The notes below the pieces were generated by a model. The model was not told the origin of the DNA, ran no database searches, and worked only from the letters and a program-made list of their open reading frames with translations. Position numbers and translations under genes: made by a program. A stretch of DNA of 64,000 nucleotides from assembly GCA_963969365.1 (NCBI GenBank), contig OZ017753.1, forward strand, positions 1,736,001-1,800,000, given 5' to 3'. The first letter of the stretch is position 1; each line of letters starts with the position of its first letter. This document shows positions 1 to 64,000 of this stretch, piece after piece. This stretch comes from Asterochloris sp. CNOR1. Lineage: Eukaryota; Chlorophyta; Trebouxiophyceae; Trebouxiales; Trebouxiaceae.

Positions 1-3000
1 ATGTCTGCAGGCCTGTCATGCACGGCCTGGCTGGTGTTAGCATCAGATGCCTGCTGGAGAGGCCTGCTCCCACCCACTGTGCCTGGTGGCTCCTGGTTGT
101 GGTGGACGTCAGGCCCAGCTGTGCTGGCATGGCTGCCAATGCCATTCAGCATGGGGTGTGCAGGTGAGGTCCCTGCTGACCCATGAGCTGCCAGGGGCTG
201 AGGAGCATTCAGCAGTGCAGCACCCCCTGCAGCCTCTTTCCGCTTCAGCATGGACACCAAGATGTTGATCTCGTTGTCACGCTGCTGGACCTGCAGGCAA
301 GTCAGTGAGACCTGACCGAGTTGTGCGACGGCTGGCTCTAAACATTGCCAGGCATGCCTGGCTGCCTATCTGGCAAGCCTGGATGTGCAGCACCAGCAGC
401 CTGCCAAGCATGGCAGCAACAGTACAGCAGTTGCCAGCAGCAGGGGCATGGCTCCCATGCCCTATTTAGGCCAAGAAGGGCAGTGCACCCAGACTGCCGC
501 TGCTGCTTGCCTGCAGCTTCAGCTTACGCAGCTGCTCGGCCTGAGCACCGTCCATCCCGGCTGCCTGCTCCTGGGCCTTCTGGAGCTGGGCCCCTTGCAG
601 CTGCAACCCTCCCTGCCCCGTGCAGCCTTGCTTGAGCATGTCTAGGGCAGCCCTGATGAGCAGCATGCTGCCACCCAGCTCTAGCATGGCGCTGGGTGAC
701 TCATCTTCCAACCAGGCGTCCAGCTGTGCCCGCAGGCGGTTCAGCTCGTCAGGGGTGAGGGGCCCCCGGTCCTCCCCCTCACCACGCAGCAGCCTACAGC
801 ACGGAGAGCAACACGCCGATGCACATACCTGGTATCTTTAGACCTGGAAGCATACTGAGGAATTCAAGAGATGAGGTCATTGCAGCCACCAACTCATGGC
901 CCATGGAAGGGGTGCAGGGCCAGGATGCCTGCAGAATTGGCTGTTGGGGGCCATTTGCAAGATGCCTGCTTCCCCTCACCTGATCTCATCCTTCAGCTCT
1001 CGAATTTCCTGCTTGAGGCGCTTGATGACCAGGTCAGGATCAAGCTCCTCATTCAGCACCACCTGCACCACCATGACACCGCTTTTTGTCCAGCAGCCGT
1101 TCTGAACACCATTAGGGTGCTACCCAGCAAACTGCTGGACGCTTGCACCCTCCTCTGAAGCAAGATGCCCCTGCAGCTCGTGACACCATGGCAGAGGACT
1201 TGTCAGGCAGGGGTCTTGCTCGTGCTGGGGAAGGTGCAAGGCCCACCTCATTTGACACCATGGCCACTCTCTGTGCAAATCTGCACGTGGAGATGGACTC
1301 GTCCAGCTGCCCCTGCTCTCCCGTGATGTTGGCAATCATGACCGTGCGGCAGTTGCCGCCCAGGCTGTCCCGCAGCACTGTCGTCATCATGGAGTTACGG
1401 TAGGGCACATGGGGGCGGGACTGTCCCATGCTGCGCTCCTGCACACAGGCAGCAGCCAAAGGTTTGGGACGATGACAAAAGTCTCAGCGTCTTTTGCTGG
1501 TGTGGCAGGCAGCACTGGGTAATGCAAGCAAAACTCCAGCCTTCTGCAGCAGGCACTGCTCGGCATGTCACACAATGAAACAGCGGCTGGCCTGCGACAA
1601 CTTGCTTCAGGAGTGCAGCCAGAATGCAAGCATGTCACCTGACGAAAGGAGGACTTTTCCAGGTCACCTGCAGGGCAATGATGACCTGCTCCAGGTAGTG
1701 CAGGGATAAGTTGATGTATTTGGCCTCCCGCAGCACCGTCCCGTCAATGTTGGTCCGGCTGACGCGCTCAGACCCTGCTAGATCCACCAAGTTCAGCTTT
1801 GAGCGCCTCACTGTCTCCTCCCCAGCCTGCAGGACTGTGAGAGTCTTGGGGAGCTGGCTGCCCCTGGCTGGCCATGCCCTGGGTCGTCTGTCTAGGGCAC
1901 CCGACTGCACCCTTAGCAGCGCACTTCACACTTTCTGTTCGAAAGAAAGAACCCTACCTGGTCAAGGTGCAGGCTCTGAAGCGGAGCTGACGAAGCTTGC
2001 TGCCTGGCAGGATGCATATTTGTGTTGGCAAGACGTTTGCCAGGGAACCAGGCCAGCATGAGCAGGTGTTCAGGAGCCTTGCAGCCAGTCTCCTGCCCAG
2101 CCTGCTTGATTGCAGGACTTAGTGCATGACAGAGCAACATGGGGCGGCTTCCTTGGCAGCAGGCACATATTCATGTATTTGCACATGCCAAGGGTTGCTC
2201 CTGCATGAGGACTGCTCTCTGCAACATCCACGGTGTTGTAATCCTGCAAGGCAATTAGATGTGGTGCTTGCCTGCCGGGCCTCCATGTATATGGTGAAGA
2301 CGCAGTGGGACCGTGAGGAGGCTTGGTTCATGGGCGTCTCACTGATGGTCCTGTTTGTGTCCCCCAGAAAAAGCTGCAGGAAAGCACAGCATTTGCTTTT
2401 TGCAACTGTGCTGAGCGCCAGGTCAGTGCAAGAACACAGGGCTGCCACCATGCTTGATGCACCAGCAGGGCTGATGCCAGCTTTTGCATCTGCCACTGAT
2501 GTGGCTGGGAGAGCATTGCTGCTGCGCTGCATACTCCATTGCAGCCCTTCTGACAGGATGTGCAGGCAGGACTCATGAGCTTTGGTGTGGCCCACGACTG
2601 CACCCTGGACGACGGCGTCATCTTGGCCAACGGTGTGGCTTTGGCAGGACACGTGCACTTGCACGAAAAGGCCATTGTGGGCGGCGTGGCTGCCCCACCA
2701 GGTTGAGTGCCTCCTCTTCATTGTTGGCCCTATGTATGGACAAGTTACGCATGTGGATATTTGAGTCCTCATCCTCCATGATGGACACCTGCAGGGCAGG
2801 CAGGCTCAGGGTGAGACATGGGAGGACCCATGGATGAACGGCATGGAGATGGCCACGCGAGGCCCTGGATGTTCAGTGGGGCTGCCTGCAGCTTAGTCTG
2901 GCCTACAAGCTGTAGCCCCAGCGCCTGCAGGGTTCTGAGCATTGCCAGGTGCTTGGGCACGCTCAGACTATGCAACAGGGCCAGGCGTAAGACATCTTGG

Positions 3001-4177
3001 GACAGGAAGCACCCCTGGCAGGTGGCATACTAAACAGGCCAGGCCGCAGTCACCTAAGCAGCAAACCACCAGGCAGGACAAGCAGCAGGTCACACTGTCT
3101 TGTAACACAATGCACCTTGGGCAGGTCCTCCAGCATTTCAATCTCCCTGTTGGGGTCCAGCAGGTCATATCCAGTCTCGTTGTAAATCTCCAGGTATGAG
3201 ATGTGCACCTGCAGTGGCGCAGGAGAAGGTCAACAGCTGGTCCACCCCTTGGCCAAGTGTGGATGCAGGGTGTTTACTGTGAAGGTGGCAGCTTTGAGGA
3301 CTCCACTTTATGAGTTCACAACACTGCTGCTGAAGGAATATGCTGCAGGCTCAGGACAGGTTTGCAGTTGCTCTGCAGGTCCCCTGGACCACAGCGTTGC
3401 AGCTTGGCCTGCAGCGCTACAAGCTGGATGTGCATCCAAGCTCATCCTCATGTGGTAAGGGCTGACAGCTCTGATGCATGAAGATCTGCCTGCAGTTGAG
3501 GAGTACAGCACCGCCGCTTGGCACACTGATTGCCACATGCTCACTGTGAATTGGTAGTCGCTGCGCTTGGCCACCTCGTTGTACACCAACGACAGCGACC
3601 TGGGGATGATGCCCCTGTCCACATAGCGCTCTGGGCCGCCAGTGATGGTGAAGGTCTTGCCTGAGCCAGTCTGGCCGTAGGCAAACACAGTGCCATTGTA
3701 CCCCTCCATTGTGCCAGCAACCACATTGCGAGCCACTCGCTCAAACACCTGCAGCAGCGGGCTGAGACTTAGATGCAACTGGAAAGCTTGCTGAGAGGTC
3801 TGCAAAAGGCTCACTTCAAAGAGTGCGGGAGGGTGAGATGGAAGCAGCAAGCGCTTACACGCTTGTGCAGAGACACACCTCATCCTGCTTGGCTTCAGAT
3901 CCCAGAATGCCATTGAACCTGAACTCATAGTGCTCCCTTTGATTGTTGACATACCTGCAGGGCAGCTCATGCTGGCGGTGACATGTCATGTCTGTGGCAA
4001 TGCATTCAGCATCTGAAGAGCCTTGATGTACCCCTGAGCATAGGTCCGAGGCAGATTGAAGGCCACCTTGCCATCTGAGGGCTCCAGCTGTAGACATGCG
4101 GACTGCTTGGGGACAGGCCTGATCCTTAAAAAGATGTCAATATGGCTGTTGTCCGGCCCAGCCTTCATGCCTGGCAT
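1..4177 (-). CDS. KIF6: KIF6-type kinesin (kinesin-9 family), 3' end beyond window
   Basis: Microtubule motor of the kinesin-9 family, whose members act in cilia/flagella. Exons on the minus strand: 4177-4032, 3954-3879, 3748-3545, 3208-3116, 2788-2699, 2373-2272, 1826-1668, 1438-1247, 1062-980, 793-511 and 290 to beyond 1; all junction phases agree (about 572 residues visible). The ATG at 4177 has an in-frame stop upstream. The motor domain shows the P-loop GQTGSGKT (exon 3748), switch I NQASSRSH (exon 2373) and switch II DLAGSER (exon 1826). KIF6 rather than KIF9 is favoured by [10 protein letters not shown] early in the motor, [15 protein letters not shown], and the tail pieces [16 protein letters not shown] and [15 protein letters not shown], which resemble the KIF6 neck and coiled coil. 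The reading frame is still open at base 1. Two introns use GC donors (after 2272 and 511). Motor assignment is certain; KIF6 subfamily is likely. Presence of this gene suggests a flagellated stage or retained ciliary genes. Confidence 0.93.
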
Positions 4178-4395
4178 GGCTGCTGTGGCAGGGGCGCTGA
4201 TCTCGCCACTTGGTGATTGTTCAAGTCAGATGGTCAACCTTGGAGGCCTGAACAGTTTTTAGCAACTCCATGCTCCCCTGCAGCTCTACACAGACAAGCT
4301 GCGCGATCTGAACCAGCTTAAACAGGAGCTCAGAAGCTCGACACAACTGCGCACATCTGGAGCAGAGCATCACTTGGCAGGATTGAGGGGACCTG
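4178..4395. promoter_or_regulatory. Divergent promoter region, kinesin / BSL phosphatase
   Basis: The 218 bases between the kinesin ATG (minus, 4177) and the phosphatase ATG (plus, 4396) must hold both 5' untranslated regions and core promoters. I see no convincing TATA box or named element. The assignment rests only on the head-to-head arrangement. Confidence 0.45.
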
Positions 4396-7300
4396 ATGGA
4401 GGCAGAGCCAGGGCCACCACTGCCTGCCCCCAGGCCCAGGCCATTCCCTTTGGCTGGCCTGCCACCCGGCCCGCGCTGCGGACACACGCTAACCAGCATT
4501 GCAGGGCCAGAGGGAGAGCTGGTTGGCTCCAAGCTGGTGCTGTTTGGTGAGCCTGAGCATGCAAGAGGTGCTGGTGTGTAAGCTTACTGCCACGGCAGGC
4601 ACAAGCTGATGGCACATGCAAGGGCACCTCTGCAGCATGCGATCTTGCACACATTGTTTCTGTCACCTCTGCGCAGGCTTGCTGTGCTGCAAGCAAGCCA
4701 CATCTGCAAATGGATGCTGAGCCAGGGCTGCCTCAAGCAGCATTTCAGAGCTTCCCTCTTTTGCAGGCCTGACCTTAGCCTCATGTCCATGCTCTCACAG
4801 GTGGCGCTACTGCGTTGGAAGGTTCATCACGAGGCGATGCTGCCCCAGCCTCGCCTGGGCCCTCCTCGAGCACAGGTCAGCCATGGCAGCAGGCCGCCAG
4901 CACAGGGCTGCTGCTGTCCTCCTAGCTGCCAGCTGCTGCCAGGTTGCAAGCAGCCTGCCACTCAGCAGACAGGCGCCAGCGTGCGGCGGGGCCACCATTG
5001 CTGCAGCCACGCTTTCCTGAGGTCAACATGACTGAAGAGGGGCCTGCAGCCTGCCATGCTCTTCCCACAGCATCTGTCTGGAGTCAGCAAGGCTGCCCAG
5101 TGGATGTTACTGCCAGCGGGAGGCTCCCTGCAATGCTGCTAGGGACAGGCTGCAGCAGCTGTACCAGCTGGCGTGCTGTGTTCACTTCAGAGTTCTGCAT
5201 GCCCTTGCTGGGCGTTTACTGCTGCCCTGTTGCCTGCAGGCATCCGCCTGGCTGGTGCCACAAACGATGTCCACCTCATGGACGTGCGCAGCGGCAAGTG
5301 GGACCGCATGACGCCTGCAGGGGAGCCTCCCTCACCCCGTGCTGCCCATGCAGCTGCTGCGGTGGGCAGCATGGTGGTGATCCAGGTACGCTATGCATGT
5401 CAGAGGTCACCATCTGCATACATCAACCATGCTGTGTGCAGCTGACAGCATTTGCTTCGACACTTGTCATCAAGTTGGCCTGCTGATGGAATTCTCTCAG
5501 CTTTGCGCCTGTGCCCTGTACAGGGAGGCATTGGCCCCGCAGGGCTGGCATCAGAAGATCTGCATGTCCTGGACTTCACTGACTTTGAGCGCCCACGGTG
5601 GCACAGGTAGGGGTGCATAGTGCTTTCAGGCACAGCTGCATGTGTGACACCTCTCCTCAGTCACAGGGCCAGCGAGAGCGGCTCCCGCATGGTGGCCCCC
5701 GTGCCTCAGACAGTAGCAGTGCAGTGCAACCCGATCCTGTTGTTGTTCATCGCTTTTCAGTTGACTTTCATCGGCGTAAGCTGACGCCACTGTCCCACTT
5801 TCAGGGTAATGGTGCAAGGCGCTGGCCCCAGTGCAAGGTATGCCCACACCCTGGCGCTGGTGGCCAACCGCTTCCTGGTGGCCATGGGGGGCAATGATGG
5901 CAAGGCAACGCTGTCAGATGCCTGGGCCCTGGACACCTCAGACAAGCCCTACCAGTGGCGCAAGATCACAGAAGCAGGGGACACCCCCAGCGCCAGGTAC
6001 TGCCTGCGTCCTTCATGGCTCACATGGCAGCAGATGCGCAGTACCAACTGCAGCCAACCCTGCATAGGCACAATTGACAGGCCGTGCCATCTCCATGCAG
6101 CATTTCGTGTGCCAGTTTGAAGCAATCAAGACACTCTGACCTCACACCTCAGCCATTTGTGTGTCCTCTGCAGGATGTATGCCACTGCAGCAGCTAGATC
6201 AGATGGGTTGCTGCTGCTGTGCGGCGGGCGTGATGAGACTGGCGTGCCCTTAGGAGATGCTTATGGTCTGGCACGGCATCGCGATGGCCGATGGGAATGG
6301 GCAGCCGCACCAGGCAAGCACTGCATTCGCTGGCACCTTTGAGGTCCCCTGCATTGCTGCCAACAGGTATCCAGTACATCAGCCAGCCTTCCTGACAACT
6401 TCTGCCGGGAGCAATATGCTGCTCCTGACAGGCTGTGTACACACCCTGCCCACAAGCACTCCTGAATGGTAGCTTACCGCAAAGGTGCACCTCACGGCAA
6501 CATGGTGCCCTCAGCGCCTGGCTCTGAATGCAGGCAACATGCCCACCCATCGGTATCAGCATGGCGCGGTGTTTGTGGGTGCCAGGCTACATATTTCTGG
6601 TGGCGCTGTGGGTGGGGGCCGTATGGTAGACGATGCCTCTTCTGTCTGCGTGCTCGACACAGCAGCTGGCAAGTGGGTGGGCCAGATGGACCTCCCTGAC
6701 GACGCGGATATCTCGCATAGATCCGTGTCCCAGTAAGCAGCCCAGATTCTTGTGACTGTGACTGCCCAGCCTCTGCAGTCCCTCTTCCAGCAAGTGGTCG
6801 TCATGAATGGGCCTGTGTTGCTACCTGGTCGGAGGCGTTCGTACCATTGAGTGGCTGGGCTGCATGTCGCTGTGGCTGCCAACCCTATGCACTCCCTTCC
6901 GCCAAGAGCTGCCTTTTCCGTGCAGCCCGTTGCCCTCCCTGGAGACATCCGTCCCAGTGGGCAGCAGGGCTAGATCTGGCTCTGTGTGTGCCCCGCCATG
7001 CTGCATGGGGCACCAGCAAAGTAGGGATTGCCCCCAGAGAGCTGCATTGATGGCAAGGTGCAACCAGAGCGCTTGCCAATGGGCGCTGCCTTCTGCATCA
7101 TGTGAGTGACCCTTGCATACAGGGTGCCAATCAGCGCTGCTGGAGAGCCTTCTCTGTTCTGTGCAGGTGCCGGCATGCTGTGGCAGCTGTGGGTCCCTAT
7201 GTGTTCATCTATGGAGGCCTAAAGGGCAGCACCCTGCTGGACGACTTCCTGCTGGCAGATGACAGCAGTGGAGCAGAGATGTCCATCTGTGACCCCCGCT

Positions 7301-10300
7301 CACCAACATGGTGAGGTGACTTGGTGCTGTTGCTGCATCAATCCGTCAAAGCCAGTAAGGCGCTGCTTTCAGCTCCAGCATACGCTGCTCAGCCTTGCCC
7401 TCATGCTGCTCAGTGAGCTTGGCCACTCCGGCACCCTTGAGGCAGCTAAAATGGTGCTGTTGAGTGTGTTGCTCCCACTGCGCCAGATGCGGAACTGTAC
7501 CCTTTGTAACTCAGCCCACCTCACCTGCAGGCGGCAATGGCTGGACTCTGCCCACGGTTCTGTTGGGGCTGCCGCCATGTTGGCTGAGAACGCTGCAGAG
7601 GAGGCTGCTGCAGCTGCAGCGATGGGCGTGCGGCGGGTTGGAGCAGTGGAGGACCTGCGCTGCTTAGACGAGAACCTTGACAGGGACAGCGCAGCAGCAG
7701 TGGCTGCTGCTGGCTCCCCTGCACAGGCGCCTGCCAGGTGATCTGCAGAGCCTGTCAAAACTCGACGAAGACACTATTGGCCTCACCAATGCAGCAGTGG
7801 CAACCTGCAAGGCAATGCTGCTGGAACAGGGCTGTGCCTCAGTGCTCAGGTGCAATGTGGAGACCAGGGCACTCAGCAGCTTGCGAAGGAGCTCCTCCCA
7901 TGCTGCTGCTGCTGAAGGAGCCTGCCTCTTGATACATGCATTGCGCAGACTGCTCTCTGTCTAGTCCCCCCTCTCGATCTGCAGGGACGAGCGGCCTGCA
8001 GCAATGCAGGATGCAGACAGCCCAACAGCAAGCACCCCTGGCAGCGTCACCTTGCAGATGAAGCAGGCCCATGCTGATGCAAACCAGCGGACGCCACCCA
8101 CGCCTGATGTCAGGCTGTATCATAGAGCTGTCGTGGTAGCACAGGAAGCAACAGGTGGACACCTGCCGTCTGCTGCTCCATTGACTCAGCCTGCTGCAAT
8201 GGCTGCTTCCATGCTCATCATGCTGGTGACAGGGACTGTCAGTTGAGCAGAATGCGCTGCTCGAGATGCATGATAGGGTAGCCATGGTATAGCTCTTGAT
8301 GGCACCTGTCCAGGCATGCATAAGCACTGCACAGGTTGCTAGGGACATTTTTCAGTTGTGCATCAGCACTACGCCACCTACAGGCTCCTGTCCAAGCTCC
8401 TGTCCAGGCATGCTTCTGCACTGCACCTTTTGGATTGACATGTTGTGCACATGGCACGCAGTACTGTAGCTGCTGCAGGCACCTGACCAGGCATGCACCT
8501 GAATGGCAGCACGTGGTGGTGTGACAGGCATGTATCAGCACTGTGCATTGTACAGGTACTGCTGGTCACATGCACTGCAACTGCTGCCCTGGCTGCTATC
8601 AGGGCGAGCGCCGAGGCTGCAAGTGCAACATTGGCTGCTGATATATCTGTTGCCAGGCATGCGCTGTGAAGGCAGCCGCTCCCTTTGGCGTGCAGGTAGT
8701 TTGCGTGGTCTCGTACGGCAGCTCAGCATAGATCAATTTGAGAACGAGGGGCGAAGAGTCAGCATGGGGACTGACAGCGTGGGCAAGCAGAGCCATGCCT
8801 CTGGCCGCACCCCCATGTTTGACCGGGCCATGTCAGAGCCAGGCGTCCACAAGGTAGGACGCAGGGCTTTGTGGGGAGTCTGCTGCTGCTAGTGGGCAGG
8901 TGAAGCCAGGCCAGTGCCCGCTCAGCCTTCCAGTACTGGGTCCCCATCAATTGCGACGTAGGGCGTGGCAATGCAGCTGTGCTGTGCTGCCACCTGCCTT
9001 CCCTTAACCAGGCTGACAGAAATTGCTTGGTGAGGCCAGCTGCTTCACGCTGCAAATTGAGCTGAGGACTGCTTGCTTTGCGCTAAGTGGTGCCTTGTGG
9101 CTCTGCAGATTGTGCTGCGGGAGTTCCTTAACCCTCGGCAGTGGAAGCCTGCAGATGACAGGAAATTCTTCCTGGATGCTGACCAAATCAATGATCTCTG
9201 TGACGCAGCAGAACACATCTTCCGTAATGAGCCTAGTGTGCTGCGGCTCCATGGTGAGTACCTTCTCAGCCATACCTGTCTCCATGCTTGTCCATATTCC
9301 CTGGAGGAGACCACTCACGCAGCAGCAATTCTATGAATGGTTGGTGATAGGTCTTGCCTTCTGGTGGGACGCTGATATGCAGGCCGCACCGCCAGCTACA
9401 TGTGTGTCCTTGCGCTGTGCTCTGCGTCCACCAATGTTTTCAACATCCAACCCAATGTCTGGTGTGCTGCAGGTGTCTTAGTGCTGCTTGGTGACCCCGT
9501 CGGGTGCTGTGCAGCTGGTTGATGCTGCTGTGCTGTGTGCTGCAGCTTCCATCTCCAGATTGTTCTGCCATGCAGCTGTGTGACTCAGCCCTGTGTCCCG
9601 CCCTGCAGCCCCCATCAAGCTTTTTGGTGACCTGCACGGGCAGTTCGGCGACCTCATGCGCCTGTTCGAGGAGTATGGAACCCCCTCCACTGCCGGCGAC
9701 ATCACCTACATTGACTATCTGTTCCTCGGGGACTATGTGGACAGGTGGGCAGTTCCACTGAGGGTCATTGACTGGAGAATGGCTTGACCAGTGAGTCACT
9801 GCATCAGGTGCACCTGACGTGCATGCTGCTGGACCCCTTATTTCAGGCTCGAACTGGTTAGAAGGCCGAGACTTCATGGTCACTATTGGCAGAGCATGCA
9901 CACGCTCGAGGGTGCTCACAAGCATGTGCAGAAGCCACCTGTTGCCAGGCCGCTGGAGCACTGTCAAAAGGCCTATGCCCGATGCCATCACTCATGCTTG
10001 CCGACCTCAGGGAGTACCTTTCTGCTTCACGGCTTGCTCCTGAGTGCACACAAGTCCCCATAATCACACAAGCAACCTCTCGGAAGCTGGATTGTCAATC
10101 CTGTGCAGGGGGGCCCACTCCCTGGAGACCATCTGCCTTCTGCTGGCCCTCAAGATCGAGCACCCGCGCAATGTGCATCTGATCCGTGGGAACCACGAGG
10201 CCAGCGACATCAATGCGCTGTTTGGATTCCGCATTGAGTGCATTGAGCGCCTGGGGGACCCCAACGGCATCTGGGCCTGGCAGCGCCTTAATGCGCTTTT

Positions 10301-12777
10301 CAATTGGCTGCCTCTGGCAGCCACCATTGAGGAGAAGGTGCTGTGCATGCATGGAGGTGAGACGTCAAAGACTGCAAAGCAGCACTCCCTTTTGCTCAGT
10401 GTAGCGCTCAATGACCTCAAGCAGCCCCTGATATGCTACTCTACTGACAGCAGTCACTGAGGGGAGGTGCTGCGCATGACAAAGCTCTTTTAGCTGCAGC
10501 GCCTGCCTGCCTGTGTAGCCCAGTCAATGCCTGCAATCCTGTGCATCAGAAGACCTGCGGATGCATAGAGTTGAGTTTCAGTCCTCTGACCCAGTGCATC
10601 CTTGAATAACATCTGCCCAGCATCAGATTGTGCTGGCCTGCACCAGCATCCTGATGCAGGCTGCACATGCTGCTGCACAGATTGATGTTGCTGAGCTGTG
10701 GCATGCTCAGCTGCCAGCTATTGTGAGGGCTGTGCTTGCCTGCAGAGCACTGGCTGCAGCTTACTGGGCCCTAGCCCAACGAAGTAGGTAGTAAGTTAGC
10801 ATTCATGAAGGCTAAGAGTCATCACCTACTTGACCTGCAATGGGTGCTCCACCCGCCGCGTTAGGAAGATGAACCAGGCAAACGGCTATTGTTCATCAAG
10901 AGTCCTTGCCTGTATCAATGGTCCTTGCCACACCTGCCAAAGTGCAGGCACAAGCCTGTCTACAGACTTCAGGCTTCTACCCTCATGGTGCTCTGAAAGC
11001 CTCAGCACTCACCAGACTGCCCGATCTCCCCTGCAGGCATCGGTCGCTCCATTCACCGCGTTGAGCAGATAGACCAGCTGCAGCGGCCGCTATCCATGGA
11101 GGATGGAGGCGTGGTGCTGATGGACCTGCTGTGGAGTGACCCCACCACCAATGATAGCGTGGAGGGGGTGCAGCCCAGCCCGCGGGGGCCAGGGCTAGTC
11201 ACATTTGGGCCTGATCGTGTGAAGGAATTCTGCAAGGTCAGCCTGATATGGGGCAGCGCTGGCCAAGGCCTACCTGCAGCCTGCCACTCAAGGGGCTGGT
11301 TGCCTTGTTCCTGATGGCATGCAGGCTTGCTGCCAGGGCAATTGCAGAAGCTTTTGCAGTGTCATCTGCAGAATGTTGCCTCAGGGCTGATTGCCTTTAG
11401 GCCAGATTGTGTCATGAATTCACAAAGGTCAGCTACAGGCTGATGTAGTAAACGCAGCACAGCCATTGGCAGCCACGTGCGCCAGGCATGCCCTGAAATC
11501 GCAGGCTGCACACTGTTGGACCTGACAATGTGAAGTCACTTGTGGTCAGCGACCTGTAGGCAGCTCAGCTTGGCCCCCGCTCATTTAAGGGGTTTCTGCT
11601 GGGTCAGCAGCAGGCAGCTGCTTCAGAAAAGTCATTCCCACCTTCAGCTGCAGGCTGCTGCCTCAGGGTTGCCAGCCCACCTGTGCGATGTTCATTTGCT
11701 GGCCCTGACAGCTGCAGAGGCTGGCTTGCTGCCCTCAGCAGGCAGAGGAGTGTTGTTTAGGAGCCAATGCCTACAAGCACTCTCTCATCAGCGCCTGGCT
11801 GTCTTGCAGACAAATGACCTTCAGATGATCGTGCGGGCTCATGAGTGTGTGATGGATGGCTTTGAGCGGTTTGCTCAGGGCCACCTCATCACACTGTTCT
11901 CAGCCACAAATTATTGTGGGACAGCAAATAATGCAGGTGTGTAGCTGTAGCATGTTACTGACACATGGCTGGCCCCATGTTGTGCTCTGGTCTCAGCTGA
12001 TCCAGCCAGCTTGCTCCCGGCTGTCGTGCGCATTCTGGAGTGTGCACGTGACCGTTCTTCTGAATTACAGCTTGCCCCAGATTGTGCACTGTAGCCGTAC
12101 ACACTCCACAGCTGCCCTCAGGCAAGAACAAGTGATTGCCTAGTCAGCATTGAGCTGGCAGGAGATGATGCTGTTGTGCTCTATACAGCCCAGCAGAGCT
12201 GACGCTGTGCCCCCACTGTAGGAGCCATCCTGGTGCTGGGCAGGGATCTGGTCATGGTGCCGAAATTGATACACCCCCTCCCTCCCTCAACTCCACGCAC
12301 CCCCCACAGCCCCAAGAGTGGGGTTGACATCGATGAGGAGCCCCCAACGCCACACCCTTTGACAGACACCTGGATGCAAGTAAGTGTGGCACCCTCTCAC
12401 GCTGTCACTGCACCTGCAACCTGCACAGAGGTACTGTAGGGCCAGTGCTGATGTCTGATAGCACACATTTCATGAAGAGCACACAATCCACTACAGATCT
12501 GCTTGCGTGGTCCGCCATGCCGCAGCAGGCATTTACACATGCAGCTCAATAGGAGGCTGTGCCCCGCCGGCCCAAGATGCGATGTGCATGTTTGCCTTCT
12601 GTGTTCAACCAAAAATGTATTATGCGCTGCCCTCTGTGGGGATTGCTGCCATCACAGGAAGCTCCAGGTCATAGCCTGTTCCCCTTGATTCTGCAGTCCA
12701 TCAATGAGGAGCGCCCGCCCACACCACCTCGCGGCCGACCTGCCAATCAGTCCTCCTCGATGCAGTTCTTCGATTGA
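4396..12777 (+). CDS. BSL: Kelch-repeat Ser/Thr protein phosphatase (PPKL, BSU1/BSL family)
   Basis: PP1-type phosphatase with an N-terminal Kelch propeller, a family specific to plants, algae and some protists; in land plants it acts in brassinosteroid and cell-cycle signalling. Exons: 4396-4546, 4801-4875, 5240-5385, 5524-5606, 5805-5996, 6174-6313, 6534-6732, 7167-7310, 7531-7737, 7985-8154, 8696-8853, 9109-9253, 9609-9744, 10109-10356, 11037-11236, 11810-11936, 12222-12379, 12697-12777. They sum to 920 codons (919 residues; Arabidopsis members are about 880-1018). Kelch signatures include [18 protein letters not shown] and [17 protein letters not shown]. The linker has the family hallmark [17 protein letters not shown]. 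The phosphatase metal motifs are intact: GDLHGQ, GDYVDR, RGNHE, MHGG and RAHE, then LFSATNYCG. The C-terminus has the family's TPPRGRP motif. The intron after 6313 has a GC donor. An ORF at about 7748-7850 reads protein-like, but the exon phases join without it. Confidence 0.95.
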
Positions 12778-13426
12778 CCCTTCAACTGACCAAAGTTATG
12801 AGTGTCCAGTAACAAGGTGGAATTTTTGGCAGCAGCTTGTCTCTCCTCATCTGATTGCTCAAACATAGTGCATCCTTCAGCTGACATGATCTCGTTTGAA
12901 AGAACTAGTGCTCCCTGTTTGCTTTACTTTCATGTAAGTGTGCCTGCAGAGCTTCAGCTGGACAGTCGTGGTTGCTCGACACATGCATTCAGTCTGGACA
13001 TACTTTCAAGCTTTATTAATTGATGAACGCAAATCTTCGAGTGCAAGGAAGGCACTGCAGGTATTGGTTGATTCGAATTGGAGACAGGCATGGCTTCCAT
13101 GCTGGGCTGGGCGCCAGTGCTAAGTGCAGGCACGGCGCCACTGCATCTGCCTGCTCAAATAGCAGCTGTCAGGTAATCGCGTCGCCCGCTGCATCGCATT
13201 TGTTGGAAGATGGAAGCTTACAGATCATGACCAGCACACTGGAGCTGAATCAAAGCATCCTTGATGCCAGTCTGGCAGCGCCAAATGCTAGTGTGCTTGG
13301 CCATCTGGTGCAATCTGTTTGACTAGTCACCCCGGATGCGTGCGGCATGTTACTGGCTGGCTATGATGCAAAGCATGTCAGAGAGTGTCAAGTGAGCATG
13401 CTGCTCTGGACTACTCTGCTTGATTG
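12778..13426. other. Intergenic, BSL phosphatase to GBSSI
   Basis: About 650 bases with no convincing exon. It is less GC-rich than the genes. It should contain the phosphatase 3' UTR and the GBSSI promoter and 5' UTR. No repeat or RNA gene was recognised. Confidence 0.5.
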
Positions 13427-16400
13427 ATGTTGCATGCCACGCTGCAATGCAGGCCTAAGGCCAGACAGGCCAGCACACCAAGCTGGGCTGTGAAGCACCG
13501 GGCAGCCAGAGTCAGAGGAGATCGCGGTCATGTGCTGCATGTCATTGCTCAAGCCCAGGCTGGCATGCTTGGCGATGCCCGGGTTGCTGGGGAACACTAT
13601 GCTGAGAAGCCCCTCAAGATCGTCTTTGTCTCAGCCGAAGTTGGGCCATGGAGCAAGACAGGAGGCCTGGGCGATGTTGTAGGTGAGAGGGAGCCTGGAG
13701 CTGTGTCAGGACTGAACCATGTGAAGCGGCCAACAGATGAGGCACCTCTGTGGCAAGTCAAGTGGCTGTCAGCAGGGCGCCTCAGCAGCATGGGACTGCA
13801 TCAGAGGTGGCCAAGCATCAGCTGTGCACCTGGCAGCCGTTCACAATCGAGCCCTGTGACACCGCCAATGTTGCCTCAACAAACCTCCTCTGCTGCTGCA
13901 GGCGGCCTGCCAATCGAGCTGGCCAGGCGTGGGCACAAGGTCATGACTGTGGCTCCCAGGTGGGCTCAGCTCCAGTTGATGGGGTTGCCTGCCCACCTGC
14001 ATCGCCACTGATGCCTGTGCCGCACTGCACGTCATGCTGGCCTGCCCATCTGGAAGCCTGGCCACTGGGAGCCCAGGCCATGCTGCTTTGCACGAGCGTC
14101 AGCGTGCCTGCTGGCAGGTCTCAAGCCACGGCTGGGCAGCCAGCCAGCTGCAGACCCAGTGCTGCAACACCAACGCCGTCAGCTGCGGGAAGGCAGTGCA
14201 TGCCTGCTTCAGCCCCACTCATGGCTGCCTCCATAGTCCCTAGTATTGCTGCCCTCAGGCATAGCTACAGCAGACCTGCGCCATTGCTGTGCAGCCACGG
14301 CCAGTCTGCCGATGTGCAGCCATGACCACTGTGCCGGTGCGCAGCCAAACCCAGTGTGTGGATGTGCAGGCATGACCAGTATGCGGATGCCTGGGACACC
14401 AGCGTGACCTCAAACATTGATGGGGAGGAACTGCGTTATTTCCACACGCGCAAGAATGGGGTGGACCGCGTGTGGGTGGACCACGCCTCCTTCTTGTCCA
14501 AGGTCTGGGGTCTCACAGGTGAAGCACTGCTTTCGATCTGCAGCAGAACCACTGGGTGCCATGCGGTCAGCATGCATCATGTCTTTCATACTGAAGTCAC
14601 GTGCTGTCATTGCCAGGCTGCAGTCATGGGCTGTTAATTGTTGGCTGTGGGTGCACCATGCCTGCTTCCTGTTCAAGGTCTTCGGCCTCAAAGGTGCGGC
14701 ACTGCATCTGTCGTGTCTCAGATCTGGCAAGGCTTTGCTGGTGCCATGGGGGGAGCATGCATCTTGTCTGCAGTGGAAGCCTCGCCTGTACGGCTCAAGC
14801 TGGCGGCTGGGATGGAGCGTGCCGTGTTGCTTGCGAAGGTCTGCCCGTACACAGATGAGACACTGAGTTTCATAAGAGCCAGGGAGAAGCCTCAGCAGCC
14901 TGACAGTGGCGACCTGCGCCGAAGGGAGACCATGCCTGCTTTCTGTTTCAGGCCTGGGGCCTCACTGGTTGAGTCACTGGGTGCCACCACAGCTGCGGGC
15001 ACCAGCACTGTCATTGATATGATGGTGACCGTGCAAGCTTGACTTCCTTTTGCTGAGTGCCCTGCAGGCGGCAAGCTGTATGGCAAGAAGTCTGGCTCAG
15101 ACTATGCAGACAATCAGAAACGCTTTGTGCTGTTCAACAAGGCAGCCATCGAGGCGCTGCGGGTGCTGCCCTTCAGCCCTGGGGAGGATTGTGTGGTGGT
15201 GGCCAACGACTGGCACACGGCAATGCTGCCCGCCATCATCAAGGTGAGATGGCCTGGCTGCATGCCTGCATGTCAAGCAACAATGCTACATCTCTACTGC
15301 TTAACATCTGGATCTGACTATGCTCCTGCAGCTGGCATTTTGTGATGAGCCCACTGCACCGTCCCCCGGGCCCGGGATCATCAGAAGGGGCTGCCTTTGG
15401 CTCGATTGTCTTTCGTGTATCACTCTGAGCGGGTATGCCAGGTTGCCTGCCATGCTGCCTGCCATCAGGACACGCTGTGCGCTACTGGGCAGCACACGGC
15501 AATGCCATCTGCCAACACGGAGGACAGGCCTGTTGGGCTGCATTTGTGCAGCAACAGGGCCCACTTGGCAGCCCAGCAGCAGCCAGCAGCACTGCAGCAG
15601 CCATCATCTGGCAGGTGCTCTGCATAGCTGCTCAGCTGCCCTCTGTCTACTCCCTGTAGCTGCTGCCTGCAGCGAGTCTATCAGCCCAACGGGGAATTCA
15701 GGAAGACCAAGACGGCTTTCTGTGTACACAACATTGCATACCAGGTACACTGCAGCCAAATTTGCATGCTGCTGTTGTCATAAAAGATACAGGTGCTGCC
15801 GTGTCCAAAATCTGGCCAAGCTGCGTGCAGCACTCATCTGCTCATGCACTTCTGGCTGCAACTTATGCAGCGAGTGCACAGGCCTTAATAGTGGAGCCTT
15901 GTTGGATCTGCCACCACCGACACATCCCCACATAGGCAGACCAGTGCATGCTTTCTGTGCAAGCTGAGCATTGCATACATGTGAGGTATTGGCGCTGTCG
16001 GCCCTGCACACATGGGCTGCTAAGCTCAAGACCTCTCCACACAATGCAAGTCCTCTAGGAACTGATGCTGGACCCGCCCCGACCTCACGCACGCATTCAG
16101 ACACACGCCCAGCAACCGCTGATAGACGCTTGACCTTACACTCATGGGCTGCAGGGCCGCTTTTGGCGTGACAGCTTCAAACAGCTGGGCCTGCCTGACT
16201 CTGTCCTGGACTGTATGGCCTTTGAGGACGGCAACCCAAGGGTGAGGGCCAGACAGTGGCTGCTTGGTAGTATGAGACTCTGAGGCGGCGGGGCTTGTTT
16301 TAACCGCACATCTATGCCTCAACACATGCTGCGCTCACCTTACATCGCCTTGGAGGTTGGTCTGTAAGCTGGGCAAGCAGCTGCTGCTGGCAAGCCAAGT

Positions 16401-19400
16401 GTGCATCACAAGACTCTTGACATGCTGTGCTCACCTCAAGCAATTTCCTCTGGCGCTGTCCTGAAGCTAGGCCGGCAGCTGCTGCTGGCATGCCAGGCAT
16501 GCACTGCTTACACCTGCACCTGCAGGCTCAGGACCATCCTGGACAGCGGCTGCTGGCGCAGTAGGCTTGCACCTGCTCCACATCTGCGGCCTATGCAGCA
16601 GCTGTTCCCATGCCAGATCAAACTGAACCGCTGGCGCCTGCTACACAGGTGTATGATGAGACAGAGCCTGATGAAGCCATCATTCTTGGTGAGAAGGGCA
16701 AGAGGTACCCAAAGGTCAACTGGATGAAGGTGAATCTCAGCTTGCTCATTGGCACAGCCTCTATGTCTGTGAGTTCCACACAGCACTGGAGGGCCCTCAG
16801 CATTTTATCTGTACCAGCTCAAGAAGCATAGAGCACGCTTGCTCTGTGGTCGAGAGGGACTGTCAGCTCAGGAGATAGTCAGCCTAGCAGCCAGGCCTCT
16901 GCAAAGCCTTGATGGCTGCGTTGCTGCCCTGCAGGCCGGCTTCATGACCGCAGATAAGCTGCTGACAGTCTCGCCCCATTATGCTAAGGAGATTGCGTCC
17001 AACGTCGCCAAGGGTGTGGAGCTGGACAATGTTATCAGGTACACTCCGGTGTCTGGCAGCATGCAAGTCAAGCCTCAGTGTCTGACTGAGAACAAGCAAG
17101 CAATTCATCTGCACAACCTTGCCCTGCACTGCCAGTGTCCCCTGCAGCGCGCTTGACAACTACATGCCGTGCCTGGCTGCAGTCCTCAAAGTAGAAATGA
17201 GCACCTCAGGCTGAATCTGTTTTCACACCACAAGATCTTGAAGTGAACACAGATTCGCCTGAGGTGCTTAAATTGTTGTCTGCCCCTCTGGGGCACCAGA
17301 AACACTGCTTGGAAACAAACCTTGTGTGCTGCTCTGCAGGGCTGCTGGTGGGGTTGAAGGCATCGTGAACGGGTGAGGCCTCACCATAAGTGTGCCTCCC
17401 TGTGCAGATTCCTGATGCTGGCTCTCATTTTGTACAAGTCTTATTCAGTCTGCCCTGCTCCATGCTCATGCCTGCAGAGCACCTGCCTGCTGCAGCATGT
17501 TGTTGACTGTAAGTCTGGCTGGCCAGGCTGCATCATGCTGCCTGTCAGGTTGCTGCCTGTCTCTGCTGCAGCATGGACACCACTGACTGGAACCCCAGCG
17601 TGGACAAGTTCCTGGACGTGAAGTATGATGCTGACACCGTCGAGGAGGGCAAGGCCATTGCCAAGGAGACCCTGCAGGCCGAGCTGGGGCTTCCGGTGAG
17701 CTCTCCACCGCGCTGCAATTGTACAGCAGATGTCTTTGAACACTGCTGTTGATGATGCTGAGCATGGCTCTGGGCTGCGTCATCAGCTGGACTGATCAGG
17801 CAGAGCTGGGGCTGACACTAGGCTGCATCCTGCGGCACCTGACATATATGCCAGCTTCTGCTGCGCTGTGGGGTCAACAGTCATCAGTTGTACTTGCACT
17901 CGTCCCTTCTTGCATTGTGGTGTGCTCTACACCAGCAGCTTGGGGCTCATGGTGGGCCCCGTTTCTGAGGCTAGACGGAGCTGAGTGCATGCGCAGATTG
18001 CGTGCTGCAGGCAGGCCTGCAATGAGCTCCTGGCTGGGCATATTTCTGGTGAGGGCATGCTTGTTGCAGCTGCACTGCCAGCAAGGCTCTGCAGGCAGAG
18101 CTGGGGCTCCCAGCGAGCGCTGGCGTGGCTGATGGGTGCAACTTGTGGGCTGTGGCCAAGAATCTTGGTGATTGCGGCAAGCTCTATGCTGGAATGTTCT
18201 GGCGCTGCTGTTGTGCACCTCCTCTTTTGCTTATACATAACTGATGCTGGTACAGTTTTCTACGGCTCAATACCTGCTGTTGACCTCCTTGCCACCCCTG
18301 CTTGCTGTGCAGCTGAGCCCCTCCCAAGTACAGGCTCCACCTGCCTAATGCAGGTTGACCCTAGTGTGCCCCTGTTTGGCTACATTGGTCGCCTGGAGGA
18401 GCAGAAGGGGGTGGACATTCTCATGGCTGCCCTGCCAAAGGCGCTAGCAGGTGTGTGGAGGGCACCTCAACATCTGAGATGGTGCTCTGCCTGCAGAGGG
18501 CTAAGATGTGCGGTGCTGCCCGGCTTCTGGAATATGTAGCTCTGCCTGAGGCTGATCCCCTGCAGCCGGGCCCTGCAGCGAACGCAAACGGTGGGCTGTA
18601 CTGTAGATGTGTGATCCCTGCAGCGCTGAGAGCAGCTGTGCTGCACTGCAGGCAGCCAGAAGGTGCAGGTGGCCATTCTGGGAACAGGTGAGAGGACTAG
18701 ACACCTGGGCTGTAGCACCCCGAGCTTCTGTCTCTCTTTGAAATATTGCTGCATGGCCAGTTGAGCCGGCAACCATGTTGCGCCACACCCTGACACAACT
18801 CACCTGCAGCACTGCAGGCCAGCAGAGGGGCACATGTCGTCTGTCTTCTGCTGTGCTGACTGCTGTACCTCTGCTGCAGGCAAGAAATCCCTGGAGAGGG
18901 AGTTGCTGCAGCTTGACGAGCAGTTCCCAGATGCAGCCAAGGGCATTGTGCAGTTCAGCACGCCGCTGGCGCACCAGATCATTGCTGGCTCCGATTTCAT
19001 GCTGATACCCTCCCGCTTCGAGCCCTGCGGCCTCATCCAGCTGCACGCAATGCAGTATGGCTCAGTGCCCCTGGTGGCCACCACAGGTCAGCCATGCTCA
19101 AGCAAGACACCCCCAGCCTGTAAGGGTGAAACATACACCCTTCTTCTCCATGGCTGGAAGCTCACCTGCTCCTGCTGGCGCAGCCAGTCTGCAGCGCGTA
19201 AGCTTTGTTGTTGTGTGGAATGCCGCACTGCAGGATTTGCATGGTGCTCAGAGACCCTGCTTGGTAACTGGGGTTCCTTGGACCCTGCATCGCAGGGTGC
19301 CTATGGGTGAATGCTGCTCAGCTGTGTTAGTTCATGTCACCATTTTGTTCCTGCGACACCATCAAACATGGCCTTTCCACAAAGTCAAATATAACAGAAC

Positions 19401-21355
19401 GGCTTCGCAAGCTTCTCATGAGAGATGATCACCCAGCTGCAACCTACATCATCCTGTAGGCGGCCTGGTGGACACAGTGAAAGATGGTGTCACGGGTTTC
19501 CACATGGGGGAATTCAATGCCGACCGCCTGGTGGAGAAAGACGTAAATGCCCTGGCAGCTGCCATTGTCAGGTGAGCTCCTGCACTGATATGTTTGTCAG
19601 CAGCTCCCCTGCCTATCTACCTGGATGATGATAATACAGGCAGGTACCATCAGCAGATGAGAATGCAGGTTGCATCACTGACAGCTGGGAGCAGGCTCAG
19701 TTGACTGCAGAGCATGGATAAAAGGCCTGGCAGCTGATGCCTGGCGGTGTGCGAGCTGTCGAGCTTAGTTCTCACCTGCCACGACATCCAGCACAGCACT
19801 CAGCTGGTCTGACCCCTGTCTCTGGGCTGCAGGGCCGCTGAGGCCTTCTCGACGCCAGCGTTCAAGGAGATGCGCCACAAAGCCATTGCTCAGGTCTGCT
19901 GCATGTTTGTCAAGCAGCCAGCATGAAAGCAATGCTGCACAGCCCACTCCTGTTGCTGACGTGCATGTCAACACCCTCAGCATGCACTGCAGCCCAAGGG
20001 GATGTCTTTGACGTCACACAGAGCCCAGATTTTCCCTGGCACGCCTGCCATTTGTCCCATTCATGGCAGGCTGCCGCACATGCTCAGCTGCCCCTTTCAC
20101 CTTCTTGCAGGACTTGTCATGGAAGAAGCCTGCACGCCAGTGGGAGGCGGTGCTGGACGCTCTGGCCTCTGGACGCAGCGCCCAGCCACAGGGGCAGGCC
20201 CAGGCGGTGCCCACCCCTGTGCAGACGCCGGAGCACGTGGCTCGCACTGAGAAGGCGACAGCGCTGCGGTGAGTCTATGTGGAACTGCAAGTGAGGGCGT
20301 TGAGCACAGCCGGGGACACAACAATGACTTGTCACCGCATTGCGCACGAGCTTTGGCTTGGTGCCACCTGCATGTCCTAGTCTGCTCATGTGCCCCATTT
20401 ACTGCAAGCAAGGCTGTCTGTCCCAGATTGCTTTGAAGTGGACACCCACAGCCCGCATCTGTTGCCCGTGGGGGGGCGGCACAGGCTCATGTCAGCACCC
20501 CATCTTGAGCACGCAAAGCCCTTGTCTTTGCTATTCTGCCGCAAATGACATCAAAGGGGATGCCCACAACCTGTGCAGTGAGCAGGCACGCTCCACATCA
20601 TCAGCCCGCAGGGAGCCTGAGGCTTTGCAACTCACACCCATAATGTGCCTGCAGTGAGGAGGCGCGGGCACGAGTCAGCAGCCCCAGGGAACCTGAAAAT
20701 GTGGACACCTCCAAGCCTGTGCAACCCAAGTCTGCTGTTGGCGGGGAGGCACGCCCCACACAGGCCAGCGCAGGGGCAGGCAGGGGGCCTGCAGCCAGGA
20801 GCGGGGCGCCAGCGGCTGCTGGGAGGGCGCCTGCAGCGGCTGCTGTTAAGGAGCCTGCAGCGGCTGCACAGTCCTCTGCAGCCGCCCCAGCTGCAGGTGA
20901 GAAGCCAAGGACGTCATGGCGCTGGCCAGCAGCTCATGTGGCCAGCCATCGGGATGGACGAAGCAGCTGTCCTCCACATGTGGTGTTCCTGAAGAGTGCT
21001 CCACAGCTTGCTGCAGTGCTCCTCAGCTTGCTGCAGGGCATTGCGCTGTGAGGTGGCCTTGTGTCGATCCTGACTTTGCTTACTGTGGGCTGCAGGCATC
21101 AAGTCTGGTGCGAAGCAGCCGCCCTCAGCAGCAGCTCCCGGCAACAAGCCTCAGCCGACCTCAGCCGCATCTGGCAATGGGAAGCCTACAGCTGCACAGT
21201 CCTCTGCGCCTGGCAACGGCAAAAGTACCCCAAGTAGCAAGCCTGCAACTGCTTCTGCGGGAGCCAGAGCAGCGCCTAAGCAGACCTCTGGGCCTGTTGT
21301 CAGCCCGCCAGCGTCTGGAGTCAAGACTGCCGGCAGCAGCTCCAAGTCTGAGTGA
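13427..21355 (+). CDS. GBSS1: Granule-bound starch synthase I (GT5), with Ala/Pro-rich C-terminal tail
   Basis: ADP-glucose:alpha-glucan glucosyltransferase that makes amylose in plastid starch granules. Exons: 13427-13682, 13902-13959, 14370-14518, 15068-15243, 15673-15744, 16155-16241, 16649-16729, 16935-17038, 17340-17372, 17572-17695, 18354-18450, 18652-18687, 18880-19086, 19460-19571, 19833-19893, 20111-20268, 20655-20896, 21096-21355; total 771 codons (770 residues). The first about 60 residues are basic and Ser/Ala-rich, as in a chloroplast transit peptide. ADP-glucose binding motif [11 protein letters not shown] is present, then [59 protein letters not shown] and TTGGLVDTV. The order and wording match GBSSI rather than soluble starch synthases. 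After the GT5 domain comes a tail of roughly 190 residues rich in Ala, Pro, Ser, Lys and Gln; plant GBSSI lacks this, while Chlamydomonas GBSSI is known to have an extension. Several introns carry copies of neighbouring exon edges. Confidence 0.95.
14289..14388 (+). repeat. 25-bp tandem repeat x4 ending in a GBSSI splice acceptor
   Basis: Four consecutive 25-base units begin at 14289, 14314, 14339 and 14364. Each starts G(T/C)GCAG followed by (C/G)CA and a CC(A) core. The fourth unit contains the functional acceptor: its GTGCAG ends at 14369 and the exon opens at 14370. The first three units are diverged copies of the same intron/exon edge. Confidence 0.85.
14471..14985 (+). repeat. Exon edge plus two decayed intronic copies (GBSSI)
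   Basis: The end of the exon at 14370-14518 (from 14471, including its GT donor) is repeated about 175 bases downstream near 14646-14700, and again more loosely near 14930-14985. The copies keep the order 'accacgcctcc...ttgtccaaggt' in altered form. They lie inside the intron and are not needed for the coding frame. Confidence 0.7.
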
Positions 21356-21896
21356 TGCACCTTTGCATGCCATGTCTATCTATTCCAGCAGTCAGAGCAA
21401 GAGACGTCCCCATCATCGTTCTACACAATGAGAGACAGAGACGGTGTGCCTGTTTCATGAGCCGAGATTGACTTTAATTAGCGTTTGCTCCCTGTACGCT
21501 GTCCGTTGAACCAGGTGCCGTGAAGTATTATCTGAATGTTTGGAGAACTGGTGAGATGGGCAGCAGTAACCACGCAATCCTGCCAGGTGGACACTCGACA
21601 TCCCTGTGCTACTACAGGATTGTAAGATAGAGGCCGGCATGTACCGCATTTCCGTTTGTCAGAGAGAGAAAGCCTAAATACCAACTTACAGAGCTCAGGG
21701 ACAGCGGCGGTGCTCTCCCTTTAGTGTGTTGTGTACCTGATCAGTGGAAGGCAACACTGGTCTTTCTCGCTCTTCAAAAATCTGAAGCCTCTGCCTCCAG
21801 CCTCAGCGATGCTTTGGTGAGCGCCTCAGGCCACCAGCAGCACCTTGTGGGTGCCAGCTCCGCCCAGCACAGTAGCTGGCCAGCTGGGCGCTCAAG
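21356..21896. other. Intergenic, GBSSI to SPT5
   Basis: About 540 bases between tandem plus-strand genes. The stretch is AT-richer than its surroundings around 21470-21545. I see no conserved exon; it should hold the GBSSI 3' UTR and the SPT5 promoter. Confidence 0.5.
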
Positions 21897-24800
21897 ATGG
21901 CCAGACCAAGTGACCCTGATGAGATGTCAGATGATGATCAGGACTTTGAGGAGGAGGCAGATGAGGAAGCATCTGAAGAGGATTACAGCGACGGTGGCGG
22001 AGCAGGCCCCAGCAAAGCCAAGGCCAAGGGCAAGGGCATGGCCAGGGGTGGAGGCAAGCGCAAGAAGCGCGGGGCAGGCTTCATAGATGATGCCGCAGAG
22101 GAGGACGAGGACGACAATGATGAGGTGCACAGAATGGCCCTTCCCATGCAGTCGTCAGGGGCCTGCCCTGTGCGACTGCTGCCAGCAATCTGATGTAGAC
22201 TTATTTCACCAGCAGGCCAGCGCTCAGGGTGTGGCTGCGCAGACCGAGCATCTGGTTCCATGTTGTGCTGTGTTTGGTGCATCCCCTGCACAACAGCAGA
22301 CCTGCGGATTGGCTGCCACGTGCAAGCCATACGAGATTTTACCGTTCCTCTTAGCTGCAACATGCAGGTTCCGCATACTGCGCAATTGCAAAACCCAGGC
22401 TGGCAGCTGGAGCCAGCAACCTCATCTTCAGTGAATCATGTCTGCAATCAGGGTCAGAGACTATCAGTCAAGCCCTGGGCAAAGCTGGTGACCTCTGTAT
22501 CTGGCAGGTCAAGTCCACACCTGATCCTTTGTGCGCGTGTTGCAGGACAACGATGGAGCTGTGCGCGGCAAGCGCCAGAAGCGTAACAGGTTCATCGATG
22601 ACACAGCTGCAGTCGCTGATGAGGATGAGGAGGAAGAAGATGAGGCAAGCTTTGCAGCCTGTGCTCTGCTTAGTTTGCTCTCCCTGCACTGCACCCGCCT
22701 GGGCAGCACCCCAGTACAATTCACCTCTACCGCCATGGGTGGCTGATGTGCTCTGCTCACTTTGCTTGGCTGTACGCCACGCTGTGCCACGTGCACAGGA
22801 CAGCTCCCTAGATGCATCTCACTGCCTGTCTTGGCATTGCAAGATGCCGGGCCAGGTCACCAGCGCTGCTTTGTTTGCACCCTGTATGTCTCTTTCTGCT
22901 ATGGCAGGCCAGCCTGCTTACCCGTTTTCTCGCTTGTCACGGAGCATGATACAGCCTGTATACAACAGCAGACCAGCTTGCCCACATGGCAGAGCTGCAC
23001 ACTGCCATTAGCGTAAAGGGCAACTCTGTACTGCATGTGGACTGTTTGTGACGTGGCGTGCAGGGGCTGTGAACTTGACATGGCTGCCAGCTCAACAGCC
23101 ATCACAGCGCAGCATGAAGTACCAGCTGAGTAATAGCTGAATTTTACCTGCAGGGGGATGATGACTTCATCACAAATGACGAGGCCAATGAAGTTCCCCC
23201 TGACACCGACATGTACCGTCCCCGGGAGGCGCCCCGAGGTCCTGCCAGGGACCAGGACATAACTGCAGAGCAGCTGAACGAGTACGTGCAAAGCAGGTTT
23301 GGGGACAGGGGCGGCGGCGACGATGGGGGAGAAGACTTTGACGAGGGGGCAGGGGCGGTGCAGCAGCAGGCGCTGCTGCCCACCAATGCAGACCCCAAGC
23401 TGTGGCTGGTGAGCATCAATAACTTGCCTCTCAAGCACCCCAGCAGTGGCAGGCATCCCTACAGATGCCAGGCTGTGGCTGTTGAGAGACCTGCATATGG
23501 CTGTTCTAGCAGGCAGCATGGGCTCTGTCCACCAAGTGCCCCTGCTGGCCACTGGTCCTGACTCAATCTGTGGCTGGGGAGCACGATGGGGCGCCCCCAA
23601 GGCAGCACAGGCTGACACAACTGGGGCAGAGGCATGCAGCAGGAGGCACTGCTGCTCACCAACGTCCCTCCCCAAGTTACTGAGCACCACTGTCTGCCGC
23701 CAGGAGGATGTCCTGCATTGTGTTGAGTAAGAGCTCATGCTGCCAATTGTTGCTCATTAGCATCAACCTCAGCAGCAGCACCATTGACCCCATGCTTAGG
23801 GTTTGAGCACAACATGAGGGGTGTACTTCCCCTCAGATGTTGCAGGCTGAAACATTGTTAGCTGAGCACACACATGCTTGCCTGCAGGTCGAGTGCCGAG
23901 CAGGCTCAGAGCGTGAGGCACTGGTGACACTGATGCAGAAGGCCCTTGACATGCACCAGCAGGGGAAGGACCTTGCCATCAAGTCAGCCTTTGCTCACGA
24001 TCATCTCTCGGTGAGTTGCTGTCTGTGCCATTGATGGCATGAAGCCTCGTCCAGCACTGCCCCAGTGCTCCTGTACTTGCCTGACCAGCAAGGTGGCGTC
24101 TGCTCTTGACCATCTCTTCGTGAGTTGCTGTGTGTGCTTCTTTCTCATCAGTGCCCCAGAGCCCCTGCACTTGCCTGGCCAGCAGGTCAAGTGCCTTGAT
24201 CTCATTGAACAAGTCAGGGCCCTCCTGCTGCCTTGCACGTGCATTGCCACCTTGGCTGTCGCGCCTGCTGTGACCTCTTGCATAGAGTGATCCTGTGCGA
24301 TAGAGTGCTGCCAGAAGCAGGTGCCATGTTCCAGTTGCCAACAAGAATTCACAGCTGAACTCTCCCTCTGCTGGGCTGCTGTACACCGGGGCGCACCAGG
24401 AGGTGGCCTGCAAATGTAAGCCTCTGACTGCTTGACAGCTTCATCTTGTTTTCTATGCAGGGCTGGGGTTGCATTGAGCCCATCACGGCAACTTTGTCCT
24501 GGAGGCTCGCTGCATAGCTGCCCAGACTCCATGTGCGCATTCAGGCACTACCGTCATGCCTCACCTGTGCAGGTCTAAGGCTACCTCGAGTCCCTGATGC
24601 TGTAAGGCAATGCCGCCCAGAGCGCACTCATGCAATCAGGCTCAGCAGGTGCGCCTGCCCTCTGCAGGGCTACCTCTACATCGAGGCCCACAAGGAGTCT
24701 CACGCAATGGAAGCCATCAGAGGCCTGCGCATCTTCCGCGTTTTTAAGGGGGTCAAGCTGGTGCCGCTGAAGGAGGTGCCTGACGCCATTGCTGTCAATG

Positions 24801-27800
24801 CTGAGGCCAAGGCTGAGCTGAGTGAGCCTGCTCTGCCAGTCGCCCCTGCTGAGAATCAACTCCGCACTTAGGAGCTCAGTGTGAAGTGTTGGGATGGTGT
24901 GTGGCTACCCGATGCCTCCAAGTGGTGCGGCCGCAGCTGCTCAAGCACATCGGGGATTCACCTACTTCTATGTGTGCCTCTGCTCTTGCAGTGCCCTGCA
25001 AGACAGCACAGACACTGTTCTGACCACTACTGCATCCAGCACGGCAGCCTGCACAGCCTGGCAGCTGCATGGCTGGGGGACAGTAACTCTGCAACCCTCC
25101 CCTGCAGCCCCTGAGGACTGGGTGCATGTGAAGCACGGCCTGTACAAGGGGGACCTGGCGAAGGTTCTGGATGTGGACTACTCCCGCGACCGGGCCACCA
25201 TTCAGATAGTGCCTCGCCTGGACTATGCTGCCATGGCCAAACGCCAGCAGGAGGGGGGCAGGGCGCCGCCTTTTGGAGGCGTGCAGCCAGGCAAGGCGCG
25301 GCCCCCTCAGAGGTGAGGGCCGAGGTTTGACTATGCTCTGACTTGGCTCTCCCGTGTATGGTCCAGCACTGGGCCAGTGCCAGCTTGACAGGGTCAGGCC
25401 GCTGCCCTTTTCAAGCGCATATAGCCAGGCAAGGGGGTGCCTTCCCGGAGGTGAGACATTGGCCAACCCATGTGTCATTTATATGTTTAGGCACTGTCAG
25501 AGCGTTTGCCAGGCCACTTGGGGTTGAGTGGGCCTGAGGCCAGGCACCACACGATTAGGTTTCCGCAACAGAGTGGCTTTCCAACAAAGCATCGCAAGTG
25601 AGCACTCAACACATGCTGAATTCGGTGAGAGTGCATGGGCAGCACCCAAGTGTGATCGCCGGCACTAGCAGGACTGTGCTGGTGAAGCAGCTTGTTGGAC
25701 CATTGCATGTGTTGAGCAGCGGAGGCGTGGTAGCACTGCCTGTTCACCACCAGCCCCACCTGCCCAGTGGAGGCCACAGCAGGCCAGTGAACCCATAATT
25801 GCTCTGCTGTGGCTCCTGGAGGCTGATCTTAGCAGCAGCAGAGGCATGGCATCACCGCCTGTTCCCAAGCAATCCCAAGGGCAGACACCTGCCCCATGGA
25901 GGTTCACGTTGAGCCCCTGAACCTCGAGCTGCCCTGCTGTGGCACTGCAGGGCGTTCTCAGCAGCAGAGGCGCGGCAGCACCGCCTCTTCCCCACCAAGC
26001 CCACAGGCGAGTCTGCGCGGCGCAACCAGATCCAGCTGGGCTCCCAGGTATTTGAGGATGGTTATGCCATCAGGGATGTGGCCATCAAGTCGCTGGACCC
26101 CCTGGGAGGGGCCCCTGCCGTGGACGAGCTCCAGCGCTTCAATGAGGTGAGCACTGCAGGTCGCCTGCAGCACACCGTGCTTGCTGGCCCTGTCTTTGTG
26201 GCAGGGAGACTGCTGTCCCCTGGCGAGGGCCATGTGATTGACAAGATCCATGCGGTACGTCTTGTGGGTGATGCATGAACATCTGTCCATGGCCAGCTTC
26301 CCTCTCAAAATCTTGATATGCAAATGCGTGCTGGAAGCATGGGGCATCACTTCCAAGGGGTGAGATGCAGAGCCTGCTAGCTGCACAGCATGAATGCTGT
26401 GTCTATCTACCTCAGGTGCAGTCCCTGCTGCTAGTAAGCTGGCTAGCTGCCCTACTCACTGGCAGCAGAGCTTGCGCTGGACACAGCCTTGCATGATGCA
26501 TAGCAGCTGTGCGCTGGGTGTGCTTCTTGTATGAAGTGCAGCATCTGGTGGAGACAAAGCTGCTGCCCTGCGCAGGGCTAGTGGGTAACAGCTCAGCACC
26601 ACTGCTCTTGTGGAAACCATCCGAGCCCCTTCTTGCCAGCTGGCCTCACAGAGCACTGCCAGTGAGGACGCTGCCCTGCAAAGGGCCAGCGGGCAAGGCC
26701 TCAACACCACTGCTCTACCCTCGGAGCCCCTCTTTGTGCCCTGCAGGTCTCTCAGAGCGCTGCCAGTGAGGACGCTGCCCAGGATGTGTCGTCCCTTGTG
26801 AGGAGCTTGGGTGTGGGCAGGTGCGCAAAGAGAAGAAATGGTGCAAAAGTTGTGGCCATCTCACAGCTCATCTATCTTTAGAACCTGCTGGGTGTGATCA
26901 TCACCGCCTCCCTGGACAAAAGCAACACTCAGCCCCGCCTGACAGTCCCGCTGAGCGTAGCCAAGGTCGAATTACCTACTGATGTAAATGCGCTGTTCTG
27001 CAGCGCAAAGCTGTCTGGCTCTGCCAAGACAAGCTGGCACATAGCAGCTCTGCTTGTCTGCCACCTTTTCTGCCATACTGCTGGGTGTCCGCCTCAAGCC
27101 TGACTCTGCCTGCTTTGGTGCGGCGTATGCAAGCCCAGCTCTGGCATAACATGTTGCTTGCTGCGGCATGACGTCTCCTTTGCCGCAATGTGTAGCCTTA
27201 AGCAGCCCACTTGCGCGCTGCCCTTACCAATTCTGACATTTGCCTTCCCTGCTGTGCAACATCTTGCCTGGCAACTTTCCTCTTCTTTGCGGTCCAGTGC
27301 CAAGCAGCCCGTCTCTGCCAAGAGCACCCATTTTGGTGGCGTGGGACATGGTATTTCTCACGTCCCTGCTGTGGGACGTCTAGCTCAAACGCATGGTGTG
27401 CTCTGCAGTGCCAAGCAGCCCATCTTCGCCAAAGACGACCGCATCATTGTGGTGGAGGGGGACATGGTCAACCTCACCGGCCGTGTGGAGCGCCTAGGGG
27501 ACGACGGGCTTGTCTACGTCCGGGGAGATCTGGAGGAGATGAGGAACGCTGCGGCAGTGCCCTTCAAGGCTGCCCAGCTCTCCAAGTATTTTGCGGTGAG
27601 CAGGACAGGCTGCAGGGTGGCCGCTTCAGGTGTGTCCAGGCCTTCTGGAGTGGTAATCTTTAAGGTCAGCCAGCTCTTGTTTGTCACGGCGCGTACGCTG
27701 ATTGTTGCGGCAAAACAGGTTGGCTTGGCCTGTGGGCTGTCCAAGCACTTTGACTAGGAGAGGCTGCAGACTGACTGGCTGCTGTTGTCGGTGCTGTGCT

Positions 27801-30800
27801 GATGCCGATCAGCCTATCCAGCTACCTGAAGGTGAGCTTGAATGCTGCAGGCAGGCTGCTTGATACTGCTGAGGAAGCTCAGGTTCAGGAGCTGCTCAGC
27901 TGGAACGTGCTGACCACTGGGGTGGGGGGCGGGGGTTGGGGGGTTCATTGTGGTGTTTGCTGCCCTGATGCCATGTAAGGCGTCCTGCAGGTGCTCTCCG
28001 GTGAGGCAGAGTCAACATGGAGTGTGATAAACCTTTGCTGCTGATGTCGACACAGCACGACTGCTGCTTGGATTGCTCAGGCTTGCTGCCGTACAGGTGG
28101 TGGCGCCCAGGTGTACTGTTGTGTGTTCTCTGAGGCATGCTGATGTAAGTGGCGCTGTGGCTTGCTTTTTCTCAAGAATTGACCTTCAAAGAGTGCAGGA
28201 TAGTCAGCAAGTTGACATGCCCAACGAAATTCACCATTGGTTCATTTGCAATCCAGGCCAGTTCTGAAAGTAGCAAGGCGCCTTACTTGCGGCGCTGAAG
28301 TTCCAGTAAAGGTGCTTATGAACAGTGACGGTGCCCAGGCTTCAAACCTGCCTGCCCTGGCTGCAGACTGGTGACAGGGTGACGGTCACCAATGGAGCAC
28401 ACAAGGGGCAGCAAGGCATTGTGGTGAAGGTGGAGGGCAAGATGTGCCATGTGTACAACAACGCCACTCAGACAGAGATGCAGGTCTTCTCGCGGGACTG
28501 CACAGATGCTGCTGCAGCAGAGGTGGCGCTGGGGCATGAAAAGTGAGTAGGGCAGCTGGGTTGATGTGTTTTGGCAGTAGCTGGGGCAGTAGCTGGGGCC
28601 AAGCTGCTGTGGGCATGCCATTGCTGCAGCGCTGGGCATGATTAGTAAGTGGGCTGTCGCTTCAAAGGTTTATTTGCCGCATAACAGCCACTGAACTGCT
28701 GCTGCTGGGGCAGGAGACCATCCTGCGTTGACAAGCAGCAGTGTGTTGCTCAGGCTGAACATGTTCTGGGAGCAGCTGTTCCTCTGGACGGTGCAGCTCT
28801 GCACGATGCTCTCTGACGTGCACTGCTGGCTAATTTGTCTCGGCGGACTGCAGGCTGGGCGAGTACAGCCTCCATGACCTGGTGGTCCTGGACCAGCAGA
28901 CTGTTGGAGTCATCATCAGCATCGGGTCTGACAGCTGCCAGGTGCTGACAAATAAAAACCAGGTGCGCGACAACGTTCACATGCTACACAGACTGGCCGC
29001 CAGCTGCCAGCACTGATGGCATTCCACATTTCATAAACATCTGCTGCTTCCCTGCACAAGATGTCCAAGTTGCACTGCTGTGTTTTGTTTGGCGTTGCTC
29101 AGGACTCTGCGGCCTCCTAAGAGAGCGGAAGTTCTGCTTGTGTGATCAAAAGGCTTGCTGCCATGCAGAGCCTGTACTGCCGCCCTATTGCCACCACGCC
29201 CCCAGTTGACCTGCAGTCCCCGGCATGGCTCTCCTGCTGCTGCAGGCCATCCCAGACCGCCCCCATGTGGTCACAGTGGGGCCTGCAGACATCACTCGCA
29301 AGCTGGCCTTGAGGCGGGGTCTGCAGGCCTCGGACAGCAGCAGCAATGTCATTGATGTGGGTGACATTGTCACCCTGCCAGGGGCCTATGAGGATGTGGT
29401 GGAGGGGACCGTGAAGTACATACAGCGAGGGGCGCTGTTTCTGCAGAGCAGGTAGGATTGCCACTTGCATTGTGCAGGCCTTCCTGCCCAGCAAGTGGCT
29501 TTGCCAGCTTAGCTGCAGAAGAAGAGGTGTCTTAAGTGGATTTGCTGACCTGCTCTGCAGCTCTTGACTAGCACTGTATCAATGCTGGGGAGAGTCACGC
29601 GTCCTGCAGAGCAGTGGGGCAATCCCTTGCTGGGCAGCTGTGGCCTGGTGTGCAGCAGCTGGCAGTCTGCCTGCCACAGAGGCCTTTTGGAATGTGCCAG
29701 GCAGCTGCTAAGTCAGCTCCGCAAGGGCTGGACCCTGGACAGCGGCGCACTCTGCTTAGAAGGAGTGCATACACATGTAACGGCAAATGACCTGTGAGCC
29801 TCTAACAACAAGCATTTGTGCATACCAGTGCTTTGCAATTGCAGCACGCAGGACGGCATTCACAGCAGGCAGGCGCAAGCCCGGCAAAGTGCTCACGATG
29901 GCAAGCCTGGAGCTTTGCTATCCTTTTGAAGCTGCAAGTGGCTTGCCTCAAGCAGATCGGGCCACCTTCCAAGCCCGCCCTCCTCTCATGCAGGCACAGG
30001 AGTGCTGCTGCTTTTGGAGGATTCATCTGTGTGGACTCCCGCAAGACGCGCTTGCGGGGAGGCAAGGCTGCAGGGGCACCCCGAGCAGCTCAGTCCATCA
30101 TGAACAGCATGAAGTCACCCGCGCCATGGCGCACAGGGGGAGCGGGAGCTGGAGCAGGTAAGAGTACAACCAGCTGTGGCGCACAGGCAAAGCACGTTGC
30201 CGATATAAGCACAGCAAAACATCTGTCGGAATTGCTGGAGTTCCCAGATGCAGGCCCACCTGCCTGCTGCACAGGTCATGTGTTGTCGGTTAAACATCAG
30301 AGCTTCCTGCCAAGTGACAGCTGCGGCTGGTCAGGTCACTACTGGCTGCCATCTGGGCATGTAGGGCTGGCTACACTGCCACCACTCTTTATGCCAGTGT
30401 ACGCCATTTGTGTGTACCGTCTGACATGCATTTCATCCAGGTCTGCCAAATGACCGACAGCTTTGGCGTACACATGCCTTGTGTGGCATTGAGTGTCACT
30501 CTGAGACATCACTCTGATAGGCATATTGCATGAGGGTTTCTGCCAGGTGCCGGTGCATTAGCCAGGGTGCCGCCCATGAGTCATACCCCACATCTCCATG
30601 GAATATGGGCAGGAATCGATGACGTGATTGACAGGAGGCCCATTGCCTGAAGACTCTATCCTGACTATCAAATGCTGCCTCCCCCAGGCTTTGGGACAAT
30701 GACAATGCAATCGCCGCGGAATGATGCTTTCAGTGGCGCCGCAAATGGTGGCATGGGTGCTGCCTATGGCTCTGCGCCAACTGGTAAGCCAGAACACAAT

Positions 30801-33800
30801 AACTGCCTTGGCACACCACTGCAGCCAGACATCATACAGCACTACGACATGTTTGCATTGTGTCGCCTGTTGATTGATGTCTCAAAGATGTGGTGGCGGT
30901 TCACAATGTGGCGTGGGTGCCTCTCATGGCCCTGTGCCTACATGCGAGCACAAGCACACATCAGCACACCTGCTTACTGGCCACCCAGCAGCTCGCCAAA
31001 GTAAGCCTGGTGACGCCCGTGCCGCACGGTCCTAAGCAGCAATGCCCTTACGCAAGCAAGTACTGTGGTGGTGCAGCACAGCATTGCCCATCAGGTCCCC
31101 TGGCAGCACCTGCTTGCCTGCCACCCCAGGCTGTGATGTGGGTGTGCAGTAATCAGCTGGCAGCGTGGGCTTGCAGGTGGATATCAGGGACCAGGCGCTG
31201 GTGGGTATGGTGGGCCAGGCAGCCGCCAGATGGGGCAGAGCAATGTGCAGCAGACGCGGCGGCAGGACAACCTCATCAATAAGACTGTCACTGTGGCCAG
31301 GGGTCCCTACAGGTGTGCTCGATTGGGGTCCTGCCCTGCTGCAGCAGCCTGCTGCAGGGCAGTTTGGCAGCTGCAGGGTGGTTGACACCGCATAGCTGCT
31401 TCCTGCCCATAATGGACCGTGGGCGGCTGTGGTGACAGTGCATGACCCCTGCAGGCAGCTTCCTTGGTGCACAGGCGTCAGCTCGGCAGCATCTGACCGC
31501 AGCTATATCTGGAACTCCCACTGGCCTCAGGTAGGACCAGGTGACTGCTGCTGCCTGTGACCTGCAGGGGCTATAAGGGCATTGTGAAGTCTGCCACTGC
31601 CACTCACGTGCGCATGGAGCTGGAGGCACAGTACAAGACCGTCAACATACAGCGAGCTCACCTATCTTCTGGCGATGCCGGGCCGGCAGCTGGTGGGCAG
31701 TGTGAAGTCCCTGCTGCACAGTTTTGCTGTTGTGCTGGGGAGGCACATTGTCCCTGCCTGCATGCCCCATATGCGCTTTCTCCAACCTCCTTGCTGGCAC
31801 AAGCTGCCTGGAGCTGCCTGGGCAATCCACTGAGCCTCAGGTTGATGCAGCTGGTGCAGCTGGCGCGCAGTCCTGCCGTGCACTACCTGCTGCCCTGTTT
31901 GGACAAGGACACTGTGCTGTAAGGCTTGCGGGCGTTGCAGCTGGGGCGCAGCTCTCATTCTGTTGGTGATGTGCACTGTCAAGCTCTTACTCTGCTGATG
32001 GTGTATGCTGCCCCAGGCTGGCTGTGTGCAGCGTGTTTCCAACTGGTGTACAGCACTGTCCATGCTGTGCACTGCCAACTGCTGAAGAAGCAGATGGGGT
32101 CCCCCTGAGGCTGCAGGGCCTGCAACTGAATTGCTATGTGCAGGTCGTGCTGTCTTCTGCTTGCTGCGCAGAGCAGTACGCATGTGGTCGGGGCAAGCAG
32201 ACGTGCGCTTGTGTGCACTTGCAATGAGGGGATGCTTTCTGCCAGGCACACTGTAGCATGAAGCTGCGATCCACTGCCAACATTCCTTGCACTCAGCTGA
32301 GCCTGCAGCAAATTGCTGTTCCAGTACATTGCTGGGCATATCTGCCACCTTCTGCGCACAACAACACATCAGCCTCTGGCAGCTGTGTACCTGCAGAAGA
32401 CGTGCTGGCTGGTGTGCAGGGTATGGGGCTTTTGGTGCTGCTGCGCGTCCAGCTGCGCCCAGCATGAGCGGGTACGGAGTGTCCAACGACGGCAGCAGGA
32501 CGCCGGCGCTGGGCGGGGCGACGCCAGGCTATGGCGGCCGAACGCCGGCGCGTGGGTTCGGCTCGGAGACGCCTCATTATGCAGGCTCAGAGACGCCCAT
32601 GATTCATGGCATGGGCACTCCAGGTGCGCTGCTGCCATCTCCCTTGTGGGTCATGCTCATTGATGACGTCAATTTGAATTCCAAGCACCCCCATGGGAGG
32701 CTGAGGCTAGCCTCCCCTGACGCCTGCAGCAAGGTGACTGCTGGCTCTGCCTTCTGTCTGGACAGGAGCATCAGCCGGCCCTCGAGAGTGGGTAGGGCAT
32801 TGCCAGCACGAGCTTGTACCAGCCCGATGCCGCTGATAATTTTGTGTCCGCTTTGCTGCCCTGCAGCACATGCGACCCCTGGGCGGGACTCAGCGTGGAA
32901 CTCCAGCGGCATGCTGCCAGCCCACACGCCTGCCGAGCCCGACGAGTACCAGGGACAGGGGCACCTGCCCACCCCCCTGAGCAACTCAGCGGGGGCACAG
33001 CCCACCCCCACGCCGCAGAGCCATGGCGCGACGCCCTTCAGGGCTAGCGCCGTGGCTGGCGGTGTGCTGGGGCCCTATGCTCAGGTGAGAGATGGATGTG
33101 ACCTAAGACCCACTGCTCCCCTGCAGGCCGCCCTCCTGCAAGATTTGGTGGCCTGAAGCTATTGCCAACCCCTGGCAGAACTTCAGGTGACACTGTGATG
33201 TGGTTGTGCAGGCTGGCACCCCTGCCCACAATGCAGCAATGCAGGATGGGGAGGCTGTGGGCAGCGGTTTGCATCAGCAGCCCAGTGGCGGCGCAGGTGA
33301 GCACACTCTGCACCATATGGCCCCTTGCTGTGGTCTGACAGTGTGTGAGGCTGGAGAGAGGCATCTGAACTGCATCCCTGCATTCTAAGCAGCCCTCTCC
33401 TGTGTACATCCTGGTCTACCTCACTCCCCTCACCTTCCAGGAAGGGCCCTTCTGCTGCAGGTTCTACGGACTGGGCACTGTACACAGACATTCTGTTGCA
33501 GCTTGACGATGGTTTGCCGGGCCTGGTGACTCACGCTGACACAAGCTCCGGGACGCTCACTGTTGTCAGAGGTGAGGGGGCCGGGGGGGCGGTGCCGGGG
33601 GGGTGGGGGGGGGGGGGGGGGGCGACTCTGCAGTGGAGCTCCACATGCAATGCAATGACTGCAGCATGTCGTCCTGCGGTCCATCGCATGCAGGCTGTTC
33701 AGTCCACCCACCAGAGTTGCTCAGTTGCAAGTCCTCCACAACTGCTCCATGCTGCTGCAGGCCATCTCGACGCAGGCAGGGAGTTCCAGCAGGCCCATCC

Positions 33801-34014
33801 GCCCCAGCAGCTCAGCGTGCCTGGCAGTGCAGCCAAACTCTGGCAACCCTCTGTCAAGGACACTGTTCGTGTTTTCCACACAGATGGGGGTTACCTCGGC
33901 CACACCGGCTCCATTGACCAACAGACAGACACTGATTTCATTGTCAATGTGCACAACTCTGGAGTTACCTTCTGCCCAATGAATGGAGGGGCTGGCAGGT
34001 TTGCCAGGCCCTGA
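21897..34014 (+). CDS. SPT5: Transcription elongation factor SPT5 (DSIF large subunit)
   Basis: Partner of SPT4 in DSIF; binds RNA polymerase II in the nucleus and controls pausing and processivity. Exons: 21897-22124, 22546-22644, 23154-23408, 23888-24010, 24668-24821, 25108-25312, 25951-26146, 26747-26820, 27409-27595, 28367-28542, 28854-28962, 29246-29451, 29994-30157, 30688-30783, 31177-31312, 31568-31692, 32420-32623, 32867-33084, 33212-33296, 33461-33571, 33761-34014; 1135 codons (1134 residues). Order of parts: acidic N-terminus, NGN domain (VECRAGSEREALVTLM, then GYLYIEAHKESHAMEAIRGL), a series of KOW domains (HGLYKGDLAKVLDVDY, GDMVNLTGRVERL, GAHKGQQGIVVKVEGKMCHV, GPYRGYKGIVKSATATHVRM), a Gly/Thr-Pro-rich C-terminal repeat region (SRTPALGGATPGYGGRTPA), and a final KOW (WALYTDILLQL...DTVRVFHTDGGYLGHTGSI). 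The last exon reads straight to the stop at 34012. The intron after 22644 uses a GC donor. Confidence 0.95.
24053..24187 (+). repeat. Tandem intronic duplication of an SPT5 donor region
   Basis: Downstream of the exon ending at 24010, a block of about 110 bases recurs. The segment around 24053-24095 (CAG-ending 'cttgcctgaccagcaaggt') is echoed near 24149-24187. The exon end plus donor (gatcatctctcg|gtgagttgctgt) is echoed near 24107-24132 with GTGAGTTGCTGT preserved. Confidence 0.7.
27296..27355 (+). repeat. Decayed intronic copy of the SPT5 exon at 27409
   Basis: The segment starting 'agtgccaagcagcccgt' at about 27296 mirrors the true exon start 'agtgccaagcagcccat' at 27407, about 112 bases upstream. 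Similarity continues to 'gggacatggt'. The copy has indels that break the frame and is not used in the phase-consistent model. Confidence 0.75.
33587..33622 (+). repeat. Poly-G tract in SPT5 intron
   Basis: The intron after 33571 has three G-rich blocks ending in an uninterrupted run of 18 G (33605-33622) on the coding strand. The tract has G-quadruplex potential. Its exact length may be unreliable in an assembly. Confidence 0.8.
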
Positions 34015-34742
34015 TCTGCTGCCTGCTTGATACCGAACGCTAAATCTGAAACCATTGAAAGTTTCGAAGGGCAGACTCATCATGGTCCTCAGGCCACACG
34101 TCCAAACAATCAACATGCAGCACTGACCGGATTGCATCGAAGGGGTTCTGTCAGAGCTAGTGCTGTGTCACCAGCAATCTGTTCAGATCCCAGCCGTGAG
34201 CATCCCAGCGATGCACGCAGGGACTTCAGCCGTGGCTGTCAACATTCAGAGGCTGGTGGAGTCGGCGCCCTACTGCAGTGCAGCCATCGTGACGGTGGCA
34301 GCCCGCGGAGAGGAGCATCTCAAAGGGCCACATTTGCCCTTCAAGGTGGGCGGCGTGCCCACGGGCCTGCAGGATGCCTGCAAAAAGGCTGCCTGCAGCA
34401 GACTTCGCATTGCTCAAAGTGGCGGGAGGTGAAAGACAGGTCAAGTCCCCATCCTGCCGTTTGTCGCCCGGGCCTGCTTGAACGGTGGTTGAGACAGGGG
34501 AGAGAGGTTGAGCAGTTTCGAAAGCTTGCATGGCCATCTGGCCCGGATCGGTCCCAGCGTGTGCAGGTACGCCTTTCTTGCACTACAAGCAATCAATCTT
34601 GGTGGAGAATCCATCCTGTGCGTTGGCAGCTGCATGTGTTTGCCATGGGAGCATTCTGTCTGGGGTGCAGGGCAAGGCTGCGCGCACAGAGCCCGTCCCC
34701 AGCAGCAGGGCAGCAGCCTCTGCAGCTTCAGGGTGCGCAGAC
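34015..34742. other. SPT5 3' flank / upstream region of the GATA gene, unassigned ORF
   Basis: About 730 bases. An ORF at 34160-34432 (plus) contains an ATG at 34211 and a possible donor after HLPFK near 34347. I could not join it in phase to the first GATA-gene exon, and its sequence is unfamiliar. The region may be 5' UTR, an upstream exon with a different junction, or non-coding. Confidence 0.4.
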
Positions 34743-37700
34743 ATGAACCTGGCGGTGGATGAAGGCATCCCGTGCATGGGGAAGTGGCTGGAGGAGCAGG
34801 TGGCAGAGCAGGAGCTGATGTGCATAGATGAAGATGCTGACCAGTGGTCCTCAGAGCTCTGGTGGGTAGGCAGCCAGCAGCTTAAATGCATGTGGGCTGT
34901 TGATGCATGCCCACTCTCTTAATCACCACAATCCCTGGCGATCTGGGCCTGAGTCACACTGCAGGTGCTGCTGGCCATGCCCTGCCTGTGTGGTGGGCCC
35001 AGCTGACACTGCTGTCTCCCCTGTGCTTATAGCTGCAGCCGTAGCAGCAGCTGCCAGCTGAGCGCGATGGATCATGGCAGCCCGCGCATGAGCGAGCAGC
35101 AGGCTGTCAGCTTCAGCTCCAAGCCCCCCAGCTCAGACTACAGTGCCACCAGCGTGCGCAGCCTGACGCACTCAGGCGGCAGCCAGACGCAGATGGTGCT
35201 GCCAGGGGTGACCAGGGTGTTCACACCTGCAGCACTGGCGACAGTGGAGGGGAAGGCAGCCCCACCACCAGGTACGCTTTTCCTGGGGTGCTTCAGGGCA
35301 CAGCCAGCAGGTTCAGCCTGGGGTGTACTCAACTGCACCTGCAGGCGCACTGCCACCTCACGTTGCCTTGGTAATATGGTCTTTATTGAATCAATCATGC
35401 GCCCGCTTTTGGCACTTTGCCAGGGCGTCTGCTGCAGAGGCAGCTGCCTGTCCACTAAACATGCATCGCCAGGACTGTGCTGCTGCCTGGTCTGATGTCA
35501 AAGGCAGACCTCTGGGTGTCAATAGGCTTGCTCACTGCTGGGTCACACTGAGATCATCATAAGCCCTGCTCGCAACTTGCTGAGTCTGCCCTTAAGCTCT
35601 GAGCCAGGCACCTGGCCATGATGACTCTGCATGAGCACGTAGGCTTTCAAGCCTTTGTACTATGTATGCAGATGTCAACCCCAAGAACAGGGCTCCACCA
35701 CCGGCATCAGAGGCCCTACTGAACAGCAGGCACGTGCAGAGCGAGGGGTTCGCCATCGTCAATGGCGCCTGGCGGGGGTGCAAAAAAAGCGCCTGGTGAG
35801 CTTTCTGTGAATTACACTATGAAAGCTCTGGTTTTGCACTGCAAACATGCCCCCAAAACCCTAACCCCCCCACGAATGGACCTCAGGGCGTGCATTTGTA
35901 TGTTGCATGCCTGGCCTCTTCAAGCACCAGGTGTTGGTGCAGGCTGAGTGGCCGAGTGCTGTGGGCTGCTCCCCAACCTCTGTTTGTGTGCTCTCTCTCC
36001 GCTGCCAAGCAGAGCCCACATTCCAGTACCTGAAGACATTGGAAATCAAAGCTGGAGTTGTGCCAACATGGCAGCCTTGCTGGCGCCAACATCAGGGCTC
36101 CTGCTGCGCTCTGGCAGAGCAGTGCAGCACTGCTAGGCTGAACCAGCATCCCAATGCTACCAGAATGCTAGCCACTCTGCACAGACATGCCAAAAGCATG
36201 TGGGCTCTTCTCATCGGCATCAATGCGATCCACATCTGGGGGGTGGGAAGATGGAGGAAAGAAGTGGGCTTAGACAGGTTACTGCCTGCTCAGAAGGCAC
36301 CTGCCTGGCTGCAGGTGCAACAGGGAGAACCGTCACCGCGGACTGTGCAACCACACGGCAGCTGTGCCAGGGCTGAGGGCATACAGCCATGAGCAGCTGC
36401 TGGCAGCTGGGATGCACCCAGAGGAGCTGCCTGCAGGTGGGTTGTGCAGCTGCGCTGATGGGTCTCTCAAGATGTGCTGCGCAAAGGACTCAAGGGAACA
36501 TGTGGCCACTCAGAGCATGCGGGCCTGTTGGAGAAGACATGCTGCAGCTGTCTGGGTGGGACTTTCCTTTCAGGTGCCGCCCAGCCACTGACAGCACCTG
36601 CCTGGGTAGGCCAGTGTTAGTCTGCTGCAGCAGCAGCTTTCAAGTGTGTACTGCAACTGCCCTAACATATCCAGCGCAGGCAGCAGCTGCTGCCAGGTGG
36701 GTGGCGGTCACCTCTCCAACTTGGTCGTGTGCCGCTTGGCCTGACTGCCACACCTTGCAAGCATGGCATTTCCTGTGCTGTGGCAGAGGCAGCTCTGAGG
36801 TGGGCCTGGCCGCAGTATTTACCCCAGGCAGGTTTTGGAACCATGTGGGCGTGCATGAAGTAATGCCCGTCTGCACCACTTCTCCGATGGGCGTGGCTGC
36901 TGCTGCAGCGGGCGACAGTGAGACTCCAAGCGACCCCCCTGGGCATTCAGAGGTGGCGCCTGCCAGCATGGCCACTCCTGGGACACCTGATGTGCCCCTG
37001 CTGCCCATGTCGACGCCCCTCTACCAGACCGACAGTGCAGGTGGGCTGGATGCGGTGCCTGCTCCAGCAGTTCATCTGGACGCTGCTTTATGTTTGACCC
37101 TGCTTGGCAATGTCTGCAAGAAGCGGCAGCATCCTGTGTGCAGCGGCTGGGCTGGCTGGCGACAAGCCTAGATGCATTGCCTGCTACGTGAAGTGAACGT
37201 GAACCTAGCCCCTGCGCAGCTTGGGCCTGTGCCTGGCTTAGGGGCATGGCCTTAAGCAGTGTGGGGTGTGCAGCTCTTGCCCATCCCCATCAAGCCCTGT
37301 GCTCACGGCCTTACATACCGCTGCCTGCTGCTGCAAACATCTGCATGTCATCAAGCTGGGCTGTGCTGGACCTGCACCAGCCGATGCGATCTGAACTGTT
37401 GTTCAATGCCCTGCATTGCAGCCACCTCATGCTGACACCTGCATCAGGCAGCCCCTCAACCATGCCGCCCTGACCCCGTGAAGTCAGGAGTGCCCATCTG
37501 CAGCTGGTTCAGTGGTCAATCCTGTGGCATGCTGCGCTGCCCCCCAGTGCCTCTCATCTGTCCTGACACTGTGTGCTGCCCTGCAGAGTCAGCAGTGCCC
37601 ACTGAGCACCCCTACAGCGAGTTCTGCAGCCCCTTCCGCGCTGGCCCTACTGCTCTGCTCCTGGACTCCGAGGAGGTGCTGCACGACGCAGACGCCATTC

Positions 37701-39969
37701 TGAAGCAGCTGACAGGCGTGCTAGCCACGCCTGGTGCCCACCTGCCCGGCCTGCTGGCCGCCAGCCTGAAGCAGCCCACTGAGGAACAGTCCGCCGGCTC
37801 CCGCAACAGTGCCCGGACCCTGGCCAAGGAGGGGAGGTGAGACAGCAGCATGACAGCAGCAGCATCCGCCTGTCGCCCGGCAGACCATGCACAGGGTGAC
37901 GATGCGGCAAGCCATCTGCAGCATGCCCTCACCTCCCTCGATGCCATGTCTGCCCACAATACACCAGCACCCACTTCTGCTGCTGCACCCTCTAGAACCT
38001 GCATTCAGCCCTGTACTGTGACTGCACCTGCCTCTGCTGCTACTGCAGCTTTGACTCTTCTGGCACTAGCACTAGCCCACACCGCCATGCAGCTAGTGGC
38101 CGCCTCAGCGCCACTTGGTGCCTCCCCATCTTGCAAGCATTGCCTCTGGCTGCAGACCCGCGCTGCTGCCCAGCCGCCCCGCTCTAGAGTTCTCCCCTGA
38201 GGAGACCGACTACATCGACTCCCAGGCTGAGGCTTCAGAGGACGACAGCGAGATGGAGGTGGAGATCCCCTCGCCGTGGCCGCGCGCTCGAGGACGGCCT
38301 CGCGTATGTGCAAGGGCAACCCCCGCACCTGCCTCTGGTAAGCCCATTCCCTGCTTGCACCCTTGGTGTTATGGGCTTGGTGTTGTGCAGATCCCAGCGC
38401 CAGCTGCTGCTGGCAAGCTGGGTCTCATGCGTGGCCCATGGATTTGGGTTGGACGGTTCAGGAGCTGCCATCGGCTGATGACGATGAAACTTTATCACCT
38501 TGTGGCAAGCTGGGGTCTGGGATGTGGTCTTTGTGCTCTGGCACTGCCGCGCTCATCAGGTCAAGCTGCCCCTGGACCCGCTGCTGGTGAGTCAAGCTTG
38601 GTTTGTGGGCTGCAAGATTTGCACCAGCTGCCAGTCATCAGGTGCACTTGGCTGGTCTGGTCTTTGGCTTCTGGAATTGAGCTAGAAGGGCAGCTTCCAC
38701 ACACCGTGCCTGGTGAGCACACACTGCCAGCCTGACTGGTCATGTGTAATACTTGGCTTTTGGGGTCATGCAAGACAAGGCGCCTCCACTGACGTCTCTG
38801 TAGGCCTGCCCTGTCCTGCATTGCATCGATAACAGCAAAAGAGAGACCAGCTGCCTGGCCCTGGGTTTATGCCGCAAATGGGCTTACCCTGCATACAGGG
38901 CTGTAGCTATCACATCAACTAGACAAGGCTGCAAGGTACTACCTGCGTCATTGCAAGACGGCCATGAGGCACAACAAGAGCAGTGCGGCTGAATTCCCTG
39001 GGCAGCAACTCTCTGCACCCCTGTGCCTTCCCACCTGTCCCAGAGAGTGAAGCGTCTCTCTGTGCATGTGCCCTGCAGGCCAAGGTCTGCCTGCCTCCTG
39101 AAACGCCTGTCAGGCTCACTTTGCTGCCCTGCAGGCAATGCCTCCCTGCGCCCCCGTGCCCGTGTGTCCAAGCCCAGCCGCTACCGGTCCTCAACCGAGG
39201 CCCGCAGCAGCAGTGTGGCCTTTCCCCTACCCCCGCGCAAGCCGCGAGGCCACGCCCCCCGTCAGTATGCACCCACTCTGCCAGGGCAGTCCTGCCTGCA
39301 GTGCGGCACTACGGTGAGCCCAGGCTCTGCCTGTGGTGGCCCTTCATGCGCCCACGCTGGCTAGGCACCGGACCACCTTGAGCTCCTGTCCCTCCCGCAT
39401 GGCTGCGCTTGTGCAGGGATGGCAGGCTGGCAGCCCTGCCTGCTACGCCACCCCATGTGAGCCCGCACATGATGCATGGCTGTGCAGGAACAGGGTGGTT
39501 GGGAAGCTCTGTGCGACTGCCTGGGCAGCACTTCCGACTTGACGTCTGGGACGCCCAGCATGTGCGTGCTGGAGGGAGGCTGCCTCGTCAAAGCACACCT
39601 GGCAGCCCGCTGACTGACTGCTTCCCCTGCAGGCTACCCCTGTGTGGCGTGCTGGGCCCCAAGGCGCCAAGACCTTGTGCAATGCCTGCGGTGAGTACGC
39701 GAACCTGCCTCTGCCACCAAGCCGCAAGTCAGGGGTTCAACGGTTGCCAATGCTCTGCATTGATTGTGCCCCAAGCAGCACAACATCTGTCTGAGCTTGC
39801 CATCAGCTGTTGCACCTGTGGGTGGCTGCCTGCGCCCTCACTGCCTGATCAGTCCCAGAGCCTCTTCTTGTAGACACCCTCCCTGTGTGTGGACTCTGTG
39901 AGAGGGAGCTGACTTCTTTGGCTTCCTGCTGCAGGGGTGAGGTGGATGAAGAACAGCAAGAAGAAGTGA
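34743..39969 (+). CDS. GATA-type zinc finger protein with AT-hook
   Basis: Likely nuclear DNA-binding regulator. Exons: 34743-34861, 35033-35271, 35672-35795, 36315-36436, 36909-37040, 37587-37836, 38156-38337, 39135-39313, 39633-39690, 39935-39969; 480 codons with consistent phases. The finger spans the last three exons: CLQCGTT | ATPVWRAGPQGAKTLCNACG | VRWMKNSKKK, giving C-X2-C-X18-C-X2-C as in plant and animal GATA factors, followed almost at once by the stop. Upstream are an acidic patch (ASEDDSEMEVEIPS, exon 38156) followed by an AT-hook core RARGRPR, and basic Ser/Arg-rich sequence before the finger. The N-terminal half is low-complexity and unfamiliar. The exon at 36315 is the least certain; it was chosen because its phase fits both neighbours. 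The ATG at 34743 could be preceded by another exon. The target is unknown. Confidence 0.82.
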
Positions 39970-40611
39970 TCGTCATTTGGTCTCAGTAGCTGCTGTCCCC
40001 GCCTCCGAGCAGGTGCACCACTGAGCAGCCCAAGTCTGCAGCGCAGAGCAGCTGCAGGATTGGATAGCCGGGCATCTGCCACACAATGTGCACAAGTGCT
40101 CTACCAAACGTGAGCCCATGCAGTACAGCGCACGACTTTGTGTGACGTGCGCACTTTTAGTTCCGCTTCAGCGTCAGTTCGGTGCCCTTTGTCAGAAGTT
40201 CAAGCCCAAGTGCTCAGATGACAGCAGGGTGATTTTGATTTCTGACCAGCTTGCCCACAGTCATTGGCATAACTGTGGCGGCTGGTTCAGCATCTTTCAT
40301 GCTTTTTTCATGTGATGATTGAAATATTGCCACATTGCCATAAGCCTGAGCCTGCCGAGATTGATGCCTGAACTCAGATTGCACAAAGACCCAGTCAGGC
40401 ACCATGATTTCATTGCGACCGCTTTCCTGATATCATCATTTTGAATACAATTATAGCTGTCCACCACACATTGAAAACGAGCAGGCAATGTTATGGTCTT
40501 TCTCTGTCTTGTGACTCACCAAACTTTGGCGGTAGTGCGCCACCAGCAGGCATTGTACAAGTTTGCTGGGCTGACGGTGATGGGACTCTGTGATGGACTG
40601 GACCCTGAAAG
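39970..40611. other. Intergenic between convergent genes
   Basis: About 640 bases between the GATA stop and the stop of the minus-strand LamG-like gene. It is AT-richer around 40300-40500. No exon, RNA gene or repeat was recognised; it is probably two 3' UTRs plus spacer. Confidence 0.5.
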
Positions 40612-42319
40612 TTAAGGCATAGCATTTGGCCAGGAGGTGAGTTCATCCACCTTCAGAGCGCCAGCCACTGAGGCTGTGCTAGGTTGCCAGGTGGGCCCCA
40701 AATGGTGTTCCATGGTCAGCCAGGACAAGCTCGTGGGTGCTGCCTGGGAGCCCCGGCTGAAATAGTGGGAAGGCTGCACACACTCCAGCTCAGCAGTAAG
40801 GCCCCTCCCTACATGGCTGTGCAGGGTCTTGCCACTGCCCTCTGTAAAGGAGTAGCATGCATGTAACCCTGGGGTCGTGTGGCTCGTCACTCGCTGCCAC
40901 CTACTGGCCTGGATCTGCACCAGGGATAGTAACACTGCGTGTTTGCAGGCAGCTGTCAGATAGACCTAATGACAGGCTGCACATCCAGCTGAACAAGTCA
41001 AGAGGGACCACAAGTCACTTGGCAGCAGCACAGCTGATGAGTGGCGTGTGAACCTCAAGCTTGCCTCTTTGCTGTCCAGGGCGCGAGACCACACGCGCAA
41101 CTCTGCGATACAGCCGTGCAGGGAGTGGCATTTGAACTGCAGGCATGAGGGCGCCTTTGGCGGCATGAGGGCGCCTTTGGCGGCACAGCGCATCATGTGA
41201 GAGGTCACGCCAGCAGATGCAGTACAGTGCACGACACCGGTGTTGCCTGGCAACACGCCTGGGTATGGTTCTTGCCTGTGGGTGGCAGTGCCCTGTCGCC
41301 AGATGGTCATCCACGCCTGAGCCAAGAGTGAGGCAGGCATCACGCCCCCAGTCACCCCAGCCGCAGCTGATCTGCCTGCCCATGCAGTCTCCATCTACCC
41401 AGAGCGTGACTTCCCAGGTATTGTAAGCCTCATCGTTTTCATACTGCAGCAAACGTCAGCTGCCGCAATGATACGGGCACAGATCAGCCAATCGAGGCCT
41501 GCAATGTTCTGTGCCTCTGCATATCAGCATACCTCATGAGGAAGTCTGCAGCCCAAGTGCCATGCATGGGCTGATGCTACTGTAGGCAGCAGCGCGGAGC
41601 AGGGATTGCAGGCTGGCAGCTTTGCAAGCCAGCGGCAGTCACAGATGTGCTTACCAGACAGATGTTCAAGCAAACGCGGTGCCACTGCCCATCATCCAGG
41701 CGTCCACAGGACCTCAGCAGCTTGAGGTCAGGTGTGTAGGCGCATAGACCGCCATCCCGGCCCAGAAACAGGATGGGCACCGCCCGCAGACGAGCAGCTC
41801 TCCTGGCCCGGCCAAAGTCTCGGTCCTGTCGTAGGCATCCATCAGCCTTTGGGAGTCAGGGCAGCAGTGTGGGCACTGAAGGCATGCAGCCTCTGACATG
41901 TGGAGGCAGAGCTCACTGGCACATTGAAGGCATCTGCCACAGCACTGCTGAGTGGATGAGTGACCTGCCTGCATGCCCAGCAGCACCCCACCGCCGGCAG
42001 GCGCTCCCTGTCCGGCAGGCTCGATGAGGTGCGCAAGGAAGAGGATGTCCAGCGCGAATCCATGGCCGCTGATGCCCTTGCTCAGCAGCGTCGGCGGAAG
42101 CCTGACAAAGTCTCGCTCGCCGTCAAAGTGCAGCGCAAAGGTGTTCTCGAAGAACCTCTGCTGCCAGGAGACTGCGCCCCCCTGCGCTGTGGCAGCGGCG
42201 CCGCCGCGGCTCTGGCCAACCTCTGCTGGCTTGCAGCGGCCAGTGGACTCGCACAGGTACCTGGGGTGCAGCAGAGCAGGCTCGAGCTGCTGCGGCAATG
42301 TGCAGGAGCAGTCTTGCAT
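40612..42319 (-). CDS. LamG/concanavalin-like jellyroll domain protein (model incomplete)
   Basis: Probable carbohydrate- or ligand-binding extracellular protein. Supported exons: 42319-41965, 41797-41655, and one opening at 41443; these join in phase. Later exons near 41130-41050 and 40935-40612 are clear in sequence but their exact junctions are not resolved. LamG-like signs: FALHFDGERDFVRLPPTLL (strand 1), then LDDGQWHRVCLNI (the typical 'W-H-x-V' strand), WEVTLWVDGDCMG, and HGCIAELRVWSRALDSKE (the closing jellyroll strand). The segment ACYSFTEGSGKTLHSH resembles the start of a second LamG unit, so there may be two domains with the second cut short by the stop at 40612. The ATG at 42319 lies in a Cys-rich stretch that also reads upstream, so more exons may precede it; no signal peptide was found. 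The family call is moderate and the function unknown. Confidence 0.55.
41142..41181 (-). repeat. Exact 20-bp tandem duplication next to a splice acceptor
   Basis: Two identical 20-base units (41142-41161 and 41162-41181, plus strand ggcatgagggcgcctttggc) sit directly upstream, in the minus direction, of the acceptor for the exon with HGCIAELRVW. Confidence 0.85.
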
Positions 42320-42783
42320 GCAGGCCTCGTCCTGAAGGCGGCATCTGCTGCTGCCCTATGGGCCGAACAGGTTTGCTGCCAAATGCAGAGCTTACATGAA
42401 GGCAGCATCTGCAGCAGTCCTGAGCTGCCGGCAGACGCATGAAGCTCTGGCAACTGTCCTGGGCGATGCTGTTGCTCCAAGGATCTGCAACCACATGAAG
42501 CTGCTGCTGGTCAGGGACCCACTGTCCAGCATCTGCTGCTGGCTCAAGGGCTACCTACCCGTGCAAGTTGCTCTTCTGTCAGATCGAGCAAGGACGAGGC
42601 GACGAATTCGTGCTGTGTGTGGCCAGGCTGTGCAGCTTCCGTTGTGCCTTGGTGTGGGTTACCTGTGTCTAGTGCTGGTGGTTCGCTTTGCATGCACAGC
42701 TCTATCGGAGATAGCAACTTGCTCATTGACCAGTCTAGGAGGTAAACCTAGTCAAAGCCCCACCAGCCAACTCACAAACCAAG
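42320..42783. other. Spacer between divergent genes
   Basis: About 460 bases. The minus strand stays open through part of it (42320-42494) with Cys-rich sequence, so a further 5' exon of the LamG-like gene is possible. No other feature was recognised. It should contain the promoter of the small gene at 42784. Confidence 0.4.
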
Positions 42784-43511
42784 ATGTTGGGAAGATGTAA
42801 AGGGCTTTTGCTGCCCAGTAGCAGATTGTACACTTCATGTGGGCATGCTGAGGCACAGAAGCTGAAGCAGCTGCCCCCTGCGTTAACAGAGGCAAAGGCT
42901 GCTATGGAGGCTGCTTTGGAACATGTTCACTACCTCAGGGAGTCTGCCCACCAGGTGAATGCTCCAACTTGTTGTACTAAACCAGACTCACCAGTCTCCT
43001 CGCTGCTGACATGCATGCAGGCCTTCCTGGAATGCGAGCCCCACAGAAGAGAGACATCAGAAGCCTACTTGATGCGGTATCAAACCTTCGCCAAGCAGGA
43101 GCTGGAGGCGGCCCTCACGCAGTTTGAGTCAGCGGAGCAAAGCGGTGGTGATCAGCAGAGTCTCACACGCAGCTGACATGCAAGCATGTGTTGCTCGATG
43201 ACCATTGGCGCTGTATGCAGGAGCAGGCTGGGCTGATGCGGTCGCCGCAGCACAGATGCCCCTTCTTGTTGCTGATTCCCGCCTTGCAAAGGACAATCTT
43301 ACAGCAGCATTGAGGTGGGCACAAGCAGAGTCAGCTGTGGGCTGGCCCACACTGCAGGCTGCATCAGCGTGCACTCAATCTGCGGTGCAGGCTGAATGCT
43401 GAGAGAATTAAAAGGCGTCAGGAGGCACTGCTGGCTGGCGAGAATGTGGCCTCAGCATACAGACCAGACGAGGACCCTTGCAAGCCAGCCTGGCAGCAGC
43501 CAATGCCTTGA
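42784..43511 (+). CDS. Small unknown protein, possibly mitochondrial
   Basis: I do not recognise this gene. Exons 42784-42954, 43021-43144, 43221-43314 and 43391-43511 join in phase (171+124+94+121 = 510 bases, 169 residues). The N-terminus MLGRCKGLLLPSSRLYTSCG is basic with no acidic residues, as in a mitochondrial presequence. The rest is alternating charged and Ala/Leu/Gln-rich helix (AEAQKLKQLPPALTEAKAAM, AKQELEAALTQFESAEQ, RLNAERIKRRQEALLAGE), likely a short coiled coil. The C-terminus is DEDPCKPAWQQPMP. The gene is convergent with polyprenol reductase, with 84 bases between the stops. A conserved small respiratory or ribosome-associated subunit is a possibility, but nothing in the sequence proves it. 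Confidence 0.6.
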
Positions 43512-43595
43512 TAGATAGGACGTAATTCACTAATTATTGTTCCACCATCCAGCAGACCAGGCCTGAGGAGAAACATGTGCATGACACAGACGTCT

Positions 43596-45180
43596 TCAGT
43601 AAACATAAGGTATGAGAGCCTTGCGATGCTTGGGGTAATCCTCAAACTTCTTTTTGTACCATGCATGCGTTGGTCCTGCAGCTAGTGACAGGTTGCTGAC
43701 CTGCACCAACAGCTCAGAGTGCTGGAAAAGATTGAATGGTCGGGACAAGAAACCATGTTATAAGTGAGTGCAGCCATTGCAGCGTGCCCTTCTCGATGCT
43801 CACCACCCAGAGCAATGCCATATATGTCAATGGCTCTGGCTGCCCACAAAGAAGTGCTAGACCCAGGTATATCAAGATCTCAGCGAGGTAGTGAGGGCAG
43901 GACACAAGCTCAAAGGGGCCACCTACAAGACACAATGGGCTCCCTCAATCAGCAGGCTCACATCAGCGGTGGCTGGAAGGGGGCACAAAAGTGGCCGCTG
44001 AAGCTCTGCACACCTCTTGGCACCTGGTAGACATCGGCGCCTCCCTTGGCATTGCCTGAGCTGGCTGCAAGACAAGCCAGCAGGGAATGGCTCCACAGCT
44101 GCAGCACATTGCTGGAGAGGAAGACTGCAATGCCCTGCATTGCACAAAGGTCAGCCCCCTGTCACCCAGCTTGGGGGAAGGCAGAGCCACCCACACCCAG
44201 CCAGAACGTCCTGCTCACCACAAACTGAAGCAGGCTCATGCTGCCAGGGCCAGCACAACCTTGGTCGAAGCGTGCGGGCGACCAAGGCTGCCGTTCCTGA
44301 TGCCACTCATAGCAGCGCCTGAGGTTTGCCAGTGCCACTGTGCAGGGCAGCACGATGTAGTAGCTGCAGCGCAGAGTCATCTGTTCAGTGATGGTTGCAT
44401 GCAGACAGCACAGTAGCGAAGTAGCTGCAAGGGGCCCAGCCAGCATCAGTCCAAGCACTCATGTGTTTCACCTGAGCCCAAAGAGATAGGCAACAAGGTG
44501 CATTCTGGACCCGGCTGGGTAGCGCATCAGTCCCTCGGTCTCTGCCAGGCGGCGGCCAAAATGGATGGACAGCAGCAGGTTTCCCACAAATGTGGCAGCC
44601 TGCAGGCTTTGCATGGAACAGTGTCATGCTGGCCAGTGCAGGGGATGTGGGACAAGCCAATATATTGCTAAGTTCCAGATGGGTCCACAGCAGGGGGTGA
44701 CACACAAAGGATCACCTCTAAGCAGAGGCCCCTTTTTGCTGTCACCAGCTGCAGCACGATCAGTCCAAGGTTGACAACAACTCCAGTCAGGTAGAAGTGC
44801 CCAAACCAGCTCTGTGGCACTGAGACTGCTGTGAGTGGCCCCAGCTTTGCTGCGGGCCTGCCCTCCCACAGCTTGCCGCGGCATGCGGACAGCAGCACTG
44901 CATGCCTGCAGGGCCGGGGTGGCAGTCAGCCAAGCCGCTGTGCAGCTTGACAGGCAGGGCACAGTGTGAACAGGGAATGCTGGGACTTACAGCAGCAGGT
45001 TCAGATACCAACTGAATTTCTCGTCCTGGGGGAGAGGACTTGGGAAGATTCACCCCACCTGAAGCTTGAGGCTCCTCTGATGGGGAGGAGAGCAAATATG
45101 GCAGCACCTGTCGCCAGTGACCAATACAGCCAGATTGCTGGGCCAGCCAGCTCCACAGCCAGCCTCAAGACGGCGCCCAT
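43596..45180 (-). CDS. PPRD: Polyprenol reductase (SRD5A3/DFG10-like, steroid 5-alpha-reductase family)
   Basis: ER membrane enzyme that reduces the alpha-isoprene unit of polyprenol with NADPH to make dolichol for protein N-glycosylation. Exons on the minus strand: 45180-45059, 44905-44746, 44599-44472, 44363-44219, 44134-44014, 43922-43804, 43700-43596; 900 bases, 299 residues (human SRD5A3 is 318). N-terminal hydrophobic segments include [16 protein letters not shown] and [17 protein letters not shown]. The C-terminal half carries family signatures: [38 protein letters not shown] then [11 protein letters not shown], and the terminal [20 protein letters not shown] typical of SRD5A3. The cytosolic insert [18 protein letters not shown] in exon 44363 is not familiar. 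The start is the first ATG in frame, just before the first membrane segment. It is divergent from the MRS2 gene. Confidence 0.92.
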
Positions 45181-45650
45181 ATAGGTTTGACCTCTCAGAT
45201 GGTCAAAGTTTTCAGCAGCTGTCGGCCTTCCGGGAGCACCAATCTTCAAGGTGCACTTCCCAAATCAATGGGGGGATGCTTCCTGGGCACGCAATCACTC
45301 ATTGAATCACCAGGCTCGGTGTGTGCATCCGCCCAAGCTGCGCTGCTTCTGTGACACATCTATACCAGAACAGCATTCTGCAGGGGATTGCCCTGCTTCT
45401 AAATGCACCGATCTGACAATTGGTCCTCAGGGGGCCCAGGTTGGTCACGCCCAGTCTGCCACCCCCCTGGACAGAAGTGGGTTTGCAGACTGCAGCTGTG
45501 GTCTGACATGTGACTTTTTGGTGCAGGAGGCCGGTGAACTGTCAAGGGCGGCATCCTGAGATGTGGGGTTCAAAACTCAGAGCTTGACAGGCGACGTGTT
45601 AACCCTGGCCCCAGCCATACATATTATCGGGGCCTCAGCCACGGAAAGGC
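45181..45650. promoter_or_regulatory. Divergent promoter region, polyprenol reductase / MRS2
   Basis: 470 bases separate two head-to-head ATGs. The region should hold both promoters. I saw no recognisable element; the call is from gene arrangement only. Confidence 0.45.
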
Positions 45651-48600
45651 ATGGACGCAGAGTACAGCGCGGATGTGGACTTCCAGTATCAGCGCCTGCC
45701 TCCGCAGATGGGTCACCCAAGCTGTGCCAGCTCAGCCGAGAGCAGCAGGTGAGCAGCCTGGCACTGGCACAAGCACCATGCTGGAGGGGTCTTCAGCCCA
45801 TGTGCACTGCTGTCAGTGCAGCGCCACAGGTTCCAGTGAAGGGCGACTTCTGCCGGCCAGACCTGTCGTCTCTGGAGCTGCAGTCCGGCTAACCCTCCAA
45901 GTCAAGGCAGCCAGAACTCACATGTGATGTTGCGAGCATCTGCGGCTACTTCAAATAAGCTCTGGCTGCTACTAATCTGTGATGCAGGTGCTGGCAACAG
46001 AGAGGGATGTCCCCAAAGCATGCACCAGTCTCTGAGGCATGGCACAGCGAGGCACACCTGTGTCCCCTCACCTGTTGCTGTCCCCTCTGACCAAAGCCAC
46101 GCATGTCCTCAAGATGCACAGCTCCACAATGCAGCCCCTGAGGCAGGGTACCCAGGCTCCCTCTCGCCTGCCAACAGCATGGGGCCCTTGAGCACTGCAA
46201 TCGGCGGCAGGCCTCATTCGTGTCACCTATGCTGCCTGCAGGCGGCGGCAGTGGGTTCTTGAGCGCCATGTGCCCCCCCTTAGCACCCATCAGTGGCAGG
46301 CCTCGCTGTCTCATCTGAGCTGCCTGCACGCAGTGGAGCGGGGGCAGTGGGGGGGGCGCAGCCACATGAGGGCCCCAGGCACAGCAATCACCTGAGCACA
46401 CCATCTCATCTGCGCTGCCTGCAGGCGGTGGCAGTGGGGCAGGGAGCCACACGACTCTCCCCAGCAGAGCACCCTGGAAGAGGCCCGGGACCATGATGAG
46501 GAGGCACCCTCAGCCTCCACCCTGGCCCCCCGCAACTTTGCCTCCGCGCAGTACCAGCAGCTGCAGCAGGGCGGCCTGCCGCTGCACCGACCGTCCCCCC
46601 GCACCCACAAGGCGCACTCCCGTGTGCAGCGGGAAAGCAGAGCGCGGTGAGTTGCCCTGTGCTCGGCTGCCTGGCAGACTTCTGCAGGGCGTGGGCGTGG
46701 CTGCGCTGCACGCTGGGCAGGTGGCCTGCTTTGCCTTGGCATCATGTCACTTTCTGACAAGAGACAGGGCATGGTGAGCTCCCCATGTCCTTGGCTCAGG
46801 ATGTTGCAACTGCCCTCCCAACACCTGAGTTCTGGACTCCAGCCAACACCAGCTGACACAGGAGTGACCAGAGCTGCCTCCAACTGGGCACAGGGCACAT
46901 TCTGTGAGTGGCAGCCATGCCCTGGCACCTTACGACTCTTTGCAGAGGAGCACGTTGTGAGCCTCCCCTGTGATTGACCCAGACAGGCTTCGGCAGGGCA
47001 TAGGTGTGGCTGTCTGGCAGAGTGTGTGGACGGCGGCCCTGGCATGTTGCTCAGGAGTACGGGTGACGTGGCCTGCTGCTTCTTGAGCGGCCAGGCTGCA
47101 CGGTGCTGTCAGTGTCCATCTGCCAGCTGACGCTCCAGCATTTCTGCTGCTAGGGCAACCAGCCAACCCTGCTGGTGGCCCCCTGTCAGTTGGGAGTCCT
47201 CCCAGGGTTGTCACCACTGAGTCTGACCCTCCCCGCCCGGCCGCCCCTTCGTCTCCCTGCCTTCACGGGTGACTGTGACGCATTGTCATTGCTCACTCAT
47301 CTGCCTGGCCTCTGCAGGAAGTCGACCTGGTTCATCATCGATGAGGAGGGGCACAAGTCCATCCTGCATGCAGACAAGCGCAACATCATCTCGGTGGGTG
47401 GCAGCTGCTGTGACTGCTTGGCTGGCTTGCAGGGCACAAGCCGACAGGCCTGTGCGCTGGGCAGGTGCTTCTGCCAACCCACGGCGTCAGAAGAGCAGGC
47501 AGCATGGTGGCGCAATGGTTGACAGCGGCTGTGACATCTGCCTTGGCGGCCCCGGGGATAGCTGATGTCCAACCTGCTGCTGCCAGGATGCATCTGGCCT
47601 GTGCTGGCCCCAAGTTGGCCTGATCCCCGCCCTTCACTCTGTCCCTGCAGAGGTCCAGCTGGGCTTCCCCATGACCAGCAGGCCCCTGCACCACCTGTTT
47701 ATGGACATAAAGTGCTGCTCAGATGCCTGCCCTTCCCGCCGCCCCTGCACCAATCAATTTTGGGCATCTTCCTGAGCGGCAGGCGGCTGCTGGACCCAGT
47801 GCAACTGAACGTCCACATGTCATTGGCCCCTGTCCTCCCCTTGTGCAACGCGGCAAGCTGGGGAGGGCAGTTCATGCACGCCGGCCCCAGTGCTGCTCGC
47901 CTCTGAGACTGGCCTGATGCCTGCCCCCACGCTGTGCCTGCAGAAGTTCAAGCTGGGGATCCCCATCCGCGACATGCGCCTGCTGGACCCAGTGCTGCTC
48001 ACCTCTGAGACGGGCAAGATCCTGGTGCGGGACAATGCCATCGTGTTCTCCATCGAGCATGTGCGCCTCATCATTTCGGCAACAGTTGTGATCATCCCCA
48101 GGGACGGGTTTGAGCACAACCCTGTCAATGCCAGGTGGGCCACCAATGGCTGCTTGGTAGATAGGCTGGTTGGCAGGCAGGCCAGCTGAGCAGGGGGTAC
48201 ACCAAAACCCTGTGCATCAGGCTGTGAATCAGCAGCGCTCTCTCACTCAGCACCCCTGCGCCAGCCCAAGGGCTGGGGTCAAGCACAACCTTGTCAATGC
48301 CAGGCGAGGTCTTACTAGGCGGTTGCCTGGCAGGCAGGCTGCTTGGGCGAGGACTGGGCACTGTGTAGCCCTGAGCAGGTGGACTGGGGGCATCAACGGC
48401 TCCTTGCTTCGCCACTCCAGCCACAGCAGTGGTGATCCGCAGGGACAGGTTCTGAGATCACTCTCGGCAATGCCAGGTGCGGCCTCACTGATTGGTGGAC
48501 GGGGAGCACACAGGGACAATCTGCACTCAGCTCCAAAGCAATAGGTGGGCTGGGCCAGGAGGCATCGCCTTGCCTGCACCTTGGCAACGCATGTGACCAT

Positions 48601-51600
48601 CACACAGGATGGGCTATGAACACACCAGTCTGAATCCCAGCAGCAAGTTTTGTGAGTCCAAAGGTGTGGGACACACCGGCTGCACGTGGCCTCTGTGGAT
48701 CTGCATGTTACCTTGGGCTGCTCCACTGCCACCAGCTTGGCCGGCTGCTGTGCAGACTTGGTGGGGGCTGATCATGACACAGCCAGAAAGTGGGGCACTC
48801 AAGGCCTGGGCAGATGGACTCGTCCAGCAGACAGCTACTGCTCTGCCTGGCCCTTTGGCGCGGCCTGGGGCGCCGTGGCATTGGCTGCAGCTGGACAAAG
48901 TCAGCTCTCTAGTGCCAGCTGCCATGGTCGTGAGGGTGTCCAGTCGCTGTGCTCACTTCGTGCTGACGTCGTCAGCCTTCAGCCTGGTGGATGCGTGTCT
49001 ACTATTGCTGGGATAGGCAGCCTGCAGCAACATCTGCAGCACCCTGTTTCAAGGCTCTCTCACTCTGTGCCTGCAGGTTCAACTCCCTCCTAGAAGAAAG
49101 CGTCATTGAGGCAGCCCATGAAGCTGAGCACAGAGCAGCAGCTGAGGCTGCAGTGGACACTGATGGGGATGATGCATCCTCAGGTGTGTGATACCAGCAG
49201 GCACCGTGATGCAGAGCTGTTGTGTGCAAAGCAGTCTGCTGGCTGTGTTTCCCAGGACTCCAGTGCCCAGGTGCTGCACAACAACGGGCTGTTGTGCTCT
49301 ATTTTCAAATGCAAGCTGTCCCGCAGGGAGAGCTCTGTTGCTTAGCAGTGCAGCTCCAGCAGAAGCACGTGCATGCTCAGGCAGATGCACACCTTTGAAT
49401 TTGACAAATTCACTTGTTCAGCTGTGCACAGAAGGACAGCATCTGTGGCCATGAAGGGGTGGCAGCTGTGCCGGCACCAGCTGCTGACATGACACCCTCA
49501 ACACCACCGGCTGCTGGGCAGAAGCAGCACTGGCGGTTAGGGTGACATGCATGTCAATGCTCAGCATAGCATACACACTCAGCCGGGGCCAGGCCAGCCC
49601 TGCTGCGGCCCTCTGCCACACTGGGAGCAGTGTGCCTGACCTTGGCGAAGCAATCAGAAGGAAAACCAGCTCAGACCCACAGACCCCGCTGCCCTGACAG
49701 CGCAGCCCCTGATCTGATGCCTGCAGAGGTGCTGCACCTCATGGTTTTTGCACTGCCCTCTGAGGGGTTCCCATGGTCACAGCAGTGCAAACAGCGCTGT
49801 CCCTGCAGCTGAGCCCAAAGTGATGCTGCCTGCAGACGCGCTGCGCCACGAGGTCCCCCCTCTGCCCTTTGAGCTGCAAGTGCTTGAGGTGGCCCTGGGG
49901 GATGTGTGCGCTCTGGTGTCCCAGCTGGGCAAGGAGCTGGAGGCAGTAGCCCACCCGGCGCTGGATGCCCTCATGAAGTCGGTGAGCGCTGCAGAAACGC
50001 ACCTGTGCTCTCCGTGTGGTGCTAGCTAGAAGCCTGGCGCATCTGTTGCTTGTGCGCTGGAACCCCTCACGAGGTCTCTGCACGGTGAACATGATCTTGA
50101 TGGGCAGAACGGTTGACTTAACCCCACAGTGCACGTCCTCATGAAGGTGGTCAGAGAGCCACACAGGTTCAGTGTACTTTGCTTGTCCTTCTTGTGGAGT
50201 GGGGAGAGGGCCTGGCTCTTGAGTATAGCCTGTGTGCCCTCATGAAGTTTCTGTGGCGTGGGCAGCTCCAACCTGATATGATGAATGTCCCGCACTGGAC
50301 GCCTCGTGAAGTTGATGAGAGCCACTGCCACCAGGCTCCCATCCCAGCAAAAGCTAGGAACAGTAAATTCTAGAAAGCCTACCCGCCCTCTGCAGACCGC
50401 AACAGGCAACCTGGAGCGTGTGCGCAAGGTCAAGACTCGGCACCAGCGCCTGTTCTCGCGGGTGACGGCTGTGCGCGAGGAGCTGCAGCGGTTCCTGGAG
50501 GACGACGATGACATGGTCAAGATGTGTTTGACGCGGAAACGGGAGCTGGAGCAGGCCGCCAACCAGTCGGGGGCTGGGGGTGAGCACTGCACCTGTTGTG
50601 CTCTTCTTTGATGCCCTCGAGCTTGCATCTGGGCTTGACCGCCATCCACCTGGGGGCAGACAGCCTAGGACAGGTGGCATGTTGCCTGTGCGTGGTGATG
50701 CATTGCCCACAGGAGTGTTTAAAGCGGGAGCTGGAGCAGGCCGCCGACCAGACGGGGGTCAGTTGTGTGCCTGAGCCTCCTGTATAGGTCCCGGTGGGAG
50801 GTGCCTATGCTCCTGAATGGTGCTGAGGCAGGGCAGGATCTGCTTATGGCACTCACATGACATGAACTTGTCCCTTTGTTCGAGAGCAGGCTGCAGGGTT
50901 AGACATGCCAATGGCCAAGCTCAGCGTGGTTCTAGTGTGAACGTCATCCATCAGCATCTGCCACTCAGCCAGGCATTGCTCTCGCGCTTGTGTGCTTGTG
51001 CTGTCCCACTGATGGCACGCTCTGGGGCCTGACCTGCAGGCAACATGATGACCCCAGCCATGAGCATTCCCCAGCACGGCAGCATGGTGCACAGCAGCCT
51101 ACGCAGGAGCTTTGGGCATCGCCACAGCGTTCAGGGGGGCAGTCCACAGCTGGACCTGGCTCCAGCCGACTCCACAGCCTCACAGGATCTGCCTGGTGAG
51201 CATGGTGCACCCGCTGCAGGGCCACGTGGCTGACTGGACGCCGTTGCAGGTGGTGGCTGTGGAGCAGCATGCACCTGATGCTGCCATCTGGCCTGAAGCT
51301 GGCCTGCACCGCTGTGCTGTGGCATGTCTGTGACTTGGGCTTGAAGGCAGCCCTGGAGAGGCTCTGCCTCTTGCTTTCAGCAGGTGGCAAAGATGGTGCT
51401 GATCAGGTGCACGTTGGGCTTCAGAGGTTCAGGCTAGTAGTGACGCCCTCCTGTGCAGATGCACCATTTCTAGGTCTTCCGACAGCCTGAGCCCAACATG
51501 CTTGCCTGTGCAGGCCCGCAGGTCATTGAGAGCGATGGCAGTGAAGAGGCAGCTGAGGCAGTCGAGAATTTATTGGAGTCCTATTTCATTCAGATTGATA

Positions 51601-52100
51601 GCACATATGACCGCCTTGTTTCAATCGGTAAGGCTGACTCCAACGTCCAGGCAGAGCTGGCACTCAGTGCAGGCTTGAACTGTCTGCAGACGCATATCTG
51701 CAGACAGAAGCTGGCCCCTGAGTCTCCTGCTCACTGCCTCATTGATGGGCTGCCCTGCAGCTGACTACATCCAGGATACTGAGGAGTACATCAACATTGA
51801 GCTTGATAGCGCCCGAAATCGTCTCATAAAACTGGAAATCTTGATCACTGCAGCAACATTCGCTATTGCTTGTTTTGGCCTCATAGCAGGTGAGTTTGCA
51901 GCATGCTATGCTGAACCGCTCACTGTGTGTGTCGAGCATGCTGCTCCCCTGCAGGAATCCTAGGAGAGAACTTGATCATCCCAGACTTCTTGACGCAAAA
52001 GGTCTCTGGCTTCTGGCTGCTGAACGGCGTGTGCCTTGTGGCCTGCATTGGTGCCTTCTATGCCCTGCTGGGCTACATTAAGTACAAACGGTTGCTGTAA
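45651..52100 (+). CDS. MRS2: MRS2/CorA-type Mg2+ transporter with GEN in place of GMN
   Basis: Two-helix magnesium channel family of mitochondria, plastids and vacuoles. Exons: 45651-45748, 46425-46646, 47318-47393, 47944-48134, 49077-49183, 49809-49981, 50396-50579, 51040-51195, 51514-51627, 51761-51889, 51955-52100; 1596 bases, 531 residues. Family features in order: IPIRDMRLLDPVL and IVFSIEHVRLIISATVVII, LPFELQVLEVALGDVC, NLERVRKVKTRHQRLFSRV, LEDDDDMVKMCLTRK, DYIQDTEEYINIELDSARNR, TM1 ILITAATFAIACFGLIAG, then ILGENLIIPDF where the family has (F)GMN, and TM2 FWLLNGVCLVACIGAFYALL with a basic end. The Met-to-Glu change in the signature tripeptide is read directly from bases gga gag aac just after the splice at 51955. 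Localisation is unclear; the N-terminus MDAEYSADVDF is not a targeting peptide, which hints at a vacuolar or other endomembrane member. Confidence 0.93.
46226..46445 (+). repeat. Three copies of an MRS2 splice-acceptor segment
   Basis: The segment around the true acceptor at 46424 (ctcatctgcgctgcctgcag|gcggtggcag) has two related copies at about 46226-46260 and 46312-46352 in the same intron. All keep 'gctgcctgca(g/c)gc...gcagtggg' with small indels. Confidence 0.75.
47651..47913 (+). repeat. Partial decayed copies of the MRS2 exon at 47944
   Basis: The exon opening 'aagttcaagctggggatccc' and containing 'cgcctgctggacccagtg' is echoed upstream at about 47651-47700, at 47756-47820 ('cggctgctggacccagtg') and at 47887-47913 ('ccagtgctgctcgcctctgaga'). 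The copies are frame-broken and intronic. Confidence 0.75.
50721..50763 (+). repeat. Decayed copy of the end of the MRS2 exon 50396-50579
   Basis: 'gcgggagctggagcaggccgcc' style sequence at about 50725-50760 repeats the coding end at 50539-50579 with few changes, about 190 bases into the intron. Confidence 0.75.
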
Positions 52101-52210
52101 GCTGATGAAGCATGGGCATTGCTATCATTCACATGAGGACATGATTCACGTGCAGTAGCAGCAGGACCAGCATGCATTCCAAGGACGTGTTGGAGCTGCA
52201 AGATAGAGCG

Positions 52211-55200
52211 TCATGCCTGCACCTCTGCAGATTTTGCCTGCTTCCGCCTTGCTGGGGCTTTGATGGCAGCAATGCCGGTTGCTTCTCTGCCTGTCACCAA
52301 CACGTTGACATCATATGTGCCCTCGTAGGTGTAGTAAGCCTCTGCATCACAAAATGACTTGGCCACCTGCAGTGCAGCAACCTGATCTGGGCATCTGGAC
52401 CGGGCAGCATGCACATCTGCAAGTGCAACCTCCATTCACCATTTACATGGAATGCAGCGTTTGAGCTGATGCTCCCATCGTGAGGCAGTGCTTGGGGGGC
52501 AGGCAAACCAGCATTGCCCAGGGCCTCACCAGGAAGTCTGAAACGATGCCGTTGCCACCCAAGAGCTCCCGACCCAGGGACATCACCTCCCGCCCTGCAG
52601 CACGGGCACCCTGCAGAGTGGGCTTGCTGGGGACGCCAGCCTGGCTGCAGATCACCCAAGGGAAGAAGGCCAGTGTTATTGCCGCCTCTCAGCATACAGT
52701 GCCCTTGGGCTCCCCTAGGGCAAAAAATTTGTGTAACAGCAGCCCTGAGGCCTCTCACCTCGCAATGTGGTCCACGCCTTCACCATTGACGCCTGTGCAT
52801 GGCTCATCTTGCCCTGCTCGTGCAGGCGGCTCAGGCGGTACACCATGAGGAACATGGCATTGATGTTGCCCAGCATCCGGGCCAAGCGCTCCTGGCCCAG
52901 CTGCAGCACCAGACACTTGATGTCAGGAATAAGTAAAATGGAGTCAGTGTGCACCCGCTTGGACGTTGCAGCAGCAGAGGGCTGTCACCCATGCACAGGA
53001 GCAGGATGCGTGGGTTGAGCCTCAGCACTGCCCCAGATCGCACCCCAGGCAGCATGACCATGAGGGGTCCTACATCTCTTTATTTTGCTTGCTGAAGAGC
53101 ACCAGCCTGTCTCTGCAGCGGCTTGGTACGAGGCAGCCTGCACAGCGCTGTGCGTAGTGCGCAAGCCGCAGGCTGGCATTGGACGGCAATGCAGGCATGA
53201 CGACTGCCAAGCACACTTCTGGATTACAGTCATCAGAATGGTGAAGAAGAAGAAAGAGGTGTCTCTGCTCAACACTCAGACCAACAGGCTGCCTGGAAGG
53301 AGGCCGAGACGACGTCAAAAAGTTGCAGCAATTAGAAGACCTGTCCGTTGGTTGGCACACAGGACTCGCCTGGAAGGAAGCCAGGGGGACGCCAAACTGC
53401 TCCCGCTCCTGGAGGTAGCGGCTGCACATGTCGTAAACACCCATGGCAAGGCCCAGCGGCTGCCAGGCCACCAGGATGCGGCTGATGGCCAACACCTTAT
53501 TGGTGTCCTGCAGAGGTAGGAGGCGGCCAGGCTTAGATACAATGCTGGGCCTGATGCAACTGTTCGCGACCCATCTGCTGATGCATATGCATCCAGTAGG
53601 GGCCAATTCATTTTGGGCAGGCACAGCTAACTGCTACAAGCTGCTGGAGCTGCAGGCCACAACACAGGTTGATGAGATGTGATCCAGGCTGCCAACAAAA
53701 CTCCTGAATCCTGATCATAACTGCCTCCAGTACGGCGTTACAGATGGCAGCAGCCTAGTGGCTGACTGCAGCAGGCAAGCCTGTGCTTCTGGTGAGGGCC
53801 ACAGAGCAGCCCTCTTGAGGGCTGAACAGAGTAAAATGGGCTGACACCCCACCTCCTGATGTTCTGAATCGCCATGCCATTCTTGCTCACCTGGAAGCTG
53901 TTGACGCCAGGTAGCCGCGCACTGTCTGGCACCACACACCCTTCCATCTCGATGTCGGCATTTTGCACACACCTCAGCGCGATCTTTTTCTCGATCTTGC
54001 CCGTCTTGTAGCCTGGGTTTCCCTTGCGCACTACAAACGCATTGATCTGCTTGGTCTCAAGATTTCTAGCCCAAATGACCACCACATCTGCAGGCAAAGT
54101 TGCAACAGGTGTTAGTTGATAATAGATGACAGCGGTGCTATGACAAGTCAAGGGTTTTGTGACGTGTGTGCCCAGCTGACCAGCCCATCTGCAACCAGGT
54201 TGTGGCACTCACAACATGAGCTGCGATGCATGCCATGCCAGCGCTGGCCTTTGCTATGGAGCAGAGAAACATGGTGCAAGCCAAGCAGCACTAGACAAAG
54301 TCCATTGGAGCAGCTTTGCTCATGCCTCTTGTCCACAGAGGCTCAGACACAGGTTCAGGCAGTGGCGGCTACATTGAACTGTCAGCAAGGAAACCAGTCA
54401 CCTTTGCCTGATGCACTGCAACAACCTGCAAGCATACGTTTGCAGACATGCTTCCAGACACACACAGTCAGGCAACTGCTGCCAGCAAGCCTGATGTACA
54501 GCAGTCATTCTGATATGCAGATGATGCCAGCGGATGCACTGCACTTACCTGCAAAGGTGGCATTGCCAATCCAGCGCTTGAGCCCATTCAGCTCCCATCC
54601 GCCTGGCACCCGCTTAGCAGTTGTCTGCAGGGCAGAGGCGTCGCTCCCGTTGCTGGGCTCTGTCAGGCCCCAGGCCCCCACCGTTTTCAGTGCAGCCAGG
54701 TCTGGCAGCAGCTCCTGCAGGCAGGGGCTGTCAGTGGCACCTTGCTTGTGACACAACCCTGACACATCAAAGCCACAGCCAGCAGCTGCTAGTCATGCAG
54801 GCAACATCAGACCCCTGCTGGACTGCGGCAACTGATTGCACAGCTGCACAAGGCCCAGAGCAGCTGAACATGCTGGGGCGGTGCTGCCACCAGACCCAGG
54901 ACTGAGCAGCCCTCATGGGACTTGAGTGATGCACTTCTTGTCGTCCTCTGCTGCTCACAACCCGTGTAGAACTGCTCAGCACGAAGCAGACCGCTTCATG
55001 CTCAGGCAACCATGCCAAGGCTGTGAATGATAGCTCACCATCTTCTGCAGCTGTAAGCCCAGAGGCAGTTGTCTGCACGTGCAAGCTGGTGCACACCATA
55101 AGCGACAGACGACAGCCCATGCAGGGTTCTGAAAGCAGCTCACCTTCTTTTGCTGCTCAGAGCCCAGCAGGCCAATGGTCAGCATCAGCAGGCTATTGTG

Positions 55201-56022
55201 CACCATGAGGAAGGTAGACATGCTGCCATCCACCCGGGCCAGCTCAATGCAGACCATGCCAGCCTCGACCACTGAGTGGCCAGGGCACCCATACCTGCAC
55301 ACAGAGGGGCAGGCAGTGGCAGTGAGTGCGGTCTTGGCAGGGGTTGCAGGGGTGTGCAGCTATGTAGAGCCGGCTGCAGGCATGGGAGGCATGACGTATG
55401 CCTCGGGATTGACATGCTGCGCGGCAGTGAATCCACCCACAGCAGGCTACTGCTGTGGCACCCAAGGGTGCTGGCTGCCCTAGCCTCAAGTGACAGGAGA
55501 TGCAGGTGACACTAGCGCAGCTTCAGACAATGCTTGGGGCTGCACGCACAGTGCCCCTCTTGCTTCAGGTGCAGATGCATTGCAGCGTGCACAAGGCAAA
55601 GAGCACCCACCCCTCTAGGGTTGCCCCTGCAACGCCCAGCTTAGCCAGCTTGGGCACCAGCTGGTGAGGAAAGGCCGCGCGCTCCCAGTAATCAGCAATG
55701 ACTGGGGCCACCTCCTGCTCCTGCAGCAAAATAAGCAGCAAAACATCAGCCTGACAGCATGCACAGTAGATTATGACTCTTGAATGAGCTGGTGTGGAAC
55801 ACCAGCGCTCACCGCAAAGGTGTGGGGCACCAGGGCTCACCGCAAAGGTGCGGACTTTGTACTTGGTGGCCTTCTCTTGCTCAGACAGCAGGTCATCCCA
55901 TTGAAGCCAATCATGGCGGGCCTCAGGGAAAGCTGCCATTGTCTGAGCATGGGGGAAGGTTGGATAGTCGCTGGCGCTTGTGGAGGCCTTGGCGTCCTGC
56001 CGCTGCAGGGCCTGCTCCTCAT
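52211..56022 (-). CDS. ACX4: Acyl-CoA oxidase ACX4 (short-chain, peroxisomal type); first exon not found
   Basis: FAD enzyme of peroxisomal beta-oxidation that oxidises short-chain acyl-CoA to enoyl-CoA with H2O2 release; ACX4 is closer to acyl-CoA dehydrogenases than to other oxidases. Exons on the minus strand: 56022-55841, 55720-55611, 55294-55144, 54714-54549, 54087-53891, 53507-53370, 52900-52759, 52594-52530, 52366-52211; in phase, about 434 residues (Arabidopsis ACX4 436). Signatures: [79 protein letters not shown] and [20 protein letters not shown] (with the catalytic Glu in the TYEGT motif). The first listed exon opens after an acceptor at 56023 and lacks an ATG, so a short 5' exon is missing. 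The last residues are ...SAEVQA, not a PTS1 such as SRL. The intron after 53370 has a GC donor. Confidence 0.94.
55801..55856 (-). repeat. 28-bp tandem duplication of an ACX4 splice donor
   Basis: Plus-strand units 55801-55828 and 55829-55856 both contain gctcaccgcaaaggtg, which in the gene's direction is ...cacctttgcg|gtgagc. The exon end and donor are therefore duplicated. The donor at 55841 keeps the ACX4 frame; the second donor-like site lies inside the intron. Confidence 0.85.
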
Positions 56023-56859
56023 CTACATGCACAGCGCAGGCTTAAGAGGGACAGATGTGTGTGAACGTGGAGGGGCCGCCCAGCTGGCGGCTGATGCCTG
56101 ACTGGTGCAATGGGGGTCCAGGCTATGCTGATGAGGAATGCATTGCTGGCAGGCAGCCACGACAAGCGATTGGTGGTGATGACATGGCAGAGTCAGCTTC
56201 GTGCGCAGGCCATCTGAGACAGCTGCACATGATTGCTGATGCACCAATTACATGGCTTCAGGGTAAAGAAGGCATGCAACACCGCAAGCAAGGAACGGGC
56301 TGCTGGTTCCATTTCGAAAGCTTGAGCACCTTCATTTGGGACATTCAAGTGGCCTGCCAGCACGTTGATCCTTGGGTTAGGAGTCTCCATTATTGCTCGG
56401 AGGTTCATGAAGAAGGAAGCAGGAGGAAGCGCAGTAGGGCTCGCTTTCGAGTTGTCACCTCGGCATGCTGTCACCCTCACCTCAGACCATGAAGGACTGG
56501 CTGAGTGTTGCCTGCTATTATATTTAGCTTTACAACACTGCAGATGTCACTCAGAAGGTGTCGTTGCATGTCAGGTGCAATGGCAGATGTCACCAAGGAC
56601 ATGGTCAAGAGGCGCTCTGAATGATCAGCCACAACACTCCTTAGCTCACACCACTGCCTAATCAGAATTTCACTTGCAGCGGAGAGCAGAGTGCATGCTG
56701 CGGAGAGGCTGTCCTGAACGACTGGATGCACTGCTCCCAGGTGCCGGGTGCAGCAGAGAGCCCTGCAGCAATGGCAGAAGAGCAGTCAGTGCCTGACACA
56801 AACAGCCTCACAGCAGCACTTGTTGCAAGTGTACCCCAACAGCAGCCCAACCCTGAGCC
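56023..56859. other. ACX4 upstream region / 3' flank of the GT2-GH9 gene
   Basis: About 840 bases. It probably holds the short first exon and promoter of ACX4, which I could not place with a matching splice phase, and the 3' UTR of the upstream gene. A minus ORF at 56193-56480 is unfamiliar. Confidence 0.4.
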
Positions 56860-59800
56860 TCACATGACACCCTCGCCCTGTGGCAGCATAGCCACGGGGC
56901 TTTGCATAGGATGCAAGAATTGTGGTGACCCACCTGCTGCCAAGCTCTGCCAGGCGGCAGTGTTTTCCAGCACGACAGCCATGTCGGACACCTTTCTGGA
57001 GTCCTGGTACACATCACTGGTTGAGCTGCCACTGGGGCCGCTGACCAAGCAGCCCTGCAGAAGATGGCACACTGCGAGTGAGATGTAGCACTGTCTCAGC
57101 AGTCTGCTTTGAGGAGGGCACGACACGTGAGGTTACCCTGAGGAGGTGATGTCGAGGTTTGTGCATTGGTTTTGCAAACTGGAGGGCTAGCCAGTCCTGG
57201 CATGCGCTGGTCATCCCTGTGGAGCAATTCATGCATGTCATGTCATGCCTGCACATAGTATGGCACAAGGACGACTAATCCTATCCCAGATGGCATGGCT
57301 GACATCCAGAGCATGCATTCAGGCATGGTGGAGCTTGTGGCTATAGGAGGGTGGTGAGCATGAGACGCTGAAAATCTGCATGGGCCACACATGTGCATGC
57401 ATCCCAGAGCTGCCTGTCATGCCAGGCTCACCCTCAGAGGCTGCGGGTTGGAGGAGGCTGCAAAGTACTGGGGCAGGCCGCAGGACGCAGGCTCATTGGG
57501 GCAGGAGGCGGCCTCGTTGGCGCAGTGCGTGCCAGGGTTGATGCCATCGCCCATGACATAGCTCCTGCAGTTGTAGGGCGCGAAAAGCTCAGACTGTGCA
57601 TTCCAAGCACAAGGGTCTGCTGTTGCTCAGGAGCTGCTGCAGGAGGCATTGGCTGAAGGTGGCAGAAGGCTTCGCCAGGCAGGCTTGAAGGGATGGCAGG
57701 CCGGCCCCAAAGTGTCCAGCGCTTGTGTACTTCAGCTATCCGCGTCACACTTTGCGTGTCCCTCAGCAGACCAGGCCGGAACCCACCTGCCGCCTGGGTG
57801 GTTGCCCAGCATGTACTGTGCCTGGGACTGTGCCCAGCAGTTGTAGGAGCGCGCCTGGCTGCTCTGGCCCTTGGCCCTGATGTCAGCGGCATGCAGTGCG
57901 GCCAGGAAGGCCACATTGGCAGTGCTGGGCAGCGTGCTGGAGTGGATGTTGTAAGCGCGGCTGTCAGCTGTGTACCTGCACACAGTGCGATGCCAGAAGG
58001 CTGCATGATCATGTTGAAGAGGCCATGCTGCTGCAGACGAGTTATCAAGCCAAGTACGCCACAGCTTGTGGGGGTTCTGTTTGCTGGGACGGCCCACACG
58101 AAGTCTGCAGGCCAGAAATGTGTGGTAGAGTCATGATGAACACTGCAGGTGGCATGCAGCAGGGTGAATTGTGCAGGCCTCACACCTCAGTCTGGCTGCT
58201 GCTGCATGAGGCTCGTGAACTCACTGCAGCAGCAGCAGCTTCCTACACAGCAGGCAATTGGCCAGGTGAGCAGAAGCCCAGGTGCACAAGCCAGATTGGC
58301 ACGGCTTACATCACATTCTGGTCATCCCCGCAGGCCCAGACGCTAAGGAAGTGCTCGACCTCGCCTACAAAAGTGGACCCCGCCCCAATAGAGGCCAGCA
58401 GGCTGTTGGCGCCCCAGTACAGGTTGTCCCAGTCAAAGTTGTACTCGCCCATGCCTGCAGCACACAGAGGGCTTCGCTGAGGCAGGGGGTGGTTGTGCAG
58501 CGAAGTGAAGGCACACCATTTCTGCACTTCAGACCGCCCCTCTGTGCCACCAGAAGGGCTGTCTTGGCAAAATATGCGATCTACAGAAGGGGCGACCATG
58601 TCAGGTCAGAAAGCATCTCACCACAAGCACTTGCCCATCGATCATGGCAGACACGACTCCCCAAGACCCAAATGAGGACGGCAGCAGACAGCTCAGTGGA
58701 AGCGGTGCATCTGCAATGCATTTGCTGTGCAAGCCCTTTGTGCATAATCTTGGCAACGAAGAATTACTGCCGGCTGCACATGTGTGAGAGGAAGACATGC
58801 CTCACCATCCTGGTTGTTAGTCATGAAGGACTGGTAGAAGCCCACAGCATCCGTAAGGTAGCTGTTAGTGGTGGTGGCCGCGTACATCCAGCTGGCAGCC
58901 CACAAAAGGTCATCTGTCACAGTGCTGGAGGGGTACAGGTAGACCGCATCACCACATGCTGGGAACTGGTTCAGGTTGGTGTCACCTGCAGAGTGGACCA
59001 GCAGACTTAGACTGCTGGTGTCCAGTTACAGCCTGTTGGACTGTAGGGCTGAAAATTGCGTTTCATGCATGGACATGGGTAGAGGTGTCCACAAACAGCC
59101 AGCTGGAACTGCAGCACATCTGCCACGATGCCAGCTGCTCCCTTGCACCTGCTGATGCCATGCTAAGTTGAGTTGTTCAGAAGGAAGTCCTCAACTGTGG
59201 CAATGGGACCCATCACCAAGCGTCTGTGGTGCATGCAAGAATCAAATGCACCTGTGGCAGTAGTGCCCCCACTGGTGGTGGCGGTTCTGACAGTGCTGGC
59301 TGTGCTAGCCGTGGTAGTGGCAGGGGCAGACGTGGCAGCAGAAGTTGCCTTCTTGGTGGTGGCTGGGGCAGCGGTGGTGGCTGTGGTGGCATTCAGGGCC
59401 TGAATGATGAAGCTGTCGTCGCTGGTGGTGTAGGTGCTGGAGGCTGCAATGCCTGCGGGGGCTGCAGTGCTGGCTGAGGTGGTTGCATAGTAGTCATACG
59501 GCAGCACGGCTGCAGCGTCTGTGCCTGTGCCGGTCTGCAGCAGGCGGCGGCTGGTTACCTTTGAGGGGGCTGTGGTGGTGCTGGGGGTGGTCAGCTTGCT
59601 GGCAGCTGTGGTTGCTGGGCTGGCTGTGGCAGACATAGTTGTGGCTGCGGGGGCAGTGGTCGCGACTGGGGAGCTGGCCACTGGCGTCAGTGAGGCAAAG
59701 GAGACTGAGTCGCCATTGGCGTGGCAGTTGGCCATGGCTGCTGTGGAGTAGGTCACTGCTGGGGAGCTGGTGGCAGAGGTGTATAGGGTTTCGGCTGCCT

Positions 59801-62800
59801 GCAGCAAGGTCAGGTGCTGGCAAGTCCCCAACAATGACAATGCCCAGGGACATTGCAGGAGGCAAGCCCAGATAAGCACCAGAACGGGGCAGCAGCGCAT
59901 GAGACAGAGGCTCAACTGGTCAGCATTGCTCTCTTCTATGGGAGTGGGGCGTTAACAAGCTGGCACTTGCAGCAGAGCAGGGTAAAGGCACTGGGCAAGC
60001 ACAAGTCCTCTGTTTGCAGACACGCACTCAACACAGACAAGACCTGTTTCTCAGAGAGCAGCCTGACTTGCTCTCACATTGTGTTCAATCTTGCCAGATG
60101 ACATGACAAACTGTGACCGCGAGAAGACTGCTGTCAGAACATGCCAATCCTGCCAGACGCGGTTGTGGTGAACTCACCGTGAGCAGAGTGTCAGAGTAAC
60201 CATCGTCCACGCCCCGCCAGACGATGGCTGAGGCAGCAAAGGCTGCCACCATCTGGCTGGCCAGGTCAGCAGCCCCTGTGGCCATGAGCATGCTGTAGTA
60301 GGGGCGGTTGAGGATGTCGATGTCCTCTGGCCTGCCATAGAATGCCTGATCCACAGTCCAGTTGCCGGACTGCACGAGAAGCAAAGAGTGCGTGAAAGCA
60401 CACCTTGCTCCTCAAACAGTGCAGTCAGGGCCTCATCCATGGACTGTGCAGGGTGTGCATTGCGTCGCATAATAAGCAGAGTGCATGAAAGTGTCTGAGT
60501 GTGGCATTTGTCAATAGCAGTGCTGAAGCCAGCCGGCGTTTGCAGACACACCAGATGCCAATGCAGAGCACAGCTCAGCAGAAGCACAAGGTTTGCAGCT
60601 CGGCAGCCCCCACCTGGTAGACCAGCTCTATGCCATCAATGCCAGTGGCCACACACTTGAGGAGGTAGTCTGTGCCCCACCGGATCTCTGCTAGAGCCTG
60701 CAGGGCAGCAGCAGCTCATCAGCCTCTGGCAGCTGCCCACAGGTGTGGCCACAGCATCAGCCATGCTGGGTGTCAGAAAGTTTGATGCATCACACAACAC
60801 AGCTCCAGCTGACTGAAAGCCTACCATAGGCTTGCCAGAAGACGCTGCAGCACTCCTTAGAAGGGGCGACAATCAGTCTACATGATTTTGATGTGCTACA
60901 CAATCAGACAAGTGCAGGACAGTGAAGCTGCAGCAGAACACATGCGACATACTTTGGCACGTGAGGTCTCAGTCTTGTAGCCGCTGGGGAAGGCCACAAG
61001 GCCCCAGGCCAGCATAGAGGTAGTGAAGGCGGTGGGCAGTGTCAGCTTCAAGTTGCCAGCATCGCCGCCTTGTAGCCAACCGCCTGCAGGGCAACAGGGA
61101 CACATCAGCCCCCAGAGCCACCTGATGTTGCTCAAATCTGACCCAGGCCATACGGAGGATGCTTGCAGGTGCAGTCATCCTGACATGGCCCCTGACAACC
61201 AGTCACCATGCCAGGTGCTCACATCAGGATGGTCAGCAGGCAACCAGCACTGCTGAGCATGGAAGGCTGCCCAGATAAGAGCACATCAAGTCATCTGGCA
61301 GCAGGCACTGATCATTGCCACCTTGTGGTTCGCCTAGTTTGAGACACCCTTGCTGAGCGACAGCCCCCTCATTAAGCAGCACATCAGCTGCTCAGTCAAA
61401 GGGCAGAGCCGTCTTGTCTGAAGCACCCCAGGCGCAGCAGCTCCCCTCAAAGTGAGCCATGAAAATGCTGTTAGCAAATCCCCAGTGCCTTTAGTGCTGG
61501 CCACACTAGCCTCAGCCGCCTGTGCTGACTGCAAGCGGCATGCAGCACTGCTGACACCTAACTTGTTCCTGCCCCTGCGCCCCTGTCAGGTCGACACTGA
61601 CAGGGCTACCGTCAGCAGGCAACTGCTGAGCTTCAAGCTGCCGGATACAGAGGACTCACAAGTGATCAACAGCAGCTTTGCCAGCATGGTCTAGTCGGCT
61701 TCTGCAGCCAGCACATTGCTGTGCAAGATGCATGGAGCAATGCCAACAGCACTCTCCCCAGGCCTGGAGGTGCAGCAGGCCTCCACTCACCTGTCAGATC
61801 GGCGCCACCAGGACCAGAGTCAGCTGCCAGCGCCGTGGCCCGCCAGGAGACGTCATTGTCAGCTGGCAGGGTCCCCACTCGCTGGGCGCGGTAGGAGAAG
61901 GTTGCGTCATCAGCAATGGTGGCAAAATTCATGCGCCCGGGTAGCAGCACCCAGAGCAGGATGACAGCCACACCCACCAGGATGATGGAGGCAAAGAAGC
62001 CCAGGATGCAGGCCCACTGCAGCCGATGCAGCGATAACCAGTTTGCATATAAAGGCTTCCTGAGTGTTATATGTCGCCAATTCAGTGCTGGAAGGATGCT
62101 TGACCACTGCCGCCAGAAGGGGATAGCTACTTGTAGGCAGGGAGTGGCTGAGGAACCTGCTCCAACTTGAGGCAAGGCAGCGGGCTGGAGACTTGGCAGG
62201 CTGGTCTATACAGCCTGACACAGGTGGATGCTCAAGGCAAGCAAGCGCCAGGCGTGCATTGCACTGCATGCCTCTGGTCACAGTGCATGGAGCAGACTGC
62301 ATCGTGAAGGGAACTCCACTTTGCTGGCCAGTCAATGGCAGCCTCAGTGCATGAGGGGCCCAGCAAGCACCCCGCAGTCAACAGTAATTGGTTCCCAGCC
62401 TCACCATGAAAGTCCAATGCTTGCGCATGGCAACATAGCAGAACATGAGGGCCAGGGGGATGATGTTGAACAGCGTCCACACCAGACAGAGCGCCAGCGG
62501 CTGAGATTGGTACCCGCCCTCAGAGCCCAGCTTAGCTGCAGCGCCAATGGCTGAGATGATAAGCAGCCCTAGCATGAGGCCAGGGGCCCACAGCTCGTCA
62601 GCAATGTCTGCTGCCTGCACACAGGGTGTGCAGCGATCTGAGTCATCAATGGAACGGATGTTGTATTTGCAGCCATGTAGCCGAGGCACAGCAATGCGTG
62701 TACCCAGCAGCACTCTTGCCGCCTGCACAGCCGCATGCAGCGCTGGGCATCATCTGCAAGAACCTGCTGTACGTGTCTCTGTGACCACCTGGCCCTGGAT

Positions 62801-64000
62801 CAGCCAGGATTGTGGCCAGCAGCACTGCCACTGCCTGCACAGGGGCAAGCAGCGCTTGGGGTCATCACTGTAAGGGCGGCCGTCAAGTGGCATAGCTACT
62901 GTATTCTGGGCAGCGGCCGCCATCCCTCATAGCTGCATAGTCCTGCACTGCAGTGTTACTCCTAGACTGACCTTGTCCCAAGACAGTCCCACAGCTCTCA
63001 GGAGCAACCCCAGCTCACCTCTAACACCCGGGTCTGGATGCCTGCCTTGGACTGGTCTGCTTTCTCACCCCCAGGCACCTTTGAGATCTTGAAAGCGTTG
63101 TACTTGGGCATGACCTGCATAGCACACAAGGGGCGCCTATTGTCTTCCTGGGCATGGACAGTTGGTAAGTGAGACACCTGGACATGACCTGCAGGCATGG
63201 CAGCTAAGCTGAGGCACTGAAGGTCCTTGGGCCCAAAGTTGAGCACGGCCTGCTATAACACTGGGTCACAACGGGGCATGGAGCGTAGGCAAGCTCCATC
63301 CAGGTAGAGCACCTGGCAACAAGGCAAGGCAGGACGAGCATGCACCCGGGTGCATGTTGTGCAACAATGGCTCTGGGTCCCAATCATCTGGTGGCAGGTC
63401 TGGCAGGTGCAGGAGTGGTGTGCAGGCCTGTCGCGAGCGTGTGTGCAGCCTGCACCCGCCTGGAAGCTCCCTGCTGACGCCCCGCCCCAAGAAAAGCAGG
63501 CATCATGCACCTTGCAGATCATCAAGCCTTGCCCTGGTGCAGTCGGGCACAGTCATGTGATCTGTCGTGCAAGCCCAGTCATGTATCAGCATGCTTGCCC
63601 TGCCAGCACCACCTCCCACAGTCTGCGTAAGCAATACCCACCACGCATGTGATGACTCAGCGTCTCCAAACAGCTAGCTTCACCATGCCCAGGACCACCT
63701 CTTTCAGTGTATTGCAGGCATGTCCCTCGCATCAGAGCTGCGCAGGCTGGCAAAGCAGGCCGCTCCACCTGGGCACACACTCATTCTGGTGCAGGGTCAG
63801 GCAATGCCTGCATGCCAGAGGCTCACCCTGCCTAGCACCACCTCTCCCAGGTTGCGCAGGTAGGTCCACCACATGAGGGAGCCATTCAGGCTGGCAAAGT
63901 AGGCTGCCTCCACGTGCACAATCCTCCGCACATTGTACAGAATCAGGTGCACGGCCAGCAGGTAGACTGAGATGGCCAGAGCCACCCACCTGCAGGGCAG
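56860..64000 (-). CDS. Fusion: cellulose-synthase-like GT2 C-terminal membrane region + GH9 endoglucanase-like domain (5' end beyond window)
   Basis: Exons on the minus strand: 63989-63827, 63114-63019, 62614-62405, 62016-61791, 61083-60953, 60697-60614, 60369-60178, 59798-59252, 58985-58806, 58454-58310, 57975-57787, 57564-57432, 57054-56860; all phases agree (about 830 codons visible). The first three encode a BcsA/CesA-like C-terminus: membrane helices, LRNLGEVVLGR, then KYNAFKISKV (compare the FKVTPK element of processive GT2 synthases) and two more helices; the catalytic D,D,D,QxxRW motifs would lie past 64000. The fourth begins with a helix (ACILGFFASIILVGVAVILL) and leads into GH9: LPTAFTTSMLAWG, EIRWGTDYLLK, RPEDIDI, TDDLLWAASWMYAA, FDWDNLYWGANSLLA, AQYMLGNHPGG, GCLVSGPS. 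Expected topology is synthase in the cytosol and GH9 outside. The DAGD, HHR and NEVA active-site motifs are degenerate. The stop at 56860 assumes no further intron after 56934. The alternative is two adjacent genes. Confidence 0.75.
59252..59798 (-). other. 182-residue Thr/Ala/Ser-rich exon inside the GH9 domain
   Basis: This single exon starts AAETLYTSATSS, which fits the GH9 'AK-LY-FA' helix, then runs into low-complexity sequence dominated by Thr, Ala, Ser and Pro with an RRLLQ patch, and rejoins GH9 at GDTNLNQFPACGDAVY in the next exon. Both ends splice in phase. It resembles mucin-like O-glycosylated linkers. Confidence 0.75.
63600..63790 (-). repeat. Decayed copies of the GT2 exon at 63827-63989
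   Basis: Plus-strand 63600-63645 (gccagcaccacctcccacag...) and 63686-63726 both echo the exon end and donor at 63821-63862 (gcctagcaccacctctcccag...). 63744-63775 (ggctggcaaagcaggccg) echoes 63889-63912 (ggctggcaaagtaggctg). All lie in the intron downstream of the exon. Confidence 0.75.

Follow-up and report, generated by a model that had tools for sequence, protein, structure and literature searches.

A GT2-GH9 fusion family in trebouxiophyte algae whose GH9 half lacks the canonical catalytic residues

Gene structure at the locus and distribution of its relatives

The window analysed here is a stretch of 64,000 nucleotides (C8:1736001-1800000) in the 56.4-Mb, 21-contig genome of the green alga Asterochloris sp. 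CNOR1, and the reading was extended past position 64000. A gene on the minus strand comprises, in a hand-checked model whose splice sites were picked by hand, 24 exons encoding 1384 amino acids, with a single terminal stop at 56662-56664, 22 GT-AG introns and one GC-AG intron. Exons 1-10 lie upstream on the same contig, beyond the window end (L010, 5703-436), and exons 11-24 occupy 56662-64000, running from 63989 to 56662. The encoded protein consists of a proline-rich N-terminus, two predicted membrane helices, a cellulose-synthase-like GT2 domain, five predicted helices and a GH9 domain. In Pfam, the spliced protein matches PF00759 with an E value of 2.7e-73 and PF00535 with 25.0 bits (cut-off 23.3), while PF13641, at 26.5 bits, falls slightly below its cut-off of 27.

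Exon 11 (63827-63989) encodes a GT2-half membrane helix by hydropathy, WVALAISVYLLAVHLILYNVRR, and exon 12 (63019-63114) a loop of the GT2 membrane domain by family alignment, VMPKYNAFKISKVPGG. Exon 13 (62405-62614), placed by hydropathy and family alignment, contains GT2-half helices 5 and 6 and ends in phase 0 at a GTGAGG donor (GTGAGGCT follows), as the sequence-only reading had described. That reading was equally right that the next exon opens in phase 0 from 62016, after a TGCAG acceptor (GGCTGCAG), into a helix, WACILGFFASIILVGVAVILLWVLLPG, followed by GH9, and that GH9 has no ATG start of its own, no in-frame ATG being present between the upstream stop and the helix. This exon 14 (61791-62016) carries, unbroken, GT2-half helix 7 and the first ~50 residues of GH9, and in the model and family alignment it holds the fusion boundary. 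GH9 continues through exons 15 (60953-61083), 16 (60614-60697), 17 (60178-60369), 18 (59252-59798, with a long Ala/Thr/Ser-rich insertion), 19 (58806-58985), 20 (58310-58454), 21 (57787-57975), 22 (57432-57564) and 23 (56934-57054), and exon 24 (56662-56762) encodes the C-terminus and the stop codon. Comparison with reference GH9 proteins revealed that exon 15 reads GGWLQGGDAGNLKL where GGWYDAGDHVKF is expected, so that the first catalytic Asp is replaced by Gln and the second is kept; that the His of DHxWWG in exon 17 is replaced by Gln; that exon 22 reads CANE where the references have PHHR; and that the catalytic Glu position in exon 23 is Ala (DMAVVLENTAA versus NNEVATDYNAA). Metagenome relatives (P0038-P0040, P0051, P0053 and P0055) have Gly/Phe/Asp-rich stretches before the GH9 GG motif, as against the Ala/Thr/Ser insertion of the window protein.

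The introns of this gene appear to contain decayed exon-like copies: a 28-nt intron stretch (63680-63707) resembles the end of exon 11 (63823-63850) at 82 %, and by eye L010 near position 90 looks like the start of exon 11. Downstream on the minus strand, an ORF at 55565-56041 resembles, by eye, an acyl-CoA dehydrogenase/oxidase.

Seven loci of the genome (the window copy and six more) have GT2 followed by GH9 on a single strand, and PF13632 has four matches in the genome; with six further loci of this order, the arrangement in the window is more than chance. Two of the loci, C4a (C4:1826884-1836832) and C4b (C4:1866463-1876245), lie ~30 kb apart on the same contig and strand. A separate GH9 cluster on the minus strand of contig C6 (L024 6694-6814, C6:2566694-2566814) reads GGYYEAGGSYLKLG and is the sole GH9 locus without an upstream GT2 match to the other loci seen; it is preceded, in the output of a first decoder that was later discarded, by a Cys-rich stretch that we take to be Kazal-like. 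The DAGD motif is present at none of the eight GH9 loci seen (seven fused plus the C6 cluster).

The sequence-only reading had suggested a search for GT2 plus GH9 in single proteins of related algae, and such proteins proved common: 46 of the 71 database hits to the model of the C1 locus carry a GT2 family (PF13632 and/or PF13641) together with PF00759. The named fused hits come from Trebouxia, Myrmecia, Coccomyxa, Elliptochloris, Symbiochloris, Botryococcus, Apatococcus, Chlorella, Auxenochlorella and Micractinium; the six genera looked up in NCBI taxonomy all belong to Trebouxiophyceae, as presumably do the other four. Their database names include cellulase, endoglucanase, six-hairpin glycosidase and hypothetical protein, with a synthase name in a few cases. 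Two public models, P0027 (Chlorella sorokiniana) and P0036 (C. ohadii), add to GT2-GH9 a PF02782 domain, which we take to be an FGGY-kinase domain, and one source names these proteins D-ribulose kinase; the joins probably reflect merged neighbouring genes.

Trees of the GT2 half and of the GH9 half, built by quick searches with SH-aLRT support only, have many terminal groups in common: C1 groups with a protein of Trebouxia, C14 joins two from that genus, C4a falls with proteins of Trebouxia, Elliptochloris and Coccomyxa, and a Chlorella-type group appears in both. The two trees disagree on deeper branches and on the placing of certain rows (P0015 is one example, P0010 with Symbiochloris another), and C4b and the window copy are flagged as long branches of unsure place. 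The agreement is the pattern expected if a single ancient fusion was duplicated afterwards. In the GT2 tree, the genome's own GT2-only locus C6a and the Coccomyxa GT2-only proteins group together with a support of 97 inside the fusion clade, a nesting which indicates that they lost GH9 later. A GT2-only relative from Haematococcus (Chlorophyceae) is a long branch of unsure place and, being poorly aligned, was left out of the junction alignment comparison.

The GT2 half and the state of the window copy

By sequence, the Myrmecia protein P0003 has BcsA as its closest solved relative (E 2e-27), and the GT2 core and membrane domain match the cellulose synthase/BcsA fold in Foldseek; the Foldseek and VIA-align rows derive from the model of one family member, P0013, not from the window protein. 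In an alignment of 65 database rows, of which seven are outgroups (bacterial or unnamed), all 65 keep DxD, while ED is present in all 63 and QxxRW in all 62 of the rows covered by the 12 commonest variants. Six of the eight loci of this genome (C1, C14, C4a, C6a, C16 and C8a) keep all four motifs, D/DxD/TED/QxxRW. The best reading of these data is a family of BcsA/CesA-type processive GT2 proteins with a putative beta-glucan product.

The window copy departs from this pattern. The expectation that a D,D,D,QxxRW core would appear upstream once the contig was extended was borne out in that a GT2 domain does precede in frame, but its motifs are not intact: the corresponding positions read VDDSQ, FKSDQ, CAESW and TDHNIRSK, with VDD kept and the other three replaced. 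The GT2 motifs of C4b are also lost. In these two copies GT2 has diverged relatively faster than GH9, with median identity ratios of 0.96 (window) and 0.81 (C4b) versus 1.21-1.44 in five other loci.

Such losses raise the question of whether the window copy is a decaying relic heading to a pseudogene. Catalytic residues are missing from both of its halves, its branch is long (1.98 in the GT2 tree and 0.93 in the GH9 tree) and its GH9 half contains only two N-glycosylation sequons. Two protein searches, which scored the 7992 and 7989 candidates sharing most words, found 10 hits and 3 hits, none of them above 37 % identity, and hence no close relative among the candidates scored. Against decay stand 1384 open codons across 24 exons with consensus-like splice sites, retained despite a GT2 branch of about two changes per column, and the retention of seven hydrophobic helices. 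We regard the relic as a doubtful reading beside that of a maintained, diverged paralogue.

The GH9 half and its position relative to the membrane

In Foldseek comparisons with the P0013 model, the GH9 fold spans the whole domain, with 30-39 % identity in the first 22 rows. Residues were compared starting from 74 proteins with a GH9-like stretch, of which 15 with partial GH9 were dropped, leaving 50 fusion-family rows (7 from this genome and 43 from databases, at least six of the latter cut at the GT2 end) and nine references. The references comprise whichever canonical GH9 proteins came up in the searches, one of them named (Kitasatospora), so that invariance among them partly reflects shared ancestry. 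The sequence-only reading had called the domain an endoglucanase; this assignment is not supported for the family, since DAGD and the Glu motif are absent from all 50 fusion-family rows compared. DAGD occurs in 0 of 50 rows versus 9 of 9 references, and the catalytic Glu of the NEVA motif in 0 of 49 versus 9 of 9. A pairwise alignment of P0003 with the Eisenia GH9 revealed the same losses. Two PROSITE-style patterns were also applied, the first of which matched only 6 of the 9 references.

The fused protein might nonetheless be bifunctional, with GT2 making a chain that GH9 edits or cuts through an altered active site. The retained fold is compatible with this proposal, as are the second Asp, kept in 9 of 49 rows including the window copy, and a Glu four residues (one helical turn) past the lost acid in 34 of 50. 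The complete loss of DAGD and of Glu at the acid position argues against it, as does the disappearance from most of the family of further His, Trp, Arg and Tyr residues on which all nine references agree. The changes do not all bear on catalysis, because the altered reference-invariant positions include K260 (0 of 50) and P474 (0 of 49), for which we know of no catalytic role. On balance we consider cutting by the fused GH9 unlikely.

A hydropathy scan places two helices before GT2 and five after it in the window protein, and the helices of the P0013 model were likewise read as two and five; in four other proteins five to seven segments were detected, one long stretch seeming to contain two helices. 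This arrangement of predicted helices would put GH9 on the opposite side of the membrane from GT2, outside the cytosol. The distribution of N-glycosylation sequons in 42 proteins agrees with this placement: the GH9 halves contain 248 where 167 are expected, and the GT2 halves 67 where 102 are expected, although the window protein, with its two GH9 sequons, does not show the excess. GH9 starts few residues past the last helix (in P0013, helices 583-610 and 617-630), so it would be unable to swing far from the membrane, and we infer a position over the channel exit.

The junction and the proposed role of the fused chain

The intron between 62405 and 62016 had been taken as the junction of the fusion. 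It instead separates two helices of the GT2 half: in homologues without GH9 (C6a of this genome and Coccomyxa P0046 and P0047) both final helices are present and the chain ends soon after, which assigns the final helix to GT2. In the window gene that helix shares the uninterrupted exon 14 with the first part of GH9; a single exon encodes the final two helices in C16, C8a, C4a and C4b, and in C1 an intron interrupts the last helix.

A free decoder, which is crude and based on coding scores, called a single gene spanning both halves in C14, C16, C8a and C4b; the C8a model has one in-frame stop (X), and several models of other loci include intron stretches. The decoder cut the window copy into four pieces within GT2 (1779.2 versus 1775.3 for one gene), split C4a within GT2 (2113.4 versus 2109.2) and split C1 within GH9 (2092.2 versus 2090.8), each time with a score near that of a single gene, while at all seven loci the final membrane exons of GT2 stayed together with the opening exons of GH9. 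An earlier decoder with weak penalties had been discarded after stringing entire 20-kb loci together as nonsense genes. Eleven fused metagenome proteins lie on short single contigs with 221 to 1546 nt beside the coding sequence; the noncoding remainder is 274 nt for P0022 and 414 nt for P0015, and in the tightest of these contigs, nearly filled by fused coding sequence, there is little room for introns.

The idea that splice-site reading has mis-joined two neighbouring genes, GT2 and a membrane-anchored GH9 (a KORRIGAN-like pair), draws on the fact that the window model was read from genomic DNA and that the free decoder does not call the window copy, C1 or C4a as one complete gene, but it is very improbable and was rejected on exon sharing and database fusions. 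The helix before GH9 belongs to GT2 in GH9-less homologues; in the window one exon encodes it together with the start of GH9, and in four paralogues one exon encodes it together with the GT2 helix before it. It has no in-frame ATG ahead of it, no decoder break falls between GT2 and GH9 (7 of 7 loci), and 46 of 71 database hits are fused. The GH9-less homologues, the exon layout of the paralogues and the database fusions are all independent of the disputed splice. As far as sequence can tell, GT2 and GH9 form one chain, and the fusion is real.

We favour, with rather better than even confidence, a model in which the family is a BcsA/CesA-type synthase bearing at its exit a GH9 cleft that takes up the chain and does not cut it, the window copy being a non-synthesising paralogue. 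The GT2 domain would be cytosolic, flanked by two membrane helices on its N-terminal side and five on its C-terminal side, and the GH9-fold domain would lie outside the cytosol, directly on the last helix. In typical members, with intact GT2, beta-glucan would be polymerised and pushed through the membrane, and the GH9 half, a cellulase fold without cutting residues, would receive, hold or straighten the emerging chain without trimming it. The window copy, a diverged paralogue that has lost its GT2 catalytic motifs, is most likely retained as a partner subunit that does not synthesise, or as a glucan-binding membrane protein. Fusion, spread and motif losses are read here from sequence and the fold is predicted; from these we infer topology, chain guidance, partner role and polymer. 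A more specific version is tentative and somewhat improbable: the exit of trebouxiophyte synthases would be capped by a GH9 receiver that is non-hydrolytic, a parallel to tunicate CesA-GH6, and the window gene and C4b, with a dead synthase half, would have a structural or regulatory role as subunits within a hetero-oligomeric synthase.

In the bacterial cellulose system the hydrolase is a separate GH8 (BcsZ), whereas the algal GH9 is fused to the synthase. Bacterial BcsA has the GT2 core and membrane domain in common with the algal fusion; in contrast with BcsA, Pfam lists no PilZ for the six proteins scanned. Among GH9 endoglucanases (Eisenia, termite, Thermobifida E4) the fold is alike, but the algal GH9 is without the catalytic Asp pair and Glu. 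KORRIGAN is described as a membrane-anchored GH9 associated with cellulose synthase and as a separate beta-1,4-glucanase (PMC9099982). This stand-alone protein (GH9A) has its own N-terminal membrane-spanning domain; the algal GH9 comes after the synthase's own final helix, and its catalytic residues are missing. The closest architectural parallel, tunicate CesA, likewise joins a cellulose-synthase-type GT2 and a C-terminal cellulase-family domain in one chain with hydrolase residues lost; its GH6 lacks a catalytic Asp and is called likely functionless (PMC10334666). Tunicate CesA is an animal GH6 fusion, while the algal family carries GH9, lacks both catalytic motifs, has several members within a genome and is spread over ten named genera; the two are a convergent parallel, alike in architecture and not by descent. 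The sequence-only reading was thus right to set a single GT2-GH9 chain in an alga apart from KORRIGAN, BcsZ and tunicate CesA-GH6, and the ten genera remove it from the status of a single odd gene.

Its statement that no description was known agrees with our search of open-licence PMC papers, with the bioRxiv preprints that PMC contains, in which no description of a GT2-GH9 fusion was found. Passages matched by term in papers on algal GT2, walls and lichen algae contain no such fusion (PMC3797821, PMC4023592, PMC3091534, PMC9915684), nor do those in further such papers (PMC10762512, PMC11126685, PMC12712428). Because the proteins are already public under generic names, the novelty lies in recognition and not in the sequences, and those names are a warning to annotators.

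Why a cellulase belongs to the plant cellulose-making machine is an old question of the KORRIGAN field. Here, in many algae, a single chain ties a synthase to a cellulase fold, the cutting residues gone and the fold held. That the algal GH9 keeps its fold without these residues, and that tunicate GH6 is without a key residue, suggests that the useful part of a cellulase can be its chain-holding cleft, an idea open to testing in algae that are culturable and sequenced.
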